Of a stretch of 64,000 nucleotides of DNA, positions 1 through 64,000 are shown piece after piece. A program made the translations under genes and the position numbers. Location: NCBI GenBank assembly GCA_008933615.1, contig WBUR01000001.1, positions 1 through 64,000 on the forward strand, in the 5' to 3' direction. Under the pieces are notes generated by a model. The model made no database searches. It was not told the origin of the DNA and saw only the letters and a program-made list of their open reading frames with translations. Each line of letters begins with the position of its first letter. Position 1 is the first letter of the stretch. This DNA comes from a bacterium. GTDB lineage: Bacteria > CLD3 > SB21.

Positions 1-250
1 TCATACTGGTCGTTACTGTATAAACACCCGCCGGAACGTTCAAAATGGTGTATTCGCCTTTGGCGTTCGTTGCGGCTCCCATCGTGGTTCCTTCCAGAAT
101 CACATTCACGCCGGGAAGTGCGTCGCCCGTCTCCTTGTCTTTGACCACACCGGTTACTTTACCTGTGTTGCCTGCAAACAAGTAGAGAGGCAGTAGGAAA
201 ACCGCTACTGCACCAAGCAATAACCGTTTTACGATTGTACTACGAGACAT
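1..250 (-). CDS. TonB-dependent receptor-like protein, N-terminal fragment
   Basis: Only the first 83 or so codons are inside the window; the gene runs off the left edge. The translation starts MSRSTIVKRLLLGAVAVFLL, a clear signal peptide, followed by an Ig-like carboxypeptidase-regulatory-like domain (GVVKDKETGDALPGVNVILE, then an NAKGEYTILNVPAG stretch). This N-terminal arrangement is typical of outer-membrane TonB-dependent receptors of the Bacteroidota/FCB group, but other surface proteins carry it too. A strong AAGGAGG Shine-Dalgarno sequence lies 6-10 nt before the ATG at 250. It is divergent from smc. The receptor assignment is inferred from the domain; the barrel is not visible. Confidence 0.7.
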   Translation of the reverse strand, partial: MSRSTIVKRLLLGAVAVFLLPLYLFAGNTGKVTGVVKDKETGDALPGVNVILEGTTMGAATNAKGEYTILNVPAGVYTVTTSM

Positions 251-754
251 AAGAGTCCTCCTTCTGTTTATTAGGATAAGATAATAGAGATTAGGAAATA
301 CAAGAAAGAATTAAAGACATGAATACTAAGGCATCGTAACCAATTATGTCGATTTTACCTCCTTACTGACTAATCGTGTTAATAAAGTGTTAATTAAGCA
401 AAAGAAATGGCTAAAAATTTTAATCATCCTTTCGTTTTGTTAAATGATTGAAAAAAATGTATGGTTACCATTTCTTTCTGAAAATCAAAAACTTGTGATG
501 ATCTCTTTAGAATTGCCTTATTAAAATTTTGATAACGACTTACCTGACAAGCCTATTAAAAAAAGTTAGATGTGAAACTACCTGTAATATATAGTGCCTC
601 AATTGGATATGATTTGGGGACACTACATTACCTGTTTATGGCATTATGATTATGAATATATAACCCATTAAAATGAATGTCAAGTTTTTTTTTTGTATGC
701 AAATAACGTGTAAACAAAAGATTACAAAAAAAGACTTGTGCCCAAAACACAATA

Positions 755-776
755 TTTTGTGATTTAGGTCACAAAA
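755..776. promoter_or_regulatory. CRP/FNR-family operator-like palindrome
   Basis: TTTTGTGA-N6-TCACAAAA is a perfect 8+8 inverted repeat whose core, TGTGA-N6-TCACA, equals the consensus of CRP-family regulators. It is centred about 88 nt upstream of the start expected from the smc promoter and about 515 nt upstream of the divergent receptor-like gene, so the target could be either. No CRP-family gene is present in the window. The match is seen; regulator identity is inferred. Confidence 0.55.
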
Positions 777-816
777 AGCAAAGGAAACATGAAATAAAAA
801 CTTCTGAACTTAATTA

Positions 817-845
817 TTGAAATGCGGATTTTTTATCTATATATT
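817..845 (+). promoter_or_regulatory. sigma70-type promoter of smc
   Basis: TTGAAA (817-822), 17 nt, TATATT (840-845). This predicts transcription start near 852 and a leader of about 50 nt before smc. The same spacing recurs before thiC and before the BON-domain gene, which supports reading this as a real promoter. Confidence 0.5.
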
Positions 846-904
846 AGCCCCGCCTTGGAAATTTCTATTCCAATCAAACTGATTTATCATAAGGGTATCG
901 TTCC

Positions 905-3900
905 ATGTATCTGTCCAGACTGGAGATTTTTGGGTTTAAGACATTTGCCCAAAAGGTAGATCTGCATTTTGACGACGGCATTACCAATATTGTAGGGCCT
1001 AACGGTTGTGGCAAGTCCAACATCGTGGATGCCCTGCGCTGGTCGCTGGGGGAACAGAAATCCAGTGTCCTTCGCAGCGAAAAGATGGAGAATGTGATTT
1101 TTAACGGCACGAAGGGGCGTAAACCTCTCAATCTCGCCGAAGTGAGCCTGACAATCCAAAACACAAAAAACATCTTGCCGACGGAATATACCGAAGTAAC
1201 CCTTACACGCCGTATTTACCGTTCCGGCGAAAGCGAGTATTTCCTAAATCGTCTGCCCTGCCGTCTTAAAGACATTAACGATCTCTTCATGGATACCGGC
1301 ATGGGCGCCGACGCGTATTCGGTCATTGAGCTTAAGATGGTCGAACAGATTCTTTCCGATAATACGGAAGACCGTCGGAAACTTTTTGAGGAGGCGGCGG
1401 GGATAACTAAATATAAAATCCGGCGCAGGCAAACCTTCCGCAAATTAGACGCAACGAAGGCCGATCTAATGCGCGCTAATGATATTATCGCTGAAATCGA
1501 AAAAAAGGTCAATTCGCTCAGGCGCCAAACTCAGAAAGCTAACCGTTATAATAAACTAATGTCCCGTCTCAAAATAGAGGACGTCCGGATGGGACATCAC
1601 GAATTTATGCGCCTTTCGAATCTGATAACACCGCTGGAAAGCAAATTGGCCGGACTTGAAAGTTCTGCCGAACAGATTTTAGGCGAGGTCAGCAAAAAAG
1701 AATCTGAAGTCGAGGCTCTCAACGCAGTTCTCATCAGGAAAGAGCAGAAATTACGTGAGACGCAAATCGAACTTGAAAATCAGGATAAACAGATCAAAAC
1801 GATCGAAGAACAAATTCTAATCTCACGGGAACGTAAGAGCAGTTTGCTCGATTTGATACGCCGTTATTCTGAAGAAAAGACGGCTTCGCTCGAAAAGAAA
1901 GAAATTCTAAATAGGCGTATCGATGAACTCAGCGTGGCAATCGAAAACCTGGAGAGCCGCTATGCTGAGTCTAAAGAAAATCTATCTTCAAAAAAGGCCG
2001 ACTTCGAAGGGTTTGATGGGTCGATCACGAACAAAAAGAATGAACTAGAACAAAATCGAAAAGAATTAGTCCAACTGATAGACGAAGTAGCAAAAAAACG
2101 CAGCGCTTATCAACTGACCAAAAACAATATTCAGAATCTTGAACGGAAAATTGACGACCTCAAAAAAGACAATGCGGTCTATTCGTCTACTTCGGATGAT
2201 GCGCTGAGCGTTTTGGACGATACTCAATATGAAAAGCAAAAACTGGCCGATACAATCGACTCGCTCAAAAAGGATATCATTCAGGACCAACATCATGTCG
2301 ATTCGCTTCGTGTTTCAATTGACGAATCTCGATCTCTTAAACTACACGCAGAAGCCGATGTTCGATCGATCCATTCGCGTATCGCAATTATCCAAAAAGC
2401 GATCGAATCCCATGAAGGGTTTCCTGAAGGCGTTCAATACCTGTTACAGGAAAAATTTGCCGGTATTGATACCACCATTGCGGATATCATCTCCGTCGAT
2501 GAGGTATACAAAAGGGCTACCGAGGCCGCGTTGGGAGACAGTTTTTCTTTTCTGGTTTCCGGCAAGATCGACTCGATCCGAAACGCATTATCCAAACTGA
2601 CGGAATCACGAAAAGGGGTTGCGACTTTTCTTAATCGGGAAAAATTATCGCAATTTCGATCCTCCGTCGATCTCAACGAACTCAACGGGATCAAGAACGA
2701 AATTATCGGATTTGCCACAGAATTAGTTAAGAGCGACGATCCGCGATTAATGCAGCTACTTTTAGGCGACGTGGTATTTGTTGATCAATTTGAAAACGCT
2801 CTAACCTTTGCCGACCGTTTTCCCCAATTCCGTTTTGTTACGCTCGCGGGCGAAATCGTCAAAGGCAACTATCTGATCAAAGGAGGCAGTCAGGCTCAAA
2901 CCAACGATACGATGATCGGCCAGCGTGAAGCCCTGCGCCGCTTGCAGGATCAGGTTATCCAGTTGGAAAAACAAGTTGTAGATCTGCAAACAAAGATCAC
3001 TGACCTTGAGGGACAACTTCGGGAAACAACGGCAAAACTGGCCGCCGATCAGGAAAAACAGAAATCGTCGGAACAACAGTTACTGTCCCTCGACAAAGAA
3101 ATTTCCCAGTCGGAGTACGAACAAAAACGTTCCAAGGAAACCCTGGTAAAGAACCAGGATATCATTGACCAAACAACCCGCGAATTGCTGGTATTCCAAG
3201 CCCATTTGGAAGAAATGGAACCCCGCATGGATGAATTAGAGTCACGGCGGGGCGAGCTGGAATTACAGACTCGTAAACTGGAATTACAACTCAATGATCT
3301 AGAAAAAGAACGCAAGGACCGATCTGAATCGGTTAACGAAGTATTCTCTTCTTTTGTACGGCTTGAAAGCGAAATTAAAACTCACCAGACCAACGTAGAA
3401 AATAGCCGGCAGCAAATTCAAGATATGGACACGACGATAGCCAAACACGAGTCTGAAACCGTTGCTGCACAGCAGGAGATTGAGAAGCTTGGGGAATCGG
3501 CCGTTGTTCGTGAATCTGAACTGATTGCCATTTCCAAAAAACGCGACGCTATCGAAAAAGATCGCGACATGGGGGGAAGCGAAGTATCCAACCTTCGTGA
3601 ATCCGCCGGAAAGATTGAAGCGGAATTGAAGAAGATCCGGCGCCAGCGCGAAGAGCTTCTGAATTCCCGCCACACCATGGAACAGGAGCATAACGATCTG
3701 CGTTTTGAGATGCGCAGCCTTACCGAACGGATACAGCGCGATTACGATTTTGACCTTTCCAAAGACTCCGTTGAAACCTTGTTGGCATCGGTTACTCCCG
3801 AATCCAAAGAGGAGGCCGAGTATTCTGAAATTGAAGAGGTTTCCCCAGGTACGCCGTTGCCGGAAAACGAACAATCCGAAAAAAATCTTGATGAGGTTTT

Positions 3901-4699
3901 GGATAGCGACCTTCCGCAAGAAACGCCGGCCTCTTCCGGGTTTGATTCCGTCGCTGTAAAGAGTATGATCGATGAATTGCGCCGCAAAATCAAACAACTC
4001 GGGCCTGTAAATATGGAAGCCTTCGCCGAATATAACGTAGAAAAAGAACGGTTAGACACGCTCACTCAGCAACGTCAAGACCTCTTGGAAGCTGAAAGCC
4101 AATTGATGCAGACAATAGAAACGATCAATACAACGGCCCAAAAACAGTTCATGGAAGTATTCGACCGTATCAAAGAAAATTTCATAAATATTTTTACATC
4201 GCTGTTTGAAAGCAGCGAAGCCAATTTGGAATTGGCCAAGGACGAAGACCCGCTGGAAGCTAATATTGAAATTCTTGCCCGACCCACAGGCAAGAAAATT
4301 CAACATATCGCATTGCTTTCGGGAGGAGAAAAAACACTTACGGCTATCGCTCTGCTTTTTGCGATTTATCTCGTAAAACCCAGCCCTTTTTGTATTCTGG
4401 ACGAAGTAGATGCTCCGCTTGATGATACCAATATTGACAAATTCACCAAGATCCTGCGCGATTTTTCAAAAGACACACAATTTATCGTTGTCACCCACAA
4501 CAAACGAACCATGGAAGCTGCACAAAATATTTTCGGTATCACCATGCAGGAGGCCGGCGTTTCAAAAGTGGTTTCGGTAAAATTCAATGATCGCGACATC
4601 CAGTCGGACGATATCGAAGAAATCATCCGCCAAAATCAGGTCGAAGAACTGACGCACGAAGTCAAAGAGCCTCCACCGGGAACGCCTCCCGAAAATTAG
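905..4699 (+). CDS. smc: chromosome segregation ATPase SMC
   Basis: A 1264-residue SMC protein, the core ATPase of the bacterial condensin complex that compacts and segregates the chromosome. The N-terminal head has Walker A GPNGCGKS (31-38). Long coiled coils flank a hinge around residues 510-680, and the C-terminal head carries the ABC signature LSGGEK (1138-1143) and a Walker B ending in FCILDEVDAPLDD. It is somewhat longer than typical (about 1150-1200). The excess is an acidic, low-complexity insertion at about residues 965-1012, just before the conserved LGPVN segment, and a Pro-rich tail ending PPGTPPEN. The ATG at 905 follows AAGGG with good spacing. The partners scpA and scpB are not in the window. 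nth follows about 100 nt downstream. Confidence 0.97.
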   Translation: MYLSRLEIFGFKTFAQKVDLHFDDGITNIVGPNGCGKSNIVDALRWSLGEQKSSVLRSEKMENVIFNGTKGRKPLNLAEVSLTIQNTKNILPTEYTEVTLTRRIYRSGESEYFLNRLPCRLKDINDLFMDTGMGADAYSVIELKMVEQILSDNTEDRRKLFEEAAGITKYKIRRRQTFRKLDATKADLMRANDIIAEIEKKVNSLRRQTQKANRYNKLMSRLKIEDVRMGHHEFMRLSNLITPLESKLAGLESSAEQILGEVSKKESEVEALNAVLIRKEQKLRETQIELENQDKQIKTIEEQILISRERKSSLLDLIRRYSEEKTASLEKKEILNRRIDELSVAIENLESRYAESKENLSSKKADFEGFDGSITNKKNELEQNRKELVQLIDEVAKKRSAYQLTKNNIQNLERKIDDLKKDNAVYSSTSDDALSVLDDTQYEKQKLADTIDSLKKDIIQDQHHVDSLRVSIDESRSLKLHAEADVRSIHSRIAIIQKAIESHEGFPEGVQYLLQEKFAGIDTTIADIISVDEVYKRATEAALGDSFSFLVSGKIDSIRNALSKLTESRKGVATFLNREKLSQFRSSVDLNELNGIKNEIIGFATELVKSDDPRLMQLLLGDVVFVDQFENALTFADRFPQFRFVTLAGEIVKGNYLIKGGSQAQTNDTMIGQREALRRLQDQVIQLEKQVVDLQTKITDLEGQLRETTAKLAADQEKQKSSEQQLLSLDKEISQSEYEQKRSKETLVKNQDIIDQTTRELLVFQAHLEEMEPRMDELESRRGELELQTRKLELQLNDLEKERKDRSESVNEVFSSFVRLESEIKTHQTNVENSRQQIQDMDTTIAKHESETVAAQQEIEKLGESAVVRESELIAISKKRDAIEKDRDMGGSEVSNLRESAGKIEAELKKIRRQREELLNSRHTMEQEHNDLRFEMRSLTERIQRDYDFDLSKDSVETLLASVTPESKEEAEYSEIEEVSPGTPLPENEQSEKNLDEVLDSDLPQETPASSGFDSVAVKSMIDELRRKIKQLGPVNMEAFAEYNVEKERLDTLTQQRQDLLEAESQLMQTIETINTTAQKQFMEVFDRIKENFINIFTSLFESSEANLELAKDEDPLEANIEILARPTGKKIQHIALLSGGEKTLTAIALLFAIYLVKPSPFCILDEVDAPLDDTNIDKFTKILRDFSKDTQFIVVTHNKRTMEAAQNIFGITMQEAGVSKVVSVKFNDRDIQSDDIEEIIRQNQVEELTHEVKEPPPGTPPEN

Positions 4700-4803
4700 A
4701 GCCCCCGTCCATTTAATTATCCCTTTCAGATCGCTTGCAAGATTTATGTGGACACTCACCTCTTATTTATTTATTTTTATTAGTTCCCATCGGCCAGGAT
4801 AAA

Positions 4804-5454
4804 ATGGAATCTTTAGATGATAGAAGAAAACGCGCAAGGCGAATCACAAGAACCCTGAGGAATATTTTTCCAGATGCACAATGTAAATTAACCTTTCAGA
4901 CGCCGTTTGAACTACTCGTAAAGACCATCTTATCGGCGCAATGCACCGACGAACGCGTCAACCGGGTCGCCGTGGATTTATTTAATAAATATCCGGGCCC
5001 GGAAGATTTTGCAAAAGCTTCTCAAGGCGATTTGGAGAAAGATATCCAATCCACAGGTTTGTTCAGAAACAAAGCGCGTCATATTCGGGCGAGCGCTTCG
5101 TTTCTGATCGAGCAATTCGGAGGGGTCGTTCCACCGTCAATGGATGAACTGATTCGGTTTCCCGGCGTTGGCCGTAAGACCGCGAACGTGATATTGGGTA
5201 ATGTATTCGGTATTCCGGCATTAGTCGTCGATACGCACGTTATTCGTTTGTCAAAATTACTTGGTTTGACACTTCAAAATAATCCGGAAAAAATTGAATA
5301 CGATCTGATGAAAATACTTCCGAAAAAAGAATGGGTATCTTTTTCCCATCTGTTATCTGACCATGGACGCCAAACGTGTATTGCACGGCGTCCTCAATGC
5401 GGACGGTGCTGCGTGGAAAAAGATTGTCCATCATCCTTGGTACCCCAAATTTAG
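4804..5454 (+). CDS. nth: endonuclease III (DNA glycosylase/AP lyase)
   Basis: Base-excision-repair glycosylase of the HhH-GPD superfamily that removes oxidised pyrimidines and nicks the abasic site. The helix-hairpin-helix reads FPGVGRKTANVILGN, including the catalytic Lys, and is followed by VVDTHVIRL with the catalytic Asp. The C-terminal [4Fe-4S] ligands have the canonical spacing C-x6-C-x2-C-x5-C. The ATG at 4804 gives a 216-aa protein of normal family length. An in-frame upstream start at 4735 would add 23 hydrophobic residues not expected in this family. Its 3' end lies 16 nt before the GTG of the next gene, so the two may be co-transcribed. Confidence 0.95.
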   Translation: MESLDDRRKRARRITRTLRNIFPDAQCKLTFQTPFELLVKTILSAQCTDERVNRVAVDLFNKYPGPEDFAKASQGDLEKDIQSTGLFRNKARHIRASASFLIEQFGGVVPPSMDELIRFPGVGRKTANVILGNVFGIPALVVDTHVIRLSKLLGLTLQNNPEKIEYDLMKILPKKEWVSFSHLLSDHGRQTCIARRPQCGRCCVEKDCPSSLVPQI

Positions 5455-5470
5455 TAACACAGGTGATTTT

Positions 5471-8400
5471 GTGAATTTGTTTTATCGTATCTGTTTCATT
5501 ATTTTGATAAGCCTCTTGTGCCCCGCTTTCCTATCCTCTCAAAAGCTCTTTATAAAAAATTATACATCCGCCGAAGGTCTCGCGCAAAATCAGGTGTTTA
5601 GCGTTGAACAGGATCACCTTGGATTCATGTGGTTTGGAACCGGTGGAGGATTAAGCAGGTATGACGGCCGTACTTTCAGAAACTACACCAAAGAAAACGG
5701 GTTAGCCAGCAATGTCATCCGCGTGATCTTCGAATCCTCAGACCACCGCCTCTGGCTTGGAACCGACGAAGGCCTCAGCAGGTATGTTATTAAATCCGAT
5801 TCTTTTGTCAATTATAATTCTTCAGATGAATTATACACGGGCGTTCTCGGTAAAGGCACCGTACGAAGCATTCTTGAAGATTCAAGCGGAAATGTATGGT
5901 TCGCCACGGCAGAGGGCCTCAGCGTTCTCGATAAAAAAACAGGAACGTTCTACAATTTTACGGTTGCCGACGGCCTGCCCTCCAATGTGATATTATGCTT
6001 AACCAAAAATCCGGAAAACACTATTTACGCCGGCACTCCCGAAGGCATCGGCGTTGTGCGTTTGAAAAACGATTTTACGATTGACGTGAATAGCATATCT
6101 GCCCGCGACGGACTAATCAATAACCGCATAGAAGCTATTTTCTACGATACATTTAATCGTCTGTGGATCGGCACACCGGTCGGCGTAACTAAGATAGAGG
6201 ACCATATGTTCAGGAATCTCACCTCTTCCTCAGGCCTTGCGCATAATTCGGTTCGCGGCATCACTCAAAGTAAAAGAGGTTATGTATGGATTACAACTGA
6301 GGGCGGTATTAGTTTTACGGATTCTCGGTCCGATCCCATTACTTTCAAAAATTACAACACAAGGAACGGGTTTGCAGGAAATTTTTTTTATACCATGCTG
6401 GAGGATCGCGAAAACAATCTCTGGTTCGGTACATTCGGCAAAGGCGTCAGCAAACTAATTTCGGAAGAGTTGGTTTCATATTTGGAAGCTGACGGGCTGA
6501 TCAATGATGCAATTCTTTCCGCCGCACACGATGTCAGCGGACGACTGTATATCGGCACTACGATCGGCCTATCTATATTTTATCAGAATAAGTTCCAGTC
6601 GTACTCGCAAGCCGAAGGACTTAATGCTACCGAGATTTGGAATGTAACGATCGATCCGCAGGGATTTATTTGGCTTGGCACATATAACGGATTAAAGCTG
6701 CTGATCCCTGACAACTATTTTTCTCTTTACCCCAATATTTCTGCGGCGGAATCTGAAAAGGCGCGGATTCTGATCAGCCAATCCCAAAAAATCAAAGATT
6801 TCTATTCGGTCAATTTATCAATGTTTCCTGAATTAAACGGACGCCGGGTTGTTGATATTGTCGTGGACAGCCGGGAAAGGATCTGGTTCGCCTCCACCGA
6901 CCAAGGCATCGGCTATATTACGATCAACAATCAGGGAACACTTTCCGTAAAGTTATTCACAACCCACCACGGATTATTCAATAACAATCCTTGGTGTTTG
7001 TATGAAGATTCACAGCGTCGTATGTGGGCCGGAATGATCGGCGGCGGGCTGGCGTTATTTGATGAAACAAATGAATCGTTTTATAAGTTCACTCAAAAAG
7101 ACGGGCTGGCCGACGACGTGGCGTTGGCGCTGTGCGAAGATGGTTTTGGCAACCTGTGGATCGGCAGTGAACGGGGTATTACCCGGCTTGATATTCAGAA
7201 ATTACCCGCGCCTTCCGCCGAAAATACCGACATTCATTCTATTGTCAAACATTTCTCAACCAAAGACGGCCTGACGGATAATTGCGTTAACGCAATAACC
7301 CGCGACCTGAATGGTATGTTGTGGGTTGGAACTAACAACGGCTTGAATTTCATCAATCCTTCGACAGAGCGCATCGTTAAAACATATACAAAAAGGCAGG
7401 GACTAATTGATCACGAAGTAAGCACGAACAATTCTCTGATAACCGACAACAACTTTGTCTGGATCGGCACCGCCGGCGGCCTGACACGTATTCCTGTCAT
7501 TCCTTCGGTAACTATGACCATACCTGCTCCGGTGGTCTATTTAACTGATTTTATCGTAGAGGATAAAACACAAAAACAAACGCGCCGGCTTAATCTAAAT
7601 TATCGTCAGTCGGAAGACACGGCTCCGGAAGACACTTCCTTTTTCGAGCGCCTTTTTCACACAAGCGATCAAACCGTTTTGTATGAAGAAAATAATATCA
7701 CGATCGACTTTGTATCCCCGTCCTTTAAGGATGAAAACGACGTACGATACCGTTACCGCCTGATCGGATTCGAAAAAGAATGGTCCGAACCTACGCTCGA
7801 CAACCGGGTGAGGTATACCAACCTCAATGAAGGCAATTACCGGTTCGAAGTCATGGCCGGCAACGGGCTTGGGATGTGGAGCGACAAACCTATATCTGTT
7901 CACTTCAAAATTCTGACGCCGTTTTGGAAAAGCTGGTGGTTTATCTTATTCGTTACGTCTTTTATATCTCTTGGCGTATATACGTTATATCAATTCCGTA
8001 TCACCCTTGTCCGGCAACGCACGGCGGAGCTTGAGGCGAAGGTTACGAAACGTACGCGGGAGCTTATGGTGCAGAAAGAAACCGTTGAGCGCATATTAAA
8101 TGAACTTCGTGAAACTCAGATGCATCTGGTTCACTCCGAAAAAATGGCCTCCTTAGGACAGATGGTTGCAGGCATTGCGCATGAGATCAATAACCCGATC
8201 ACGTATGTAAAAGCAAATATTTCCCTATTGGAAAAGAAACAACATCAGGTTCAGGCGATGTTTTACTCGTTTTCCGACTTATTCGATTTCTTTGACACAT
8301 TTAAAAACATCCATGATGAGCCGCATGCCGCCTTTGCAGCCAAAATGACGGAAATTGATAAGCTTATTGAATCCTCCAAATTTGAAAAGTTTCTTTCCGA

Positions 8401-8950
8401 TTTTCCGAAGATTATTCACGAAATGCGGGATGGAGTCGAACGAACGCAGAAGATCGTCGAGGACCTCCGCAATTTTTCCCGGCTCGACGAATCGCATTTT
8501 AAAGAAATTTCCCTTATCGATTCCATTGAGAGCACTTTAAATATTCTTAAAAATGAATACAAAAACCGGATCACCATTCACCGAAACTTTACTGAATTAC
8601 CGCTGATCTACTGCAATCCGGGCCATATTAATCAAGTTTTAATGAACCTGCTCGTGAATGCATTTCAATCTATCGAAGGAGAAGGCGACGTTTGGATTCG
8701 CACCAATGCAGGACAGAATAACATTCTAATTACGATCAAAGATAACGGCAAAGGTATACCGTACGACATTCAGCACAAAGTATACGACCCTTTTTTCACC
8801 ACCAAACCGGTCGGCAAAGGAACCGGCCTTGGATTGGCCATTTCATACAAAATCCTCGAAGCGCACAAAGGTACTATATTTTTTGAAAGCGCTCCCGGGG
8901 TCGGCACTGAGTTTAAGATTACGCTGCCCATCCGTAAATATTCGGCGTGA
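5471..8950 (+). CDS. periplasmic beta-propeller sensor histidine kinase
   Basis: A 1159-aa membrane sensor kinase. A GTG start at 5471 is chosen because it places a signal sequence (VNLFYRICFIILISLL) at the N-terminus; longer versions would run back into nth. About 650 residues of Reg_prop repeats follow (recurrent WFGT, LWIGT, ITRDLNGMLWVGT segments), which should fold into two periplasmic propellers. Then come a Y_Y_Y domain (about 741-817), one transmembrane helix (about 820-842), a coiled coil and a HisKA domain with phospho-acceptor His904 (GIAHEINNP). An HATPase domain has NQVLMNLLVNA, DNGKGIP and GTGLGLAI. Unlike Bacteroides hybrid two-component proteins it has no receiver or AraC-type domain, so it must signal through a separate regulator, which is not adjacent. 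The ligand is unknown. Confidence 0.9.
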   Translation: MNLFYRICFIILISLLCPAFLSSQKLFIKNYTSAEGLAQNQVFSVEQDHLGFMWFGTGGGLSRYDGRTFRNYTKENGLASNVIRVIFESSDHRLWLGTDEGLSRYVIKSDSFVNYNSSDELYTGVLGKGTVRSILEDSSGNVWFATAEGLSVLDKKTGTFYNFTVADGLPSNVILCLTKNPENTIYAGTPEGIGVVRLKNDFTIDVNSISARDGLINNRIEAIFYDTFNRLWIGTPVGVTKIEDHMFRNLTSSSGLAHNSVRGITQSKRGYVWITTEGGISFTDSRSDPITFKNYNTRNGFAGNFFYTMLEDRENNLWFGTFGKGVSKLISEELVSYLEADGLINDAILSAAHDVSGRLYIGTTIGLSIFYQNKFQSYSQAEGLNATEIWNVTIDPQGFIWLGTYNGLKLLIPDNYFSLYPNISAAESEKARILISQSQKIKDFYSVNLSMFPELNGRRVVDIVVDSRERIWFASTDQGIGYITINNQGTLSVKLFTTHHGLFNNNPWCLYEDSQRRMWAGMIGGGLALFDETNESFYKFTQKDGLADDVALALCEDGFGNLWIGSERGITRLDIQKLPAPSAENTDIHSIVKHFSTKDGLTDNCVNAITRDLNGMLWVGTNNGLNFINPSTERIVKTYTKRQGLIDHEVSTNNSLITDNNFVWIGTAGGLTRIPVIPSVTMTIPAPVVYLTDFIVEDKTQKQTRRLNLNYRQSEDTAPEDTSFFERLFHTSDQTVLYEENNITIDFVSPSFKDENDVRYRYRLIGFEKEWSEPTLDNRVRYTNLNEGNYRFEVMAGNGLGMWSDKPISVHFKILTPFWKSWWFILFVTSFISLGVYTLYQFRITLVRQRTAELEAKVTKRTRELMVQKETVERILNELRETQMHLVHSEKMASLGQMVAGIAHEINNPITYVKANISLLEKKQHQVQAMFYSFSDLFDFFDTFKNIHDEPHAAFAAKMTEIDKLIESSKFEKFLSDFPKIIHEMRDGVERTQKIVEDLRNFSRLDESHFKEISLIDSIESTLNILKNEYKNRITIHRNFTELPLIYCNPGHINQVLMNLLVNAFQSIEGEGDVWIRTNAGQNNILITIKDNGKGIPYDIQHKVYDPFFTTKPVGKGTGLGLAISYKILEAHKGTIFFESAPGVGTEFKITLPIRKYSA

Positions 8951-8984
8951 TGTAAAAAAACCTTTACGCCAATCACTAATAATC

Positions 8985-9013
8985 TTGCCTATCCTTTTTT
9001 CTTTTATTATCTT
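8985..9013 (+). promoter_or_regulatory. possible promoter of citrate synthase gene
   Basis: TTGCCT (8985-8990), 17 nt, TATCTT (9008-9013) in the 146-nt gap before gltA. Each box has two mismatches to consensus, so the call is weak, but spacing and position fit. Confidence 0.3.
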
Positions 9014-9096
9014 GACCCCACCTATTCAGAATTCGTCGTCTTAACACGAATTTTATGAACCTCACTATTTAACCTCTTTCCTCTAAAGGAGTCGCT

Positions 9097-10386
9097 ATGG
9101 TCAAGAAAGCACAACTCATCTACGACGACAAGTCAATGGACTTTCCTCTCATTAACGGTACCGAAAATGAGCAGGCCGTTGACATTGCTAAATTACGCGC
9201 GCAATCCGGCCTTGTCACCATGGATCACGGATATGCCAATACGGGCGCTTGTACCAGCGCCATTACATTTTTGGATGGTGAACAGGGTATTTTACGTTAT
9301 CGCGGATACAATATTCAGGACTTGTGTGAAAACTCGAATTTTATGGAAGTCAGTTATCTGCTGATATACGGTGAACTTCCGTCGCCTTCTCAGGTGGAAG
9401 AATTCCGAAACAATATCACGCGCCATACTATGCTGCATGAATCCCTGCGCAGCCTGTATGACGCGTATCCTCGTGATGCGCATCCGATGGCGCTGTTGTC
9501 TTCCGTTGTCTGTTCGTTGTCAACGTTTTATCAGGATGCGATCGATCCCCTCAATCCGGAACACGTAAAAATTTCCATATTCCGCCTGCTCGCTAAAATT
9601 CCGACCATCGCAGCTTACTCTTATAAAAAATCGATAGGACAGCCTTTTATCTATCCGATCAATGCGTTGAGCTATTGCGCCAATTTTCTGAATATGATGT
9701 TCTCCGTACCGGCAGAACATTATGAGGTTGATCCGGATATTGAAAAGGCATTGGACCTGTTATTTATCCTTCATGCCGATCACGAACAAAATTGCTCTAC
9801 GTCGACGGTCCGAATGGTTGGCAGCAGCCATGCAAATATGTTTGCCGCCATCTCAGCCGGAATTTGCGCGCTGTGGGGCCCGCTGCACGGCGGCGCCAAC
9901 CAGGAAGTTTTGGAAATGCTCCAATTGATATACGATGACGGTAACAATGTCAAGAAATACGTCGAGAAAGCCAAGGATAAGAATTCCAACTTCCGACTGA
10001 TGGGATTTGGCCATCGGGTATACAAGAACTTTGATCCTCGCGCACAGATCATCAAAAAAACCTGTGATAAAGTTCTGTCGAAAATGGGTATCAACGATCC
10101 CCTTCTCGATATTGCGCATCAACTGGAAGAAGTTGCTTTGAAGGATCCGTATTTTATCGAAAAGAAACTATATCCGAATGTCGATTTTTACAGCGGTATT
10201 ATTTATAAAGCCATGGGATTCCCTGTAGAAATGTTTACGGTATTATTTGCCATTGGCCGTATGCCGGGCTGGATCGCACAGTGGAAAGAAATGATGGAGT
10301 CCAAAGACACGCGTATCGGCCGCCCCCGTCAGATCTATACCGGGCAAAATCAACGCAAATATGTACCGATTCACAAAAGAAGTTGA
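9097..10386 (+). CDS. gltA: citrate synthase
   Basis: Condenses acetyl-CoA with oxaloacetate to citrate, the entry step of the TCA cycle. The protein has 429 aa, the size of the hexameric type found in many Gram-negatives. The three catalytic regions are visible: GPLHGGANQEV (about residue 260), the family signature GFGHRVYKNFDPR (about 303) and the Asp segment YPNVDFYSG (about 358). The C-terminus RPRQIYTGQNQRKYVP is also typical. The ATG at 9097 is preceded by AAAGGAG at ideal spacing. A strong intrinsic terminator follows at 10439, so this is a single-gene transcript or the end of one. Confidence 0.97.
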   Translation: MVKKAQLIYDDKSMDFPLINGTENEQAVDIAKLRAQSGLVTMDHGYANTGACTSAITFLDGEQGILRYRGYNIQDLCENSNFMEVSYLLIYGELPSPSQVEEFRNNITRHTMLHESLRSLYDAYPRDAHPMALLSSVVCSLSTFYQDAIDPLNPEHVKISIFRLLAKIPTIAAYSYKKSIGQPFIYPINALSYCANFLNMMFSVPAEHYEVDPDIEKALDLLFILHADHEQNCSTSTVRMVGSSHANMFAAISAGICALWGPLHGGANQEVLEMLQLIYDDGNNVKKYVEKAKDKNSNFRLMGFGHRVYKNFDPRAQIIKKTCDKVLSKMGINDPLLDIAHQLEEVALKDPYFIEKKLYPNVDFYSGIIYKAMGFPVEMFTVLFAIGRMPGWIAQWKEMMESKDTRIGRPRQIYTGQNQRKYVPIHKRS

Positions 10387-10438
10387 TAATCCTTTTTTCA
10401 AATGTATTTGAATAAATAATCCAATGTTTTCGGTTACC

Positions 10439-10478
10439 GGGCTATTGCGGCTGTTCACCAAGGCAATAGCCCTTTTTT
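10439..10478 (+). terminator. intrinsic terminator after gltA
   Basis: A 10-bp perfect stem, GGGCTATTGC / GCAATAGCCC (10439-10448 and 10463-10472), is followed at once by TTTTTT. It sits about 50 nt after the gltA stop and separates gltA from dtd. Confidence 0.9.
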
Positions 10479-10534
10479 ATTTTGCAATTTATATCGAATT
10501 AAATATTCCTTACCATGATGAAGGTTATTAAAAA

Positions 10535-10978
10535 TTGAGAATTGTCGTACAGCGCGTAAGCCGCGCAAGCGTCACGGTTGAACGAAAAATAATTTCCAGG
10601 ATCGGAAAAGGCCTGGTATTATTGATCGGATTCAAAGAGGGTGACACAAATGACGATCTTTCATTTTGGGCAGAGAAATGCGTCAATCTCAGAATTTTTG
10701 AAGACAACGGCGGAAAGATGAACGTGTCGCTCCTGGAATCTGGAGGCGAGATTCTCGCTGTGTCACAATTCACACTTTACGGCGACGTCCGTAAAGGCCG
10801 AAGGCCCAGTTTTATTGAGGCGGCGCGGCCTGAAGCAGCGGAACCGCTGTATAACGCTTTTGTTGAATTACTTCGCGCAAAAGGCGTCAAAGTTAGTACC
10901 GGCATATTTGGCGCGATGATGGACGTAGAGCTTATCAACGCAGGACCCGTAACGATTCTGCTGGATAATGCGCCGTAG
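10535..10978 (+). CDS. dtd: D-aminoacyl-tRNA deacylase
   Basis: Hydrolyses D-amino acids (and glycine) mischarged onto tRNA. At 147 aa it has normal family length. It begins with the conserved RIVVQRV and carries the two active-site motifs SQFTLYGD (about 78-85) and NAGPVTILLD (near the C-terminus). The start codon is TTG at 10535. The two nearby ATGs at 10515 and 10518 are out of frame and stop within a few codons, and AAGG lies 10 nt upstream of the TTG. The lptD-like gene starts 30 nt downstream on the same strand. Confidence 0.95.
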   Translation: MRIVVQRVSRASVTVERKIISRIGKGLVLLIGFKEGDTNDDLSFWAEKCVNLRIFEDNGGKMNVSLLESGGEILAVSQFTLYGDVRKGRRPSFIEAARPEAAEPLYNAFVELLRAKGVKVSTGIFGAMMDVELINAGPVTILLDNAP

Positions 10979-11008
10979 TTTACATTACACGAACCACAAT
11001 TGTATTCT

Positions 11009-13624
11009 ATGACCCTGAAACCGCGATTAGTATTTTATTGTCTGGCCGTCCTTCTCGTTTCACCGCTTTTTCTTTGCGCGCAAGAAGCGGCGGTTGATTC
11101 CATATTTTCCATCGATTCAGTCATTACGGCCAAAGTTATGAAAAAGAACTTGAGGCTTGACTCATTGCGCAAAGCTGCTGCCGATACTGTCAAAACGGAC
11201 GAGGGACTGGATACATTAATTTTTTATGGGGCAGACACAACCGAAGGCACGTTGGATCAGTCGACCATAATCCTCAAAAGTAACGCGTGGGTAAAATACC
11301 GTGGGATGGAGATCAAGGCGGCCAAGATCATTATCAATCAACCGCTAAAACTCATGACCGCGGAGGCCATACCCGATTCATTGGATTCTTTAGGACAAGT
11401 CGTGCGTTACAAAGGCATACCGGAATTCAGCGAAGGAGGAGAATCTTTCACGGGAAATAAAATGGAATATAATTTAGAAACTCGGCGTGGCCGCGTCGTC
11501 ATGGGAGAAACAAAAATGCAGGACGGCATATATTATGGCGAAAATATCCGGAAGATCGGCGAGAACACCCTTTACATACGGCAGGGGCGATTCACCACCT
11601 GTGAAGAAAAAGACCCTCATTTTTTCTTTCAGTCCAAAGAGATGAAATTGATCGTCAAGGATAAGGTGGTCGCCAAGCCTGTGATATTATACATTCACGA
11701 AGTACCTATATTTGCCATACCTTTTGGCGTCTTCCCCAACCGAAGCGGACGCGCTTCCGGCATCACACCGCCTGCTTACAGCGAAACGCCAAGAGAAGGG
11801 AGGCAGATAAGAAATTTCGGATATTTCTGGGCGCCCAATGATTATTTTGACGCGCTCGGTCAGGTGGATTTTCTCGATAAAGCCGGATTCTTACTTCATG
11901 GCGGAACGCGCTACGCGAAAAGGTACAGTTACACCGGTAATTTTCAATTTTCTTATTCCTCGCTCAGTTATATTACGGGTCAAAAAAGCCGGTTATGGAA
12001 TATCGACGCGTCGCACAGCCAAACTATCACCGACAAACAGAACCTTAATGCCGATATACATTACGTGAGCAGCAAGAATTTTTATCAGAACACGAGCGTG
12101 AATCAGCAGCAAATTCTAAATCGCCAGATCCGAACGAATATAAGTTACAATAACACTCAGGACTGGGGCAGTTTTTCAGCCAATTTATCGCAATCAGAAA
12201 ATCTGGATAACGGGCAAAAAGATTTCACATTTCCGAACGTAACGATCAATAAATCCAACTCTGCTTTTTTCCCAAAGCCGGAAAAAGACAAAAATAAACC
12301 GGACACCTGGTATCAATCTATTCGTTATGGCTATTCATCTAATTTACTCGGGCGGCAATCCCAGGCAAGCAGAACGGCCGATCCCGCAAGCGCGCTGGGC
12401 ATGAATCACAACGTCGGAATAAGCGCGCCGTTTAAGATCTTAAAATATTTTAACGTGAATCCCAGCGTAAATCTTCAGGAAACGTGGTTTGACAGGCGCA
12501 GTGAAAACTTTTATTTTGATTCACTCAATCATCCCGTGAACGACACGGTTCGTTCTTTTTTTGCAAGGCACACTTTTTCTTCGAGCGTCGGGTTATCAAC
12601 AAAAATTTACGGAACGGCAAATCCAAGATTATTCGGTCTGGAAACATTTCGCCATGTGATGTCTCCCGGCGTCAGTCTTTCCTATCAGCCGGATTTTTCG
12701 ACCAGCCCGTGGGGTTATTATGAAACAGCAGTCGATACGGCAGGACGAAAAACAAAGTTTGACCGTTACGGAGGAAATATTCTATTCGGCGGGACGCCGC
12801 AAGGAAAACAACTCTCTATGGGTTTTAATTTGGGCCACACGCTTCAGGCTAAAATAAAAAACACAGAAAAAGACACCGCACTTTCTAAATCGGATAAGGA
12901 ACCGGAATTAAAAAAACTGGATCTCCTGAATTTCAATAATTCGATCAGTTACAATTTTACGGCAAAGGAATTCAAGTTATCGACGTTGACAACCTCAATT
13001 TCCGTGAGCAACGATCTTGCAAAAAACCTAAGTTTATCTATGTCAACAACGCACGATTTTTACCGCTACGACAGGAGTTTAAATCAGCGCGTCGATAGAC
13101 TTAATAAAATACCACGCCTCATTTCCGCATCAATTACCTCCGGAATCTCATTCAGCGGCGGTGAAACTACGGCTGCCGCAGCTGCGCAAACACAAACTGC
13201 AACTGACCAAAATCAAAATTATTCCACACAACCTTTCCAACAAGATTACAATCAGCGTTTTCTTCCGCAAAATAACACGTTAGCGGAAGGCGTTCCCTGG
13301 ACGTTGCGACTTGATTTTAATTATGATATCAACAAATCCAACCCTGAGATCGTCACTAAGGCATTCGGCGTTAATGCAAGTTCCAGTTTCAAAATTACGT
13401 CTAACTGGCAATTAGGGTATAATGCGCGGTACGATATATTAAACAAGAACCTGGTGAGTCAGAGTTTAACTTTTGCGCGTGACCTTCATTGCTGGCAGAT
13501 GCGTTTCGATTGGACGCCAACAGGGCCTGCGGCAGGGTATTTCTTTGTTATTCAGGTCAAGTCTGCAACTTTGCAGGATGTGAAACTTCAACGAACGGAT
13601 TACGGAAGCAGGATTTTCCAGTAG
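11009..13624 (+). CDS. lptD: LptD-like LPS-assembly outer-membrane protein
   Basis: An 871-aa secreted protein with a signal peptide (PRLVFYCLAVLLVSPLFLCA) and an N-terminal OstA/LptA-like beta-jellyroll (about residues 80-250; segments such as ILKSNAWVKYRGMEIKAAKI and MEYNLETRRGRVVMGETK). A long C-terminal region of alternating aromatic strands is typical of an LptD barrel. Such proteins insert lipopolysaccharide into the outer leaflet. The divergent FCB-type family is annotated as putative LPS-assembly protein LptD. ATG at 11009 is preferred over the TTG three codons upstream. It is convergent with uvrA, 24 nt apart, with no terminator hairpin seen between them. Confidence 0.8.
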   Translation: MTLKPRLVFYCLAVLLVSPLFLCAQEAAVDSIFSIDSVITAKVMKKNLRLDSLRKAAADTVKTDEGLDTLIFYGADTTEGTLDQSTIILKSNAWVKYRGMEIKAAKIIINQPLKLMTAEAIPDSLDSLGQVVRYKGIPEFSEGGESFTGNKMEYNLETRRGRVVMGETKMQDGIYYGENIRKIGENTLYIRQGRFTTCEEKDPHFFFQSKEMKLIVKDKVVAKPVILYIHEVPIFAIPFGVFPNRSGRASGITPPAYSETPREGRQIRNFGYFWAPNDYFDALGQVDFLDKAGFLLHGGTRYAKRYSYTGNFQFSYSSLSYITGQKSRLWNIDASHSQTITDKQNLNADIHYVSSKNFYQNTSVNQQQILNRQIRTNISYNNTQDWGSFSANLSQSENLDNGQKDFTFPNVTINKSNSAFFPKPEKDKNKPDTWYQSIRYGYSSNLLGRQSQASRTADPASALGMNHNVGISAPFKILKYFNVNPSVNLQETWFDRRSENFYFDSLNHPVNDTVRSFFARHTFSSSVGLSTKIYGTANPRLFGLETFRHVMSPGVSLSYQPDFSTSPWGYYETAVDTAGRKTKFDRYGGNILFGGTPQGKQLSMGFNLGHTLQAKIKNTEKDTALSKSDKEPELKKLDLLNFNNSISYNFTAKEFKLSTLTTSISVSNDLAKNLSLSMSTTHDFYRYDRSLNQRVDRLNKIPRLISASITSGISFSGGETTAAAAAQTQTATDQNQNYSTQPFQQDYNQRFLPQNNTLAEGVPWTLRLDFNYDINKSNPEIVTKAFGVNASSSFKITSNWQLGYNARYDILNKNLVSQSLTFARDLHCWQMRFDWTPTGPAAGYFFVIQVKSATLQDVKLQRTDYGSRIFQ

Positions 13625-13648
13625 GCGGGGCAGGCAATAATAATGGCA

Positions 13649-16390
13649 TTATAAATATTTTTTTAAATATTGACCTGTATACGATTCTTTAACTTTAACT
13701 ATTGCCTCCGGCGTACCGGCAGTAACGACGTTCCCGCCTTTGTCGCCTCCTTCAGGGCCCAAGTCAATTACGTAATCAGCGCATTTGATCACATCGAGGT
13801 TATGTTCGATCACTACAACGGAATTTCCAGACTCGATCAAGCGGTTAAAACTGGTCAGTAGTTTGTTTATATCTTCGAAATGCAAGCCTGTTGTAGGTTC
13901 GTCCATAATATATAGAACATGATCGCCTTTTTTTTCCGCCAGATGAGCGGCTAATTTAACGCGTTGCGCTTCACCGCCGGAAAGCGTAGTTCCCGACTGG
14001 CCGAGCTTTAAATACCCCAGTCCGACGTCATCTAAAACCTGCAGCTTCTTAATTATTCGTGGATAGGCCTTAAAAAAGGTAAGTCCTCCCGTCACGGACA
14101 TTTCCAATACATCGTGTATATTTTTATCGTGATAGTGGATTTCGAGTACTTCCTTTTTATAACGTTTGCCTTTGCATTCTTCGCACTCGAGATATACGTC
14201 GGCAAGAAACTGCATTTCCACCAAAATCTGGCCTGCGCCTTCACACACTTCACAACGGCCGCCGGGAACATTAAACGAAAAAGTTCCGGATTGATACCCC
14301 CGTATTTTTGAAGTCGGAAGACTGGCAAACACATCGCGGATCATGTCGAATAATTTAATATAGGTTGCCGGATTACTGCGTGGAGTTCGGCCAATGGGCT
14401 GCTGGTCTACCATTTCGACGGCATCGATATTTTTAATTCCGTTCATACTGTCGTGCGCGCCGACTTTCAATGACCATAAACCCAATTGACGCATGAGGCC
14501 TGCATACAACACATTATGAACCAGCGTGCTTTTGCCGGAACCACTGACTCCGGTTATACATACAAACATGCCGAGAGGAATAGTTATGTCAATGTTTTGT
14601 AAATTATTCTCACGCGCGCCTTTGACCTCAATAAATTTGTTATTCCCTTTGCGACGTTTTACCGGAACGGGAATAAATTTTGTTCCAGAGAGATATTGCC
14701 CGGTTAAAGATTTCTTGTCACGTAGGATCGACGCATGGCTGCCCTGAAAAATAACTTCTCCTCCGAAAAGCCCGGCCAAAGGGCCCATATCAACAATCTC
14801 ATCACACCGCTCCATAATTTCTTTATCGTGTTCCACTACAATCACCGTATTTCCTATGCTTTGCAGATTTCTTAAAATGGAGATGAGTTTGTTATTGTCT
14901 CTTGAATGCAAACCGATGCTCGGCTCGTCTAAAATATACAACGACCCGACAAGCGAAGATCCAAGAGATGTCGCAAGATTTATACGTTGGGCTTCACCTC
15001 CGGATAATGTTCCGGCCAAACGGCTGCATGTTAGATATTCCAAGCCCACATTTCTTAAATAATTGAGCCGCTTGATAATTTCCTCTAGCGCGCGCCGGCT
15101 AATTTCAAAATCAAAATCGGACAGCTTTAGGTTGGTAAAAAACTGATGCGCGTCGTTGATCGTCATATTGTGAACATCATGAACTGTTTTTTCGGCGATG
15201 GTAACACAATTCGCTTCCGGTCTTAGTCTGGATCCGCCACAGTCGGAGCAAGTGACATATCCGCGGTATTTGCTGAGAAGAACGCGAACGTGCATCTTGT
15301 ATGTCTTGGTATCAAGCCATGCAAAATACTCGCGTATGCCGTCAAAACCGTCTCCACCGTCCAGCACTTTTTGATATTGTTCTTTGGTTAATTGAAAAAC
15401 AGGAACATCCAAAGGAATATTATTTTTCCTGGCATTTTTCTCCAGTCGCGACTGAAAATCGGAATAACCGTCCGTCGTCCATGGTTTGATTGCGCCTTGC
15501 TTAAGCGTCTTGGATTTATCCGGAATGACGAGATCCATATCCACTTCAATTTTGTTGCCAAATCCCTGGCAATGCGGGCATGCACCGTACGGATTATTGA
15601 AGGAAAAGAGTTTTGGATCCGGCTCAAGAAACGCTTTGCCGCAGGTATTGCATTCAAATTTATTTGAAAAATTTAAATCCTTGTCATCCAGAATCCGGAT
15701 CGTCATCTTTCCTTGTCCATGTTGAAATGCCGTTTCCACTGAATCGGCTAAACGTGTTTTGTTTTCAGCGGAAACTGTAAGGCGGTCTATAAGAACTTCT
15801 ATTTGTTTCAGTTTGAATATTTTTTTCATAACAGTTTCGTCGCTCAGTTCAGCAATAATCCCATTCAATAAAACACGGTTAAAACCCTGCTCGTGAAGCA
15901 GCAGAACGGATTGCTCCGTTACTTTAGTGGAAAATAGAACATAAAATTTTGTTCCGACCGGATACCCAAGTACCGTCTGAACAACGCCGGTTACCGTATC
16001 CTTTCTAACAAGCGATTTGCAGTTAGAGCAGTACGTTTTCCCGATCCTGCCAAACAGCAATCGGAGATAATCATAAATTTCAGTGACGGTTCCGACAGTG
16101 GAGCGCGGGTTCTTGGCTAATGTTCTCTGTTCAATCGCCAGTGCAGGGCTGATACCTTTAATGTGATCAACCTCGGGTTTGTCCATCCGTTCCAGAAATT
16201 GCCGCGCGTAGGCAGATAACGATTCGACGTAGCGCCTCTGGCCTTCTGCATACAATGTGTCAAACGCCAACGACGACTTGCCAGATCCGCTAACGCCTGT
16301 GATCACGATAAATTTATTGCGCGGAAGTTTAAGACTGATATTCTTAAGGTTGTGCACCCGCGCGCCTTTTATTTCAATAAAATCTTCCAT
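13649..16390 (-). CDS. uvrA: excinuclease ABC subunit A
   Basis: Damage-recognition ATPase of nucleotide excision repair; it forms the UvrA2B complex. The protein has 913 aa and two full ABC modules. Walker A sequences are GVSGSGKSSLAFDTLYAEGQ (about 33) and GVSGSGKSTLVHNVLY, and signature motifs are LSGGEAQRINLA and LSGGEAQRVKLA. The zinc-binding Cys pairs are present (CNTCGKAF with CPHCQGFG; CEVCEGAG with CEECKGK). It starts 2 nt after the stop of the upstream glycosyltransferase gene and so is very probably co-transcribed with envelope genes, an unusual place for uvrA. Confidence 0.97.
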   Translation of the reverse strand: MEDFIEIKGARVHNLKNISLKLPRNKFIVITGVSGSGKSSLAFDTLYAEGQRRYVESLSAYARQFLERMDKPEVDHIKGISPALAIEQRTLAKNPRSTVGTVTEIYDYLRLLFGRIGKTYCSNCKSLVRKDTVTGVVQTVLGYPVGTKFYVLFSTKVTEQSVLLLHEQGFNRVLLNGIIAELSDETVMKKIFKLKQIEVLIDRLTVSAENKTRLADSVETAFQHGQGKMTIRILDDKDLNFSNKFECNTCGKAFLEPDPKLFSFNNPYGACPHCQGFGNKIEVDMDLVIPDKSKTLKQGAIKPWTTDGYSDFQSRLEKNARKNNIPLDVPVFQLTKEQYQKVLDGGDGFDGIREYFAWLDTKTYKMHVRVLLSKYRGYVTCSDCGGSRLRPEANCVTIAEKTVHDVHNMTINDAHQFFTNLKLSDFDFEISRRALEEIIKRLNYLRNVGLEYLTCSRLAGTLSGGEAQRINLATSLGSSLVGSLYILDEPSIGLHSRDNNKLISILRNLQSIGNTVIVVEHDKEIMERCDEIVDMGPLAGLFGGEVIFQGSHASILRDKKSLTGQYLSGTKFIPVPVKRRKGNNKFIEVKGARENNLQNIDITIPLGMFVCITGVSGSGKSTLVHNVLYAGLMRQLGLWSLKVGAHDSMNGIKNIDAVEMVDQQPIGRTPRSNPATYIKLFDMIRDVFASLPTSKIRGYQSGTFSFNVPGGRCEVCEGAGQILVEMQFLADVYLECEECKGKRYKKEVLEIHYHDKNIHDVLEMSVTGGLTFFKAYPRIIKKLQVLDDVGLGYLKLGQSGTTLSGGEAQRVKLAAHLAEKKGDHVLYIMDEPTTGLHFEDINKLLTSFNRLIESGNSVVVIEHNLDVIKCADYVIDLGPEGGDKGGNVVTAGTPEAIVKVKESYTGQYLKKYL

Positions 16391-16392
16391 GC

Positions 16393-17484
16393 CTATTTAT
16401 TAATATTCTGCTTAAGCCCGTATGCACTTTGCAAAATGGTATTCACTACTTTTTCAACGGTCACATTGTTTACGTCCGTTCCTTCCCGGATCACAGTATG
16501 CTTATTTCCGTAGGGACCTATATGCCGTTCATCTTTAGGCCCAAAAATGGCGAAAACCGGAATATCCACTGCCGTTGCTAAATGCATGATGCCGGAGTCA
16601 TTGGAAACGAAAAATCTACAGTGTTTTATCAATGCGGCTGTTTCGTGTATATTTGCCCGGCCGACAAAATTCACCGTTTTTTGTACCAATAAGGATTCAA
16701 CCCGCAGAACATCTTCTTCCTCGTCTTTTCCGCCGACAATAAGAATTTGTGCATTCCAATGCTCCTGAAAATATAACATAAGTTTTGCATAATTTTCAGA
16801 TGGCCAGCGTTTAAATGCCGCTTGAGGATTGCATCCCGGATGGAAACCGATCGTGAGTTTGTTTGCTATAAATCCCTTTTCTGCCAGCATTTCGTCTGCA
16901 TTTCGCAGGTCTTTCTCAGATAATAATAATTGCGTAGCTTCTTCGGCTTTGTTATGAGAAACACCGACGTGCTTTAATAAATCAAGATTACAAAGCAGAC
17001 GATGCCGCCCTTCAGGAATAGGCTCGATTATATTGAACAAGAAATCAAAATCACGCGAGCCTGTATGCGGAGTGCGATGCTTGATACGAAAAGGAATACC
17101 GGATAGAAAGGGAACTAGCACTTGCGAAAGCGTATTGCTCGGAATCGTTCCGATGTAAAGATCGTAACGCTGTTTCCTTAATTGACGAATCAATTTAATG
17201 AATTTAAGAAAACGGAGCTCCAACAAGAACACGCGATCGACTAATGAATAATTTTGAAATATTGATTTCGTCGGTCGGCTTACTAGTAAGTCCACTTTTG
17301 TATCTGGTTTGGCCTGTTTTAATGCTCTCACTAGTGGTTCAGCCATTAAGGCGTCGCCGATACCGGCGGAGATGTTGATAAGAACATTGCCATCTGTTTG
17401 ATTCAAATCAATATGTTGAACCCTAAACCTGACAAAATGTTTTAAGAAGTGGGTTATAAATTTATATAATAATGTTTTATGCAA
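16393..17484 (-). CDS. glycosyltransferase family 9 (heptosyltransferase-like)
   Basis: A 363-aa GT-B enzyme of the LPS core heptosyltransferase family, which transfers ADP-heptose or a related sugar on the cytoplasmic face of the inner membrane. Recognisable parts are the N-terminal INISAGIGDALMAEPLVRAL, then FHPGCNPQAAFKRWPSENYA (about 230-250), and the nucleotide-sugar motif FVSNDSGIMHLATAVDIPVF (about 305). The apparent start is TTG at 17484 without a strong ribosome-binding site, so the first residues are uncertain. Lies immediately upstream of uvrA. Substrate not determinable. Confidence 0.85.
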   Translation of the reverse strand: MHKTLLYKFITHFLKHFVRFRVQHIDLNQTDGNVLINISAGIGDALMAEPLVRALKQAKPDTKVDLLVSRPTKSIFQNYSLVDRVFLLELRFLKFIKLIRQLRKQRYDLYIGTIPSNTLSQVLVPFLSGIPFRIKHRTPHTGSRDFDFLFNIIEPIPEGRHRLLCNLDLLKHVGVSHNKAEEATQLLLSEKDLRNADEMLAEKGFIANKLTIGFHPGCNPQAAFKRWPSENYAKLMLYFQEHWNAQILIVGGKDEEEDVLRVESLLVQKTVNFVGRANIHETAALIKHCRFFVSNDSGIMHLATAVDIPVFAIFGPKDERHIGPYGNKHTVIREGTDVNNVTVEKVVNTILQSAYGLKQNINK

Positions 17485-17670
17485 TTTACCGAATCTCGTA
17501 ATACATTAGCTACATTAGTTGATTACCTTTTTTCTCATCTTTCCACCCAAAACCGTAAGCAATCAAAATAAAACACATAATCTGATTCTATTTTTATTTT
17601 TTTGGCTTACCACTGAAAGGCACTAACACCCGAATAACTTGTTTGAATATAGATTTTGACACAATGCAAA

Positions 17671-18894
17671 CTATCGAACCAATTTCACAAAAACGTCTGC
17701 GTATTCCTTCGCCGTTTTTTGAACGTCAAAATTTTCCATGACGAAAGTTTTGCCTTCTTTACATATATCTTGTGACATCCCTGGATTCTTATAGAGGGAT
17801 ATGATTAGTTCCGATAACTCTTTGACATCATTCACAACATAACCGGTCTTTCTATTTTTTATGACTTCTAGCACGCCGCCACCGTCCTGGAAAACTACTG
17901 TGGGACATCCTAGGTACACTGATTCAACAATGGCGAGACCCATCCCTTCACTATCAGATGGAAGAACAAAGACATCTAACGCATTTATGTAGTTATAAAT
18001 ATCATCTCTGAATCCCGGGAAAAGAATTTTCATTTCGATTTTGTGTTGTGCAACCTGTAAATCCAATTTATTTTTTATCGTTGCATCACCACCTCCATAA
18101 ATGACCCCTTTTATCTTGTCATACTCCCTCAGATTTCCAAGCGCCTCAATTAACCTATCCAGTCTTTTTCTCGCGTCATACCGAGCCGCGACTCCTACTA
18201 AGAAAACATCAGGCTCCAAACCTAATTCCAGACGTATCGATCCCTTTGACTTAGTTGTTTTTATCGATTCAAAGTTGACTGAATTCTTAATTAGCTTAAC
18301 TTGCTCAACCCTTAATCCGTAATAAGATATACAGAAATCACATAGGTATTGCGAAGGCGCAATCACAACATCACACCGTCGAAGGGAATGGATGAGCAGC
18401 CATTTCTTGAGAAAACGAATCAGTCGATTTTTCCATATAGAATCGCTAATTACATTAATTTTATGATTTGATTTTACGTTCTCTATGGAATCCTTCTTAA
18501 ATAATTTCTCAAAAAATATATCCTTAATTCGTTTTCGTATCACTCCGCGCGCACCCTGCAAACTAAATGTCATTATAGCTCCGCTGAGAATACCTGCTAA
18601 GTAAGCTTGCCAATTGACCCCCCAATAATTAATGATATCATAGCTTTTCATGACGCGTAAATAGTAAGGAATAGTATTTGTAACTCCGCTAGGTAGACTC
18701 ATCGTTACAATACCTTCTCTCAAACTAGCATCGTAAAAAGGTCCCTGTGCTTTGATAAAAAATACATCAAATTGGACTTCCTGATTATCCTTCAAGGACT
18801 GAGAAATCGATAGTATTTGCCGTTCCCGCCCTCCCAAGTCGCCGGAAGGAGTTATATTCAGCACTCTAACCTTTTTGGAATTTTTTTTCTTCAC
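17671..18894 (-). CDS. glycosyltransferase family 4
   Basis: A 407-aa GT-B retaining glycosyltransferase. The N-terminal half has VLNITPSGDLGGRERQILSI. The C-terminal GT1/GT4 domain has VGVAARYDARKRLDRLIEAL and the EX7E nucleotide-sugar motif DSEGMGLAIVESVYLGCPTV. The start is GTG at 18894 with GAGG eight nt upstream; an out-of-frame ATG nearby was discarded. It lies 30 nt after the epimerase gene in the exopolysaccharide block, so it likely adds a sugar to the repeat unit or lipid carrier. A 186-nt gap follows before the GT9 gene. Confidence 0.88.
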   Translation of the reverse strand: MKKKNSKKVRVLNITPSGDLGGRERQILSISQSLKDNQEVQFDVFFIKAQGPFYDASLREGIVTMSLPSGVTNTIPYYLRVMKSYDIINYWGVNWQAYLAGILSGAIMTFSLQGARGVIRKRIKDIFFEKLFKKDSIENVKSNHKINVISDSIWKNRLIRFLKKWLLIHSLRRCDVVIAPSQYLCDFCISYYGLRVEQVKLIKNSVNFESIKTTKSKGSIRLELGLEPDVFLVGVAARYDARKRLDRLIEALGNLREYDKIKGVIYGGGDATIKNKLDLQVAQHKIEMKILFPGFRDDIYNYINALDVFVLPSDSEGMGLAIVESVYLGCPTVVFQDGGGVLEVIKNRKTGYVVNDVKELSELIISLYKNPGMSQDICKEGKTFVMENFDVQKTAKEYADVFVKLVR

Positions 18895-18924
18895 GAATCA
18901 TGCCTCATCTTGCTACTTTCGAGT

Positions 18925-19860
18925 TCATTGCGGACTATTGGCTTGAATAATTTTTTTCAAACCTTCATCTAATGGCACGAGTTCCCTTCCCAAAACGCGT
19001 CTCATATTAGAATTATCGGGCTGGCGTCGAGTCATATCGCCCTCCTTTAAGGGCGGTAAGTAAACAATACGTGATTTTGAACGAGTTACTCGGATTATTG
19101 TTTCCGCAAGCTCGTTAATTGTCGTCAGATCAGCATTTCCAACATTTACAACGTCATTGACAAACAGGTTCTCGTTTAGGAGTTTAAGAGTAAACTCAGT
19201 GTTGTCATCAATAAAACAAAATGTGCGCGTTTGAGTACCGTCGCCATAAATTGTTATGTCATCTCCGGAAAAAGCGGAATTGATAAATTTTGAAACAACA
19301 AAATCCGGACTTTGTTTTGGCCCGTAAGTGTTGAAAAGGCGTAAAATGGTATATGAAAGACGGTGCTCTTTTTCATAGCTTCGGCAAAAACATTCTCCTA
19401 TGTTTTTTACGACAGCATAAGGCAACCGTGAGTTTAGCGGTGTTGAATACTCATGTTGCGGTAAATGGACCGGTTCACCGTATACCTCCGATGAGGAAGA
19501 ATAAAAGATACGTTTTACACCTGTGTTTTTAGATAACTGAAAAATATTTTGTAAGCCTTTCACATCATCCAAAACTTCGATTGGATTTTCCAAAGTACGT
19601 GCAACTCCAACAAGAGCCGCGTAGTGAAAAACATAGTCGAATCCGTAACGATTCATAATAGGCGCTACGTCTTCATAATTATTCACATCGGCTTTTATGA
19701 ATTGACAGTTTTTGTGGGAGGGCACATTTTCAAATCTCCCTGTTCGCATATTATCTACGATTATGACGGTGTTTTGATCGTGCAATAGTAGAGATTCGGC
19801 TAATGAACTTGCGACAAAACCAGCCCCACCCGTTATTAAGATTTTTCTTTCTGTTGTCAT
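18925..19860 (-). CDS. NAD-dependent nucleotide-sugar epimerase/dehydratase
   Basis: A 311-aa extended short-chain dehydrogenase acting on a nucleotide-activated sugar. It has a Rossmann motif at the N-terminus, a catalytic Ser/Tyr/Lys arrangement (SSSSEVYGEP, then YAVVK) and the family segment RLFNTYGPKQSPDFV. Oddly, the glycine motif reads GGAGFVASSL, with Ala in place of the third Gly of the usual GGAGFIGSHL. Sits between the GT-C membrane protein (105-nt gap) and GT4. The exact substrate (UDP-glucose, UDP-xylose or GDP-sugar type) cannot be told. Confidence 0.85.
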   Translation of the reverse strand: MTTERKILITGGAGFVASSLAESLLLHDQNTVIIVDNMRTGRFENVPSHKNCQFIKADVNNYEDVAPIMNRYGFDYVFHYAALVGVARTLENPIEVLDDVKGLQNIFQLSKNTGVKRIFYSSSSEVYGEPVHLPQHEYSTPLNSRLPYAVVKNIGECFCRSYEKEHRLSYTILRLFNTYGPKQSPDFVVSKFINSAFSGDDITIYGDGTQTRTFCFIDDNTEFTLKLLNENLFVNDVVNVGNADLTTINELAETIIRVTRSKSRIVYLPPLKEGDMTRRQPDNSNMRRVLGRELVPLDEGLKKIIQANSPQ

Positions 19861-19965
19861 ATCACAAATTACTTTCTTTATGAAATTCGACTCTCTTAGA
19901 TATAGTTGACTTTATTCAGAAACTTGCTCGCAATGTTTGGGAGTTCATTTTTCAGATTCGATAAT

Positions 19966-21252
19966 TCAAATTAGTTGACTGTAAATAATTTTTATAACGC
20001 TTCGACTTTGATATAAAGAAATTAGAAAAACGGATACCCACATCAAATTATCGACATTCTTCTGTTGAAAATAAGACTCGAAATACAGCTTCATATTCTT
20101 CAATCCAGAAATCATGAATATGATCCCAATCCAATGATAAATCGCAATGGTTCGAGGCAATATGAAAAACATTAAGTATACACCAGCCGGTAAAAACAAA
20201 CTCAAAAGAAACAAAATATTTGTTTTGTTAAATTTATAAAACCCCCAAAACCAAACAGCAATTCCTACGACTGAATATGTAAGCCAATAGATCTTTCCCC
20301 ATTTTATCAGATTAAATGTTATTCTTTGAGCAATATCATTTTCGGGTTGATCCCAGTATTTACCAAAACCCAAAGATTTCGCGGGGTTGACATGTGTTTG
20401 ATGTGTGATGCTATACCGTTCGTCAGTATTTTCATCTTGTTTCACTTTTTGATACGGACTGTTAAGTTCACCCATTACCAGATTTAAATAAGTCTTACCG
20501 GACAATTGCCAATGACCGCTATATGATCTAAGAAAAAAGAGATAAGGAAGTATTAGAATGGCGCATACAACAGGAGTAAGCCACAATAAAATCTTATTGT
20601 GTAAGGTTCCTATCGCCAACCAGAAGAACAAAATAATACCTATAATTAAACCTTCCGCACGGATATAATACAAAATTGCCCATAAAGCACTAAAGATTAC
20701 TGCTTGCAATAAAGATAACCCATTTTGCCTGCGAATGTTGAGAGTTATAAAGGCAATGGCTATGAAGGCAAGAGTAAACAGCGACTCGCTGTAGCCGTTG
20801 GTCGCATTGATCAAGTAATTTGAATTAGTTGCAAACAATAAAACAGACACTATCGCATATTTTTTTTCAAAAAGAAATGATAAAGAAATGTTGTACATTA
20901 AAAGTACACTAAAGAGAAATGAAACCATACATATAATCTTGCCACTCCACTCCGGATTGTCTATAATTTTATTCACAGCGCCAATAACAATAGGGAATCC
21001 GGGAGATAATACCACGTCTGGAACATTATTATACCGAAGACCATCGCCTATCCACAAACTTTTTCCCAAATGCGCATACTCATGCGGGTCGTTCATTCTT
21101 GAGTAATCTGTATTTTGACGTGCCAATATTAATAATAGAGATATAAGCAAACAAATACTTATAGCTATGGTAATTTGAGTTTTCATGTTTAATATATTTA
21201 TCACATGCAAACCAAACGTTCCTTCCGAGTCACTCAATTTAAAACATTTCAC
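19966..21252 (-). CDS. GT39/GT-C-like membrane glycosyltransferase
   Basis: A 428-aa polytopic membrane protein with about ten hydrophobic segments. The first periplasmic loop reads MNDPHEYAHLGKSLWIGDGL, which resembles the acidic loop of GT39/ArnT-type enzymes that use polyprenyl-phosphate sugars. As drawn, it starts at a GTG overlapping the stop of the flippase gene (GTGA at 21249-21252). A second choice is ATG at 21186, which would begin directly at the first membrane helix (MKTQITIAISICLLISLLLI). Neither has a good ribosome-binding site, and coupling favours the GTG. Family assignment rests on topology and this loop, so it is moderate. Confidence 0.65.
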   Translation of the reverse strand: MKCFKLSDSEGTFGLHVINILNMKTQITIAISICLLISLLLILARQNTDYSRMNDPHEYAHLGKSLWIGDGLRYNNVPDVVLSPGFPIVIGAVNKIIDNPEWSGKIICMVSFLFSVLLMYNISLSFLFEKKYAIVSVLLFATNSNYLINATNGYSESLFTLAFIAIAFITLNIRRQNGLSLLQAVIFSALWAILYYIRAEGLIIGIILFFWLAIGTLHNKILLWLTPVVCAILILPYLFFLRSYSGHWQLSGKTYLNLVMGELNSPYQKVKQDENTDERYSITHQTHVNPAKSLGFGKYWDQPENDIAQRITFNLIKWGKIYWLTYSVVGIAVWFWGFYKFNKTNILFLLSLFLPAGVYLMFFILPRTIAIYHWIGIIFMISGLKNMKLYFESYFQQKNVDNLMWVSVFLISLYQSRSVIKIIYSQLI

Positions 21253-22817
21253 TGTTGATACGATTTAGGAAGCACCTTCGCCAGAAACGGAATCCTATTT
21301 GCAATTTTTTTTATGATATACCTATCGTATTTATCGAATTTAAGAATGAACATTCCAACCACATACAACGCCCACAAAGCAAATACGTACAAAATAAAAG
21401 TATATTGATACCAAGGAAGTTTATAATTCGAAAGAAGTATCTCGACGAGCACGACCGATACGAGAATACTTAACGCCGGCTTGTAAAGGGATTTTCTAAA
21501 AGGCACGAATCCTAAAAAATATTTTACTTCAAGCATTACAATGGTGTTTATTATGACCATGGACATTGCATTACCCACCGCTGCCCCCATGATGCCATAG
21601 TGTTTGATAAGAAAATAGTACTGAATAACATTGACGACGGCCATAATCGCCGAATTAATCAAATTCACTTTAATTCTGCCGGTCATCATTATTACATTAC
21701 CTGCAAGCCCTAAAAAGTCATGATAAAGATTGCCAATACTTAGAACAACCAATAACATGATCCCTTCCGAAAAATCTTTTCCAAATATATTAAGGATTTC
21801 AGTTGAAAACATGAGTACCGTTGTGCAAATCGGCAAACTTATTGAAAGCGACCATTTCGTAACCGTTTGATACAGGTTTTTTAATTCATCTTTTTTTTTT
21901 GCAGAATAAAGTTCCGCAACCAGCGGTCCGAAAATAGTGCTAATGGTATAATGCGGCAAGTATATCAACGGCTGCAATCGGAGTGCTACGGTGTATATAC
22001 CCACTTCACGCATGGTAGTGAAAAAACCCAAGAATAGAATATCAAGCTGGAAAGTATATTTGCTTAAAAGAGAATTTGTAAATAATGCGGCGGCGAATTT
22101 ATTCATTTCTTTCTTTTCAAATACCGGTTTAAAAGAAGAATCTTTTAATTTTGGAAATACCTTCAGTAAAAAAAACAGCGAGACGCTCAATATGACCGCG
22201 TCTTGTACTAAGTTTGAGCCAAGCGCCGCATATAAATCCCACCCAAAAAAAACAAAAAGAACCAGGCTAATGATCTTTGCAGCTGAGCCTATTATTTCAT
22301 TAGACAGAACTTTATATTTAATCTCCTGCAGCCCGTTTAAACTGGACATCATCACCTGATACAACGACGTCATCAAAATCGAAACGGCGTAAAAACGGAA
22401 TGCACGAACAACATTGGCTTCAAATGTTTCCTGAGAAATGTTATCAGGTCGATGAACAAAAATTGCGCAGAACTGGGATGGAAATATCAAGACAAATACC
22501 GTTAGTGCCAGGCTTATAAAGAACGAAACTCTCAATGTCCACAATATAGAACCCTTGATTTTAGGCCAGTCACCCAGCCCTTTATAGGTAGGAATAAAAC
22601 GGAGATTCGTCCCATTCAGGCCCAAACTTGATAAATTTGATAGAAGCGATCCCCAGGATTGGACCAATGAATAAATCCCGAATAACTCAGCGCCTAATAC
22701 ACGGGTTGTGATTACACTAGTCAGCGGCATGGTAGTCAAATTGACAATACTACCGATTCCGGAAATCAAAGAGTTTTTTGCAACTTTGGAAATATTTTGT
22801 TTTTCCGATTGGTTCAA
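21249..22817 (-). CDS. Wzx-type oligosaccharide flippase
   Basis: A 522-aa protein with about 12-14 transmembrane segments. Its N-terminus (NSLISGIGSIVNLTTMPLTS, then TRVLGAELFGIYSLVQSWGS) is typical of polysaccharide-biosynthesis flippases of the MOP superfamily. It should flip undecaprenyl-linked repeat units to the periplasmic face. The start is a TTG overlapping the stop of the upstream epimerase gene (TTGA at 22814-22817), and no nearer in-frame ATG fits the first helix. It overlaps the following GT-C gene by 4 nt in the same way. Confidence 0.88.
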   Translation of the reverse strand: MNQSEKQNISKVAKNSLISGIGSIVNLTTMPLTSVITTRVLGAELFGIYSLVQSWGSLLSNLSSLGLNGTNLRFIPTYKGLGDWPKIKGSILWTLRVSFFISLALTVFVLIFPSQFCAIFVHRPDNISQETFEANVVRAFRFYAVSILMTSLYQVMMSSLNGLQEIKYKVLSNEIIGSAAKIISLVLFVFFGWDLYAALGSNLVQDAVILSVSLFFLLKVFPKLKDSSFKPVFEKKEMNKFAAALFTNSLLSKYTFQLDILFLGFFTTMREVGIYTVALRLQPLIYLPHYTISTIFGPLVAELYSAKKKDELKNLYQTVTKWSLSISLPICTTVLMFSTEILNIFGKDFSEGIMLLVVLSIGNLYHDFLGLAGNVIMMTGRIKVNLINSAIMAVVNVIQYYFLIKHYGIMGAAVGNAMSMVIINTIVMLEVKYFLGFVPFRKSLYKPALSILVSVVLVEILLSNYKLPWYQYTFILYVFALWALYVVGMFILKFDKYDRYIIKKIANRIPFLAKVLPKSYQQ

Positions 22818-23785
22818 ACTGTAATCGCCTGATTTGACTGGAAGTTGTCTCTATACCACTGAATAAATGTTTTTATGCCGGTCTTAATTTGTGTCTTTGG
22901 GTGATAACCAATGATCTCCTTTGCCTTCGCAATATCGGCAAACGTCTTTTCAACGTCACCGGGCTGCATCGGCAGCCAATTAATCATGGCCTTTTTACTC
23001 AGCTCTTGTTCTATTATACTGACTATATCCGCCAACGAAATTGTTTGAGCCTCCCCAAGATTCAAAATTTCATATCCGTTCAGATGATTCATAGATTTTA
23101 ATATACCGTCAACAATGTCGCTAATATATGTATAATCTCTTCTGGATGTCCCGTCGCCGTAGAGATTTATTTTTTCGTTCTGGTCAATGGATCTTGTGAA
23201 ATAATGTATAGCCATCTCAGGCCTTTGGCGCGGTCCGTATACAGTAAAGAAACGCAAGCAGAAGGTATCAATTTGGTAAAGATGATGATACGCGTAGGCT
23301 AAGACTTCACATGCTTTCTTTGTTGCTGCATAAGGCGAAATCACATGATCAACATTATCCGTTTCAGAATATGGAGTCTTCAGATTATTTCCATAAACAG
23401 ATGAAGAGGATGCCAAAATGAATTTTTTGACTGAAAACGCTCTGAGTGCTTCCAAAACATTCATCGTGCCTTCGATATTCACCTTCTGGTATAACTTCGG
23501 GTTCTGGATCGATGGACGAACCCCTGCCCTGGCGGCAAGGTGAATGACCAAATCGATATTGTCCGATCTAAAGACGTCGCACAAGTCGGAAAAATTCAGA
23601 ATATCATTTCGAATCAATTTGAAATTTAGGCTGGAAATGCAGTTGGAAATATTTAGTTCTTTGATCTTCGGGTCATAAAACTCATCAAAATTATCATAGC
23701 AAATGACCTTGTGATTCTGAGCTAATAAGGCCTCACAAACATGAGATCCGATAAACCCGGCGCCTCCGGTAACAAGAACCGTCAT
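22814..23785 (-). CDS. UDP-glucuronate 4-epimerase-like SDR enzyme
   Basis: A 323-aa extended SDR epimerase. It has canonical GGAGFIGSHV near the N-terminus, SSSSVYG with the catalytic Ser, and a YAATK Tyr/Lys motif. The segment RFFTVYGPRQRPEMAIHYFT closely resembles UDP-glucuronate/UDP-galacturonate epimerases, and GDGTSRRDYTYISDIVDGI also fits. It probably makes a precursor sugar for the exported polysaccharide. ATG at 23785 overlaps the wzc stop (ATGA). Confidence 0.87.
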   Translation of the reverse strand: MTVLVTGGAGFIGSHVCEALLAQNHKVICYDNFDEFYDPKIKELNISNCISSLNFKLIRNDILNFSDLCDVFRSDNIDLVIHLAARAGVRPSIQNPKLYQKVNIEGTMNVLEALRAFSVKKFILASSSSVYGNNLKTPYSETDNVDHVISPYAATKKACEVLAYAYHHLYQIDTFCLRFFTVYGPRQRPEMAIHYFTRSIDQNEKINLYGDGTSRRDYTYISDIVDGILKSMNHLNGYEILNLGEAQTISLADIVSIIEQELSKKAMINWLPMQPGDVEKTFADIAKAKEIIGYHPKTQIKTGIKTFIQWYRDNFQSNQAITV

Positions 23786-26037
23786 ATATTGTTACCCACT
23801 TTCGACTTGTTCGCTTCAGAGTTGACATAATAATTATCGTATGCGTATTCATAATAGCCTTTTTTCTCGTACTGAAATTCGTTCAGTACGATGCCAATCA
23901 CATTGGCCCGAACGGTATTCAATGAGGCAATAGCGTTTTGAAGATATTGTTTTTGAGTCACGCCGTATTTTGTTACTATAACTACGCCGTCAACACGTGA
24001 AGCCAATATTATAGAATCGGTCAGCAACAAAATGGGCGGCGTATCATATATAACCATATCAAACTTCTTTTCAAGTTCATTCATCAGGAAATTCATGCGC
24101 ATGGAAGAAAATATTTCGGTGTGATTCTGCGCATCCGCTCCACCGGTAATTACGTTGAGATTTTTTACGAAGGTCGATTGAATGGCCGAACTCAGATCGG
24201 TATTATTCAATACGACGTCCGTTAATCCGGGAGATTCATTGATCTCAAAGAGCAAATGGTGCTTCGGTTTTCTTAGATCGGTATCAACCAAACATACTTT
24301 ATGGCCCATATCTGAAAAAGAAATGGCTAAGTTTACCGCAGTGGTGGTCTTACCTTCTCCGGGACCGGAACTTCCGACTAATATCGAACGCATCGGCGTA
24401 TCAATATTTGCAAACTGAATATTCGTTCTCAACGCGCGATACCTTTCAGAAATAAAAGAGCGGGCGTTAAGTTGGGAAATCATTGCTTTTTTTCGGATCA
24501 TGTTTTTATCATCGTCCTCATCATCTATTTTCTTTCCAAAGATTTTAGTCGTCAACTGGCCGACGCCGTTGGCGTTCTCTGCCAAGTCTTCGCGAGGAAT
24601 CGGAGGTATCTTTCCAATGATAGGAATATTAGTAATGCCGGCGATCGTTTCTATGCTCTTGATGGTTGTATCCAGGTACTCTATCCCAAACGCCAGAGCC
24701 ACGCCAATCAATAGGCCGACCATCGCTCCGATAAAGATCGTTGTAAACACTTTATTATAGATCGGAATCGGCGGCTTAGCTGGATCTATGATCTTCAAAT
24801 TACCTGTCGTGCCGTACATTTGGATAGAGAAATTTTCTTTTTGTTTGATGAGCGAACTCAGAGTTTCTTCATAAACTTGTTTTGATCGGCTTAAACGGGT
24901 GATGTCAATTGCGTCTTGCAAAAGGTTTGGATTTTTGAGTTCAAAATTACGGATCAATCCTGCGTATAAACGCGCTTGCCCTTTTAGTAAAATCAACTCA
25001 ATTTCTTCGTTATTCTTTTTCCCGAATACATTTTTCCAAAGCTCGTTTAAATCGCCGACGATCGGTTTTTCGCCGTCGGTATCGACAGCAGAAAGTAGTG
25101 CGTAATATTTATCGCGAAGCTGGCTGATTTGCTGGTCAATTTTTTTGACTTCAACATTTTCGTACGCATCTGCTCCGAGTCTTTCAAAAATTTGTACTTT
25201 TCTTGCATTCAATTCTTCAATTTGGTTTTTAAGTTTTGATTCTTCCTTTGATTCGTTTTCAGGCTTAACCGCGTTGCCGGTCATCCGGCGCTGAATGGAA
25301 TCCAATTGTGAATTTAGCGCATTCAAATTGGATTCACGTACTTGTTTCTGCGTTTCCAGTTCCGCAAGCTTGTCCTTCATTAAAATGATCTTATTTAAAG
25401 GGCCTTCCTCATCTTTAGAAGTCATGTCCGTTTTTTTCTTCAATGCTTGAAGAGCTAATTCTGTTTTTTCCAGATTATTTTTAGTGAGCTCGATTTGTTC
25501 ATCGATAAAATCAATCCCTTTGATCAATCCTTCTTTGTCCAGTTCTGCCGTCCGTCTTTTTAGCAGATCGGTAGCAACCGTTACGAGCTTTTGAACTAAA
25601 AACGAATCATAGGATACTGCCGCTATTTCAATAAACTGTGCAGCTTCTTTATACGGTTTCATCGTAATCTGGGATGTTTGAAAACCTTCCAGTGCCGATT
25701 CCACATATTCCGCATCTCGTTGCTTTAACAGATCGGTTCTCAAATCTTGTCTTAAAAGAACATTAAAAATATCGGTTGTCATGATTATCTCGTAGTATCC
25801 AAAGTCGATCCTCGGGATACTCCCGTTTTTATCGAGAATATCCAGCATCGGATTACTGCTCGAGTTATCAAAAAACATGATCGACGAGGATCGGTATATG
25901 GTAGGCTTCGAAACGGAATAGAACGTGATTATAGATGTAAAAATTAGGAAAGCAGACAAAACGACCAGTTTATGCCGCAGTATCGTACTAATAATCGCCT
26001 GCGCGTCTAAACCTTGTTTAACTTGAGCATCTTGCAT
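23782..26037 (-). CDS. Wzc-like polysaccharide co-polymerase/tyrosine autokinase
   Basis: A 751-aa inner-membrane protein that controls polymer length and export by cycles of tyrosine phosphorylation. The N-terminal Wzz domain has a first membrane helix at about residues 30-50, followed by a long periplasmic coiled coil (about 170-330) and a second helix (about 430-450). The cytoplasmic BY-kinase has Walker A GSSGPGEGKTTTAVNLAIS, Walker A' VCLVDTDLRKP and Walker B MVIYDTPPILL. The tail holds seven Tyr in about 16 residues (YEKKGYYEYAYDNYY), the classic autophosphorylation cluster. AAAAAGG precedes the ATG. It follows wza by 19 nt. Confidence 0.95.
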   Translation of the reverse strand: MQDAQVKQGLDAQAIISTILRHKLVVLSAFLIFTSIITFYSVSKPTIYRSSSIMFFDNSSSNPMLDILDKNGSIPRIDFGYYEIIMTTDIFNVLLRQDLRTDLLKQRDAEYVESALEGFQTSQITMKPYKEAAQFIEIAAVSYDSFLVQKLVTVATDLLKRRTAELDKEGLIKGIDFIDEQIELTKNNLEKTELALQALKKKTDMTSKDEEGPLNKIILMKDKLAELETQKQVRESNLNALNSQLDSIQRRMTGNAVKPENESKEESKLKNQIEELNARKVQIFERLGADAYENVEVKKIDQQISQLRDKYYALLSAVDTDGEKPIVGDLNELWKNVFGKKNNEEIELILLKGQARLYAGLIRNFELKNPNLLQDAIDITRLSRSKQVYEETLSSLIKQKENFSIQMYGTTGNLKIIDPAKPPIPIYNKVFTTIFIGAMVGLLIGVALAFGIEYLDTTIKSIETIAGITNIPIIGKIPPIPREDLAENANGVGQLTTKIFGKKIDDEDDDKNMIRKKAMISQLNARSFISERYRALRTNIQFANIDTPMRSILVGSSGPGEGKTTTAVNLAISFSDMGHKVCLVDTDLRKPKHHLLFEINESPGLTDVVLNNTDLSSAIQSTFVKNLNVITGGADAQNHTEIFSSMRMNFLMNELEKKFDMVIYDTPPILLLTDSIILASRVDGVVIVTKYGVTQKQYLQNAIASLNTVRANVIGIVLNEFQYEKKGYYEYAYDNYYVNSEANKSKVGNNI

Positions 26038-26056
26038 GATATATCCTTTTTTTGCC

Positions 26057-27025
26057 TTAATTATTTTTTCGCGCTTGAATATTTAGATACAACAAATATG
26101 CTGAAGCAAAAGTAATGGTGTATGTCAAAACTGTGATAAGAGTTTTAAGAGTAAATTTCTTTGCCGGAACAAAAATGATATCTCCGGGTTCTACTAACGG
26201 AACTTGCCCGCCTTTCGCTTTGAGAACGGTTTCAATGTCGACTAGTTGCTCAGATTGGGCAGCCCCGATGCGACGAATCAATTTAATACTTCGGATCGAA
26301 GCTTCATCTTGCGGCCCGCCGGCTAAAAATATAACATCGATCACATTTGCGCCTGGGAATAAAGGATAATTTCCCGGATTGCGCACAGCACCCAGCACAT
26401 TTGCATAAACCGCGCCGTATATCGCCGGAACAAAAATTATGTCTCCGTCCTGCAGATCTTTTAGTTTTTCAACATTGCCCGTTTCAATAATGATGGTTTC
26501 CAGCGGAATCGTAATATCTTCACGTAAACCGGTTTCGTGATTACGACGGATGATCCGCGTTTTATTTAGATCGCATCGCGGCGTCGCTCCTCCTGCAGCA
26601 GAAATAGCGCCCTGAATGGTATGATTTTTTGGAATTTTCAAAGCACCCGGGCTGTTGACCTGTCCGAGCACAATGACCTCGATCATTTCTTCTTGCGCAA
26701 ATGCGACTACTACTTCCGCCCTGCCGCCGATATATTGTGATAGGCGCGCCGCTAATACATTACTGAACTGCTCCAAGGTCATTCCGTCCACTTTGATATC
26801 CTTCATAAAAGGATATTTAATCGTCCCGTCCGTTCCCACCATCGCCTCTTTTGGAAGCTCATCGTGGCCGTAAACGCTAATCTGTAATCTTTCTCCGGGC
26901 CTTACTTTTCTTTCCACTTTTGCCGATAAAGGTTTACTGTCGGTTGTATCCGCATACCTTTTTTCTTGCGAATAAAGCTGAACCGTAAAACACAGCGCCA
27001 GGGCGATAAAAGAAATTCTCAACAT
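26057..27025 (-). CDS. Wza-like polysaccharide export protein
   Basis: A 322-aa secreted protein of the outer-membrane polysaccharide export family, the channel partner of Wzc. A signal peptide (LRISFIALALCFTVQLYS) is followed by the Poly_export domain (RPGERLQISVYGHDELPKEA onward, about 45-125) and two SLBB domains (starting near VIVLGQVNSPGALKIPKNHT and ANVLGAVRNPGNYPLFPGAN). A C-terminal hydrophobic helix (TLITVLTYTITFASAYLLYL) is present. There is no lipobox Cys, unlike E. coli Wza. The start is ATG at 27025, with AAGG 5 nt away. Confidence 0.93.
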   Translation of the reverse strand: MLRISFIALALCFTVQLYSQEKRYADTTDSKPLSAKVERKVRPGERLQISVYGHDELPKEAMVGTDGTIKYPFMKDIKVDGMTLEQFSNVLAARLSQYIGGRAEVVVAFAQEEMIEVIVLGQVNSPGALKIPKNHTIQGAISAAGGATPRCDLNKTRIIRRNHETGLREDITIPLETIIIETGNVEKLKDLQDGDIIFVPAIYGAVYANVLGAVRNPGNYPLFPGANVIDVIFLAGGPQDEASIRSIKLIRRIGAAQSEQLVDIETVLKAKGGQVPLVEPGDIIFVPAKKFTLKTLITVLTYTITFASAYLLYLNIQARKNN

Positions 27026-27040
27026 CAATACCTTGTGTGG

Positions 27041-28054
27041 TTAGTTTATAGGTTGTTCCGCTGCGTCGGCGGAATGTAAAGCATCTTTTAGTTTTAAGCG
27101 ATTTTTAAAAAAATAAATAAATCCGATTCCTGTAACTGAAATATAATGGCTGGCATGAAAAATAATAGCAAATCCCAATGCATGTTCTTTGTCCACATTC
27201 AACAACATCAAACTTTGTTTTGCGATTTCATGAAAGGTTCCGACATAGCCCGGCGCGGCAGGAATCATTATAGCAAAAGAAGTAAATACCATCACAACCG
27301 TAGCCCCTAGCATATCCAGCTGATACAGCAACTCAAAGTGAACCGCGTAGAACATTGCATACATAACATAAATATAAGTGCCCCAGATCACAACGCTTAA
27401 AACCGTAATGATCACATACGATTTAGCTGAATGTAAAAAACTGACGCCTTCAATAAAGGATTTTACAATTTTATCGATCTTATAGGCCAATGTGACTGAA
27501 AAAAAGCTGACTGACCTGTGAACTAACTTCAGTGTCCAATCGGTTCTCTTTACCAGCATGAAAAGAATAAAAATTGATACGGCAACTATTGCAGCTACCA
27601 ATACACTGCCGTTTTTTACCCACTCCGGAAAAGGAAACAGCAATAAGATGAATCCGAAAATCATCAATAAAGTCAGTACATCGATGATACGTTCAACCAC
27701 CACCGTGCCTATCGAAGCGCTAAATGAAATGTTGTCAGACTGTTTGAGCGCATACCCTCTTACAAATTCGCCTAACCGAAACGGGAGAACATTGTTGACC
27801 ATAAAACCAATCATTAAAGCGGAAAACACATTAGACGTTCGAATTTTTTTTATCGGCAGAAGCAGATATTGCCAACGAAGCGCCCGGAGCCAGCAACTGA
27901 ACAAATTCAATGCAACTGAAAAGAAAACAAAACCTATACTTACACCCCAAAAAGATTTTGTGAGTTCATCAAAATCAATTCCTCTAACCGCCAGCCATAT
28001 AAAAAATACGCTGATACCGATATTCAATAATAACCAAAAAAGTCTCTTCAACAC
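27041..28054 (-). CDS. lysylphosphatidylglycerol synthase TM region/UPF0104-like membrane protein
   Basis: A 337-aa integral membrane protein with about eight helices, of the flippase-like LPG_synthase_TM family. Characteristic parts are FRLGEFVRGYALKQ (about 90), VVVERIIDVLTLL and the PAAPGYVGTFHEIAKQSLML segment near the C-terminus. Members are often found in polysaccharide and lipid-glycosylation clusters, but their substrate is mostly unknown. The start is GTG at 28054 or TTG at 28051, both behind GGGAG. Lies between lolA (9-nt gap) and wza in the same direction. Confidence 0.82.
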   Translation of the reverse strand: MLKRLFWLLLNIGISVFFIWLAVRGIDFDELTKSFWGVSIGFVFFSVALNLFSCWLRALRWQYLLLPIKKIRTSNVFSALMIGFMVNNVLPFRLGEFVRGYALKQSDNISFSASIGTVVVERIIDVLTLLMIFGFILLLFPFPEWVKNGSVLVAAIVAVSIFILFMLVKRTDWTLKLVHRSVSFFSVTLAYKIDKIVKSFIEGVSFLHSAKSYVIITVLSVVIWGTYIYVMYAMFYAVHFELLYQLDMLGATVVMVFTSFAIMIPAAPGYVGTFHEIAKQSLMLLNVDKEHALGFAIIFHASHYISVTGIGFIYFFKNRLKLKDALHSADAAEQPIN

Positions 28055-28063
28055 CTTCTCCCG

Positions 28064-28699
28064 TTAGCGCAGATCAATAACTTCCATTCCCTGTTCCACC
28101 TGAAAGTTGAACAACTTCGGATCCAGAGCGCGGTCAATCTCAACATGCGTAAATTCGTATGAAATGGAATTGCCTTCGAGATCCGTATACTCGATCTTTT
28201 CGGTTATCCACGTGTCTGCAGGAACCCATATCTTCATGCTTTGCACAAAATCATCCCGGTCTCTCGGATCCAGTTTCAGAACATAAATCAGCCGATCTTT
28301 CACCGTTTCTATCTTAATAACTTCAGCAATAAACTTGTCGAGATAGTCATAGAGAAAATACTTGGGCATGAAAAGGCTTTTACTGTTCTTTTTTAGCTTG
28401 TCAATGAGCACCTGATTATTCAATTCCGAATATTGCCAAACGACTTCGCCGTTAGTAATATTAAGCTGCTGCCCTAATTCATACCGAATATTATTTTCTT
28501 TTTTGAAATAAAGTTTTCCCTGCAGATCCTGATGTTGTCCCGTCAGTTTCCACTTGAAATGATAATCAAAATTGAAAGTAAAACTTTCAGTTTTTTTATA
28601 TTTATTCTGAATTTTTTTTATGATCGACTGTGCGTCTTCACCGGCCGACAAGTTCGCCGTAATGAAAAAGAACAACGCCGCTAATTTGATACAGTTCAT
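28064..28699 (-). CDS. lolA: LolA-like outer-membrane lipoprotein carrier
   Basis: A 211-aa periplasmic protein with a signal peptide (NCIKLAALFFFITANLSAG) and the LolA fold signature. IIKKIQNKYKKTESFTFNFD near the N-terminus is followed by GKLYFKKENNIRYEL, a GEVVWQYSELNNQVLIDKL strand pair and LDPKLFNFQVEQGMEVIDLR at the C-terminus. LolA shuttles lipoproteins from the inner membrane to the outer membrane. The ftsK-lolA order is also found in E. coli and other bacteria, which supports the name. ATG at 28699 is preceded by AAGGA. Confidence 0.85.
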   Translation of the reverse strand: MNCIKLAALFFFITANLSAGEDAQSIIKKIQNKYKKTESFTFNFDYHFKWKLTGQHQDLQGKLYFKKENNIRYELGQQLNITNGEVVWQYSELNNQVLIDKLKKNSKSLFMPKYFLYDYLDKFIAEVIKIETVKDRLIYVLKLDPRDRDDFVQSMKIWVPADTWITEKIEYTDLEGNSISYEFTHVEIDRALDPKLFNFQVEQGMEVIDLR

Positions 28700-28770
28700 C
28701 CCACTATCCTTGTGTTAATCTTTAATAGAAAGTATTATACCGAAAAACCGTCCTATTGACCATTCAATTT

Positions 28771-31700
28771 TTACGCTCTGTACATCGCAACCTGATCTTC
28801 CGTGATCAATACCTGCCGCGCCTTACCGCCGTCCTGCGCCGTTACGACTCCGGCCCGCTCTAACTGATCCACTATCCGTGCCGCCCGTGCATAGCCGATA
28901 CTGAGCCTACGCTGTAAAAGTGAGGCGGAGCCTTGGTTGTGTTTTACTACGATATCCAACGCTTCATTAAAAAGTGCGTCGTAAGCGCCGGCTTCAGATT
29001 CACCGTCTACATTTTCTCGCGGTTCTTCTTTCATGACAAAATCTTTTCTTGGAAATGGCGGCATCTTGCTGATATACTCCACGATCGATTCCGTTTCCCG
29101 CGTGGATGTAAAGGCATTTTGAATTCGAATAGGCATCGCACCTGGCGGGAGATACAACATGTCGCCCTTACCGAGCAGTAGTTCCGCCCCGCCCATATCG
29201 AGAATGGTTCGAGAGTCGATCTTGCTGCGCACCTGATAAGCGATTCGCGCCGGAAAATTAGCCTTGATCAATCCCGTGAGTACATCGACGGACGGGCGTT
29301 GTGTCGCTACGATCAGGTGAATGCCGACCGCGCGCGCCATTTGCGCCAAACGTGTGATCGACGTTTCCACTTCCCGCGGCGCCGTCATCATAAGATCGGC
29401 TAATTCGTCTATGATCGCCACGATATATTCCAGCTTGTAGTGGTGAGTCTTTCCATCGTCAGGCAGACTGCCATCATGCCAGCGCTTATTATAATCTTCG
29501 ATATTGCGAACATTTGCGTGAGCCAGTTTTTCGTAACGGTCCTCCATCTCCTCTACGAGCGCCTTTAGCATCAGTTTTGCATTTTCCGGTTTTGTAATCA
29601 CGTCTTCCATGATCTCGCCGCGCTGATTGCGCAAGCAGATCAGATGATGATCTTTCAAACGCCGGTATAGAGCCAGCTCAACTTTTTTCGGGTCAACCAT
29701 GACGAACTTCACATCCGAAGGATCAAATTGATACAGCAAACTGGTGATAAACGAATTGACGCCGACGCTTTTACCGGAACCCGTAGTACCTGCTATCAGA
29801 AGATGCGGCATCTTCGCAAGATCCTCGAAATGAATTTCACCGTCGATGGTCTTGCCGAGCGCCAACCCTAACTTGTATTTATGTTTTACGTTCTTAAAAT
29901 ATTTGTCTTCAAATAAACTACGGATCAATACCGGCGAGGCTTTCGGTTTTGGAATCTCAACTTGTATGGTTCCCTTGGAAGTGACCGGAACCATTCGCAC
30001 CGACTTTACTTTCATTGACAATGCCAACTCATCCTCCAAACCGGTGATCTTCGAAATTTTTAATCCGGTAGGTAATTCTAATTGATATATTGCAACCACC
30101 GGCCCGTTGTATTCGGTGGCAACTACTTTTGTGTCAATGCCGAATTCAGAAAGGGTCTTGATAATAAGATGAATTTTTTGATCCAACTCCTGAATTTGTT
30201 CTTCGGTTAACTTCTCAATTTCCTGCGTCGGTTCCAAAAGATCCAGCGACGGGTGACGGTAACGTTTTCGCGCCGCCTGATTCTCTTTATCAAAATCAAT
30301 CTCCGTATCAAATATTTGTTCCTTCGCAGATACAACTTTAGTTTTTTCAATCGGTTTTTCGTCATTGATTTCATTTACATCAGTGCTCTCTATTAATTCG
30401 TGCCGGAGCTCGAATTCCCCTGCTTCATCCGTAACCGGCTCTTGTTCTTCCGAAATTTCCTGATCGTCACGAGTCTCCTCTTTTTTGAAAGACAAGTCTG
30501 GTTGTTCTACCTGATCCGTATCCACTCTCAGATAATCGTCGCCATGTTCGGCATCAAATGCGTTTTTAGCAATGTCCTTAAAGTCTACATTAGATAAATC
30601 GACTGTCGGATTTTCCTCGGTTTTTTCTTTGAACTTTGCGGATTGTGCAGACTCCGTCGTACTTTCGATGCCTTCCATTTTTTTGGCTATTCTATCCGCC
30701 GCTTCCAGTTCTCTCACCTCTTGGGTATTGTCAAAATCAATCGACGGAATTACAAACTGTTTTTCGATGTGTCCCAGCGACTTGACGTCACGCATAAACT
30801 GGGTATCCATACCGGATTCAAAACCCGTAATGTCATCGTTCTTTTCGTTAGGCTTAACTTCAGTCTTTGTAATTTTCTGAATTTCTTTGGTGCCGGTCGT
30901 TTCATTAATGAATTTTGGTTTTGTGTTTTCGACAGGCACTTCCGGCTTCTTTTCCTCAACGACATTGGGTGTACTCTGGTCAGGAGGAACCGCGTCTTCG
31001 ACTTGATTTTCTTTCTTTAAATATTGCGGAATAAACGGCTTTTCTCCTTCTTGAATGAGGGCTTCCGACGCATTCCCGCTCAATGTTTCCCCATCCTGAA
31101 CGGCGAGCTTTTCAGTTTTTCGTTTTTCTTCTTCTAGTAATGCGCTCTGGCGATTTTTAAATTTGGAAATGGTTTCTGTCGTTTGGCGATAAGAAGTTAC
31201 AAAAATATATTTAATAGCCGGTATAAGATCTGCAATGCTGATGCGTGTAACCATGATCACCCAGACAAGCGATACCACAACCCATATTGCGATGGAGCCG
31301 AATTTATTTAACCAAATAAATAACTGTGTGGCGATCATCCCGCCTAAAAACCCGCTCGCACTCCAGCCCGCGCCGGGAACGTCGGTATAAGGCAAAGCTA
31401 ACCACGTCGACACGATAACCATCAGTGTGAGAATATAAAACGCAAACTGATTGACAAGAAAAATACTCCTGTGTGTAAATAGCAGCCATCCGCAAACGAA
31501 AAACAAAGTCGGCACCGCTATAAATGCATAACCGAACGTGTAATAAACAAGATAGTATGAAATATACGCACCAACGACGCCGAGAAAATTTGCAAGTTGG
31601 TTCGCCCGCCATAACTCCATAATACTCGCCGGATGTTCATTGGGTCGGTGTGAAACAATCGCAAGCAGCAAGAGAACGCAGAAGGTCATTAACAAAATAC

Positions 31701-31833
31701 CTACAATCTCTTCTTTGAGTTTCGTGCTCAAGTTGAGATTTAAACCTTTTTTTGGCGGTGGTTTTTGAGGAATCTTAGGCTTTGCGGTCCCGGACGTTCT
31801 TGTTTTCGGACTAGTTTTTTTCTTTGATTGCAT
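28771..31833 (-). CDS. ftsK: DNA translocase FtsK/SpoIIIE
   Basis: A 1020-aa membrane-anchored DNA pump that clears the chromosome from the division septum and activates dimer resolution. Four N-terminal membrane helices (about 35-200) are followed by a long charged linker (about 215-540). The motor has Walker A LLIAGTTGSGKSVGVNSF (about 680) and Walker B YIVAIIDELADLMM. A winged-helix gamma domain is at the C-terminus (SASLLQRRLSIGYARAARIV). ATG at 31833 is chosen because the upstream in-frame extension is only a short hydrophobic run. The linker is rich in Glu and Lys and low in Pro/Gln. Confidence 0.96.
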   Translation of the reverse strand: MQSKKKTSPKTRTSGTAKPKIPQKPPPKKGLNLNLSTKLKEEIVGILLMTFCVLLLLAIVSHRPNEHPASIMELWRANQLANFLGVVGAYISYYLVYYTFGYAFIAVPTLFFVCGWLLFTHRSIFLVNQFAFYILTLMVIVSTWLALPYTDVPGAGWSASGFLGGMIATQLFIWLNKFGSIAIWVVVSLVWVIMVTRISIADLIPAIKYIFVTSYRQTTETISKFKNRQSALLEEEKRKTEKLAVQDGETLSGNASEALIQEGEKPFIPQYLKKENQVEDAVPPDQSTPNVVEEKKPEVPVENTKPKFINETTGTKEIQKITKTEVKPNEKNDDITGFESGMDTQFMRDVKSLGHIEKQFVIPSIDFDNTQEVRELEAADRIAKKMEGIESTTESAQSAKFKEKTEENPTVDLSNVDFKDIAKNAFDAEHGDDYLRVDTDQVEQPDLSFKKEETRDDQEISEEQEPVTDEAGEFELRHELIESTDVNEINDEKPIEKTKVVSAKEQIFDTEIDFDKENQAARKRYRHPSLDLLEPTQEIEKLTEEQIQELDQKIHLIIKTLSEFGIDTKVVATEYNGPVVAIYQLELPTGLKISKITGLEDELALSMKVKSVRMVPVTSKGTIQVEIPKPKASPVLIRSLFEDKYFKNVKHKYKLGLALGKTIDGEIHFEDLAKMPHLLIAGTTGSGKSVGVNSFITSLLYQFDPSDVKFVMVDPKKVELALYRRLKDHHLICLRNQRGEIMEDVITKPENAKLMLKALVEEMEDRYEKLAHANVRNIEDYNKRWHDGSLPDDGKTHHYKLEYIVAIIDELADLMMTAPREVETSITRLAQMARAVGIHLIVATQRPSVDVLTGLIKANFPARIAYQVRSKIDSRTILDMGGAELLLGKGDMLYLPPGAMPIRIQNAFTSTRETESIVEYISKMPPFPRKDFVMKEEPRENVDGESEAGAYDALFNEALDIVVKHNQGSASLLQRRLSIGYARAARIVDQLERAGVVTAQDGGKARQVLITEDQVAMYRA

Positions 31834-31954
31834 ACAAAAAATCAGCAGAAAAAGATTGAAATTAAAATACGTATACACTGTCCGTGACGGCTGCTTTTTT
31901 TACCATCAGGTCGTGCTTAATAATCTTTTTAAACTTCGGCTCTTATTTTTTATT

Positions 31955-33064
31955 TTATTTACTCGGATTACCGTTGTAAAATGGAGTCGGAATAACTTTA
32001 GCTGTCAGGCTCCGTCCGCGCGCATTTACGGTTAATGTGGTTCCGATTTCGGAAAACCGTGTATCCACGTACGCCATTGCGATCGCTTTCTGAAGCGTCG
32101 GCGAAAAAGTTCCGCTGGTGATGATCCCAACTTTTTCCCCGTCCTTCATAACTTCGTACCCGTGGCGCGCCGGTATTTTCCCGTCAACCTCTAAGCCGAT
32201 CAACAAACGTGTTAGACCTTTTTCTTTGGCCTTCAGCATAACGTCGCGCCCGTTAAAGTCGCCTTTTTTTAATTTCGTGATCCAGCCTAGGCCTGCTTCC
32301 AGCGGGTGCGTAGTTTCGTCAATATCGTTTCCATATAAACAATATTTCATTTCCAAACGGAGCGTATCCCTTGCGCCTAATCCCGCAAGGCCGATATTAT
32401 ATTTTTCGCCGGCTTTCATCACTGCATTCCAAATCTTGTCGCCGTATTTCTCATCAAAATAAAGTTCATACCCTATTTCGCCGGTATACCCCGTTCGTGA
32501 AATCGTCATGGGTACGCCGTCCACTTCGCCTTCATCGAACCAATAGAATTTGATATTCGATAAATTGACGGATGTCAACTGCTGAAGAACGTTCTGCGCA
32601 TTGGGCCCTTGTATGGCGAGCAGCGCAATAGTATCGCTGACATTCTCTAACTTCACATTGGCAGGACAGTGCGATTTCAGCCAATTAAAATCCTTTTCTA
32701 AGTTTGCCGCATTCACGACCAGCATGAATTTATCTGCAAACCGATACACGATAAGGTCGTCTACAATACCGCCGTCGGGTTTACACATCGCGCTGTATTG
32801 CGCCTGATGCAAAGCCAGTTTAGAAACGTCATTGACGGTCATTTTCTGCAGAAATTCCATCGCGCCGCCGCCGCTGACATAAAATTCGCCCATGTGCGTC
32901 ACGTCAAAAACGCCGACGTTCGTTCGCACACGCTGATGCTCTACGATATCTCCGTCATAACGGATCGGCATATAGTACCCGGCAAATTCAGCCATCTTTG
33001 CGCCGGCCGCGACATGTTTGTCATAGAATGGCGTCTTTTTTATTGTTCCCGCTGAAGCTGACAA
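31955..33064 (-). CDS. gcvT: glycine cleavage system T protein (aminomethyltransferase)
   Basis: Transfers the methylene group from H-protein-bound aminomethyl-lipoate to tetrahydrofolate, releasing ammonia. The 369-aa protein has the usual length and motifs: FAGYYMPIRYDG, VGVFDVTHMGEF (about 50-62, with the Asp typical of the THF site), SRTGYTGEIGYELYF (about 190) and LGARDTLRLEMKYCLYGNDI. The start is TTG at 33064, supported by a strong AGGAG six nt upstream. gcvH and gcvP are not in the window. Confidence 0.96.
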   Translation of the reverse strand: MSASAGTIKKTPFYDKHVAAGAKMAEFAGYYMPIRYDGDIVEHQRVRTNVGVFDVTHMGEFYVSGGGAMEFLQKMTVNDVSKLALHQAQYSAMCKPDGGIVDDLIVYRFADKFMLVVNAANLEKDFNWLKSHCPANVKLENVSDTIALLAIQGPNAQNVLQQLTSVNLSNIKFYWFDEGEVDGVPMTISRTGYTGEIGYELYFDEKYGDKIWNAVMKAGEKYNIGLAGLGARDTLRLEMKYCLYGNDIDETTHPLEAGLGWITKLKKGDFNGRDVMLKAKEKGLTRLLIGLEVDGKIPARHGYEVMKDGEKVGIITSGTFSPTLQKAIAMAYVDTRFSEIGTTLTVNARGRSLTAKVIPTPFYNGNPSK

Positions 33065-33083
33065 GTTATTCTCCTGAAGTTAA

Positions 33084-33110
33084 ATCAAAAATTAAAAATC
33101 AAAGATCAAA
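33084..33110. repeat. left arm of AT-rich inverted repeat flanking the four-helix gene
   Basis: ATCAAAAATTAAAA (33084-33097) recurs inverted at 33504-33517, on the other side of the 123-aa gene. A second block, CAAAGATCAAA (33100-33110), also recurs inverted in the right arm, but in a different order. Could be an insertion scar or chance in AT-rich spacer. Confidence 0.4.
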
Positions 33111-33132
33111 GTTACATATAAAACATCAAAAC

Positions 33133-33504
33133 CTATTTTCGGTTTTTAAGTGTTAATATGCTTGACGCGAAAATATTTGAAAATTCGTTCAATTCGTTTA
33201 ATAGCCCTTCAACTTCTGTCAATGCAACCCGTTTTGAATCTTTCAATAAGGAAAGCCATAATTTGCTTTCGTTAGCTGACTTCAAAGAAGTATTAATATA
33301 ATTTATATAATCCTTTTTACTGCTTGCCGACTGTCCTTCCACATAATTACCGATAATACTTGTCCCGCTTCTCAACAATTGGTCACCTAATCTTCTGGAA
33401 ACATTATCGTTTGGTAATTTATCGATAAATTCAATCAACTTAAGCGTAAACGCGTACAAACGTTTCTTAAACTCATGTTTAAATTTTGATTTGTCATTTT
33501 GCAT
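33133..33504 (-). CDS. four-helix-bundle protein (23S rRNA intervening-sequence family)
   Basis: A 123-aa all-helical protein of the family first described from intervening sequences of 23S rRNA genes (TIGR02436-type). Recognisable parts are FKKRLYAFTLKLIEFIDKLP, then RRLGDQLLRSGTSIIGNYVE and KSANESKLWLSLL. Free-standing copies are scattered through many genomes and their function is unknown; nothing here resembles 23S rRNA around it. Inserted between gcvT and the aminotransferase and flanked by short AT-rich inverted repeats, which hints at mobility. Confidence 0.85.
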   Translation of the reverse strand: MQNDKSKFKHEFKKRLYAFTLKLIEFIDKLPNDNVSRRLGDQLLRSGTSIIGNYVEGQSASSKKDYINYINTSLKSANESKLWLSLLKDSKRVALTEVEGLLNELNEFSNIFASSILTLKNRK

Positions 33505-33523
33505 TTTAATTTTTGATCTTTGA
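33504..33523. repeat. right arm of AT-rich inverted repeat flanking the four-helix gene
   Basis: TTTTAATTTTTGAT (33504-33517) and the adjoining TTTGATCTTTG block are the reverse complement of the left arm at 33084-33110. The arm overlaps the start codon of the gene. Confidence 0.4.
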
Positions 33524-33537
33524 AATATAATGCAAAA

Positions 33538-34716
33538 TTACAACTTTTTCATCGCCTGATCGATCTTCTCAAGTGCCTTCGCGATGTTCTCAATCGAATT
33601 GGCGTATGATAATCGTAAATAACCTTGCCCGTATTCGCCAAAAGCCGTTCCGGATAACGCCGCAACGCCGGCTTCATTCAAAAGATAATCCGCTAATTTC
33701 TTCGACTCCATTCCCGTCTTTGTAATATTCGGAAATACATAGAAAGCACCCAGCGGTTTTTTACACGAAAAGCCTTTGATCTTGTTGAGTCCGTCAACGA
33801 TAAAATCGCGGCGCTTCTGAAATTCCGCCACCATTTTATCCACTTCGCTTTGCGATCCTTGCAAAGCTTCTACGCATGCCCGCTGAACGAAACTATTGGT
33901 ACACGAATTACTATTGGTCATAAGCTTCGCCACCATGGCTGCAAGGTCTTTATTCATCACGCCGTACCCTGCGCGCCAGCCGGTCATGGCATACGTTTTT
34001 GAAAACCCGTCGAGAATGATCGTACGTTCCTTCATGCCGGGCAGACTCGATATACTGAAATGCTCCGATCCGTACATGATGCGGCTGTATATTTCGTCCG
34101 ACATAACGTAACAGTTGTAATTTTTCACGATATCCGCAATGTCTTGAATGTCTTGTTGCGTAAAGACGCCGCCCGTAGGATTGGCGGGAGAATTGATAAT
34201 AATAAGCTTGGTCTTTGAATTGATCTTCGACTTCAACTCGTTTACGTCGATCGTAAAATTCTTCTCCTCGCTGATGCGTAGCGGTACGGCTTTGCCGCCA
34301 ACAAATTTGATCATCGATTCATAAATCGGAAATCCCGGGTTGGGATAAATCACCTCATCCCCTTCTTCGATTAATGCCAGAATAGGAAAGAAAATGATCG
34401 GTTTACCGCCGGGCGTGACTACCACCTCGTCAGGAACGACGTCAATTTTACGTGTTTTGGAAATATATTCAGCGATCGCTTTACGTAATTCAGGCAAGCC
34501 TGCCGCAGGCCCGTAATGTGTCCATCCGTCGTGAATAGCCTTGATTGCCGCTTCCGATATATTTGCTGGCGTATTAAAATCAGGTTCTCCGATCTCCAGA
34601 TGTACCACATCCCTGCCCTGCGCTTCCAACGCTTTTGCCCTGACCAGCACCTCAAACGCCGTTTCCGTACCGAGACGGCCCATCGATCTTGCCAGTGGAA
34701 CTTGAAATGAGGACAT
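33538..34716 (-). CDS. PLP-dependent aspartate aminotransferase-family enzyme
   Basis: A 392-aa fold-type I aminotransferase, class I/II. It shows HLEIGEPDFNTPANISEAAI (about 40-60), the PLP-contacting INSPANPTGGVF (about 170), MSDEIYSRI, and the Schiff-base Lys in DGFSKTYAMTGWRAGYGVM (about 235). The C-terminal substrate Arg is in YLRLSYANSIENI. The family includes AspC and related transaminases, so the exact amino acid is not certain. ATG at 34716 is chosen because AAAGGAG lies 8 nt upstream; an 8-codon longer reading lacks that. Confidence 0.93.
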   Translation of the reverse strand: MSSFQVPLARSMGRLGTETAFEVLVRAKALEAQGRDVVHLEIGEPDFNTPANISEAAIKAIHDGWTHYGPAAGLPELRKAIAEYISKTRKIDVVPDEVVVTPGGKPIIFFPILALIEEGDEVIYPNPGFPIYESMIKFVGGKAVPLRISEEKNFTIDVNELKSKINSKTKLIIINSPANPTGGVFTQQDIQDIADIVKNYNCYVMSDEIYSRIMYGSEHFSISSLPGMKERTIILDGFSKTYAMTGWRAGYGVMNKDLAAMVAKLMTNSNSCTNSFVQRACVEALQGSQSEVDKMVAEFQKRRDFIVDGLNKIKGFSCKKPLGAFYVFPNITKTGMESKKLADYLLNEAGVAALSGTAFGEYGQGYLRLSYANSIENIAKALEKIDQAMKKL

Positions 34717-34807
34717 GATATTTTCTCCTTTAAATTGCAATATGTTTCAGCATTAAAGTGTAGCTTTTTTTCATTTTAATTTCAAGTCAAAATAAGGATT
34801 TAGCTAA

Positions 34808-34838
34808 ATAAAAAAGGCCAGACAACCGCCTGGCCTTT
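34808..34838 (-). terminator. intrinsic terminator of the three-gene cassette
   Basis: A 9-bp perfect stem, AAAGGCCAG / CTGGCCTTT (34830-34838 and 34813-34821 read on the minus strand), is followed by a T run. It lies about 85 nt after the stop of the 175-aa gene, so it ends that transcript before the aminotransferase gene. Confidence 0.85.
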
Positions 34839-34922
34839 GATAAAGAATCGGTATTTTTTGGAGGAACTTAATTCTCAACTGCTAGAGTAGATCTCCGACT
34901 CCGCTATCTCATCATATAATGA

Positions 34923-35450
34923 CTAAATGTCAATATTACTTGGTAATCCTACTCGCATGAAAAATCTTGCAAAGGCCTGAGACAAATGCTCCCGGTAAGG
35001 AGGAAGTAAGCGAATCCTTTTTGGAATTTTGTACACATATTTTTTTAGATAATCAAAACTGACACCATAAACGTTTCTAAAATCAACTACTATGAAATCG
35101 CTCAGTCCACTTTGTTCATCTTTATTCAACAAATGATTACTCGGATAATGTCCTTGTTTTAGTGCTTTTTTTACGTTTTTTCTACCATCAGCATTTTGGT
35201 AATTTTCCGGCAGTTGACTTAAATATTCCGAAAGAGTCAAATATGGACATACCAATACAATTTCAATTTTATCGTTTTCCAAATCGCATGATTGAGATAC
35301 TACAATAGAATTAAAACGCTGAATTTCCACTTCTGGCATTGTGTCTAATTCCAAATTATCAGGCGGTTTAACTATTGGACATTCCGGAATGAGATCACCC
35401 TGAAAAATAACATTAGAACTATCAACTGTTTCATACCACGGATAGAGCAT
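34923..35450 (-). CDS. unknown protein with SQSCDLE motif, third gene of cassette
   Basis: A 175-aa soluble protein, function not recognised. The most striking segment is NSIVVSQSCDLENDKIEIVL followed by VCPYLTL; Ser-Gln-Ser-Cys-Asp on a beta-strand could be a catalytic or metal site. The N-terminus (MLYPWYETVDSSNVIFQGDL) and the C-terminal PYREHLSQAFARFFMRVGLP look conserved in character. There is no signal peptide or membrane helix. Its ATG overlaps the stop of the 115-aa gene by one base (TAATG), so the pair is translationally coupled. The DNA is more AT-rich than its neighbours, which suggests transfer. Confidence 0.75.
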   Translation of the reverse strand: MLYPWYETVDSSNVIFQGDLIPECPIVKPPDNLELDTMPEVEIQRFNSIVVSQSCDLENDKIEIVLVCPYLTLSEYLSQLPENYQNADGRKNVKKALKQGHYPSNHLLNKDEQSGLSDFIVVDFRNVYGVSFDYLKKYVYKIPKRIRLLPPYREHLSQAFARFFMRVGLPSNIDI

Positions 35451-35797
35451 TACATTAATACTTCATCAAAATAGATTTTCGGTACAACAGTCTTTACCGA
35501 TACTATTTTAACCTTAAACATGACCTTCTTTGATGGTATCGGTTTAGCTACGAAATCGAAATAATTTATATCTGAATCCCCTAACACTTCAAATGCTCTA
35601 GAAAAATTTGATTCACCTTGAGCAAGATCAAAGTTAGTGTGGCTCCCAAGAAAGTCGTCCAAGTTGATTACTAACCTAGAATTAGGATACGAAAATACAT
35701 TTTTTTCAAAAAAAGTATTTGTCAGGCCGGTCTTTTCAAGGAAACGATAAACAGCTGTTGGCTCTGTAAAATCTTGAGTTTTTTCCATAGGAACCAT
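35450..35797 (-). CDS. small unknown protein, second gene of cassette
   Basis: A 115-aa soluble protein with no recognised family. It is rich in Phe and Asp in the middle (INLDDFLGSHTNFDLAQGES) and has alternating hydrophobic beta-strand-like residues near the end (KKVMFKVKIVSVKTVVPKIY). The start at 35797 lies 4 nt after the preceding gene's stop and has AAGG upstream; a second ATG at 35788 is possible. Tightly packed between the TIGR04255-like gene and the 175-aa gene, so the three proteins probably work together. Confidence 0.7.
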   Translation of the reverse strand: MVPMEKTQDFTEPTAVYRFLEKTGLTNTFFEKNVFSYPNSRLVINLDDFLGSHTNFDLAQGESNFSRAFEVLGDSDINYFDFVAKPIPSKKVMFKVKIVSVKTVVPKIYFDEVLM

Positions 35798-35801
35798 AGA
35801 A

Positions 35802-36542
35802 TTAAACCTTTTTCAATTTAAAAGATTCGTATAAACCACCTTTAGTCATATCCTTAAATAACTGACTACAAAATTCGTGAGATTCTGCCAACCATTTCTT
35901 TATTTGATTTTTTTCAGGTTTGATTGGCTTACCAACCAAACTAGTCCTTATTACGATACCATCCTGACCGTCTTTATTGTTTCCACGATTAAATGATAAC
36001 GTTAAAGCACCATTTGATGTTTCATAGGACAGGCCGACATTTAAATTTGTACTGTGCAAAACGTTCTTGTAAAAATCTTGCTGAATGGAAATGTTTAGAT
36101 TATCTTTCAAGAATTGAAAAACTTCGTTTTTCTTAAAATCAAATTGCAAAAAATCAAAATATTGAAGAGTTAAAGTTACCGTCTGATCTAAATCCAATGG
36201 ATGAACTTGCATGAATTTGCTAATAACATCCATAACCCTGCTTTCATATTCATCCCAATTATATTTCTCATCAATTGTATTAACGGTTATTACCCCGGGA
36301 CCAACTTGAATTAACGGGTACGAATCCTTTTCAACCCTAAAACGATAAGCTGGATTATTTGCATAAACTTCAATTGGAACTTCGGCTGGAAACAATGCTT
36401 CACGATATTTATAATTTCCCTTTACAAGGGCAAACAAGTCCCCATGTAGATACTGATACCTTTCCAGATCTTTCTTATCTGATATTTTCCAACGAAGTTC
36501 AAATACAACCTCTATAAGAGGGGCATTAGGCAGTTTACTCAT
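35802..36542 (-). CDS. TIGR04255-family protein, first gene of cassette
   Basis: A 246-aa soluble protein. The N-terminal NAPLIEVVFELRW, the mid-protein PLIQVGPGVITVNTIDEKYN and the WDEYESRVMDVISKF helix match the sporadically distributed TIGR04255 family, whose function is unknown. It begins 39 nt after thiC, with no terminator hairpin seen between them, so it may be read from the thiC transcript. Its AT-rich composition differs from thiC and suggests acquisition. A defence or stress role would be a guess based only on patchy distribution. Confidence 0.8.
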   Translation of the reverse strand: MSKLPNAPLIEVVFELRWKISDKKDLERYQYLHGDLFALVKGNYKYREALFPAEVPIEVYANNPAYRFRVEKDSYPLIQVGPGVITVNTIDEKYNWDEYESRVMDVISKFMQVHPLDLDQTVTLTLQYFDFLQFDFKKNEVFQFLKDNLNISIQQDFYKNVLHSTNLNVGLSYETSNGALTLSFNRGNNKDGQDGIVIRTSLVGKPIKPEKNQIKKWLAESHEFCSQLFKDMTKGGLYESFKLKKV

Positions 36543-36581
36543 ATGACAATTATAGATTTTTTTTTGCTTAAAGTCAAAGAA

Positions 36582-38468
<1,887 letters not shown>

Positions 38469-38473
38469 CTAAT

Positions 38474-38584
38474 GAAATTCGAAATTTTGAATTATGAATT
38501 TTGAATTAATAGCCTATAAACAAAAAAGCCGCTTCTTTGCGGGAAACGGCAATTCAAAATTTCTAATTCAAAATTTAGAATTTC
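38474..38584. repeat. 34-nt inverted repeat enclosing the thiC leader terminator
   Basis: The arm at 38474-38507 and the reverse complement of the arm at 38551-38584 agree at 31 of 34 positions by direct alignment; both are AT-rich and built from AATTTTGAATT units. The 43-nt interior contains the terminator hairpin. In the thiC leader the arms could pair into a long stem around the terminator. Could be a MITE-like insertion or a functional part of the expression platform. Confidence 0.8.
38522..38550 (-). terminator. riboswitch-controlled terminator in the thiC leader
   Basis: On the minus strand, GCCGTTTC / GAAGCGGC (38550-38543 and 38535-38528; one G-T pair) forms an 8-bp stem, followed by TTTTTT. 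It lies between the TPP aptamer and the thiC ribosome-binding site, where premature termination on TPP binding is expected. Confidence 0.85.
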
Positions 38585-38590
38585 TATATG

Positions 38591-38672
38591 TCGTTTCCCT
38601 ACGCCGGTATGACCTCGTATCAGGTTCAAAGGGTATGTTCTCAGTACGCCTCAAGCGCACAACCCCTAACGA
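38591..38672 (-). ncRNA. TPP riboswitch (THI element) of thiC
   Basis: The conserved THI-box elements are read on the minus strand: GGGGT, then CTGAGAACATACCC, GAACCTGAT, and GGCGTAGGGAAAC. The P1 helix closes as TCGTT (38672-38668) with AACGA (38595-38591). TPP binding should favour the downstream terminator and shut off thiC and anything co-transcribed with it. Confidence 0.95.
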
Positions 38673-38704
38673 ATTCAGTATCATTTCCAATGAACATCCT
38701 ACGC

Positions 38705-38733
38705 AATATATTTGATTCACCATCAGCACGCAA
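38705..38733 (-). promoter_or_regulatory. sigma70-type promoter of the thiC riboswitch transcript
   Basis: TTGCGT (38733-38728), 17 nt, TATATT (38710-38705) on the minus strand. Transcription would start near 38698, about 25 nt before the aptamer. Spacing and -10 box match the smc promoter. Confidence 0.5.
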
Positions 38734-38734
38734 G

Positions 38735-38762
38735 CAAAAAAACGGGATATTTTTGACCCGTT
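38735..38762 (-). terminator. terminator-like hairpin just upstream of the thiC promoter
   Basis: AACGGG / CCCGTT stem (38762-38757 and 38746-38741 on the minus strand) with a 10-nt loop and a TTTTTTT run. No minus-strand gene precedes it within 600 nt, so what it terminates is unclear. Confidence 0.5.
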
Positions 38763-38882
38763 CGAGTGATTTTAGGGTCATTTTATAGAAATCGGGTAAC
38801 CATTTCAGAATATTTGCGTAGGGGATGACTTGACATCGAATTACTTTTTCGATCTTGGTAAATAATAAAACGGAGGAACTTG

Positions 38883-39344
38883 ATGAAATATTTCTTTACC
38901 ATGGTTATGTTAACCGCCATGAGCTGTTCACTCAAGCCGGATCTGCAGGCGGAAAAACAGAAGCTGCTCAGCTTGCACGAAAAAGCCCGCACCGCTCATT
39001 TCGACAAGAATGTTACGGGTTTTTTAACGGAACAGGCCGACGACTTTATGAATATCCAGAACGGCGACATCAAGCGCCCAACGCGTGATGAGCGGGAAAA
39101 ACGCATTCAAGCTTATTTCGACCGGGTTAAATTTGAAACCTGGGACGATGTGGAACCTCCCGTTATCGTGATCTCCGACGACGCTACGCTGGCCAATACT
39201 TTTGTCAAAAAACTCGTAGTACTAAAACTCAAAGATGACTCGGGCAAACCGATCCTGGACACCACACATTTCGCCTGGACCACTACATACAAAAAATTCG
39301 ACGGCAACTGGCAACTGATCGCCGTTACTTCGACGAGAAAATAA
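38883..39344 (+). CDS. secreted NTF2-like (DUF4440/SnoaL-type) protein
   Basis: A 153-aa protein with a short signal peptide ending in LTAMSC, a possible lipobox. An alpha+beta domain follows that reads like the NTF2/SnoaL fold: LLSLHEKARTAHFDKNVTGF, then a loop, and WTTTYKKFDGNWQLIAVTST at the C-terminus. This fold holds small ligand-binding proteins and enzymes, so no function can be assigned. ATG at 38883 is preferred because GGAGG lies 7 nt upstream. The next secreted gene starts 33 nt downstream and is probably co-transcribed. Confidence 0.75.
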   Translation: MKYFFTMVMLTAMSCSLKPDLQAEKQKLLSLHEKARTAHFDKNVTGFLTEQADDFMNIQNGDIKRPTRDEREKRIQAYFDRVKFETWDDVEPPVIVISDDATLANTFVKKLVVLKLKDDSGKPILDTTHFAWTTTYKKFDGNWQLIAVTSTRK

Positions 39345-39377
39345 TTTACTTTTTTAACATTGAGTGAGGAGAATCCG

Positions 39378-40649
39378 ATGAAAAGTCTATTTTTTATTGT
39401 CTTTGTAGTTCTGGCCGCAAAGTGCGATGCGCAAACATCTCAGGAATTTTTTCAATCAAAATATCGCGAAGGCGTTAAGGCGTATGAATCCAAAGATTAT
39501 TTTGCGTTCATTCGGGCGATGCAATCGGCTGACTCCGTGCGTCCGAATACGTATTCCATTTTATATAACATTGCCGGAGGACAAGCGCTGACGGGACAGA
39601 GCGATGCTTCTTTGAAATCACTTGCGAAAGCCGTCTGGATCAATGTATCCAAACAATTTATGAACGACAGTGATTTTGTTTCTATTTGGAATACGCCCGG
39701 CATGAAAGATATCTTTACATTGATCGACAGCATCAATAAACCCATCTCGTTGACCGAAACGGCATTCACCATGGAAGATAACGGCTTTCATCCGGAAGGC
39801 ATCGCGTATGACGCCAAGACGAAGCGTTTTTTTATTGGCAGTATCCGTCAAAGAACAATAGCCGTTCGCGATGAAAAAGGAACTGTAAACACTAGCTTCT
39901 TCAAAAAAACAGATCGGCTGTTTTGCGTTATGGGAATGAAGGTTGACTCGAAACGCCGCGCTTTGTGGGTCGCAACAAGCGTGATGCCGGAGATGACCGG
40001 ATATGCCGATTCACTCCAAGGTAAAGCGGCCGTGGCACGATTTAATATCGATTCGGGTGATCTGGAAAAAATATATTCCATCGCCGGTGAACATGTGTTC
40101 GGCGACCTGGCTATCCATCCGTCGGGCGACGTTTATATTTCCGACAGCGGAGAACCGTCCTTATATAAGATCAGCTCAAAAGACGATCAGTTAAAACTCT
40201 GGCTCACATTTCCCACCGCGTGGAACTTGCAAGGATTGGATTTTTCTTCCGATGGTAACACACTTTTCGTCGCGGACTACATATCCGGATTGTACTGCGT
40301 GTCTCTTAAAACGCAAACCATCGATAAGATCGGATTTGATACGCCGAACGCCTTGAGAGGAATTGACGGTTTATATTTTTATAAAAACAGTTTGCTGGCG
40401 TTGCAAAATGGGACAAACCCTTTACGTGCGTGCCGTTATTATCTGAATAACGATCAAACGCGAATCACCAAAATGGAATTTGTGGAAAAGGCAACGGATA
40501 ATCTAGGAGAACCCACACTGGGCGTCGTTTCCGGTGACACGTTCTATTTCATTGCCAATAGCCCGTGGGGCGCGTACGACAGAAAACATCAATTCGACGC
40601 ATCAAAGGCGCAGAAGCCGGTGGTGAGGAAGTACGAGATGGGGAGATGA
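39378..40649 (+). CDS. secreted TPR-like/SMP-30-type beta-propeller protein
   Basis: A 423-aa exported protein. The signal peptide (KSLFFIVFVVLAAKCDA) is followed by a helical TPR-like region (about 20-115; YREGVKAYESKDYFAFIRAM, SLKSLAKAVWINV). A six-bladed propeller resembling SMP-30/gluconolactonase or NHL proteins comes next (FHPEGIAYDAKTKRFFIGSI, GDLAIHPSGDVYISDSG, LQGLDFSSDGNTLFVADYIS). ATG at 39378 has GAGGAG upstream. Ligand or substrate unknown. A palindromic repeat begins 5 nt after the stop. Confidence 0.75.
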   Translation: MKSLFFIVFVVLAAKCDAQTSQEFFQSKYREGVKAYESKDYFAFIRAMQSADSVRPNTYSILYNIAGGQALTGQSDASLKSLAKAVWINVSKQFMNDSDFVSIWNTPGMKDIFTLIDSINKPISLTETAFTMEDNGFHPEGIAYDAKTKRFFIGSIRQRTIAVRDEKGTVNTSFFKKTDRLFCVMGMKVDSKRRALWVATSVMPEMTGYADSLQGKAAVARFNIDSGDLEKIYSIAGEHVFGDLAIHPSGDVYISDSGEPSLYKISSKDDQLKLWLTFPTAWNLQGLDFSSDGNTLFVADYISGLYCVSLKTQTIDKIGFDTPNALRGIDGLYFYKNSLLALQNGTNPLRACRYYLNNDQTRITKMEFVEKATDNLGEPTLGVVSGDTFYFIANSPWGAYDRKHQFDASKAQKPVVRKYEMGR

Positions 40650-40653
40650 AATC

Positions 40654-40723
40654 ATTTCCCGCAGATCACGCAGATTTTCGCGGAAATTTTATCTGCGTAA
40701 ATTAGCGAAATCTGCGGGAGATG
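40654..40723. repeat. CGCAGAT palindromic repeat, copy 1
   Basis: About 70 nt, starting ATTTCCCGCAGATCACGCAG and ending AGCGAAATCTGCGGGAG. It is internally palindromic (CCCGCAGAT at one end, ATCTGCGGG at the other) and nearly identical to copy 3 at 42715-42783. A half copy lies at 42175-42216. Confidence 0.9.
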
Positions 40724-40858
40724 GACTCACCGTTTATTCGTTTTCGAAAATTTATTCAGGTATATATACTAATTCGATTTCTATAATATGATACTTGAAA
40801 ATGTCCTAATTTTTTTTGAATATCATTGATGACATGCACCTCAAACGATAGAGATAAA

Positions 40859-41125
40859 ATGCGTCGAACAAAAAATCGCAGCATAATGGAAAGGGTTGTT
40901 TTTAGAGGTAAAAAATATCCACTAAGAAGTTTGTTTTTGGATACTTTATCAGAGGAAGTTATAATTTCCACCACTGATCTAAACGATGTAATTCTAAATA
41001 AATGTGGGGCTTATATTTCAAAAAAAGCAAGATTACTTGATGAAATCATTTTTTTCTTTGTTGAAAAAAATGAAATCGAGTTAAGCATCAATGATCTAAA
41101 TCGAATAATTAAAGAAGCAATATGA
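40859..41125 (+). CDS. small unknown protein, partner of the nuclease-like gene
   Basis: An 88-aa protein from ATG 40859 (in-frame alternatives at 40829 and 40886). No family recognised. It is basic at the N-terminus (MRRTKNRSIMERVVFRGKKY) and helical at the C-terminus (LDEIIFFFVEKNEIELSIND). Its stop overlaps the start of the next gene by 4 nt (ATGA), so the two are translationally coupled. The AT-rich composition differs from the flanking propeller and peptidase genes. Confidence 0.65.
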   Translation: MRRTKNRSIMERVVFRGKKYPLRSLFLDTLSEEVIISTTDLNDVILNKCGAYISKKARLLDEIIFFFVEKNEIELSINDLNRIIKEAI

Positions 41126-41628
41126 TAAGATTTCAATGTTTCCCCAGGTCCCAAGGAATCACACAGAGTCTTAAGTCTGTAATTGATTGTTTTCAGAAAG
41201 AAGAAGATAAAATAAAATCACCTGAAAACAATCTTTCATCCAATGATGTTTTGGAAATAATAAGACCGCATTTAGAAGCGATTAGTTATACTGTCGAAAG
41301 CGGTAAATCAAGAGAAAAAAAAATAAGCGTCCCTGTCTTATTCGGATTTGATGATACTATTGATAAGTCATTTAATGCTGATGCTATTAGTGAAGATGAA
41401 AAAATTGTAATTGAAGTTGAAGCAGGTAGGGCTGTTGCTAATAATCAATTCCTAAAAGACATATTTCAAGCTTGCATGATGTTTCAAGTCGAGCATTTGA
41501 TTGTTGCGGTAAGAAATGAGTACAGAGGAGCGGATGATTTTCAAAAAGTTTATACATTTTTGGAAACACTTTATATTTCAAACAGATTACATCTTCCTTT
41601 GAAGGGAATATTGCTGATTGGGTATTGA
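41122..41628 (+). CDS. PD-(D/E)XK nuclease-like protein of unknown function
   Basis: A 168-aa soluble protein. The core reads AISYTVESGKSREKKISVPV, then LFGF, FNADAISEDEKIVIEVEAGR and FLKDIFQACMMFQVEHLIVA. An Asp followed some residues later by ExE on a strand (NADA...IEVEAGR) resembles the active-site arrangement of restriction-endonuclease-like folds, with Arg near the usual Lys position. Conserved-looking segments resemble widely scattered hypothetical proteins. A nuclease role is inferred from pattern only. Coupled to the 88-aa gene upstream. Confidence 0.65.
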   Translation: MIRFQCFPRSQGITQSLKSVIDCFQKEEDKIKSPENNLSSNDVLEIIRPHLEAISYTVESGKSREKKISVPVLFGFDDTIDKSFNADAISEDEKIVIEVEAGRAVANNQFLKDIFQACMMFQVEHLIVAVRNEYRGADDFQKVYTFLETLYISNRLHLPLKGILLIGY

Positions 41629-41827
41629 TGTTTGAAAGCGAAAAAACATAGGTTATTGAAATCTCTAGACCTGCTTTCTCCGTTTTTGGGAACATCAAAT
41701 AAGAAATAACCTGCCAATGTGTATTAATAAAATCGAATCCATACTATCGAGAAACGACCCATCTATATCGTAGCAGATACCAAATGGGCATGGAAAAGTA
41801 AAATTTATTTAAGATCATCTCCACTAC

Positions 41828-42121
41828 TTAGAAATCTCTATCCAAATCTTGTTTGATTTCTTTAACCCACATTAATTGATATCCGGCAGATTCATCAGAA
41901 TTCAAGAAATCCATATCCATTTTAAGCCAAAATTTCTTAATACTCCAATTCTTTCCTAGTTTTTTTCTCAAATCATTTTCCACATCTTTTTCGTCAGAAT
42001 CTGTAAAAAAAGCCACTATTTGAACCAGAGCTTCTTTTTCACTTTGGGCATAAAATTGTTTTAGAAATACGCTTTCATAAAGTCCGGATATGAACTCAAA
42101 TTTGCACAAAAAATATTTCAT
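41828..42121 (-). CDS. small unknown protein in the repeat-bounded island
   Basis: A 97-aa soluble protein, no family recognised. It begins MKYFLCKFEFISGLYESVFL and contains an acidic helix (FFTDSDEKDVENDLRKKLGK) and aromatic residues near the end (YQLMWVKEIKQDL). ATG at 42121 is preferred over an upstream in-frame start because GAGAGG lies 5 nt before it. It is convergent with the nuclease-like gene, with a 200-nt AT-rich gap between them. Confidence 0.6.
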   Translation of the reverse strand: MKYFLCKFEFISGLYESVFLKQFYAQSEKEALVQIVAFFTDSDEKDVENDLRKKLGKNWSIKKFWLKMDMDFLNSDESAGYQLMWVKEIKQDLDRDF

Positions 42122-42174
42122 ATGATCCTCTCTCAAAATGATTGTTAATACAACACAATATTATGGATATCGTT

Positions 42175-42216
42175 GAATATATTTTCTGCGTAAATCCGCG
42201 AAATCTGCGGGAAATG
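42175..42216. repeat. CGCAGAT repeat, half copy 2
   Basis: TTCTGCGTAAATCCGCGAAA followed by TCTGCGGGAAATGA matches the right half of copies 1 and 3. It lies 16 nt past the stop of the GxxExxY gene. Confidence 0.85.
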
Positions 42217-42231
42217 ACTTCGGGGATGTAT

Positions 42232-42609
42232 TCACAGCTTATTCACCTTCCTGAAAATGCTTTCCGTAATATCATCTGTATTGAAATTTACCAATATCCC
42301 AAGCCTCTTCCCGGATAGTTTCAAGTAAGTCAACACAACCTTGTGATGCACCTCTGCCAGTTGTTCCACCGATTTAACCTCGATGATCACAAGTTCATTT
42401 ACCAAAATATCAAGCCTGAATCCGACCTCTAAGCGCTCATCTTCATAAACAACAGGCAAGGGAACCTCGGTTTTCACCTGCAATCCGGCTTTCTTTAGTT
42501 CATATACTAAAGCAGCCACATAGACTGATTCAAGTAAACCCGGACCAAGAGCATTGTATACTTTGAAAATAGCGCCTCTGATTAGGTATGAAATATCGTT
42601 TTCGTTCAT
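42232..42609 (-). CDS. GxxExxY protein (PD-(D/E)XK nuclease-like)
   Basis: A 125-aa protein of the GxxExxY family (TIGR04256 type). The naming motif is seen in LGPGLLESVYVAALVYEL (G-L-L-E-S-V-Y, about residues 24-30). It is followed by a nuclease-like core, FRLDILVNELVIIEVKSVEQ (Asp, then E-x-K). The family is common in environmental bacteria and its role is unknown; a nuclease fold has been proposed. The gene is bracketed by CGCAGAT-type repeats, copy 2 on its 3' side and copy 3 on its 5' side. Confidence 0.92.
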   Translation of the reverse strand: MNENDISYLIRGAIFKVYNALGPGLLESVYVAALVYELKKAGLQVKTEVPLPVVYEDERLEVGFRLDILVNELVIIEVKSVEQLAEVHHKVVLTYLKLSGKRLGILVNFNTDDITESIFRKVNKL

Positions 42610-42939
42610 TAAATATGGCGTTGCTTATGGATTCTTCAAAATTGCATTACTACAAGTTAAACTCATTTGATCTATGCTTTCGCTCAAATTTTGACCGAAA
42701 ATATCACCTAAAACATTTCCCGCAGATCGCGCAGATTTTCGCAGAAACTTTATCTGCGTTGATGTGCGAAATCTGCAGGAGACTTTTTAAATTCTTTCCT
42801 TTGAATTATTCAATAAAATGAAATAAGTTGATTTAAAGACTGAACATCCTATTCTGTGTTACGTATCCGATATCCAATTATCCTTTTCCTTTTCAAACGC
42901 CGTCTTTAACGATACACCACCCATAAACGGAGCGTCAAA
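42610..42939. other. 330-bp intergenic region with repeat copy 3
   Basis: Divergent spacer between the GxxExxY gene and the M1 peptidase gene. It holds repeat copy 3 (42715-42783). No convincing promoter boxes or further gene were seen. Confidence 0.5.
42715..42783. repeat. CGCAGAT palindromic repeat, copy 3
   Basis: Nearly identical to copy 1 over about 65 nt: ATTTCCCGCAGATCGCGCAG through GTGCGAAATCTGCAGGAG. It forms the right edge of the small island that starts at copy 1. Confidence 0.9.
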
Positions 42940-44622
42940 ATGAAAAAGTTTTTCGCCCTTCAGTTAATTTTGATATTGCAGGTATCGAGTACTTTTGCGC
43001 AATTGAAGTTCGACGAAAAGCAGCCGCAGTTCACACGTGCGGACACGCTACGCGGCATGCTGAGGCCGGAACGCACAAGTTACGATGTGACGCATTACCA
43101 CCTTGATGTGGAGATTATTCCGGACAGCCAGTTCATCAAAGGCAGCACCACCATCTCGTTCAAGGTTGTCGATGAAACTTCACGAATCCAGATCGACCTT
43201 TTTGACAATATGCAGATCGACAAGATCGCGTATGATAATAAACCGCTGGTATTCACACGGGAATTCAATGCGGTTTTCATCACTTTTCCCAAACCGCTGA
43301 AAAAAAATTCCATGCAGACCCTTGTTGTCTATTTCTCCGGTAAACCGATTGTCGCAAAACATCCGCCGTGGGACGGAGGGTTTATCTGGACGAAAGACGA
43401 GAAAGGGCTTCCATGGATTGCCGTTGCCTGCCAGGGAACCGGCGCAAGCCTTTGGTGGCCGAATAAAGATCATCAGGCGGACGAACCCGACAGCATGATG
43501 ATCAGTGTGACCGTTCCCGCCGGGCTGATGGATATTTCCAATGGCAGCCTGCGCAAGATGACTGTTCTCAAGGATGGGCGTTCGCGATGGGATTGGGCGG
43601 TGACCTACCCGATCAATAATTATAACGTCACCGTCAATGTTGGCAATTTCGCTCATTTCAGCGAAACGTACGGCGACAAAATCCCGCTCACGCTCGACTA
43701 TTATGTGATGCCATCCGATCTGGAAAAGGCGAAGGAACAGTTTAAGCAAGTCAAACCGATGATGTCGGTATTTGAAAAATATTTCGGTCCGTATCCGTTT
43801 AAACGCGACGGATATAAACTCGTTGAGTCGCCGCATCTCGGGATGGAACATCAAAGCGCAGTTGCGTATGGAAATAAATTCCAGCAAGGATATCTGGGCA
43901 CGGCGTCATCGCCGGAAGGATTGTTGTTCGATTTTATCATCATTCACGAATCGGCGCACGAGTGGTGGGGCAACAGCGTAACCTCGAAGGACATTGCCGA
44001 TATGTGGATCCATGAAGGTTTCGGCGCGTATTCCGAAGCGATTTACATCGAGGGACTTTACGGTTACGAAGCCGGCCAGCGTTATCTGATCGGTAAAAAG
44101 CAAGACGTTAAAAATGACAAGCCGATCATTGGAATTTACGATGTCAATCAAGAGGGTTCCGGCGACATGTATCCTAAGGGCGCGCTGATGCTGAATACTT
44201 TGCGCCATGCGATAAATAATGATCCCTTGTGGTGGGCTATCGTACGTGGAATCCAAGAAACATACAAACATCAGACCATTCATACGGACACGGTCGTCCA
44301 ATTTGTTAATCATAAAACGGGAACGAATTACTCTTATTTGTTCGATCAATACTTGAAATATATGAAAATTCCTGAATTGGACCTGTTCATGACCATCAAA
44401 GGCTCTACGACAAAACTCAGTTACCGCTGGATAGCGGACGTTCCGGATTTTAGGATGCCGGTTAAGATCAAAACGAAGAACGGTTGGGAAACAATCACGC
44501 CGACCAAGGACTGGCAATCGATGGCATTGGACGGAATAAAACCGGACGAATTGAAAGCGGATGATAACCGTTTTTTTATCAGCGTAAATAAGCGCGTGAT
44601 GTACGTGGAGGAGAAGAAGTAA
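42940..44622 (+). CDS. secreted M1-family zinc metallopeptidase
   Basis: A 560-aa exported aminopeptidase-like enzyme. A signal peptide (KKFFALQLILILQVSSTFA) is followed by the N-terminal saddle domain of M1 enzymes and the catalytic domain. Zinc ligands are His336, His340 (HESAH) and Glu359, the last in WIHEGFGAYSEA, giving the expected HExxH-x18-E. The exopeptidase GxMEN-like segment is LGMEHQSAVAYGN. It is shorter than ERAP/PepN types and ends soon after the catalytic domain, as in many FCB-group secreted M1 peptidases. It probably degrades peptides in the periplasm or outside. Confidence 0.95.
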   Translation: MKKFFALQLILILQVSSTFAQLKFDEKQPQFTRADTLRGMLRPERTSYDVTHYHLDVEIIPDSQFIKGSTTISFKVVDETSRIQIDLFDNMQIDKIAYDNKPLVFTREFNAVFITFPKPLKKNSMQTLVVYFSGKPIVAKHPPWDGGFIWTKDEKGLPWIAVACQGTGASLWWPNKDHQADEPDSMMISVTVPAGLMDISNGSLRKMTVLKDGRSRWDWAVTYPINNYNVTVNVGNFAHFSETYGDKIPLTLDYYVMPSDLEKAKEQFKQVKPMMSVFEKYFGPYPFKRDGYKLVESPHLGMEHQSAVAYGNKFQQGYLGTASSPEGLLFDFIIIHESAHEWWGNSVTSKDIADMWIHEGFGAYSEAIYIEGLYGYEAGQRYLIGKKQDVKNDKPIIGIYDVNQEGSGDMYPKGALMLNTLRHAINNDPLWWAIVRGIQETYKHQTIHTDTVVQFVNHKTGTNYSYLFDQYLKYMKIPELDLFMTIKGSTTKLSYRWIADVPDFRMPVKIKTKNGWETITPTKDWQSMALDGIKPDELKADDNRFFISVNKRVMYVEEKK

Positions 44623-44669
44623 TGGCTGATAGACCATCGGTCATGTAGAATAGTTTATTGAAGTAAAAT

Positions 44670-45365
44670 ATGAGTGCAAGAAAATACAACGTTTTATTAT
44701 TTGATGCCGACGGAACGCTTTTCGATTTTGAGCAGTCGGAGCGGCTGGCGTTACAGGACACATTTCGTGCTTTTGAAATCTCTTACGATTCTGAAATGCA
44801 CATGCGCTTGTACCAGGAAATCAATTCAAAAATCTGGATAGAATTTGAAGAACATACGATCACGGCTGACGCGCTGAAAGCGGAGAGGTTTAGACGGTTG
44901 TTTGCAAGACTTGAGATTGACGTCGATCCGATTCTATTTAGCGATCGGTATTTGAATATACTTTCTCAAAATGCATTTTTACTTGATCATGCCGCCGATC
45001 TGGTGGCAAAACTCTTTCATGATTATAAAATGATATTGGTCACTAACGGGCTTTCCAGCGTACAGCATGCTCGTTTCCGCAGATCATCGATCTTTCAGTA
45101 TTTCGATTCCGTGATCGTTTCCGAAGATATCGGCATAGCGAAACCGCATACCGGTATTTTTGAGCATACCATGAAAAAAATAGGTCATGATCAAAAGAAC
45201 GATGTCCTGATAATAGGAGATAATCTGCGTTCGGATATTCAAGGCGGAATTAATTTCGGTATTGATACCTGTTGGTATAATCCGGAAAAGAAAAAAAACA
45301 GTAATGGAATTTCGCCGACGTATGAAATTAACCATTTGCTGGAACTGGAAAATATATTACGGTAG
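44670..45365 (+). CDS. yjjG: YjjG-type HAD nucleotidase
   Basis: A 231-aa haloacid-dehalogenase-superfamily phosphatase. Motif I is LLFDADGTLFDFEQSE (catalytic Asp pair), motif II MILVTNGLSSVQHARF, the Lys and motif IV region DIGIAKPHTGIFEHTMKKIG, and motif IV DVLIIGDNLRSDIQGG. The whole layout matches YjjG-family 5'-nucleotidases that remove non-canonical pyrimidine nucleotides. It starts 47 nt after the peptidase gene. Confidence 0.9.
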   Translation: MSARKYNVLLFDADGTLFDFEQSERLALQDTFRAFEISYDSEMHMRLYQEINSKIWIEFEEHTITADALKAERFRRLFARLEIDVDPILFSDRYLNILSQNAFLLDHAADLVAKLFHDYKMILVTNGLSSVQHARFRRSSIFQYFDSVIVSEDIGIAKPHTGIFEHTMKKIGHDQKNDVLIIGDNLRSDIQGGINFGIDTCWYNPEKKKNSNGISPTYEINHLLELENILR

Positions 45366-45453
45366 AAGCATGAATGCCCGGACATGGAGGCCTTTCTGAT
45401 TTAGGCACAACACGGCCGAAAAAAATAATTCTACATTTACCAAACGCATCCAT

Positions 45454-47040
45454 ATGAATAAACAAGAGCTCAATTACGATTATATTATCATCGGCAGCGG
45501 ATTCGGCGGCTCCGTATCGGCTCTTCGATTATCTGAAAAAGGATATAAGGTTCTTGTGATCGAAAAGGGAAAGTGGCTGACGGGCGATGATTTCCCAAAA
45601 ACGAACTGGAATCTGAAAAAGTGGCTTTGGCTTCCCGGCATAAAATGTTTTGGTTTATTCAAAATAACAGTTTTTCGTCACATTACGACGTTAACCGGAG
45701 TCGGCGTGGGAGGCGGTTCACTTGTGTACGCTAATACTTTGCCCGTTCCTAAAACAAAATTTTTTACAGCCGACACCTGGTCGCATCTGGCGAATTGGGA
45801 AAAGGAATTGAAGCCGTTTTATCCTGTTGCGCAACAAATGCTTGGAGCAACCAAAAATCCGCGCCTGGAATTCGGCGACGAAGCATTGCGTACTTTATCC
45901 AAGCAGATCGGCAAGGAGGAGCACTTTGAAGCGACACAAGTAGCCGTGTATTTTGGTGAACCGGGCGTTACGGTAAAAGATCCGCTCTTTAATGGCAAAG
46001 GCCCTGACCGAACGGGCTGTATTTTTTGCGGAGGCTGCATGCTCGGCTGCCGTCACAACGCAAAAAATACTTTAGACAAAAATTATCTTTACTTCGCTCA
46101 AAAACTCGGCGCAAAGATTCTGGCTGAATCGGAAGTGTTTGGCGTCAAGCCTTTGGATGAAAACGTCGGTTCGACCGGGTACAAAGTAAGTTGGAGATCA
46201 TCAACATCATTTATCAAACGCAAAGAGTCGGCTACCGCGAATGGAATTATTTTCGCAGGCGGTGTTTTGGGAACGGTTAAATTGTTACTGAAATTAAAAA
46301 AATCATCACTGCCCAATCTATCCGACAAAATAGGTACCGGAGTACGGACAAATTCTGAAAGCCTGCTCGGCGTAACGGCGTATAATAAAAAAACTGTTTT
46401 TTCGGACGGCATTGCCATCGGTTCGATCCTGCATACGGATGAGAACAGCCATCTCGAACCGGTGCGTTATCCTGAAGGCGCGGGATTCTGGCGCTTGCTC
46501 ATGTCGCCCGTCGCGCATGGACAATTTTGGTTTATTCGCATGGCCAAAGCGATCTGGGACATTCTTACGCATCCCGTTAAAAATTCGCGCGTGTATTTCG
46601 TTTCAGATTGGGCCAAACACACCCAAATTCTTTTGTTCATGCAGACGATCAATACGACACTGCGTTTTTCGCGAGGATTATTCGGGTTAGGTTCATCTAT
46701 CGAAAAAGGAAAAAACCCAACGGCTTTTATTCCTGAGGCAAAAATGCTGGCAGAAAAATTTGCTCAAATCACCAACGGCAAACCCACGGCATTGCTGACG
46801 GAAACGATATTCGGAATTCCTACAACGGCGCACATTTTAGGCGGATGCGTGATGGGAAAAGACATAAACGAGGGCGTCATTGACAAAGACAATCAGGTTT
46901 TCGGTTACGAAAACATGATGATCTGCGACGGCTCGATGATATCCGCCAATCCAGGCGTGAACCCGTCGCTCACGATCACCGCGCTCAGTGAGCGCGCCAT
47001 GAGCAAAATTCCTGCGAAATCAAATTTCACACATCAGTAA
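45454..47040 (+). CDS. GMC-family FAD oxidoreductase (cholesterol-oxidase-like)
   Basis: A 528-aa flavoprotein. The FAD-binding motif YDYIIIGSGFGGSVSALRLS is at the N-terminus, a second FAD segment is GVGVGGGSLVYANTLP (about 85), and the C-terminal GMC_C region ends in MMICDGSMISANPGVNPSLT. A Cys-rich loop at about residues 189-199 has the spacing C-x2-C-x2-C-x3-C. The family oxidises sterols and other alcohols; the substrate is not known here. The barrel-protein gene follows 16 nt downstream. Confidence 0.88.
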   Translation: MNKQELNYDYIIIGSGFGGSVSALRLSEKGYKVLVIEKGKWLTGDDFPKTNWNLKKWLWLPGIKCFGLFKITVFRHITTLTGVGVGGGSLVYANTLPVPKTKFFTADTWSHLANWEKELKPFYPVAQQMLGATKNPRLEFGDEALRTLSKQIGKEEHFEATQVAVYFGEPGVTVKDPLFNGKGPDRTGCIFCGGCMLGCRHNAKNTLDKNYLYFAQKLGAKILAESEVFGVKPLDENVGSTGYKVSWRSSTSFIKRKESATANGIIFAGGVLGTVKLLLKLKKSSLPNLSDKIGTGVRTNSESLLGVTAYNKKTVFSDGIAIGSILHTDENSHLEPVRYPEGAGFWRLLMSPVAHGQFWFIRMAKAIWDILTHPVKNSRVYFVSDWAKHTQILLFMQTINTTLRFSRGLFGLGSSIEKGKNPTAFIPEAKMLAEKFAQITNGKPTALLTETIFGIPTTAHILGGCVMGKDINEGVIDKDNQVFGYENMMICDGSMISANPGVNPSLTITALSERAMSKIPAKSNFTHQ

Positions 47041-47056
47041 CATAATAAAGGAACGT

Positions 47057-48166
47057 ATGCAAAAAATTTTTCTGTTTGGCATGATCAAATCTTTTCTATT
47101 GGTTTCACTTGTTCATTGCCAGCATGATAACCGCAATCTGGAAAAGTTCGTCAGTTCCATGGCTGGCGACATTGCTAAATCCTACGTTGCGCCGTTAGTA
47201 TCCGGATTCGGGTCCAGCCTCAATTCAGGTTGGTTTCACCGCACGCCGGCCGCCAAAAAATTTGGTTTTAATCTTGAAATTGGAATTGTCGGTATGGCTA
47301 CTCCATTTAGCAAAAGAGATAAAACGTTTTCTGCATCAAGTACAACGAGACTGGATTCCACCCAGGCCGCGGCCATCACGAGCTTCATTTACGCCAACCC
47401 TGCTTTTAATGGCCTGACTGCGGAACAATTGTATGCGATTCAGCAACAACTAATCCAGCAAATCACAGCATCCGCGGTGGGCATTCGCGCGACGGGAGCG
47501 ACTGCCGCCGGAAGTGAAACCGACAGCCTTCGACTAAGGTACGCAGGCGCAGATGTTACGTATTTGGATCCACGAGATAATCAAACGCATACGATCTCCC
47601 TGTCTACCAGCGGGCTTCAGGCCACATTGCCCGTTACGGGACTTGGCCTTCCGCTTGTTGGCCTCGCGGCTTTTCAAATAACCGTCGGAACGGTTTACGG
47701 AACTCAATTCACTTTTCGTTTTCTGCCGCCCAGAAAATCCGATAAAGAAATCGGTAACTTTAATTATTTTGGATGGGGCTTTCAGCATAATCCGGCCATT
47801 TGGAGCGAGAAGAAGTTGCCCGTGGACTTGTCGATCGCGATGTTTACACAAACGATGAGACAGGGAAACTTTTTTGAAATGAGAGCCAGCGCGATCGGAT
47901 TCACGGCAGGTAAACAGTATGGCAAACGCTTGCTAAATTTCAGTCCTTATGCAGGCCTGATGTTTGAAAAATCGTACATGAAATTTACCTACGACTATTT
48001 AGATGCAGCGGGTCAGAGCGAACGTATCAGCATAAAACTGAACGGCGAAAACCAGATACGATTTACTGTTGGCGCAAGCATGCGAATCCTTATTGGTAAT
48101 TTGAATGTGGACTACAGTTTTGCTCAATTCAGCGCATACAGCGCCGGACTAACATTTGCATTATAA
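47057..48166 (+). CDS. outer-membrane beta-barrel protein, DUF6588-like
   Basis: A 369-aa exported protein. A signal peptide is followed by LVSGFGSSLNSGWFHRTPAA, FNLEIGIVGMATPFS and a long set of alternating strands ending YSFAQFSAYSAGLTFAL, with the final aromatic/hydrophobic residue typical of barrels. The layout matches DUF6588 proteins of the FCB group, whose role is unknown. It overlaps nothing; the YCII gene starts 47 nt later. Confidence 0.75.
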   Translation: MQKIFLFGMIKSFLLVSLVHCQHDNRNLEKFVSSMAGDIAKSYVAPLVSGFGSSLNSGWFHRTPAAKKFGFNLEIGIVGMATPFSKRDKTFSASSTTRLDSTQAAAITSFIYANPAFNGLTAEQLYAIQQQLIQQITASAVGIRATGATAAGSETDSLRLRYAGADVTYLDPRDNQTHTISLSTSGLQATLPVTGLGLPLVGLAAFQITVGTVYGTQFTFRFLPPRKSDKEIGNFNYFGWGFQHNPAIWSEKKLPVDLSIAMFTQTMRQGNFFEMRASAIGFTAGKQYGKRLLNFSPYAGLMFEKSYMKFTYDYLDAAGQSERISIKLNGENQIRFTVGASMRILIGNLNVDYSFAQFSAYSAGLTFAL

Positions 48167-48212
48167 ATTTTTAAACCCGTTTTCATTACATCAGAAAAAA
48201 AAGGATCATACC

Positions 48213-48605
48213 ATGAGAATTACTCTCGCATCAGTCATCATGCTAACCGTGCTGTCGAGCATGCCCGTTATGACTCAGGACAAGAAGGAACCGGCGGTCG
48301 GTGAAATGAAACAGTATTTTTTTGTAATGCTGAAAAGGGGGCCGAATCGCGGGCAAGATACCGTCACGTCAAAGAAACTACAGGAAGGCCACATGGGAAA
48401 TATCGAACGTATGGCTAATGAAGGCAAACTCGCTATTGCCGGTCCCTTTGGTGATAACGGCGACTGGCGGGGAATTTTTATATTTGACATGAAAACCATG
48501 GAAGACGTTAAAAAAGAAGTTGAGCAAGATCCGGCAATTCAGGCAGGACGGCTCTCCTATGAAATTCATCCCTGGTGGGCAGAGCGCGGTGTAAAGTTAC
48601 CTTAA
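48213..48605 (+). CDS. secreted YCII-domain protein
   Basis: A 130-aa protein. A signal peptide (RITLASVIMLTVLSSMPVMT) is followed by a YCII-like ferredoxin-fold domain: QYFFVMLKRGPNRGQ, HMGNIERMANEGKLAIAGPF, then IFIFDMKTMEDVKKEVEQDP and the end IHPWWAERGVKLP. The family has a conserved His/Asp pair but mostly unknown functions. ATG at 48213 is preferred because AAGGA lies upstream; a longer reading would start inside the preceding gene. Confidence 0.8.
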   Translation: MRITLASVIMLTVLSSMPVMTQDKKEPAVGEMKQYFFVMLKRGPNRGQDTVTSKKLQEGHMGNIERMANEGKLAIAGPFGDNGDWRGIFIFDMKTMEDVKKEVEQDPAIQAGRLSYEIHPWWAERGVKLP

Positions 48606-48653
48606 GAAGAATTCAGGTCAATATAATATTACTAAATGTCACGGGCACGCATT

Positions 48654-50012
48654 TCATTTCTCGTCAAACGGCCACCATTGCCTGATTTTCGCCGTAATCA
48701 TGTAGGCCAATATTCCCAGACCTGTTACGATTAGTCCTGAAACGGCAAATTGCCATCCCGTGGAAATAAAGATAAGAAACCAGATCACTACAACGAGGAT
48801 AACCGGCAACGGATAAAGAAACATTTTGAAAGGTAAATGCATCGTACCGTTTCGTTTGCGCAGCATGATCACCCCGATCGCCTGCCCGATGAACTGAACC
48901 ATGATTCGCATAGCCAGAATGGCCGTAATGACGTCGGATAGTTTAAATAGCAGGCTGAATACAAAGGCCGTCGCGCCGAGCCCCAACAACGAGACGTAAG
49001 GAAAATTTTTTGTCGGGTGCAGTTTTGCAAAAACACTGAAAAATCGTCCGTCCACCGCCGCCGCGTAAGGAATACGCGAATATCCGAGCATGACAGAAAA
49101 CAGGGAAGCAAAAGCCACCCATAGTACGAACACCGTAACCAACATCGCAGCCGCCGGGCCGTAGATAGTTTCAATAAAAGTGCTGACAATAAAATCCGAA
49201 TGCTGCGCATCCTGCCACGGAATGACGCTGACCACGCTGATATTCATCGCAAGATAAAGTACCGCGATACCGAAAACAGAAATAAAAATGCTGCGCGGAA
49301 TATTTTTTCCCGGGTCTTTGATTTCTCCTCCGAGATGGCACACATTATAGTATCCGAGATAACTGTAAATCGTTTTAACCGACGCCTGTCCGAGCGCAAC
49401 AAAGAACGTCGTGTTCATTATCACCGACGGATCGTCAGGAATAAAATCATTGTGAATGGTCCCGTGAGACACCCCGCCCCAGATGATCCATCCCATCGTG
49501 ATAAGTACGCCGCTCCAGAGCAATACGCTTATCCGGCCAATGCTTTCGATTCGACGGTACAGCAAAAGCGTAAGAACAATTACTACTCCGCCCGAGACAC
49601 ACTTTTGTCCAATCGAGCCCATTCCGGGAAAGAGATAACCGAAATACAACGAAAACCCTATCGAGCCTGACGCTATAACCAGCGGCGCCTGAAAAAGCGT
49701 TTGCCATACGAGCAGAAATGACAACAATCTCCCCCATGAATTTTCACCATACGCTTCCTTAAGAAAATTGTAGCTCCCGCCGGCCTTTGGATTGGCTGCG
49801 CCGAGTTCCGCCCAAATCATGCCGTCGATCAGCGAGATCACCGCTCCGGCGATCCACGCGAGGAGAAAATAAGGGCCACCCATGATCTGAATTACAAGAG
49901 ACAGTACCACAAATGGGCCAATGCCGACCATGTCGATCATATTGATGGCCGTTGCTTGTATCAGCCCTAGTTCGCGTCTCAGTTTGGGTTTTTCAGCTGC
50001 GCCGCTATTCAT
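48654..50012 (-). CDS. APC-family amino-acid permease
   Basis: A 452-aa inner-membrane transporter with about 12 helices. The first helix has the family motif AINMIDMVGIGPFVVL, and the intracellular segment CHLGGEIKDPGKNIPRSIF is the conserved APC loop after TM5/6. It is likely an amino-acid or polyamine importer or exchanger; the substrate cannot be told. ATG at 50012 is preferred to a TTG nine codons upstream. Convergent with the YCII gene. Confidence 0.9.
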   Translation of the reverse strand: MNSGAAEKPKLRRELGLIQATAINMIDMVGIGPFVVLSLVIQIMGGPYFLLAWIAGAVISLIDGMIWAELGAANPKAGGSYNFLKEAYGENSWGRLLSFLLVWQTLFQAPLVIASGSIGFSLYFGYLFPGMGSIGQKCVSGGVVIVLTLLLYRRIESIGRISVLLWSGVLITMGWIIWGGVSHGTIHNDFIPDDPSVIMNTTFFVALGQASVKTIYSYLGYYNVCHLGGEIKDPGKNIPRSIFISVFGIAVLYLAMNISVVSVIPWQDAQHSDFIVSTFIETIYGPAAAMLVTVFVLWVAFASLFSVMLGYSRIPYAAAVDGRFFSVFAKLHPTKNFPYVSLLGLGATAFVFSLLFKLSDVITAILAMRIMVQFIGQAIGVIMLRKRNGTMHLPFKMFLYPLPVILVVVIWFLIFISTGWQFAVSGLIVTGLGILAYMITAKIRQWWPFDEK

Positions 50013-50057
50013 CTGATTTTTTTCAAATTTTCGTGTCAAAAATATTGAACAAATTTG

Positions 50058-50086
50058 TTGACATTACATTGGTTGTTGTGTATAAT
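50058..50086 (+). promoter_or_regulatory. consensus sigma70 promoter
   Basis: TTGACA (50058-50063), exactly 17 nt, TATAAT (50081-50086). Both boxes are perfect. The start would be near 50093, giving a leader of about 160 nt before the BON gene. Confidence 0.75.
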
Positions 50087-50203
50087 AATTTAAACACCGT
50101 GTTCGGCAGCTGGTCATGTTACAAAAAACAAAGGCGTGTGATCGGAATCTTCTGAAATTCGCCAGGGATGCTAAACTAATTCTTTTGTAAAAAATCAATT
50201 ACA

Positions 50204-50223
50204 GATCGGACGAATGTCCGGTC
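50204..50223 (+). other. leader hairpin upstream of the BON gene
   Basis: GATCGGAC-GAAT-GTCCGGTC: an 8-bp stem (one G-T pair) with a GAAT loop, ending about 20 nt before the ribosome-binding site AAAGGAG. Could be regulatory or stabilising. Not followed by a T run, so not a terminator. Confidence 0.4.
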
Positions 50224-50253
50224 ACAAAGTAAACTAACCAAAGGAGAAAAACT

Positions 50254-50847
50254 ATGAAAAAGCTTGTGAGATCACTTCTATTGACCTCCGTGCTATCCGC
50301 CGCAGCCGGTTTTACAGTTTTCCTTTATTCGCAAAACATGGATCAAAACAAAATCGTTCTCGTGAACGAGAAAAATTCTGTCGCTGACATTCTTGTTGAA
50401 GTCAACGTTACCGATATACAGCTTGCAGAAGAGGTTAACGCCAAAATCAAAGATTTTGTTTTCTATGGCATTTACGACTACGTAACGGCGGATGCGGTGA
50501 ACGGCACGGTGATCCTAAACGGATGGACACATGAAATGTGGATCGCCGATGTTCTTGTAAAGAAACTCTCTAAAATTGATGGCGTGAAGAATATCGACAA
50601 TCGATTGCAGCGGGCATCCGGGTCAGAGGAATTGGCTCGCCGTGCCGTCAGAGCGATTTACAGCGACGGGATGTTTGAAAAATATTCCTTTGGCGCTTAT
50701 CCGCCCATTCATGTCGTGGTCAATAATAATGGGATCATTTTGGCAGGAACGGTTTCGAGTGCGGTCGAGCGCGAGCGCGCCGCATATCTTGTGGATTTTA
50801 AAACCAATGCGTTAACTATCAACAACCAATTGGAACTTAGTAAATAG
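50254..50847 (+). CDS. periplasmic BON-domain protein
   Basis: A 197-aa exported protein with a signal peptide (KKLVRSLLLTSVLSAAAGFT) and two BON domains. The first is about residues 55-115 (VTADAVNGTVILNGWTHEMW, KIDGVKNIDNRLQ) and the second about 125-195 (HVVVNNNGIILAGTVSSAVE, TNALTINNQLEL). BON proteins bind phospholipid or stabilise the envelope, and OsmY-like members are stress-induced. AAAGGAG precedes the ATG. Read from a consensus sigma70 promoter and ended by a strong terminator. Confidence 0.88.
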   Translation: MKKLVRSLLLTSVLSAAAGFTVFLYSQNMDQNKIVLVNEKNSVADILVEVNVTDIQLAEEVNAKIKDFVFYGIYDYVTADAVNGTVILNGWTHEMWIADVLVKKLSKIDGVKNIDNRLQRASGSEELARRAVRAIYSDGMFEKYSFGAYPPIHVVVNNNGIILAGTVSSAVERERAAYLVDFKTNALTINNQLELSK

Positions 50848-50868
50848 AGACAGTAAGAAAGAAAAAGA

Positions 50869-50902
50869 AAAACCCCGTTCATGTATACGAACGGGGTTTT
50901 TA
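50869..50902. terminator. bidirectional terminator between BON and lipoprotein genes
   Basis: A 13-bp perfect stem, AAAAACCCCGTTC / GAACGGGGTTTTT (50869-50881 and 50890-50902), with an 8-nt loop. T runs appear in both directions, so it serves the BON gene (plus) and the lipoprotein gene (minus). Confidence 0.92.
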
Positions 50903-50921
50903 TAAAAAAAAGAGCCGAAAA

Positions 50922-51461
50922 TTACTTCTTCGCCGTCATCATTGCAGTCAATTCGGCATGAATAGCATCATCTTTATCCAAGGCTTCTTTTGCTGCCATA
51001 AGATCATCTTTTGCTAATGCTTCTTTAGCTGCAGCTACAGCCGCTTCGCATTCTTTAACCATGCCTTCTTTTTTCATCATCTTAACCTTTGCCATCATCG
51101 CTTTGTCTTTGCCCATAGCCGCATGACCTTCTTCAGCCTTGGCAAGACGAGCCGTTAAATCTGCTTTCATAGCTTCCTGAGCGGCCGGAGCAGCTTTCGC
51201 AGCGGCGTCAAACGCTTTGGCAGCTTCCATATAAGCTTTTTTGGCTTTATCCCATTCTTTAGCTTTGACGGCCGTTTCGCCTGCAGTCATTGAAGCGGTG
51301 GCGGCATCATACTGATCTTTGACATACATGGCGGCATTCGCGCCATCAGCCGCAGTCTTAGCTGCTTTGGCTTTGTTGATATCTTCCGTCGGCGGGCCGC
51401 CGCATCCGATCAAAACCATAAGCGCTAACGCTGTTGATCCGAGAACAATTCTTCTTAACAT
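50922..51461 (-). CDS. Ala/Lys-rich helical lipoprotein
   Basis: A 179-aa lipoprotein. The signal sequence ends LMVLIGCGG, a good lipobox with Cys20. The rest is almost all Ala, Lys, Glu, Asp and Met in heptad-like repeats (KAKEWDKAKKAYMEAAKAFD, CEAAVAAAKEALAKDDLMAA), a long amphipathic helix or coiled coil like DUF4398-type cell-envelope lipoproteins. It may tether or space envelope layers in the manner of Lpp, but this is inference. Confidence 0.8.
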   Translation of the reverse strand: MLRRIVLGSTALALMVLIGCGGPPTEDINKAKAAKTAADGANAAMYVKDQYDAATASMTAGETAVKAKEWDKAKKAYMEAAKAFDAAAKAAPAAQEAMKADLTARLAKAEEGHAAMGKDKAMMAKVKMMKKEGMVKECEAAVAAAKEALAKDDLMAAKEALDKDDAIHAELTAMMTAKK

Positions 51462-51850
51462 AAATCCTCCGTTTTTCCGACAAGGTTACCAAACACAAAA
51501 ATCTACCTTATCGAATGGGTTTTTTGTTACTGTGTTTAGGGTTAAGCGTATATTACAACTTCTAGAATTGATATGCAACAAATTTGAAAAGTTAATCGTA
51601 TCATTTCCACGCATCAAGAATCATAAACCTCTCTTGACAATCTTCATGATTATAATTATTCTTTTTTATCATATCATTTCCATTCATATTCTTGAGCTAA
51701 TTCCTTCTTACAAGGAATCGCGGCAGTTTAATCTTGAATGACTTATTCAATTCATTTAAAATATCTTTTCCCCCTTTTTACAGTCGCATTATATTGTTCC
51801 TTTTTGAATTTCTCAATTGAAAATCCTTATTAATCAAAAGGAGAGTAATC
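51462..51850. other. 389-bp divergent intergenic region
   Basis: Between the Ala-rich lipoprotein gene (minus) and the DUF1761 gene (plus). A possible plus-strand promoter is TTGACA (51634-51639), 17 nt, TATTCT (51657-51662). An extra TATATT lies at 51790-51795 without a matching -35 box. AT-rich; no gene seen. Confidence 0.4.
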
Positions 51851-52255
51851 ATGGATTTATCACAAATCAATTATGCGGCAGTAGTTGCTGCCGCATTGTC
51901 GGCATTTGTAATTGGCGGTATCTGGTATTCACCGATGTTGTTTGCCAAAGGGTGGATGGCTGAGAATGGATTTACGGAAGAAAGTCTGAAAGGCGGCAAT
52001 ATGGCCATGATATTCGGAGGTTCATTTGTTCTGTCGCTCATAATGTCGTTTAATCTGGCCGCATTTCTCGCCGGTCCCGCCGATCTCGTATGGGGTATCA
52101 CAGCCGGTGCGCTCGCCGGAATCGGGTGGGTCTCTTTCTCGATCGGTATTACCTATCTTTTCGAAAGAAAATCAATGAAACTTTTCCTGATCAACGCGGG
52201 ATACCATGCAGTGACGTTTATGGTCATGGGCGCTATTTTAGGTGTGTGGAAATAA
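51851..52255 (+). CDS. DUF1761-family membrane protein
   Basis: A 134-aa inner-membrane protein with four hydrophobic helices. It shows the DUF1761 pattern: FVIGGIWYSPMLFAKGWMAE near the N-terminus and LINAGYHAVTFMVMGAILGV at the C-terminus. The function of the family is unknown. The ATG is preceded by AAAAGGAG. The lipoprotein gene follows 32 nt downstream on the same strand. Confidence 0.85.
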   Translation: MDLSQINYAAVVAAALSAFVIGGIWYSPMLFAKGWMAENGFTEESLKGGNMAMIFGGSFVLSLIMSFNLAAFLAGPADLVWGITAGALAGIGWVSFSIGITYLFERKSMKLFLINAGYHAVTFMVMGAILGVWK

Positions 52256-52287
52256 AGTGCGCGTTTTATTTACACAAAGGTAATGAT

Positions 52288-53208
52288 ATGAGACTTTATC
52301 TTACTCTTGCCGCCATGACCGTTTTGATTTTGCCGTCCTGTACACTCACCGAACTTGCCGACGTCAAGATCGCCTATAACGTAAAGTATGCGGATTCTAC
52401 CGACAACTATGAGATATTCATAATGAACCCGGACGGCAGCGGCAAAAAGAACATCTCGAATCATCCGGGTATCGACTGGGTTTATTATGCCTACGGAAAT
52501 AAATTATATTTCGTCTCGGATCGCGACACCACATACCGGAAATATTTCCTGTACGAAATGGATTCTGACGGCCAAAACGTTCGTCGGCTCACTCCTTTTC
52601 TCGTAAAAGATTCCTGGTTCGGAACCCGAAAGAACGGTAAAGAATGGGTCGTGGCGTCACGTAAGGACGGCGCGCACCGTTTTTATATTATCGACGAGAA
52701 CGGAAATGAACTGCGTTCGCTCGGACACGATACGTGCAGGATCAATGACCCCGTATTTTCTCCCGATGAAAAACAGATCGTTTTCAGATCCAACAAAACC
52801 GGCATCGACGAACTTTGGATCATGAACGACAACGGAACGGATCCGCGTCAGATCACGTTTTATCCGAAAGAAGATACGACCGCGCCGTGGCATGCCTACC
52901 ACGCCGGTCCGCCGGTTTGGCGACCCCGCCATAACGAAATCTCATTTCAATCGAAACAAAAAAGCAATTACAGCATTTTCACCATTAGGCCTGACGGAAG
53001 CGGGCTGAAGCAAATCACCACGAATGAAGCCAACGAAGGTTGGCATTCATGGTCCCCTGACGGTGAGTGGCTCACTTTCGACCGTTCTGATTCTGAAGAC
53101 AAAGATTTTGATATTTATATCATGAAATACGACGGCACCGGCCTGAAAAAATTGACCAACGAATTCAAGCGCGAACAAAGCCCGGTCTTTGTCAGGATAA
53201 ATCCTTAA
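52288..53208 (+). CDS. PD40/TolB-like beta-propeller lipoprotein
   Basis: A 306-aa lipoprotein. The signal sequence ends LILPSCTL (Cys at about 16). Six WD40-like (PD40) repeats follow, with the recurrent IFIMNPDGSGKKNISNHPG, MNDNGTDPRQITFYPKED and IMKYDGTGLKKLTNEF segments. Such propellers resemble the TolB C-terminal domain and often bind proteins or glycans at the envelope. ATG at 52288 with AAAGG upstream is chosen; longer readings overlap the DUF1761 gene. It ends 11 nt before the Rieske oxygenase gene. Confidence 0.87.
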   Translation: MRLYLTLAAMTVLILPSCTLTELADVKIAYNVKYADSTDNYEIFIMNPDGSGKKNISNHPGIDWVYYAYGNKLYFVSDRDTTYRKYFLYEMDSDGQNVRRLTPFLVKDSWFGTRKNGKEWVVASRKDGAHRFYIIDENGNELRSLGHDTCRINDPVFSPDEKQIVFRSNKTGIDELWIMNDNGTDPRQITFYPKEDTTAPWHAYHAGPPVWRPRHNEISFQSKQKSNYSIFTIRPDGSGLKQITTNEANEGWHSWSPDGEWLTFDRSDSEDKDFDIYIMKYDGTGLKKLTNEFKREQSPVFVRINP

Positions 53209-53219
53209 AAGAAAGACCC

Positions 53220-54320
53220 GTGACCAATCCGAACAAACTTCCTGATTTTTCAGACGACATTCTACGGACAGAACCGCTTGAGCGTTCCGAGACCATTCCG
53301 TCTACCTGGTATACTGCGCCGGAAATTTTGAATTTAGAAAATGAATGCATCTTCTCGGAATGCTGGCAATACGCCGGTCATCTTGCACAAGTTAAAAACC
53401 CGGGCGATTATTTTTTGACGACGGTTGCCGACAATCCCGTGGTGGTCGTTCGGGATAAAGACCATGTTCTGCGCGCATTTTATAACGTATGCCGCCATCG
53501 AGGCGGGCCGCTCGCTACAGAGGACGGTAATTGTAAAGTATTTCAATGTCAATACCACGGCTGGACGTATCTGCTCGACGGTTCGCTTCGAGGCGTTCCG
53601 GATTTTGACCGGGTGGAATTGTTTGACAAAAAAGATTACGGACTTACTTCGATTTCCGTGGATGTGTGGGAAGGATTGATCTTTGTAAACCTTTCGAATT
53701 CACCTCCCAAATTACATTCGTTTTTTGACGGCATCCCCGAACGCATCGCGCCGATTCGCCTCTCGGAAAAAAAATTCTACAAACGCGTTGAGTACCGCGT
53801 TCAATGCAACTGGAAAGTATATGTAGATAATTATCTCGAAGGGTATCATCTGCCATTCGTTCATCCCGAACTGTGTAAGATGCTCGATTACTCACAGTAC
53901 GTTACCGAGGTGTTTCCGCACTATTCGTTGCAGTTCAGCCCATTTACCGATCAGAACAACGTGTATCAAAACAATGGCGGGCAAGCCTTTTACTACTGTG
54001 TTTTCCCGAATTTCATGCTGAATATCCTGCCCGGGCGACTTCAGACCAATACGATCATTCCCATCACCCACAATAGTACGTGCGTGGTCTTCGATTATTT
54101 TTATGACGATATATCCTCGCAAAAAGCGCTGCAGATCGCAGAAGAAGACCTGCGTTACAGCGACCTCATTCAGGCTGAAGATATTGAGATATGCGAACAC
54201 GTCCAAAAAGGCCTCGCTTCCAAGGCTTATCACCGTGGGCGTTTTTCCGTAAAACGTGAACTTGGCGTTTATCATTTCCAAAGCCTGCTCAAAGAAACAT
54301 TCAGAAAATTTCTGCAATAG
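53220..54320 (+). CDS. Rieske non-haem iron oxygenase, alpha subunit
   Basis: A 366-aa ring-hydroxylating-oxygenase family protein. The N-terminal Rieske domain has C-R-H (VCRHRGGPLA, about 90) and CQYHGWTYLLDGSLRG (about 110), the C-x-H...C-x2-H ligands of the 2Fe-2S cluster. The catalytic domain has the iron site DNYLEGYHLPFVHPEL (about 200, two His). The family also includes choline and carnitine monooxygenases, so the substrate is open. The start is GTG at 53220. No beta subunit, ferredoxin or reductase gene is adjacent. Confidence 0.92.
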   Translation: MTNPNKLPDFSDDILRTEPLERSETIPSTWYTAPEILNLENECIFSECWQYAGHLAQVKNPGDYFLTTVADNPVVVVRDKDHVLRAFYNVCRHRGGPLATEDGNCKVFQCQYHGWTYLLDGSLRGVPDFDRVELFDKKDYGLTSISVDVWEGLIFVNLSNSPPKLHSFFDGIPERIAPIRLSEKKFYKRVEYRVQCNWKVYVDNYLEGYHLPFVHPELCKMLDYSQYVTEVFPHYSLQFSPFTDQNNVYQNNGGQAFYYCVFPNFMLNILPGRLQTNTIIPITHNSTCVVFDYFYDDISSQKALQIAEEDLRYSDLIQAEDIEICEHVQKGLASKAYHRGRFSVKRELGVYHFQSLLKETFRKFLQ

Positions 54321-54549
54321 AGACTCAGCATCTTTCTTTATAATGCTGAATCTCGAAACAATCGGCGGCGCGAGCAAAGTTTCTTGGATGCCGGCATGAC
54401 CATTAACGCGAAGTGTCCATCACGGCAAAAAAACAGGGCCCGATTTCGAAATAACGTTATTGTTTTAATTTAAAAACTTGTTTCACGTGAAGAGATATGT
54501 TACTTTTAATCATTCCAAAATAAATTTTCAAAACCGATGAGGTGCCGCC

Positions 54550-56115
54550 ATGAAACATGTAGTGATGCTTTTCCTTTTGCTGTATGCAACCGGGGCCGCT
54601 GCGCAGATCAACGACCCTTCCATTAAAATCACCAAAATGGATGTTTTTAAGAATGGAAGCTCATTCGTTGTATGTGAGGGAAAAATTTCTCTCTCTCAAG
54701 GCGTGGGAACTATCCGCGGAATTCCGGATGCCGCGTTCGGAACTCTGTGGGTTGCGCCGATTGAAAAGGGGATTCAGATAGATGAATTAAAAGCCGTTCG
54801 CGAGAAAAGGGCCGTCAAGAGAAATGCGGAAAGTCTGTTAGACATGCTTAAGGCCAATACCGGTAAAAAAGTCGTCTGGCAGCATCGTTCAGAAAAGGTC
54901 TTGTCCACAACGGCAATACTGGAAAACGTTACCGGCACAGACGAAAGGATTTTAGTTACTCTAAAAAATGCAAATCAAACAATCACGGCGCAGGTTTCTG
55001 CTTATTATGATTTTTTTGAATTTCCAGAAGGATTCAATAATCAGATCGACGATACGACTCAAACGACTTCTCTGCAGATCAAAACTAACTCCACAATGTC
55101 CGAAGCAACATTTCAGATGGTTTATTTTCAATCCGGTATTGGATGGACGCCATCGTATCGCATTGAACTTATGGATGACAAAACTGCCCAGCTGTTATTG
55201 TCGGCCTCCCTCATCAATGATTCTCAGAATCTGACCAATACGCGTCTCAACCTGGTGGTCGGATTTCCGCATTTTATTTACAGCGACATCGAATCGCCGC
55301 TCACCATGCGGCAGACTCTATCCCAATTTCTGCAATCGCTATCAGGCGCGGATAATCCTTATACACAACGATATGCGAGCCCGCTGGCAAACCAGTCCGT
55401 CATGTATGAGCGTTCCATTAACATGTATGCCGAAACTGATTTTGGAAATTTTAAGTCGCTTGAGGGCGTCGCCGAGGAGGATCTTTTCTTTTACGATCTC
55501 GCTAAAGTCACATTGCGCAAAGGCGAACGAGGACAATATAACATCTTCTCTGCATCCGTACCCTACGCGCATATTTTCGAGGTGAATCTTCCAAATGCGC
55601 TCAGCAGCGACGGATATGCCGTTGAAAAGAAGGAACCTTATCAGGTTTGGCATTCCGTTAAATTAGAAAACAGGTCTTCGCAGCCGTGGACAACAGGGAG
55701 TGCGATTACATTTCAGAACGGAAAACCTCTAGGCCAGGATATTCTCAGATATACGGCTGTCAAATCTTTTACAACCGTAAAAATCACGCAGTCGCCTGAC
55801 CTGCGCGTGACGGAGGAAGAAAAAGAAACTACGCGAAAAGAGGAAGTGCGTAAGAAAGACGGTTACTACTATGATCTCGTAACTATTACGGGAGAGATCG
55901 TGATCAATAATTATAAAAATAAAGATGCCCGTATTATTGTAACGCGTCCCATTACGGGTAAGATCATCACTGCGGAATACCAACCAAAAATTACTCAACC
56001 GGCCATGATGCGTAATGCGCTTAACTTGGAAAATAACCTGGAGTGGGATGTATCGGTAAAGGCAGGCGACGAGAAAAAAATAACCTACACGTATGAAATT
56101 TTTCTGAGGCGATAA
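54550..56115 (+). CDS. secreted DUF4139 domain protein
   Basis: A 521-aa exported protein with a signal peptide (KHVVMLFLLLYATGAAAQ). After an N-terminal strand region (ITKMDVFKNGSSFVVCEGKI) comes the DUF4139 domain (from about 190; VYFQSGIGWTPSYRIELMDD, LLLSASLINDSQNLTNTRLN) through to the end (EWDVSVKAGDEKKITYTYEI). Proteins of this type, including mucoidy-inhibitor-like ones, are of unclear function. GAGGTG precedes the ATG. A short palindrome, TTCACGTGAA, lies 60 nt upstream (54482-54491). Confidence 0.85.
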   Translation: MKHVVMLFLLLYATGAAAQINDPSIKITKMDVFKNGSSFVVCEGKISLSQGVGTIRGIPDAAFGTLWVAPIEKGIQIDELKAVREKRAVKRNAESLLDMLKANTGKKVVWQHRSEKVLSTTAILENVTGTDERILVTLKNANQTITAQVSAYYDFFEFPEGFNNQIDDTTQTTSLQIKTNSTMSEATFQMVYFQSGIGWTPSYRIELMDDKTAQLLLSASLINDSQNLTNTRLNLVVGFPHFIYSDIESPLTMRQTLSQFLQSLSGADNPYTQRYASPLANQSVMYERSINMYAETDFGNFKSLEGVAEEDLFFYDLAKVTLRKGERGQYNIFSASVPYAHIFEVNLPNALSSDGYAVEKKEPYQVWHSVKLENRSSQPWTTGSAITFQNGKPLGQDILRYTAVKSFTTVKITQSPDLRVTEEEKETTRKEEVRKKDGYYYDLVTITGEIVINNYKNKDARIIVTRPITGKIITAEYQPKITQPAMMRNALNLENNLEWDVSVKAGDEKKITYTYEIFLRR

Positions 56116-56194
56116 ACCGTTATTAACTTTTACCGGTCATTTTGTTTAGAAATAAATATCAGAATAAACACCGTGATTATTCTGAGAAGGGAAA

Positions 56195-58288
56195 GTGTTT
56201 TTGCGTCAAATAATCATACTGGCAATCTTTATTATGATCGGATCCTGTAAAAAGGGCGATAATCCGAACCGGACAACCCACCGCGTTGCTTATAAGATCG
56301 TAGTACCGGATTCACTTATTCGAATTAAAAATGATCTGAAAAAATTTTATGAACGGTGGAATGCAAGGCAGGATCTGCCTTTTACGTTTTCAGATTCGGC
56401 TGAACATGTCTTACGTATCAATGACAGCGCGGAGTATCATAATACTTATTTCCAGCTCATCCATGATACGATAAAGTATAAAGACGAACGCCTGCCGTTA
56501 CAGTCAACCTTAATTGCCGTCAAGGCCAATGGACATATTCAGATCGTTACCCATAGTTCCGTTCGGATGTGGTTTTTGCTTGAGGCCTTGTTCGAGCTAT
56601 TTGAAAACTACGCCGATCGACCTGAAGCGGTCTTGATTCACTCCGGAAGGCAAATAGTTCTCAAATCCTACAAAACCGACTCAGGCTGGATTGATGATCT
56701 CAATGTCTTTGCAACCCGCCGCCAATATGAACGGCAGGCTGCAATGGAAGAAACGTTTTTCAGTTTCAGCGGAGGCAAGATGCCGTATGATTCCACTAAA
56801 ATGAATGCGGCCTTGTCTCATTATCCATCGCGCTTTGTAAAGAAGTTTCGCCCCGCCATTTTCGTTTATCCTGATTACGAAACTAAGTCGCAGATCTTCA
56901 GTAATGTCATGGAGCATTCGTATGACCTTGCGAAAAATCAAATTCATATAGTGGATTGCTCGTTGACCCGTCTGCGGTTTACTGAAATTGTCTCCGTTTA
57001 CTTTGCTTCGCAAATCTACGGAAGCGCCATGCCCCGTTTGACCGAAGGACTTGGGATTTTTTATGCGAATACGTATTTTGGGAAACCTTTTTCATGGTGG
57101 AATTCAAAGCGGCCTTTACTGAACTTGATAGATAAAACCAATCTTCTTTCAAAACCCGCAGAAAATGAAAACGCGTTTTTGTATACCTATCTTGCGGTTT
57201 TGTTCTGGTCGGAAAACCGCAAAAGCATCGAACTTGTTTTCAAATCTCCCGACGCCTATATCCAAAATTTTAGCCTCGATGTAACCGCGGACAAGATTTT
57301 TGACCGGAAAATAGATTCTATCCCGTATTTCAAAGGCTTCTCCTATGCGCATTCCAATGGCGTTACAACCGGTTACATGTCCAAACAATCCAAAGAATCG
57401 TTGAAAGCGTTACGTGAAATCGGCACCGATGCCGTTTCCATTACGCCGTTCGGATACGCCAAAAACGAAAACGAAAGCTCGGTCTATTTCGTTCTGGATA
57501 ATACGTGGGACGAGACGTTGGCTTCGCTTTTCAAGGCAAATGAAGATGCGCAGGCTCTTGGAATGCATGTTATGATGAAACCCCATATCTGGCTTGGCAA
57601 CGGCAAATGGTGCGGCGAGATTCGAATCGCCGATGAAAGAGAATTGAAAAAATGGGAAAATGCGTATTGTCAGTTTATTACTTATCACGGGTTGATAGCG
57701 GAACTCGCCGGGATGCAAAGCTTATGCGTTGCCGTAGAATTACCGCATATGTTTCACCACACTGATATGTGGCGCAGAATTATCCGATGCGCACGCGTCG
57801 CTTTCAGCGGGCCGCTGACGTACGGCGCAAATTGGATGGACGAATACGAAGGCATCGTTTTTTGGGATGACCTTGATTTTATTGGTATCCAGAGTTATTT
57901 CCCATTATCCAAATCGAAAAGCGAGTCAGCGTCAGGCATACGCGCCCATGCAAAAGCATTGTCGTCTATACTTTCTCAATTTTCAAATAAATGGAACCGG
58001 CCGATCGTTTTTACCGAAGCGGGATTCCCGAGTATCGAATACGGACTTATGAATCCGCACCAGGAAGATTTTTCGCAAAACAAATCCGAAGAAACTCAGT
58101 CGATGGGCTACTCTGTATTATTTGAGGAGTTTTCAAGACAACCGTGGTTCAAAGGATTTTATTGGTGGAAATGGGAAAGCGGGAATTCTTCCAGGCGACG
58201 CTCGGATAAATCATTTCATATTCGCGGAAAAAAAACAGAACAGATAGTCAAACAATATTACCTGAACCGGGTTGGAGCAAAAAAATAA
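56195..58288 (+). CDS. lipoprotein with degenerate peptidase-like region and GH113-like barrel
   Basis: A 697-aa lipoprotein. GTG start at 56195 with GAGAAGG upstream; the signal sequence ends FIMIGSCKK (lipobox Cys). Residues about 150-320 look like a gluzincin-type (peptidase-MA-like) domain: YDLAKNQIHIVDCSLTRLRF, then RLTEGLGIFYANTYFGK, which mimics the third-ligand helix EGLAxY. No HExxH is present. Residues about 370-690 resemble a GH113 TIM barrel (IPYFKGFSYAHSNGVTTGYM, LGMHVMMKPHIWL, CVAVEL, IVFTEAGFPS, FKGFYWWKWESG) with plausible acid and nucleophile Glu. The enzyme may cut or bind a mannan- or peptidoglycan-like glycan; this is inferred. Confidence 0.75.
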   Translation: MFLRQIIILAIFIMIGSCKKGDNPNRTTHRVAYKIVVPDSLIRIKNDLKKFYERWNARQDLPFTFSDSAEHVLRINDSAEYHNTYFQLIHDTIKYKDERLPLQSTLIAVKANGHIQIVTHSSVRMWFLLEALFELFENYADRPEAVLIHSGRQIVLKSYKTDSGWIDDLNVFATRRQYERQAAMEETFFSFSGGKMPYDSTKMNAALSHYPSRFVKKFRPAIFVYPDYETKSQIFSNVMEHSYDLAKNQIHIVDCSLTRLRFTEIVSVYFASQIYGSAMPRLTEGLGIFYANTYFGKPFSWWNSKRPLLNLIDKTNLLSKPAENENAFLYTYLAVLFWSENRKSIELVFKSPDAYIQNFSLDVTADKIFDRKIDSIPYFKGFSYAHSNGVTTGYMSKQSKESLKALREIGTDAVSITPFGYAKNENESSVYFVLDNTWDETLASLFKANEDAQALGMHVMMKPHIWLGNGKWCGEIRIADERELKKWENAYCQFITYHGLIAELAGMQSLCVAVELPHMFHHTDMWRRIIRCARVAFSGPLTYGANWMDEYEGIVFWDDLDFIGIQSYFPLSKSKSESASGIRAHAKALSSILSQFSNKWNRPIVFTEAGFPSIEYGLMNPHQEDFSQNKSEETQSMGYSVLFEEFSRQPWFKGFYWWKWESGNSSRRRSDKSFHIRGKKTEQIVKQYYLNRVGAKK

Positions 58289-58334
58289 TCTATGCCCTAA
58301 GTTATTTTTCTACGCAGTCAGAAATGCTTGAATA

Positions 58335-59819
58335 TTACCCGACTATTCGCCTCGCAATCTCTTCCTGGGCCAATTGACCCGAACTAAAAGTACAGACAAA
58401 ATTTTTCAGGTTTTTTAGGCCGTCTCCTATGTATGGGTTACCGCAGGAAATGAGAAGATGCTCTTTATTTTGAAACAAAGATTCCAACACGTTTTTAATT
58501 ACATCAGGCAATTGATATTTTTTCTGCCACGCCATCGGCTTCACGTCCGTGATAACAACTACTCTTCTAAATTCTGACAAATCCGGAATCGCCGCCATTT
58601 CGTCCGACCATACTGATGCTACTATTTTCATATCGTTTGTTTTCTTTTCTAAATCTTTGAAACTGTTTCGATCGGTTTGTATTAACCAGATAACAGCATT
58701 TTCAGTAGAAAGCGTACGTGGCCATATTCCCTTTTTTGTTACAAAACATTGTTGCGTAATATGATGGGCAAACTGCACATGTTCATGATTTCCAACGATC
58801 TTCAGCGCGTTGGAACCGTCGGTATATCGATGCTCGAACAATCCCCATTTCTTTTTGGCGAACAATATCCTTTCGACCGATTTATCCAAACGTGCAGATG
58901 CTTCAGAATTATTTTCCACCATGCGGCGGACGATCCCGCATGCGTTTTCTGTACTGACGGGAATCAGCATTTGATCAACGCCCGCATCGAAAACTTTAGT
59001 AACCGCTTCTTCTTCAGAAAACTGATCTGTTATCGCGCCCATCATCATTGCGTCCGTGATAATAAGCCCTTCGTATTTCCACTGATTGCGAATCAGGCCG
59101 GTCGTTATATTTTTCGACATCGTTGCGGGCAAGCCCGAAGCATCCAGCGAGGGAACGGCTATGTGCCCGATCATAAGGGCGTCAACTCCCGCATCCATGG
59201 CGCGCCGAAACGGAAGAAATGCTAATTGCTCCAGCCTTGATAAAGAATGAGGTAGTCTGGGTAATTCCCGGTGGGAGTCCACCTGCGTATCCCCGTGGCC
59301 CGGAAAATGTTTAGCCGTTGCCAGCATACCGTTTTCCTGCAATCCTTTAATGTACGCCAATCCGCAGGATGTGACCGTTTCCGCATCTTCACCGAAGGAA
59401 CGAATATTGATGATGGGGTTGTCGCGGTTATTATTGATATCCAGAACCGGGCTGAAGTTTTGGTGAATGCCGACGGCGCGTGATTCGATTGCGGTGATTT
59501 TAGCAACATCATAAATGAGTTGAACCGAATTCTTTTTAGCCGCTTCGGCAAGACCCATGAAGTACGGAAAACTGGTCGCGCCTTTGACCTGCTGACCCAA
59601 ACCTCGTTCCAGATCGGCAGAAAAAAGAATCGGCTGTTGACTTATACTCTGAAGGCGATTGAGCGAATGGATTACTTGTTCCATATCGCCGCCAAAAACA
59701 ATAAAACTCCCGATGTGAAACTCTCTGATCAGATCTTCTGCCTGCATTAGATCAAATTCCGGATCATTAAAATCCAATCGCGGGATTACAAGTTGTCCTA
59801 TTTTTTCGTCTAAATTCAT
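58335..59819 (-). CDS. nagZ: GH3 beta-N-acetylhexosaminidase (NagZ-like)
   Basis: A 494-aa glycoside hydrolase family 3 enzyme. Visible are LDEKIGQLVIPRLDF, the NagZ His/Asp loop AKHFPGHGDTQVDSHRELPR (about 170-190) and the nucleophile region GLIITDAMMMGAITDQFS. NagZ-type enzymes release GlcNAc from muropeptides during cell-wall recycling. About 130 residues follow the catalytic domain, so it is longer than single-domain E. coli NagZ and has a small C-terminal domain of the two-domain GH3 type. No signal peptide, so cytoplasmic. Confidence 0.88.
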   Translation of the reverse strand: MNLDEKIGQLVIPRLDFNDPEFDLMQAEDLIREFHIGSFIVFGGDMEQVIHSLNRLQSISQQPILFSADLERGLGQQVKGATSFPYFMGLAEAAKKNSVQLIYDVAKITAIESRAVGIHQNFSPVLDINNNRDNPIINIRSFGEDAETVTSCGLAYIKGLQENGMLATAKHFPGHGDTQVDSHRELPRLPHSLSRLEQLAFLPFRRAMDAGVDALMIGHIAVPSLDASGLPATMSKNITTGLIRNQWKYEGLIITDAMMMGAITDQFSEEEAVTKVFDAGVDQMLIPVSTENACGIVRRMVENNSEASARLDKSVERILFAKKKWGLFEHRYTDGSNALKIVGNHEHVQFAHHITQQCFVTKKGIWPRTLSTENAVIWLIQTDRNSFKDLEKKTNDMKIVASVWSDEMAAIPDLSEFRRVVVITDVKPMAWQKKYQLPDVIKNVLESLFQNKEHLLISCGNPYIGDGLKNLKNFVCTFSSGQLAQEEIARRIVG

Positions 59820-60159
59820 ACCCTTATTTTTCGTGCTTATCCGGTTTACTCACATTCAAGAGAAAACAAGTCAGCCTGAACTAGTCGAAGGCTGATTTTA
59901 CTCTAATACTTTGTCATGGTTCGACAAGCTTGTCCTGAGCCCTGCCGAAGGGCTCATCATGACGTAAGTGAGCCAACGGGATAAACGTGTTTTTTTATTT
60001 CATTCCAATATAATAAAATAATTTCGATGAAACACTTTAGGTTTTTTTTGAATGAATGCACACAACGGCTTCACACCTTGCCTTTGATTCCGGAAAACTT
60101 TATTTTTTCGACCGACGATTTTCAATTATGAATTTATATTTACCTATTTCAACGCCGCT
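59820..60159. other. 340-bp divergent intergenic region
   Basis: Between the GH3 gene (minus) and the STT3-like gene (plus). It contains a palindromic repeat at 59913-59963 and an AT-rich stretch. No gene or convincing promoter boxes were recognised. Confidence 0.5.
59913..59963. repeat. interspersed palindromic repeat (GTTCGACAAGCTTGTC type)
   Basis: A 51-nt element: GTCATGGTTCGACAAGCTTG, TCCTGAGCCCTGCCGAAGGG, CTCATCATGAC. The ends GTCATG and CATGAC pair, and inner parts form smaller stems. This type of sequence is common as an interspersed extragenic repeat in environmental genomes. A degenerate trace (CTGAACTAGTCGAAGGCTGA) lies at 59876-59895. Confidence 0.65.
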
Positions 60160-61692
60160 ATGAAGAATATTTTTGAGAAACCTGAAAAGATTATAAACAA
60201 CTGGGCATTAATCCTGCCTTTGTTATTCTTTCTTTATGTCGCTGCGTTATTCGGTACCACCGCGATCTTGCAAGACGGGTTGTTCGAGCGGGACGGATAT
60301 TACCACGCAAGATTCGCGCAGATGATGCCTGAGCGCGGCCTGGATAGGTCATTTCCATGGACACAACTCAGCACCTGGCGGGATAATTTTTGCGACAAAG
60401 AGTTTTTGTATCATCTCGCGATGATGCCGTTCGCGCAGATAGGGAATGATCCAATTTTTGGAGCGCGTTTATTTGCGCTTCTACTGTCGATATCTGTTCT
60501 CGTAACTTTATTCATGTTGCTTCGCGCGCATCATTGCCGGTGGCCGCTGCTTTTTACAGCAATACCGCTCGCGGCAGGTGGGCTTTTCATAGCGCGATTA
60601 GGGATGATTCGCTCTCATGTCTTGAGCATGGCGCTTCTGATGATTGGAATTCATTTTCTTCTTAAAGAAAAATGGCGCGCGCTTTTTATTCTCGGATTTG
60701 TGTATGCGTGGAGCTACACCATGCCGTTTGTTCTGCTTATGACTGCAGTGCCTTTTGTAATTGGAAAATGGATCGGAAAAGGCGGTTTCGACTGGAAATT
60801 ACCGTTGGCCGCAGGAGCCGGTTCGATACTCGGGCTTGTAATTCATCCCTATTCGCCGCTAACGCTTGAAACGTTTCTTACCTATTTACAGGTTTTCAGT
60901 ATTGGGATGCAGGGAACCGGCTTTTCAGGATTCGAACTCGGAAATGAGATCTATCCTTATTCCTTGCCGGTATTTTTCAATATCTATCCGTTCGTTCTTA
61001 TTTTTGTTCCGGCGCTCATGGCGTTCGTGATTTTTCGCTGGGAAAAATTCACGGCTGCAACAGCAGGTATCGTATTCTCCGCGTTATTTTGGCTGGGTAT
61101 GACGGCCGCATCTCCCCGGTTTGTAGAATATTCTGTTCTGATGCTCGCTATAACCTCTGCATTAGTCGTACGCGAAACAATTTCCGTGAGCCCACCAACT
61201 GCGTCTTCATTCCTGAATAAGCCTCAACTACGAAAAACAATAGCTATCCTGTCGATTGCTGTGCTTGTCGGATTTCATATCCGCTCAATGAATTTCTACA
61301 TCCATTATCAAAGTAAAGCTGCGCCACAGCGGTATTTCAAAAATGCGTCTCAATGGATGACACGGCATTTGGAATCGGGAGAAACGGTTATCAACTTGTT
61401 CTGGGATGATTTTCCGGATCTTTTTTACGACGGCGCGCGGCAGCGATATATCTGGGGGCTCGATCCGACGTATTCGATACGCGAAGATCCTGAGAAAGCA
61501 GCGCTTCTGGAACGGTTTCGGCGGCACGAACTTTTTCTCGACGGCTCCACGCTATCACGCCAATTTAATTCCCGCTATCTCATTCTTCGCGCGAAGCGTG
61601 AAGGCGGTTTCCCGGAACTGGCATTCCCTCCATTCCGTAAAGTCTATGGCGATAGTTCAGCTGTGATATATCTTATAACTGAAATCAGATAA
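60160..61692 (+). CDS. STT3-like GT-C membrane glycosyltransferase
   Basis: A 510-aa protein with about 10-12 membrane helices and a C-terminal soluble part of about 110 residues. The first external loop has FERDGYYHARFAQMMPERGL, much like the DxYYHxR loop of oligosaccharyltransferase STT3 and related GT-C enzymes. The C-terminal domain has INLFWDDFPDLFYDGARQRY. It may transfer a lipid-linked sugar to protein or glycan on the outer face of the membrane. No Shine-Dalgarno is obvious at 60160. Function inferred from topology and this loop only. Confidence 0.6.
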   Translation: MKNIFEKPEKIINNWALILPLLFFLYVAALFGTTAILQDGLFERDGYYHARFAQMMPERGLDRSFPWTQLSTWRDNFCDKEFLYHLAMMPFAQIGNDPIFGARLFALLLSISVLVTLFMLLRAHHCRWPLLFTAIPLAAGGLFIARLGMIRSHVLSMALLMIGIHFLLKEKWRALFILGFVYAWSYTMPFVLLMTAVPFVIGKWIGKGGFDWKLPLAAGAGSILGLVIHPYSPLTLETFLTYLQVFSIGMQGTGFSGFELGNEIYPYSLPVFFNIYPFVLIFVPALMAFVIFRWEKFTAATAGIVFSALFWLGMTAASPRFVEYSVLMLAITSALVVRETISVSPPTASSFLNKPQLRKTIAILSIAVLVGFHIRSMNFYIHYQSKAAPQRYFKNASQWMTRHLESGETVINLFWDDFPDLFYDGARQRYIWGLDPTYSIREDPEKAALLERFRRHELFLDGSTLSRQFNSRYLILRAKREGGFPELAFPPFRKVYGDSSAVIYLITEIR

Positions 61693-61996
61693 AAACATTT
61701 TCAAGTGACGGCCGGCCTGGGGCTGATTGTTTCATCATTCAAAAAAAAACAAATGAAATACATCGGGATTTGCTGACGGAAGTCTTTTCAGAAAGTTCGA
61801 CTTTTCGATTATGGAATTCAGAGACTATTTCGGTTTCTAAATTGACTTCACTAAAACCATACTGCAACCCAAATGTTTGATCTTTTCAATAACAGTATTG
61901 ATTAAGAAGCCAAGGTTCATTTCCCTTTGTGAGCCAACCGGTTAAGCAGGTTTTATAAATATTCACAAGAAAAAATTACCGGAATTGCATCTACAT
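61693..61996. other. 304-bp convergent intergenic region
   Basis: Between the STT3-like gene (plus) and the HD-GYP gene (minus). No clear terminator hairpin with a T run, repeat or gene was seen; only a short CCGGCC palindrome near 61720. Confidence 0.4.
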
Positions 61997-63049
61997 TCAA
62001 TCCATCTCACTCATTTTTTGGTTGGAATATTTCGCTTGAATTTGGCTGATCTGGGGTAGAATGGTTTTAAAATTTTGGACAAGAAACGGATCAAAGTGTT
62101 TTCCGCTTTGCCTGTCTAATTCTTCAATAGCCTGTTCCGTCGTCCATGCTTTTTTGTAGGCGCGTTCGGATGTCAAAGCGTCAAATACATCCGCGATGGC
62201 GCAAATACGCGCAGCCAGAGGAATCTTGTCTCCACTTAGCCCTTTGGGATAACCTGTACCGTCATATTTCTCATGATGCCCGATAGCAATATCGGCAGCC
62301 ATTTGCATGATCCTGGACGTACTGTTTTGCATGATCTCATAGCCCGTCAAGGTATGAAGTTTCATCAACGCATATTCGTACTGATCCAGTTTTTCCGATT
62401 TGTACAAAATATTATCCGGCGTCCCGACCTTTCCTATATCGTGCATCGAAGACGCCACGAAAATAAGTTCCTGATCTTCGCTTGGCAGGTTGATTTTTTT
62501 TGCAAGTTCTTTGCTGTACAACGCGACCCGCATAACGTGCACACCCGTCTCAGGACTTCGGTATTCTGCCGCGCGCGAAAGCCGGAAGATAGCCTCGCGC
62601 TCTTTTTCAATAATGTCTTTAGTCACGCGGCGCACTTCCGCATCCAGCCAGTCGGCGCGATTCACGAGTTGTTTTTGGCTTTGCCGGATCGACAACATAT
62701 TTCGTGTCCTCGCAATGAGTTCGGATTTATCGATCGGCTTGTTGAGAAAATCGCTGGCGCCCATTTCTAACGCTTTATACCTGACTTTCTTGTCATCGTC
62801 CGCTGTGATCATGACAATCGGCGTTTCGTTTTTCCCCGGTAGTTTTCTGAATGCTTCGATGAACTCCAAACCGTTCATGTCCGGCATCATATAATCGACA
62901 AAAACAAGATCCGGGTCCTCATTGGTACACCAATCCATGGCCTTAAGAGGATTAAGATAACTGACGGGTTCGCATTGAAATGATTTACTCAGAATATTTT
63001 CAAGAACCTTAACATTGATTTCGCAGTCGTCGATAATAAGAATCTTCAT
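61997..63049 (-). CDS. response regulator with HD-GYP domain (cyclic-di-GMP phosphodiesterase type)
   Basis: A 350-aa regulator. The receiver domain (about 1-120) has acidic pocket Asp7/Asp8, phospho-acceptor Asp52 (VFVDYMMPD) and the KP loop DFLNKPID. After a helical linker, an HD-GYP domain (about 155-340) carries the metal ligands ASSMHDIGKVGTPD and the signature GHHEKYDGTGYPKGL. It should hydrolyse cyclic-di-GMP (or cGAMP) when phosphorylated, linking two-component input to motility or biofilm. ATG at 63049 with AAGGGAAG upstream. Lies 36 nt after the multi-receiver protein, so they are probably co-transcribed. Confidence 0.95.
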   Translation of the reverse strand: MKILIIDDCEINVKVLENILSKSFQCEPVSYLNPLKAMDWCTNEDPDLVFVDYMMPDMNGLEFIEAFRKLPGKNETPIVMITADDDKKVRYKALEMGASDFLNKPIDKSELIARTRNMLSIRQSQKQLVNRADWLDAEVRRVTKDIIEKEREAIFRLSRAAEYRSPETGVHVMRVALYSKELAKKINLPSEDQELIFVASSMHDIGKVGTPDNILYKSEKLDQYEYALMKLHTLTGYEIMQNSTSRIMQMAADIAIGHHEKYDGTGYPKGLSGDKIPLAARICAIADVFDALTSERAYKKAWTTEQAIEELDRQSGKHFDPFLVQNFKTILPQISQIQAKYSNQKMSEMD

Positions 63050-63085
63050 GACACACTTCCCTTCTGATGCGTGTAACGACGTGAA

Positions 63086-64000
63086 CTAAGCAGCTTCGAC
63101 CGGCTCAAAAAAATGGTTTTCGAGCATGAGTTGTTTTAGATGAAAACATGTTTCTTCATAGACAATGCCAATCCGATGAATCAGGACGGCAATCTCTTTA
63201 GGCCGATGATGCGCTTGAATTTTTTCCAGCGATTGGCACGCTTCTACCATAGCGACCGCGCCAATATTTGCGCTGATGCCTTTCAACGTGTGCGCAATTT
63301 TTCGAAATCCGGACAATTCACCTACATGTGCGTAATCTTTGATTTCGCCTAGTAAGGTCTCCGCCTGGTCAATGTACATATCTGCCAGTTCTTTAAAAAA
63401 GTCGGCCGTGACGCCGATATCTCTGAGTTGATCGAGATCGACGATCGGTTTTACCGCTGTAGTTTTAGGTTTTTCGGGCGCCATGTTTCCTCCCCATTCA
63501 ATTAGTTTAGATTGAATTTGTTTAATGTTAATTGGTTTTGTAATAAAGTCATTCATGCCTGCATTTATACATTGATCGCGGTCCTCTTTCATTGCGTTCG
63601 CCGTCATAGCGATAATACGGGGCCTGTCTTCCTGGCTATATGCCTTTACGATCTGACGCGTCGCTTCGAGCCCGTCCATTTCCGGCATCTGCACATCCAT
63701 AAAAATTAGGTCGTACGTTTTCTGACGAAGCGCGGCGAGCACTTTTAAACCGTTATCGGCGACGTCAACCTGGTATCCCATTTTTTGAAATGCCAGGACG
63801 GCTAGTTTTTGATTGATCGCATTATCTTCCGCCAGCAAAATCTTCAATGGCAATCGTTCAGAGAGTTGTGCATCGAGCGTACTTTCAAATATCTGTTTCT
63901 CTTTTTTGGAACCTGCAAAAACATGTTTGACTGTTTCTTTCAACTGATTAAGTTTGACGGGCTTGGAAATAAACGCCGAAAATACATTTGCCGGATAATT
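63086..64000 (-). CDS. hybrid signalling protein with two receivers and HPt domain, C-terminal fragment
   Basis: The gene is cut by the right window edge; the frame is open to position 64000. The fragment (304 aa) begins at the end of one receiver (NYPANVFSAFISKPVKLNQL, with the KP motif) and has a complete second receiver: LKILLAEDNAINQKLAVLAF, phospho-acceptor in DLIFMDVQMPEMDGLEATRQ, then NDFITKPINI. A C-terminal HPt domain has the phospho-His in KIAHTLKGISANIGAVAMVE. The missing part is probably a sensor histidine kinase. It would pass phosphate to the HD-GYP regulator just downstream. Confidence 0.9.
   Translation of the reverse strand, partial: NYPANVFSAFISKPVKLNQLKETVKHVFAGSKKEKQIFESTLDAQLSERLPLKILLAEDNAINQKLAVLAFQKMGYQVDVADNGLKVLAALRQKTYDLIFMDVQMPEMDGLEATRQIVKAYSQEDRPRIIAMTANAMKEDRDQCINAGMNDFITKPINIKQIQSKLIEWGGNMAPEKPKTTAVKPIVDLDQLRDIGVTADFFKELADMYIDQAETLLGEIKDYAHVGELSGFRKIAHTLKGISANIGAVAMVEACQSLEKIQAHHRPKEIAVLIHRIGIVYEETCFHLKQLMLENHFFEPVEAA

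Follow-up and report, generated by a model that had tools for sequence, protein, structure and literature searches.

The locus lies in the window, i.e. the whole 64,000-nucleotide stretch of bacterial DNA that was analysed, and comprises two near-identical palindromes of 65-70 nt each (88% identity over 73 nt), a third, partial copy between them and four small open reading frames (Table 1). All these features had been recorded in the initial annotation and are confirmed here, as is the start of the first palindrome 5 nt past the stop codon of an unrelated gene (ORF 39360-40649). The palindrome consensus is TCCCGCAGATnnCGCAGATTnnCGCAGA-loop-TCTGCGnnAATCnGCGnnATCTGCGGGA, with about three iterated units per arm. 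Folded as single-stranded DNA, copies 1 and 3 reach -20.5 and -16.9 kcal/mol, respectively, and for both of them none of 200 shuffles folds as well; the partial copy, of which the half-repeat proper spans 42179-42216, has no strong fold (z -1.5).

Table 1. Genes and palindromes at the locus (positions in the window).
Feature	Position	Strand	Remarks
Full periodic palindrome, copy 1	40654..40723	none	CGCAGAT family, gene-less; fold z -6.6
88-aa ORF	40859..41125	+	First gene of accessory pair; outside repeat element
168-aa ORF	41122..41628	+	Second gene of pair; weak restriction-enzyme-like match
102-aa ORF (97 from ATG)	41828..42136	-	No family match
Decayed palindrome or half-arm	about 42170..42216	none	Just 3' of GxxExxY gene
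GxxExxY protein, 125 aa	42232..42609	-	Predicted PD-(D/E)XK nuclease, TIGR04256/PF13366; gene of the putative element
Full periodic palindrome, copy 3	42715..42783	none	5' of GxxExxY, before M1 peptidase gene; fold z -4.2

Two of the four encoded proteins had been described as nuclease-like. This holds for the 125-aa protein, which is confidently matched by PF13366 (PDDEXK_3, E 1e-38) and TIGR04256 (GxxExxY, E 2e-39, 134.8 bits against a cut-off of 35). The 168-aa protein has only a sub-threshold match to a restriction enzyme (E 0.028) and, like the 88- and 102-aa proteins, gives no above-threshold match in Pfam, NCBIfam or PADLOC. Since none of the four proteins matches a known defence protein of PADLOC at E 0.1, a defence island was rejected. 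In the 125-aa protein, the GxxExxY motif reads GLLESVY (residues 24-30). We observed that residues E27, Y30, D67, E77, K79, Y95, N108 and F109 are invariant across 42 homologues, which indicates that the PD-(D/E)XK catalytic set (E27, D67, E77 and K79) is under constraint. The AlphaFold2 model of the protein has a pLDDT of 95.5, and its closest solved fold is Cas4 SSO0001 (4ic1, Foldseek E 9e-4), followed, more weakly, by lambda exonuclease. By its residues and modelled fold the protein belongs to the PD-(D/E)XK nuclease superfamily, and a nuclease activity is predicted for it. It matches no transposase family of Pfam or NCBIfam, including Y1_Tnp, and does not match the Rpn family PF04754 (Transposase_31) at E 0.1. 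GxxExxY is present in 138 of 148 Chryseobacterium genomes, and some genomes carry up to 17 copies. In the literature searched we found no function assigned to GxxExxY, no mention of repeats where the name is used and none of six representative repeat strings; this coverage mostly lacks subscription papers and an earlier description is possible.

The palindromes are not confined to this one locus. A BLAST search of the genome of origin (3.77 Mb, 97 contigs) gave 35 matches. A profile made from full-length copies, and run on 803 kb including every place matched by BLAST, located the CGCAGAT palindrome at about 28 distinct places, nearly all intergenic. Indeed, 24 of the 27 mapped copies are clear of other ORFs of at least 80 aa, and the end of a neighbouring gene is usually found within tens of nucleotides.

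The initial annotation had proposed that a 2.1-kb accessory island of four genes inserts, or recombines, at the two palindromes that bound it. We therefore compared the orthologous site in congeners. Copy 1 is kept in G002 (L132) and partly in G001 (L129), copy 3 is kept in G001 and L138, and the site of the decayed copy holds a full palindrome in G001 (L129) and L138. In G001 (L129/L054), the SGL-like gene is still followed by the palindrome; the 102-aa gene is present, and so is GxxExxY, flanked by two full palindromes. Neither G001 nor G002 has the 88- and 168-aa genes at this site; 87 nt of other sequence take their place in G001, and 246 nt of other sequence separate palindrome 1 from GxxExxY in G002 (L132/L053). 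The 102-aa gene has its own, different distribution, being next to GxxExxY in G001 and L138 and absent from G002 L132. In addition, G001 carries the 88/168-aa pair at a different place (L401:1300-2003), where the 168-aa protein is 78% identical and there are no palindromes. It follows that the palindromes and GxxExxY persist while the other content comes and goes. The proposal is right in that the repeats belong to something mobile and that the DNA between palindrome 1 and GxxExxY has been exchanged among congeners; it is also in its favour that the flanking palindromes remain although the 88- and 168-aa genes are missing from the site in both congeners. However, the palindromes are dispersed genome-wide, congeners that lack the other genes still have palindrome 3 next to GxxExxY, and the gene pair occurs elsewhere without repeats. 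The palindromes are therefore not the edges of a four-gene element, and on the congener comparison and the second copy of the pair we rejected the island, which we consider extremely improbable. The unit that recurs, in many phyla, is a single GxxExxY gene with its arms.

As regards the 88/168-aa pair itself, its presence at different sites in two congeners would be compatible with a small mobile or defence module of two genes. The 168-aa protein was found in none of 58 other genomes searched.

The genome of origin contains four GxxExxY genes, and each of them stands between inverted periodic arms of its own sequence. The four arm units are CGCAGAT, CACGAA, CACCGAG and CACAGATT; by locus, the arms are built on CGCAGAT in the window, CCCACGGAACACACGAA in L009, CCACGGAGACACCGAGAACACCGAG in L010 and GCCACAGATTCACAGATT in L012. 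We then surveyed 69 loci from unrelated genomes, which were fetched by protein similarity alone and of which 65 were testable. Of these 65 GxxExxY genes, 52 had an inverted-arm score of at least 32, compared with 8 of the 112 ORFs that lie next to them in these loci (Mann-Whitney p 9e-18). No shuffled flank scored as high as 32, while 20% of mismatched pairs of left and right arms did, because the CGCAGAT family is common to several loci. Twelve further genomes, from Verrucomicrobiota, Nitrospirota, Desulfuromonadales, Anaerolineae, Ignavibacteria and Bacteroidota, have 3-17 GxxExxY copies each, most of them with arms. Among the other arm units are CGCAGATT, CACAGAAA, CGCAAAG, CACGGAG, CACTGAG, CACAAAG, CATTAAG, CGAATTA and ACAGGAT, and the best self-match period of the arm units is 8-10 nt with a peak at 9. 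No known RNA of Rfam was matched in L009, L010, L011 or L168. In Chryseobacterium, 28 of the 30 best GxxExxY matches represent one vertically inherited locus without detectable arms, and this indicates that arms are not needed for retention of the gene.

The armless locus (L259-L271, L273-L275, L277-L288) adjoins a beta-mannosidase-like gene and is a candidate for a domesticated copy. Long tandem palindrome arrays with conserved spacers flank GxxExxY in L067 and L169 (Saprospiraceae), L081, L094 and L095.

Arms of this kind could also be regulatory, that is, iterated operator or terminator hairpins that control GxxExxY, as an autoregulated or toxin-like gene, together with neighbouring operons, their dispersal being incidental. 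The closeness of gene ends to the gene-less palindromes fits with such a role, and so does the spacing of the units near one helical turn, as in operators. Nevertheless, inverted arms are present on both sides of the gene and not on the promoter side alone, the gene-less copies are polymorphic among congeners and stand at varied, unrelated genes, and GxxExxY has no recurring antitoxin-like partner. We thus regard a regulatory origin of the arms as very unlikely.

The sequence of the arms follows the type of the protein. In a set of 70 loci with proteins less than 75% identical to each other, the k-mer similarity of the arms rises with the identity of the proteins (Mantel r 0.21, 0 of 2000 permutations), and arm similarity is 0.43 for the nearest protein versus 0.27 overall. 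The same is observed at a single Chryseobacterium junction, L290, where three protein types are found in different species, each with its own pair of arms (CCACAAAAGTCACAAAAG; AAACACTTAAG; TTAACACATAAGTCACAAAG); arm scores are 42-48 for the own type and 21-36 for the other types. Within a single old insertion, that at the L168 locus, covariation of the left and right arms is no greater than expected by chance (p 0.47), so that co-evolution of both arms within one insertion is unsupported there and the covariation concerns element types only.

These results bear on the possibility that the palindromes are moved by an enzyme other than GxxExxY, be it a Y1 transposase of the REP-associated type or a recombinase of the host, and that GxxExxY is a captured passenger. 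Y1 transposase genes are indeed present in the same genomes (four in G000), and some genomes without GxxExxY retain gene-less palindromes. However, the Y1 genes tested from the same phylum, including those of the genome of origin, are accompanied by short REP-like hairpins of their own or by nothing, and none of them by a CGCAGAT palindrome; mobilisation by Y1/RAYT enzymes was rejected on this ground. Furthermore, a passenger would not be expected to show one gene family in many phyla with many unrelated arm types, nor arms that track the protein. We consider this explanation quite unlikely.

We also asked whether sites with and without the unit can be found. Of the 148 congeners, most are empty at the L168 locus, where their sequence spans the joined flanks; in the empty alleles that were read, the two genes overlap (...TACGAAAGAAAACAAAATGCAGTCTAAAG...). 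The occupied allele of G144, to which those of G097, G158 and G017 are similar, reads ...GAAAGAAAACAAAATGCAGTTTAAA / TTTAACCACAAAGG...GxxExxY...CCTTTGTGGTAAAA / AAAGAAAACAAAATGCAGTCTAAAG.... In the occupied alleles both genes are intact and AAAGAAAACAAAATGCAGTYTAAA is duplicated on both sides; the target duplication in this sole clean comparison with an empty site is 19-24 bp long, its exact length being ambiguous because of A runs. Other species have decayed alleles at this locus, with the right arm alone left. The empty allele of the L290 junction consists of overlapping stop and start codons, TAATG, and in one species the junction is occupied by a palindrome without a gene. For three CGCAGAT palindromes of the home genus, a congener lacks the repeat at the orthologous position; elsewhere, a CGCAGAT palindrome in G000 corresponds to a CCACGGAG palindrome in G001 and G002; intergenic divergence between these three genomes is too high to place the exact boundaries of the gene-less copies. 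Direct repeats near the arms (score at least 10) were observed at 12 of 100 armed loci versus 0.5 expected, several of them being tandem palindrome arrays with a repeated spacer. In G013, the gene and a palindrome are tandemly duplicated with 98% identity.

Two side observations concern these junctions. The decayed L168 alleles of Chryseobacterium (L239, L241-L246, L248, L249) often hold a Flavo-1-RNA-like sequence at the junction, with a match to Flavo-1 (RF01705) above the gathering score in L242; it is possible that Flavo-1, too, is mobile or has a preference for sites of this kind. At the L290 junction, L350, L351 and L352 (Chryseobacterium) have REP-like hairpins (GCTTCGACTTCGCTCAGCATGACA) where others have GxxExxY units, which suggests that intergenic sites are common to unrelated palindromic elements.

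The main alternative is that GxxExxY acts as an Rpn-like nuclease, which, rather than transposing a defined unit, induces RecA-independent exchange at palindromes, together with template switching there. This would explain the variable content between the palindromes, the tandem arrays and the decay. It agrees with the differences in content among the three congeners and with two kinds of tandem array, one consisting of palindromes and repeated spacers, the other of the gene together with a palindrome, and there is a precedent in a PD-(D/E)XK endonuclease that raises RecA-independent recombination (PMC5350276). On the other hand, the clean L168 insertion with its duplicated target and the multiple full units per genome look like the insertion of a defined unit, and the protein has no PF04754 match. 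An exchange of this type appears unlikely to us.

As for the vehicle and the age of the units, an armed GxxExxY unit is carried by one viral contig; with 0 in 50,697 phage records, 8 plasmid records and this single viral contig, a phage- or plasmid-borne element was rejected. We found no pair of identical dispersed copies, and the copies within a genome have diverged, so that any activity must be slow or old. Two equal-scoring copies in G107 were considered as a recent dispersed pair and rejected, since they are different elements. Gene-less palindromes are present in 5 of 8 genomes without GxxExxY, with a mean count of 10 versus 21 in genomes with the gene (p 0.052), and they are lacking altogether in 3 of 8 genomes without the gene versus 0 of 12 with it. 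Strict dependence of the gene-less palindromes on a GxxExxY gene in the same genome was therefore set aside in favour of a trend.

Taken together, the GxxExxY-palindrome unit is apparently a widespread and undescribed kind of tiny mobile DNA unit. We think it probable that the window copy is a very small mobile element of about 0.45-0.6 kb, the nuclease of which acts on its own palindromic ends, and that the gene-less palindromes are its MITE- or REPIN-like derivatives. The element would consist of the GxxExxY PD-(D/E)XK gene between inverted arms, or full palindromes, of units of about 9 nt. The nuclease would bind to the repeated units in the arms that flank its gene, which may be extruded into a hairpin or cruciform, and would cut the arms, the target or both. 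The DNA, with or without the gene, would then be joined into intergenic sites via staggered breaks and host repair, whereby the target between the staggered breaks would be duplicated (about 20 bp in one clean case). The palindromes without a gene would have arisen by internal deletion, or by the joining of two arms, and would be moved in trans. That the GxxExxY protein itself cuts and moves the DNA, and in this order of steps, is what we infer from the comparisons above.

By analogy, the functionally closest system is that of the REPtrons and TIRtrons, in which a RAYT (REP-associated tyrosine transposase) gene is found with REPs or long TIRs, although the enzyme is unrelated. RAYTs are HUH/Y1 tyrosine transposases and REPs are hairpins of 20-40 nt with GTAG or CGTC tags (PMC3733652). 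As in REPtrons, a single small gene of nuclease type stands inside inverted palindromic repeats, gene-less copies lie between genes, and a genome has several sequence families, each with its own gene. In contrast, the gene inside the repeats encodes a 125-aa PD-(D/E)XK protein (PF13366/TIGR04256) and not an HUH/Y1 enzyme, the palindrome has 65-70 nt in units of about 9 nt instead of a tagged REP of 20-40 nt, and the Y1 genes that these genomes do have are at other places and next to different hairpins. The unit recalls insertion sequences and MITEs by its inverted ends, its one gene, its derivatives lacking the gene, its empty sites and, in one clean case, a target duplication; as with MITEs, the gene-less CGCAGAT palindromes match the flanks of the window GxxExxY gene, their mobilisation in trans being putative. 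Unlike insertion sequences, the unit has no match to a transposase family (Pfam, NCBIfam), its arms are internally periodic, its target duplication, of about 19-24 bp in the only clean case, is long, and it measures only about 0.45-0.6 kb. With Rpn proteins (YhgA-like, PF04754) GxxExxY shares the PD-(D/E)XK fold and horizontal spread, and PMC5350276 reports that rpnC was inserted independently at one and the same place; the protein family is nevertheless a different one, and palindromic arms are not among the reported Rpn features that we read. Cas4/RecB-type nucleases have the closest solved fold (4ic1), the same catalytic motifs and a weak profile match (E 0.03), whereas GxxExxY is a stand-alone 125-aa core with no adjoining CRISPR or helicase partner in the window. 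Finally, intergenic palindromic families have been described in Geobacter as 'multicopy nucleotide sequences', and the available main text of that description makes no link to GxxExxY.

Whether GxxExxY nucleases in general mobilise a class of transposable elements that has not been described before and extends over many bacterial phyla, we hold to be evenly balanced. If so, elements of about 0.45-0.6 kb with a 125-aa protein would rank with the smallest known mobile elements that are autonomous. They would be recognised by their ends, iterated palindromes whose diversification goes along with that of the protein, and a large part of the unexplained intergenic palindromes in Bacteroidota and other phyla would derive from them. 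If the protein does mobilise its arms, an element with a PD-(D/E)XK enzyme only would join the known routes of DNA transposition. The link between GxxExxY and palindromic units explains a large set of dispersed intergenic repeats and gives the protein a testable role; many natural pairs of enzyme and arms are available for reading out DNA recognition.

In this clade, the periodic palindromes or arms are often closely bordered on the outside by a second motif, GTAACTACTCAG, as seen in the genome of origin and its congeners (L010:1385-1470, L010:1855-1905, L134, L021:9388, L025:9481, L046:5957, L023:10005). It is inverted on both sides of two GxxExxY units and may be an outer end or a preferred target. 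In L036:17316-17500, inverted GTAACTATTCAG and CTGAGTAGTCAC are about 170 nt apart and enclose a different inverted repeat and no gene.
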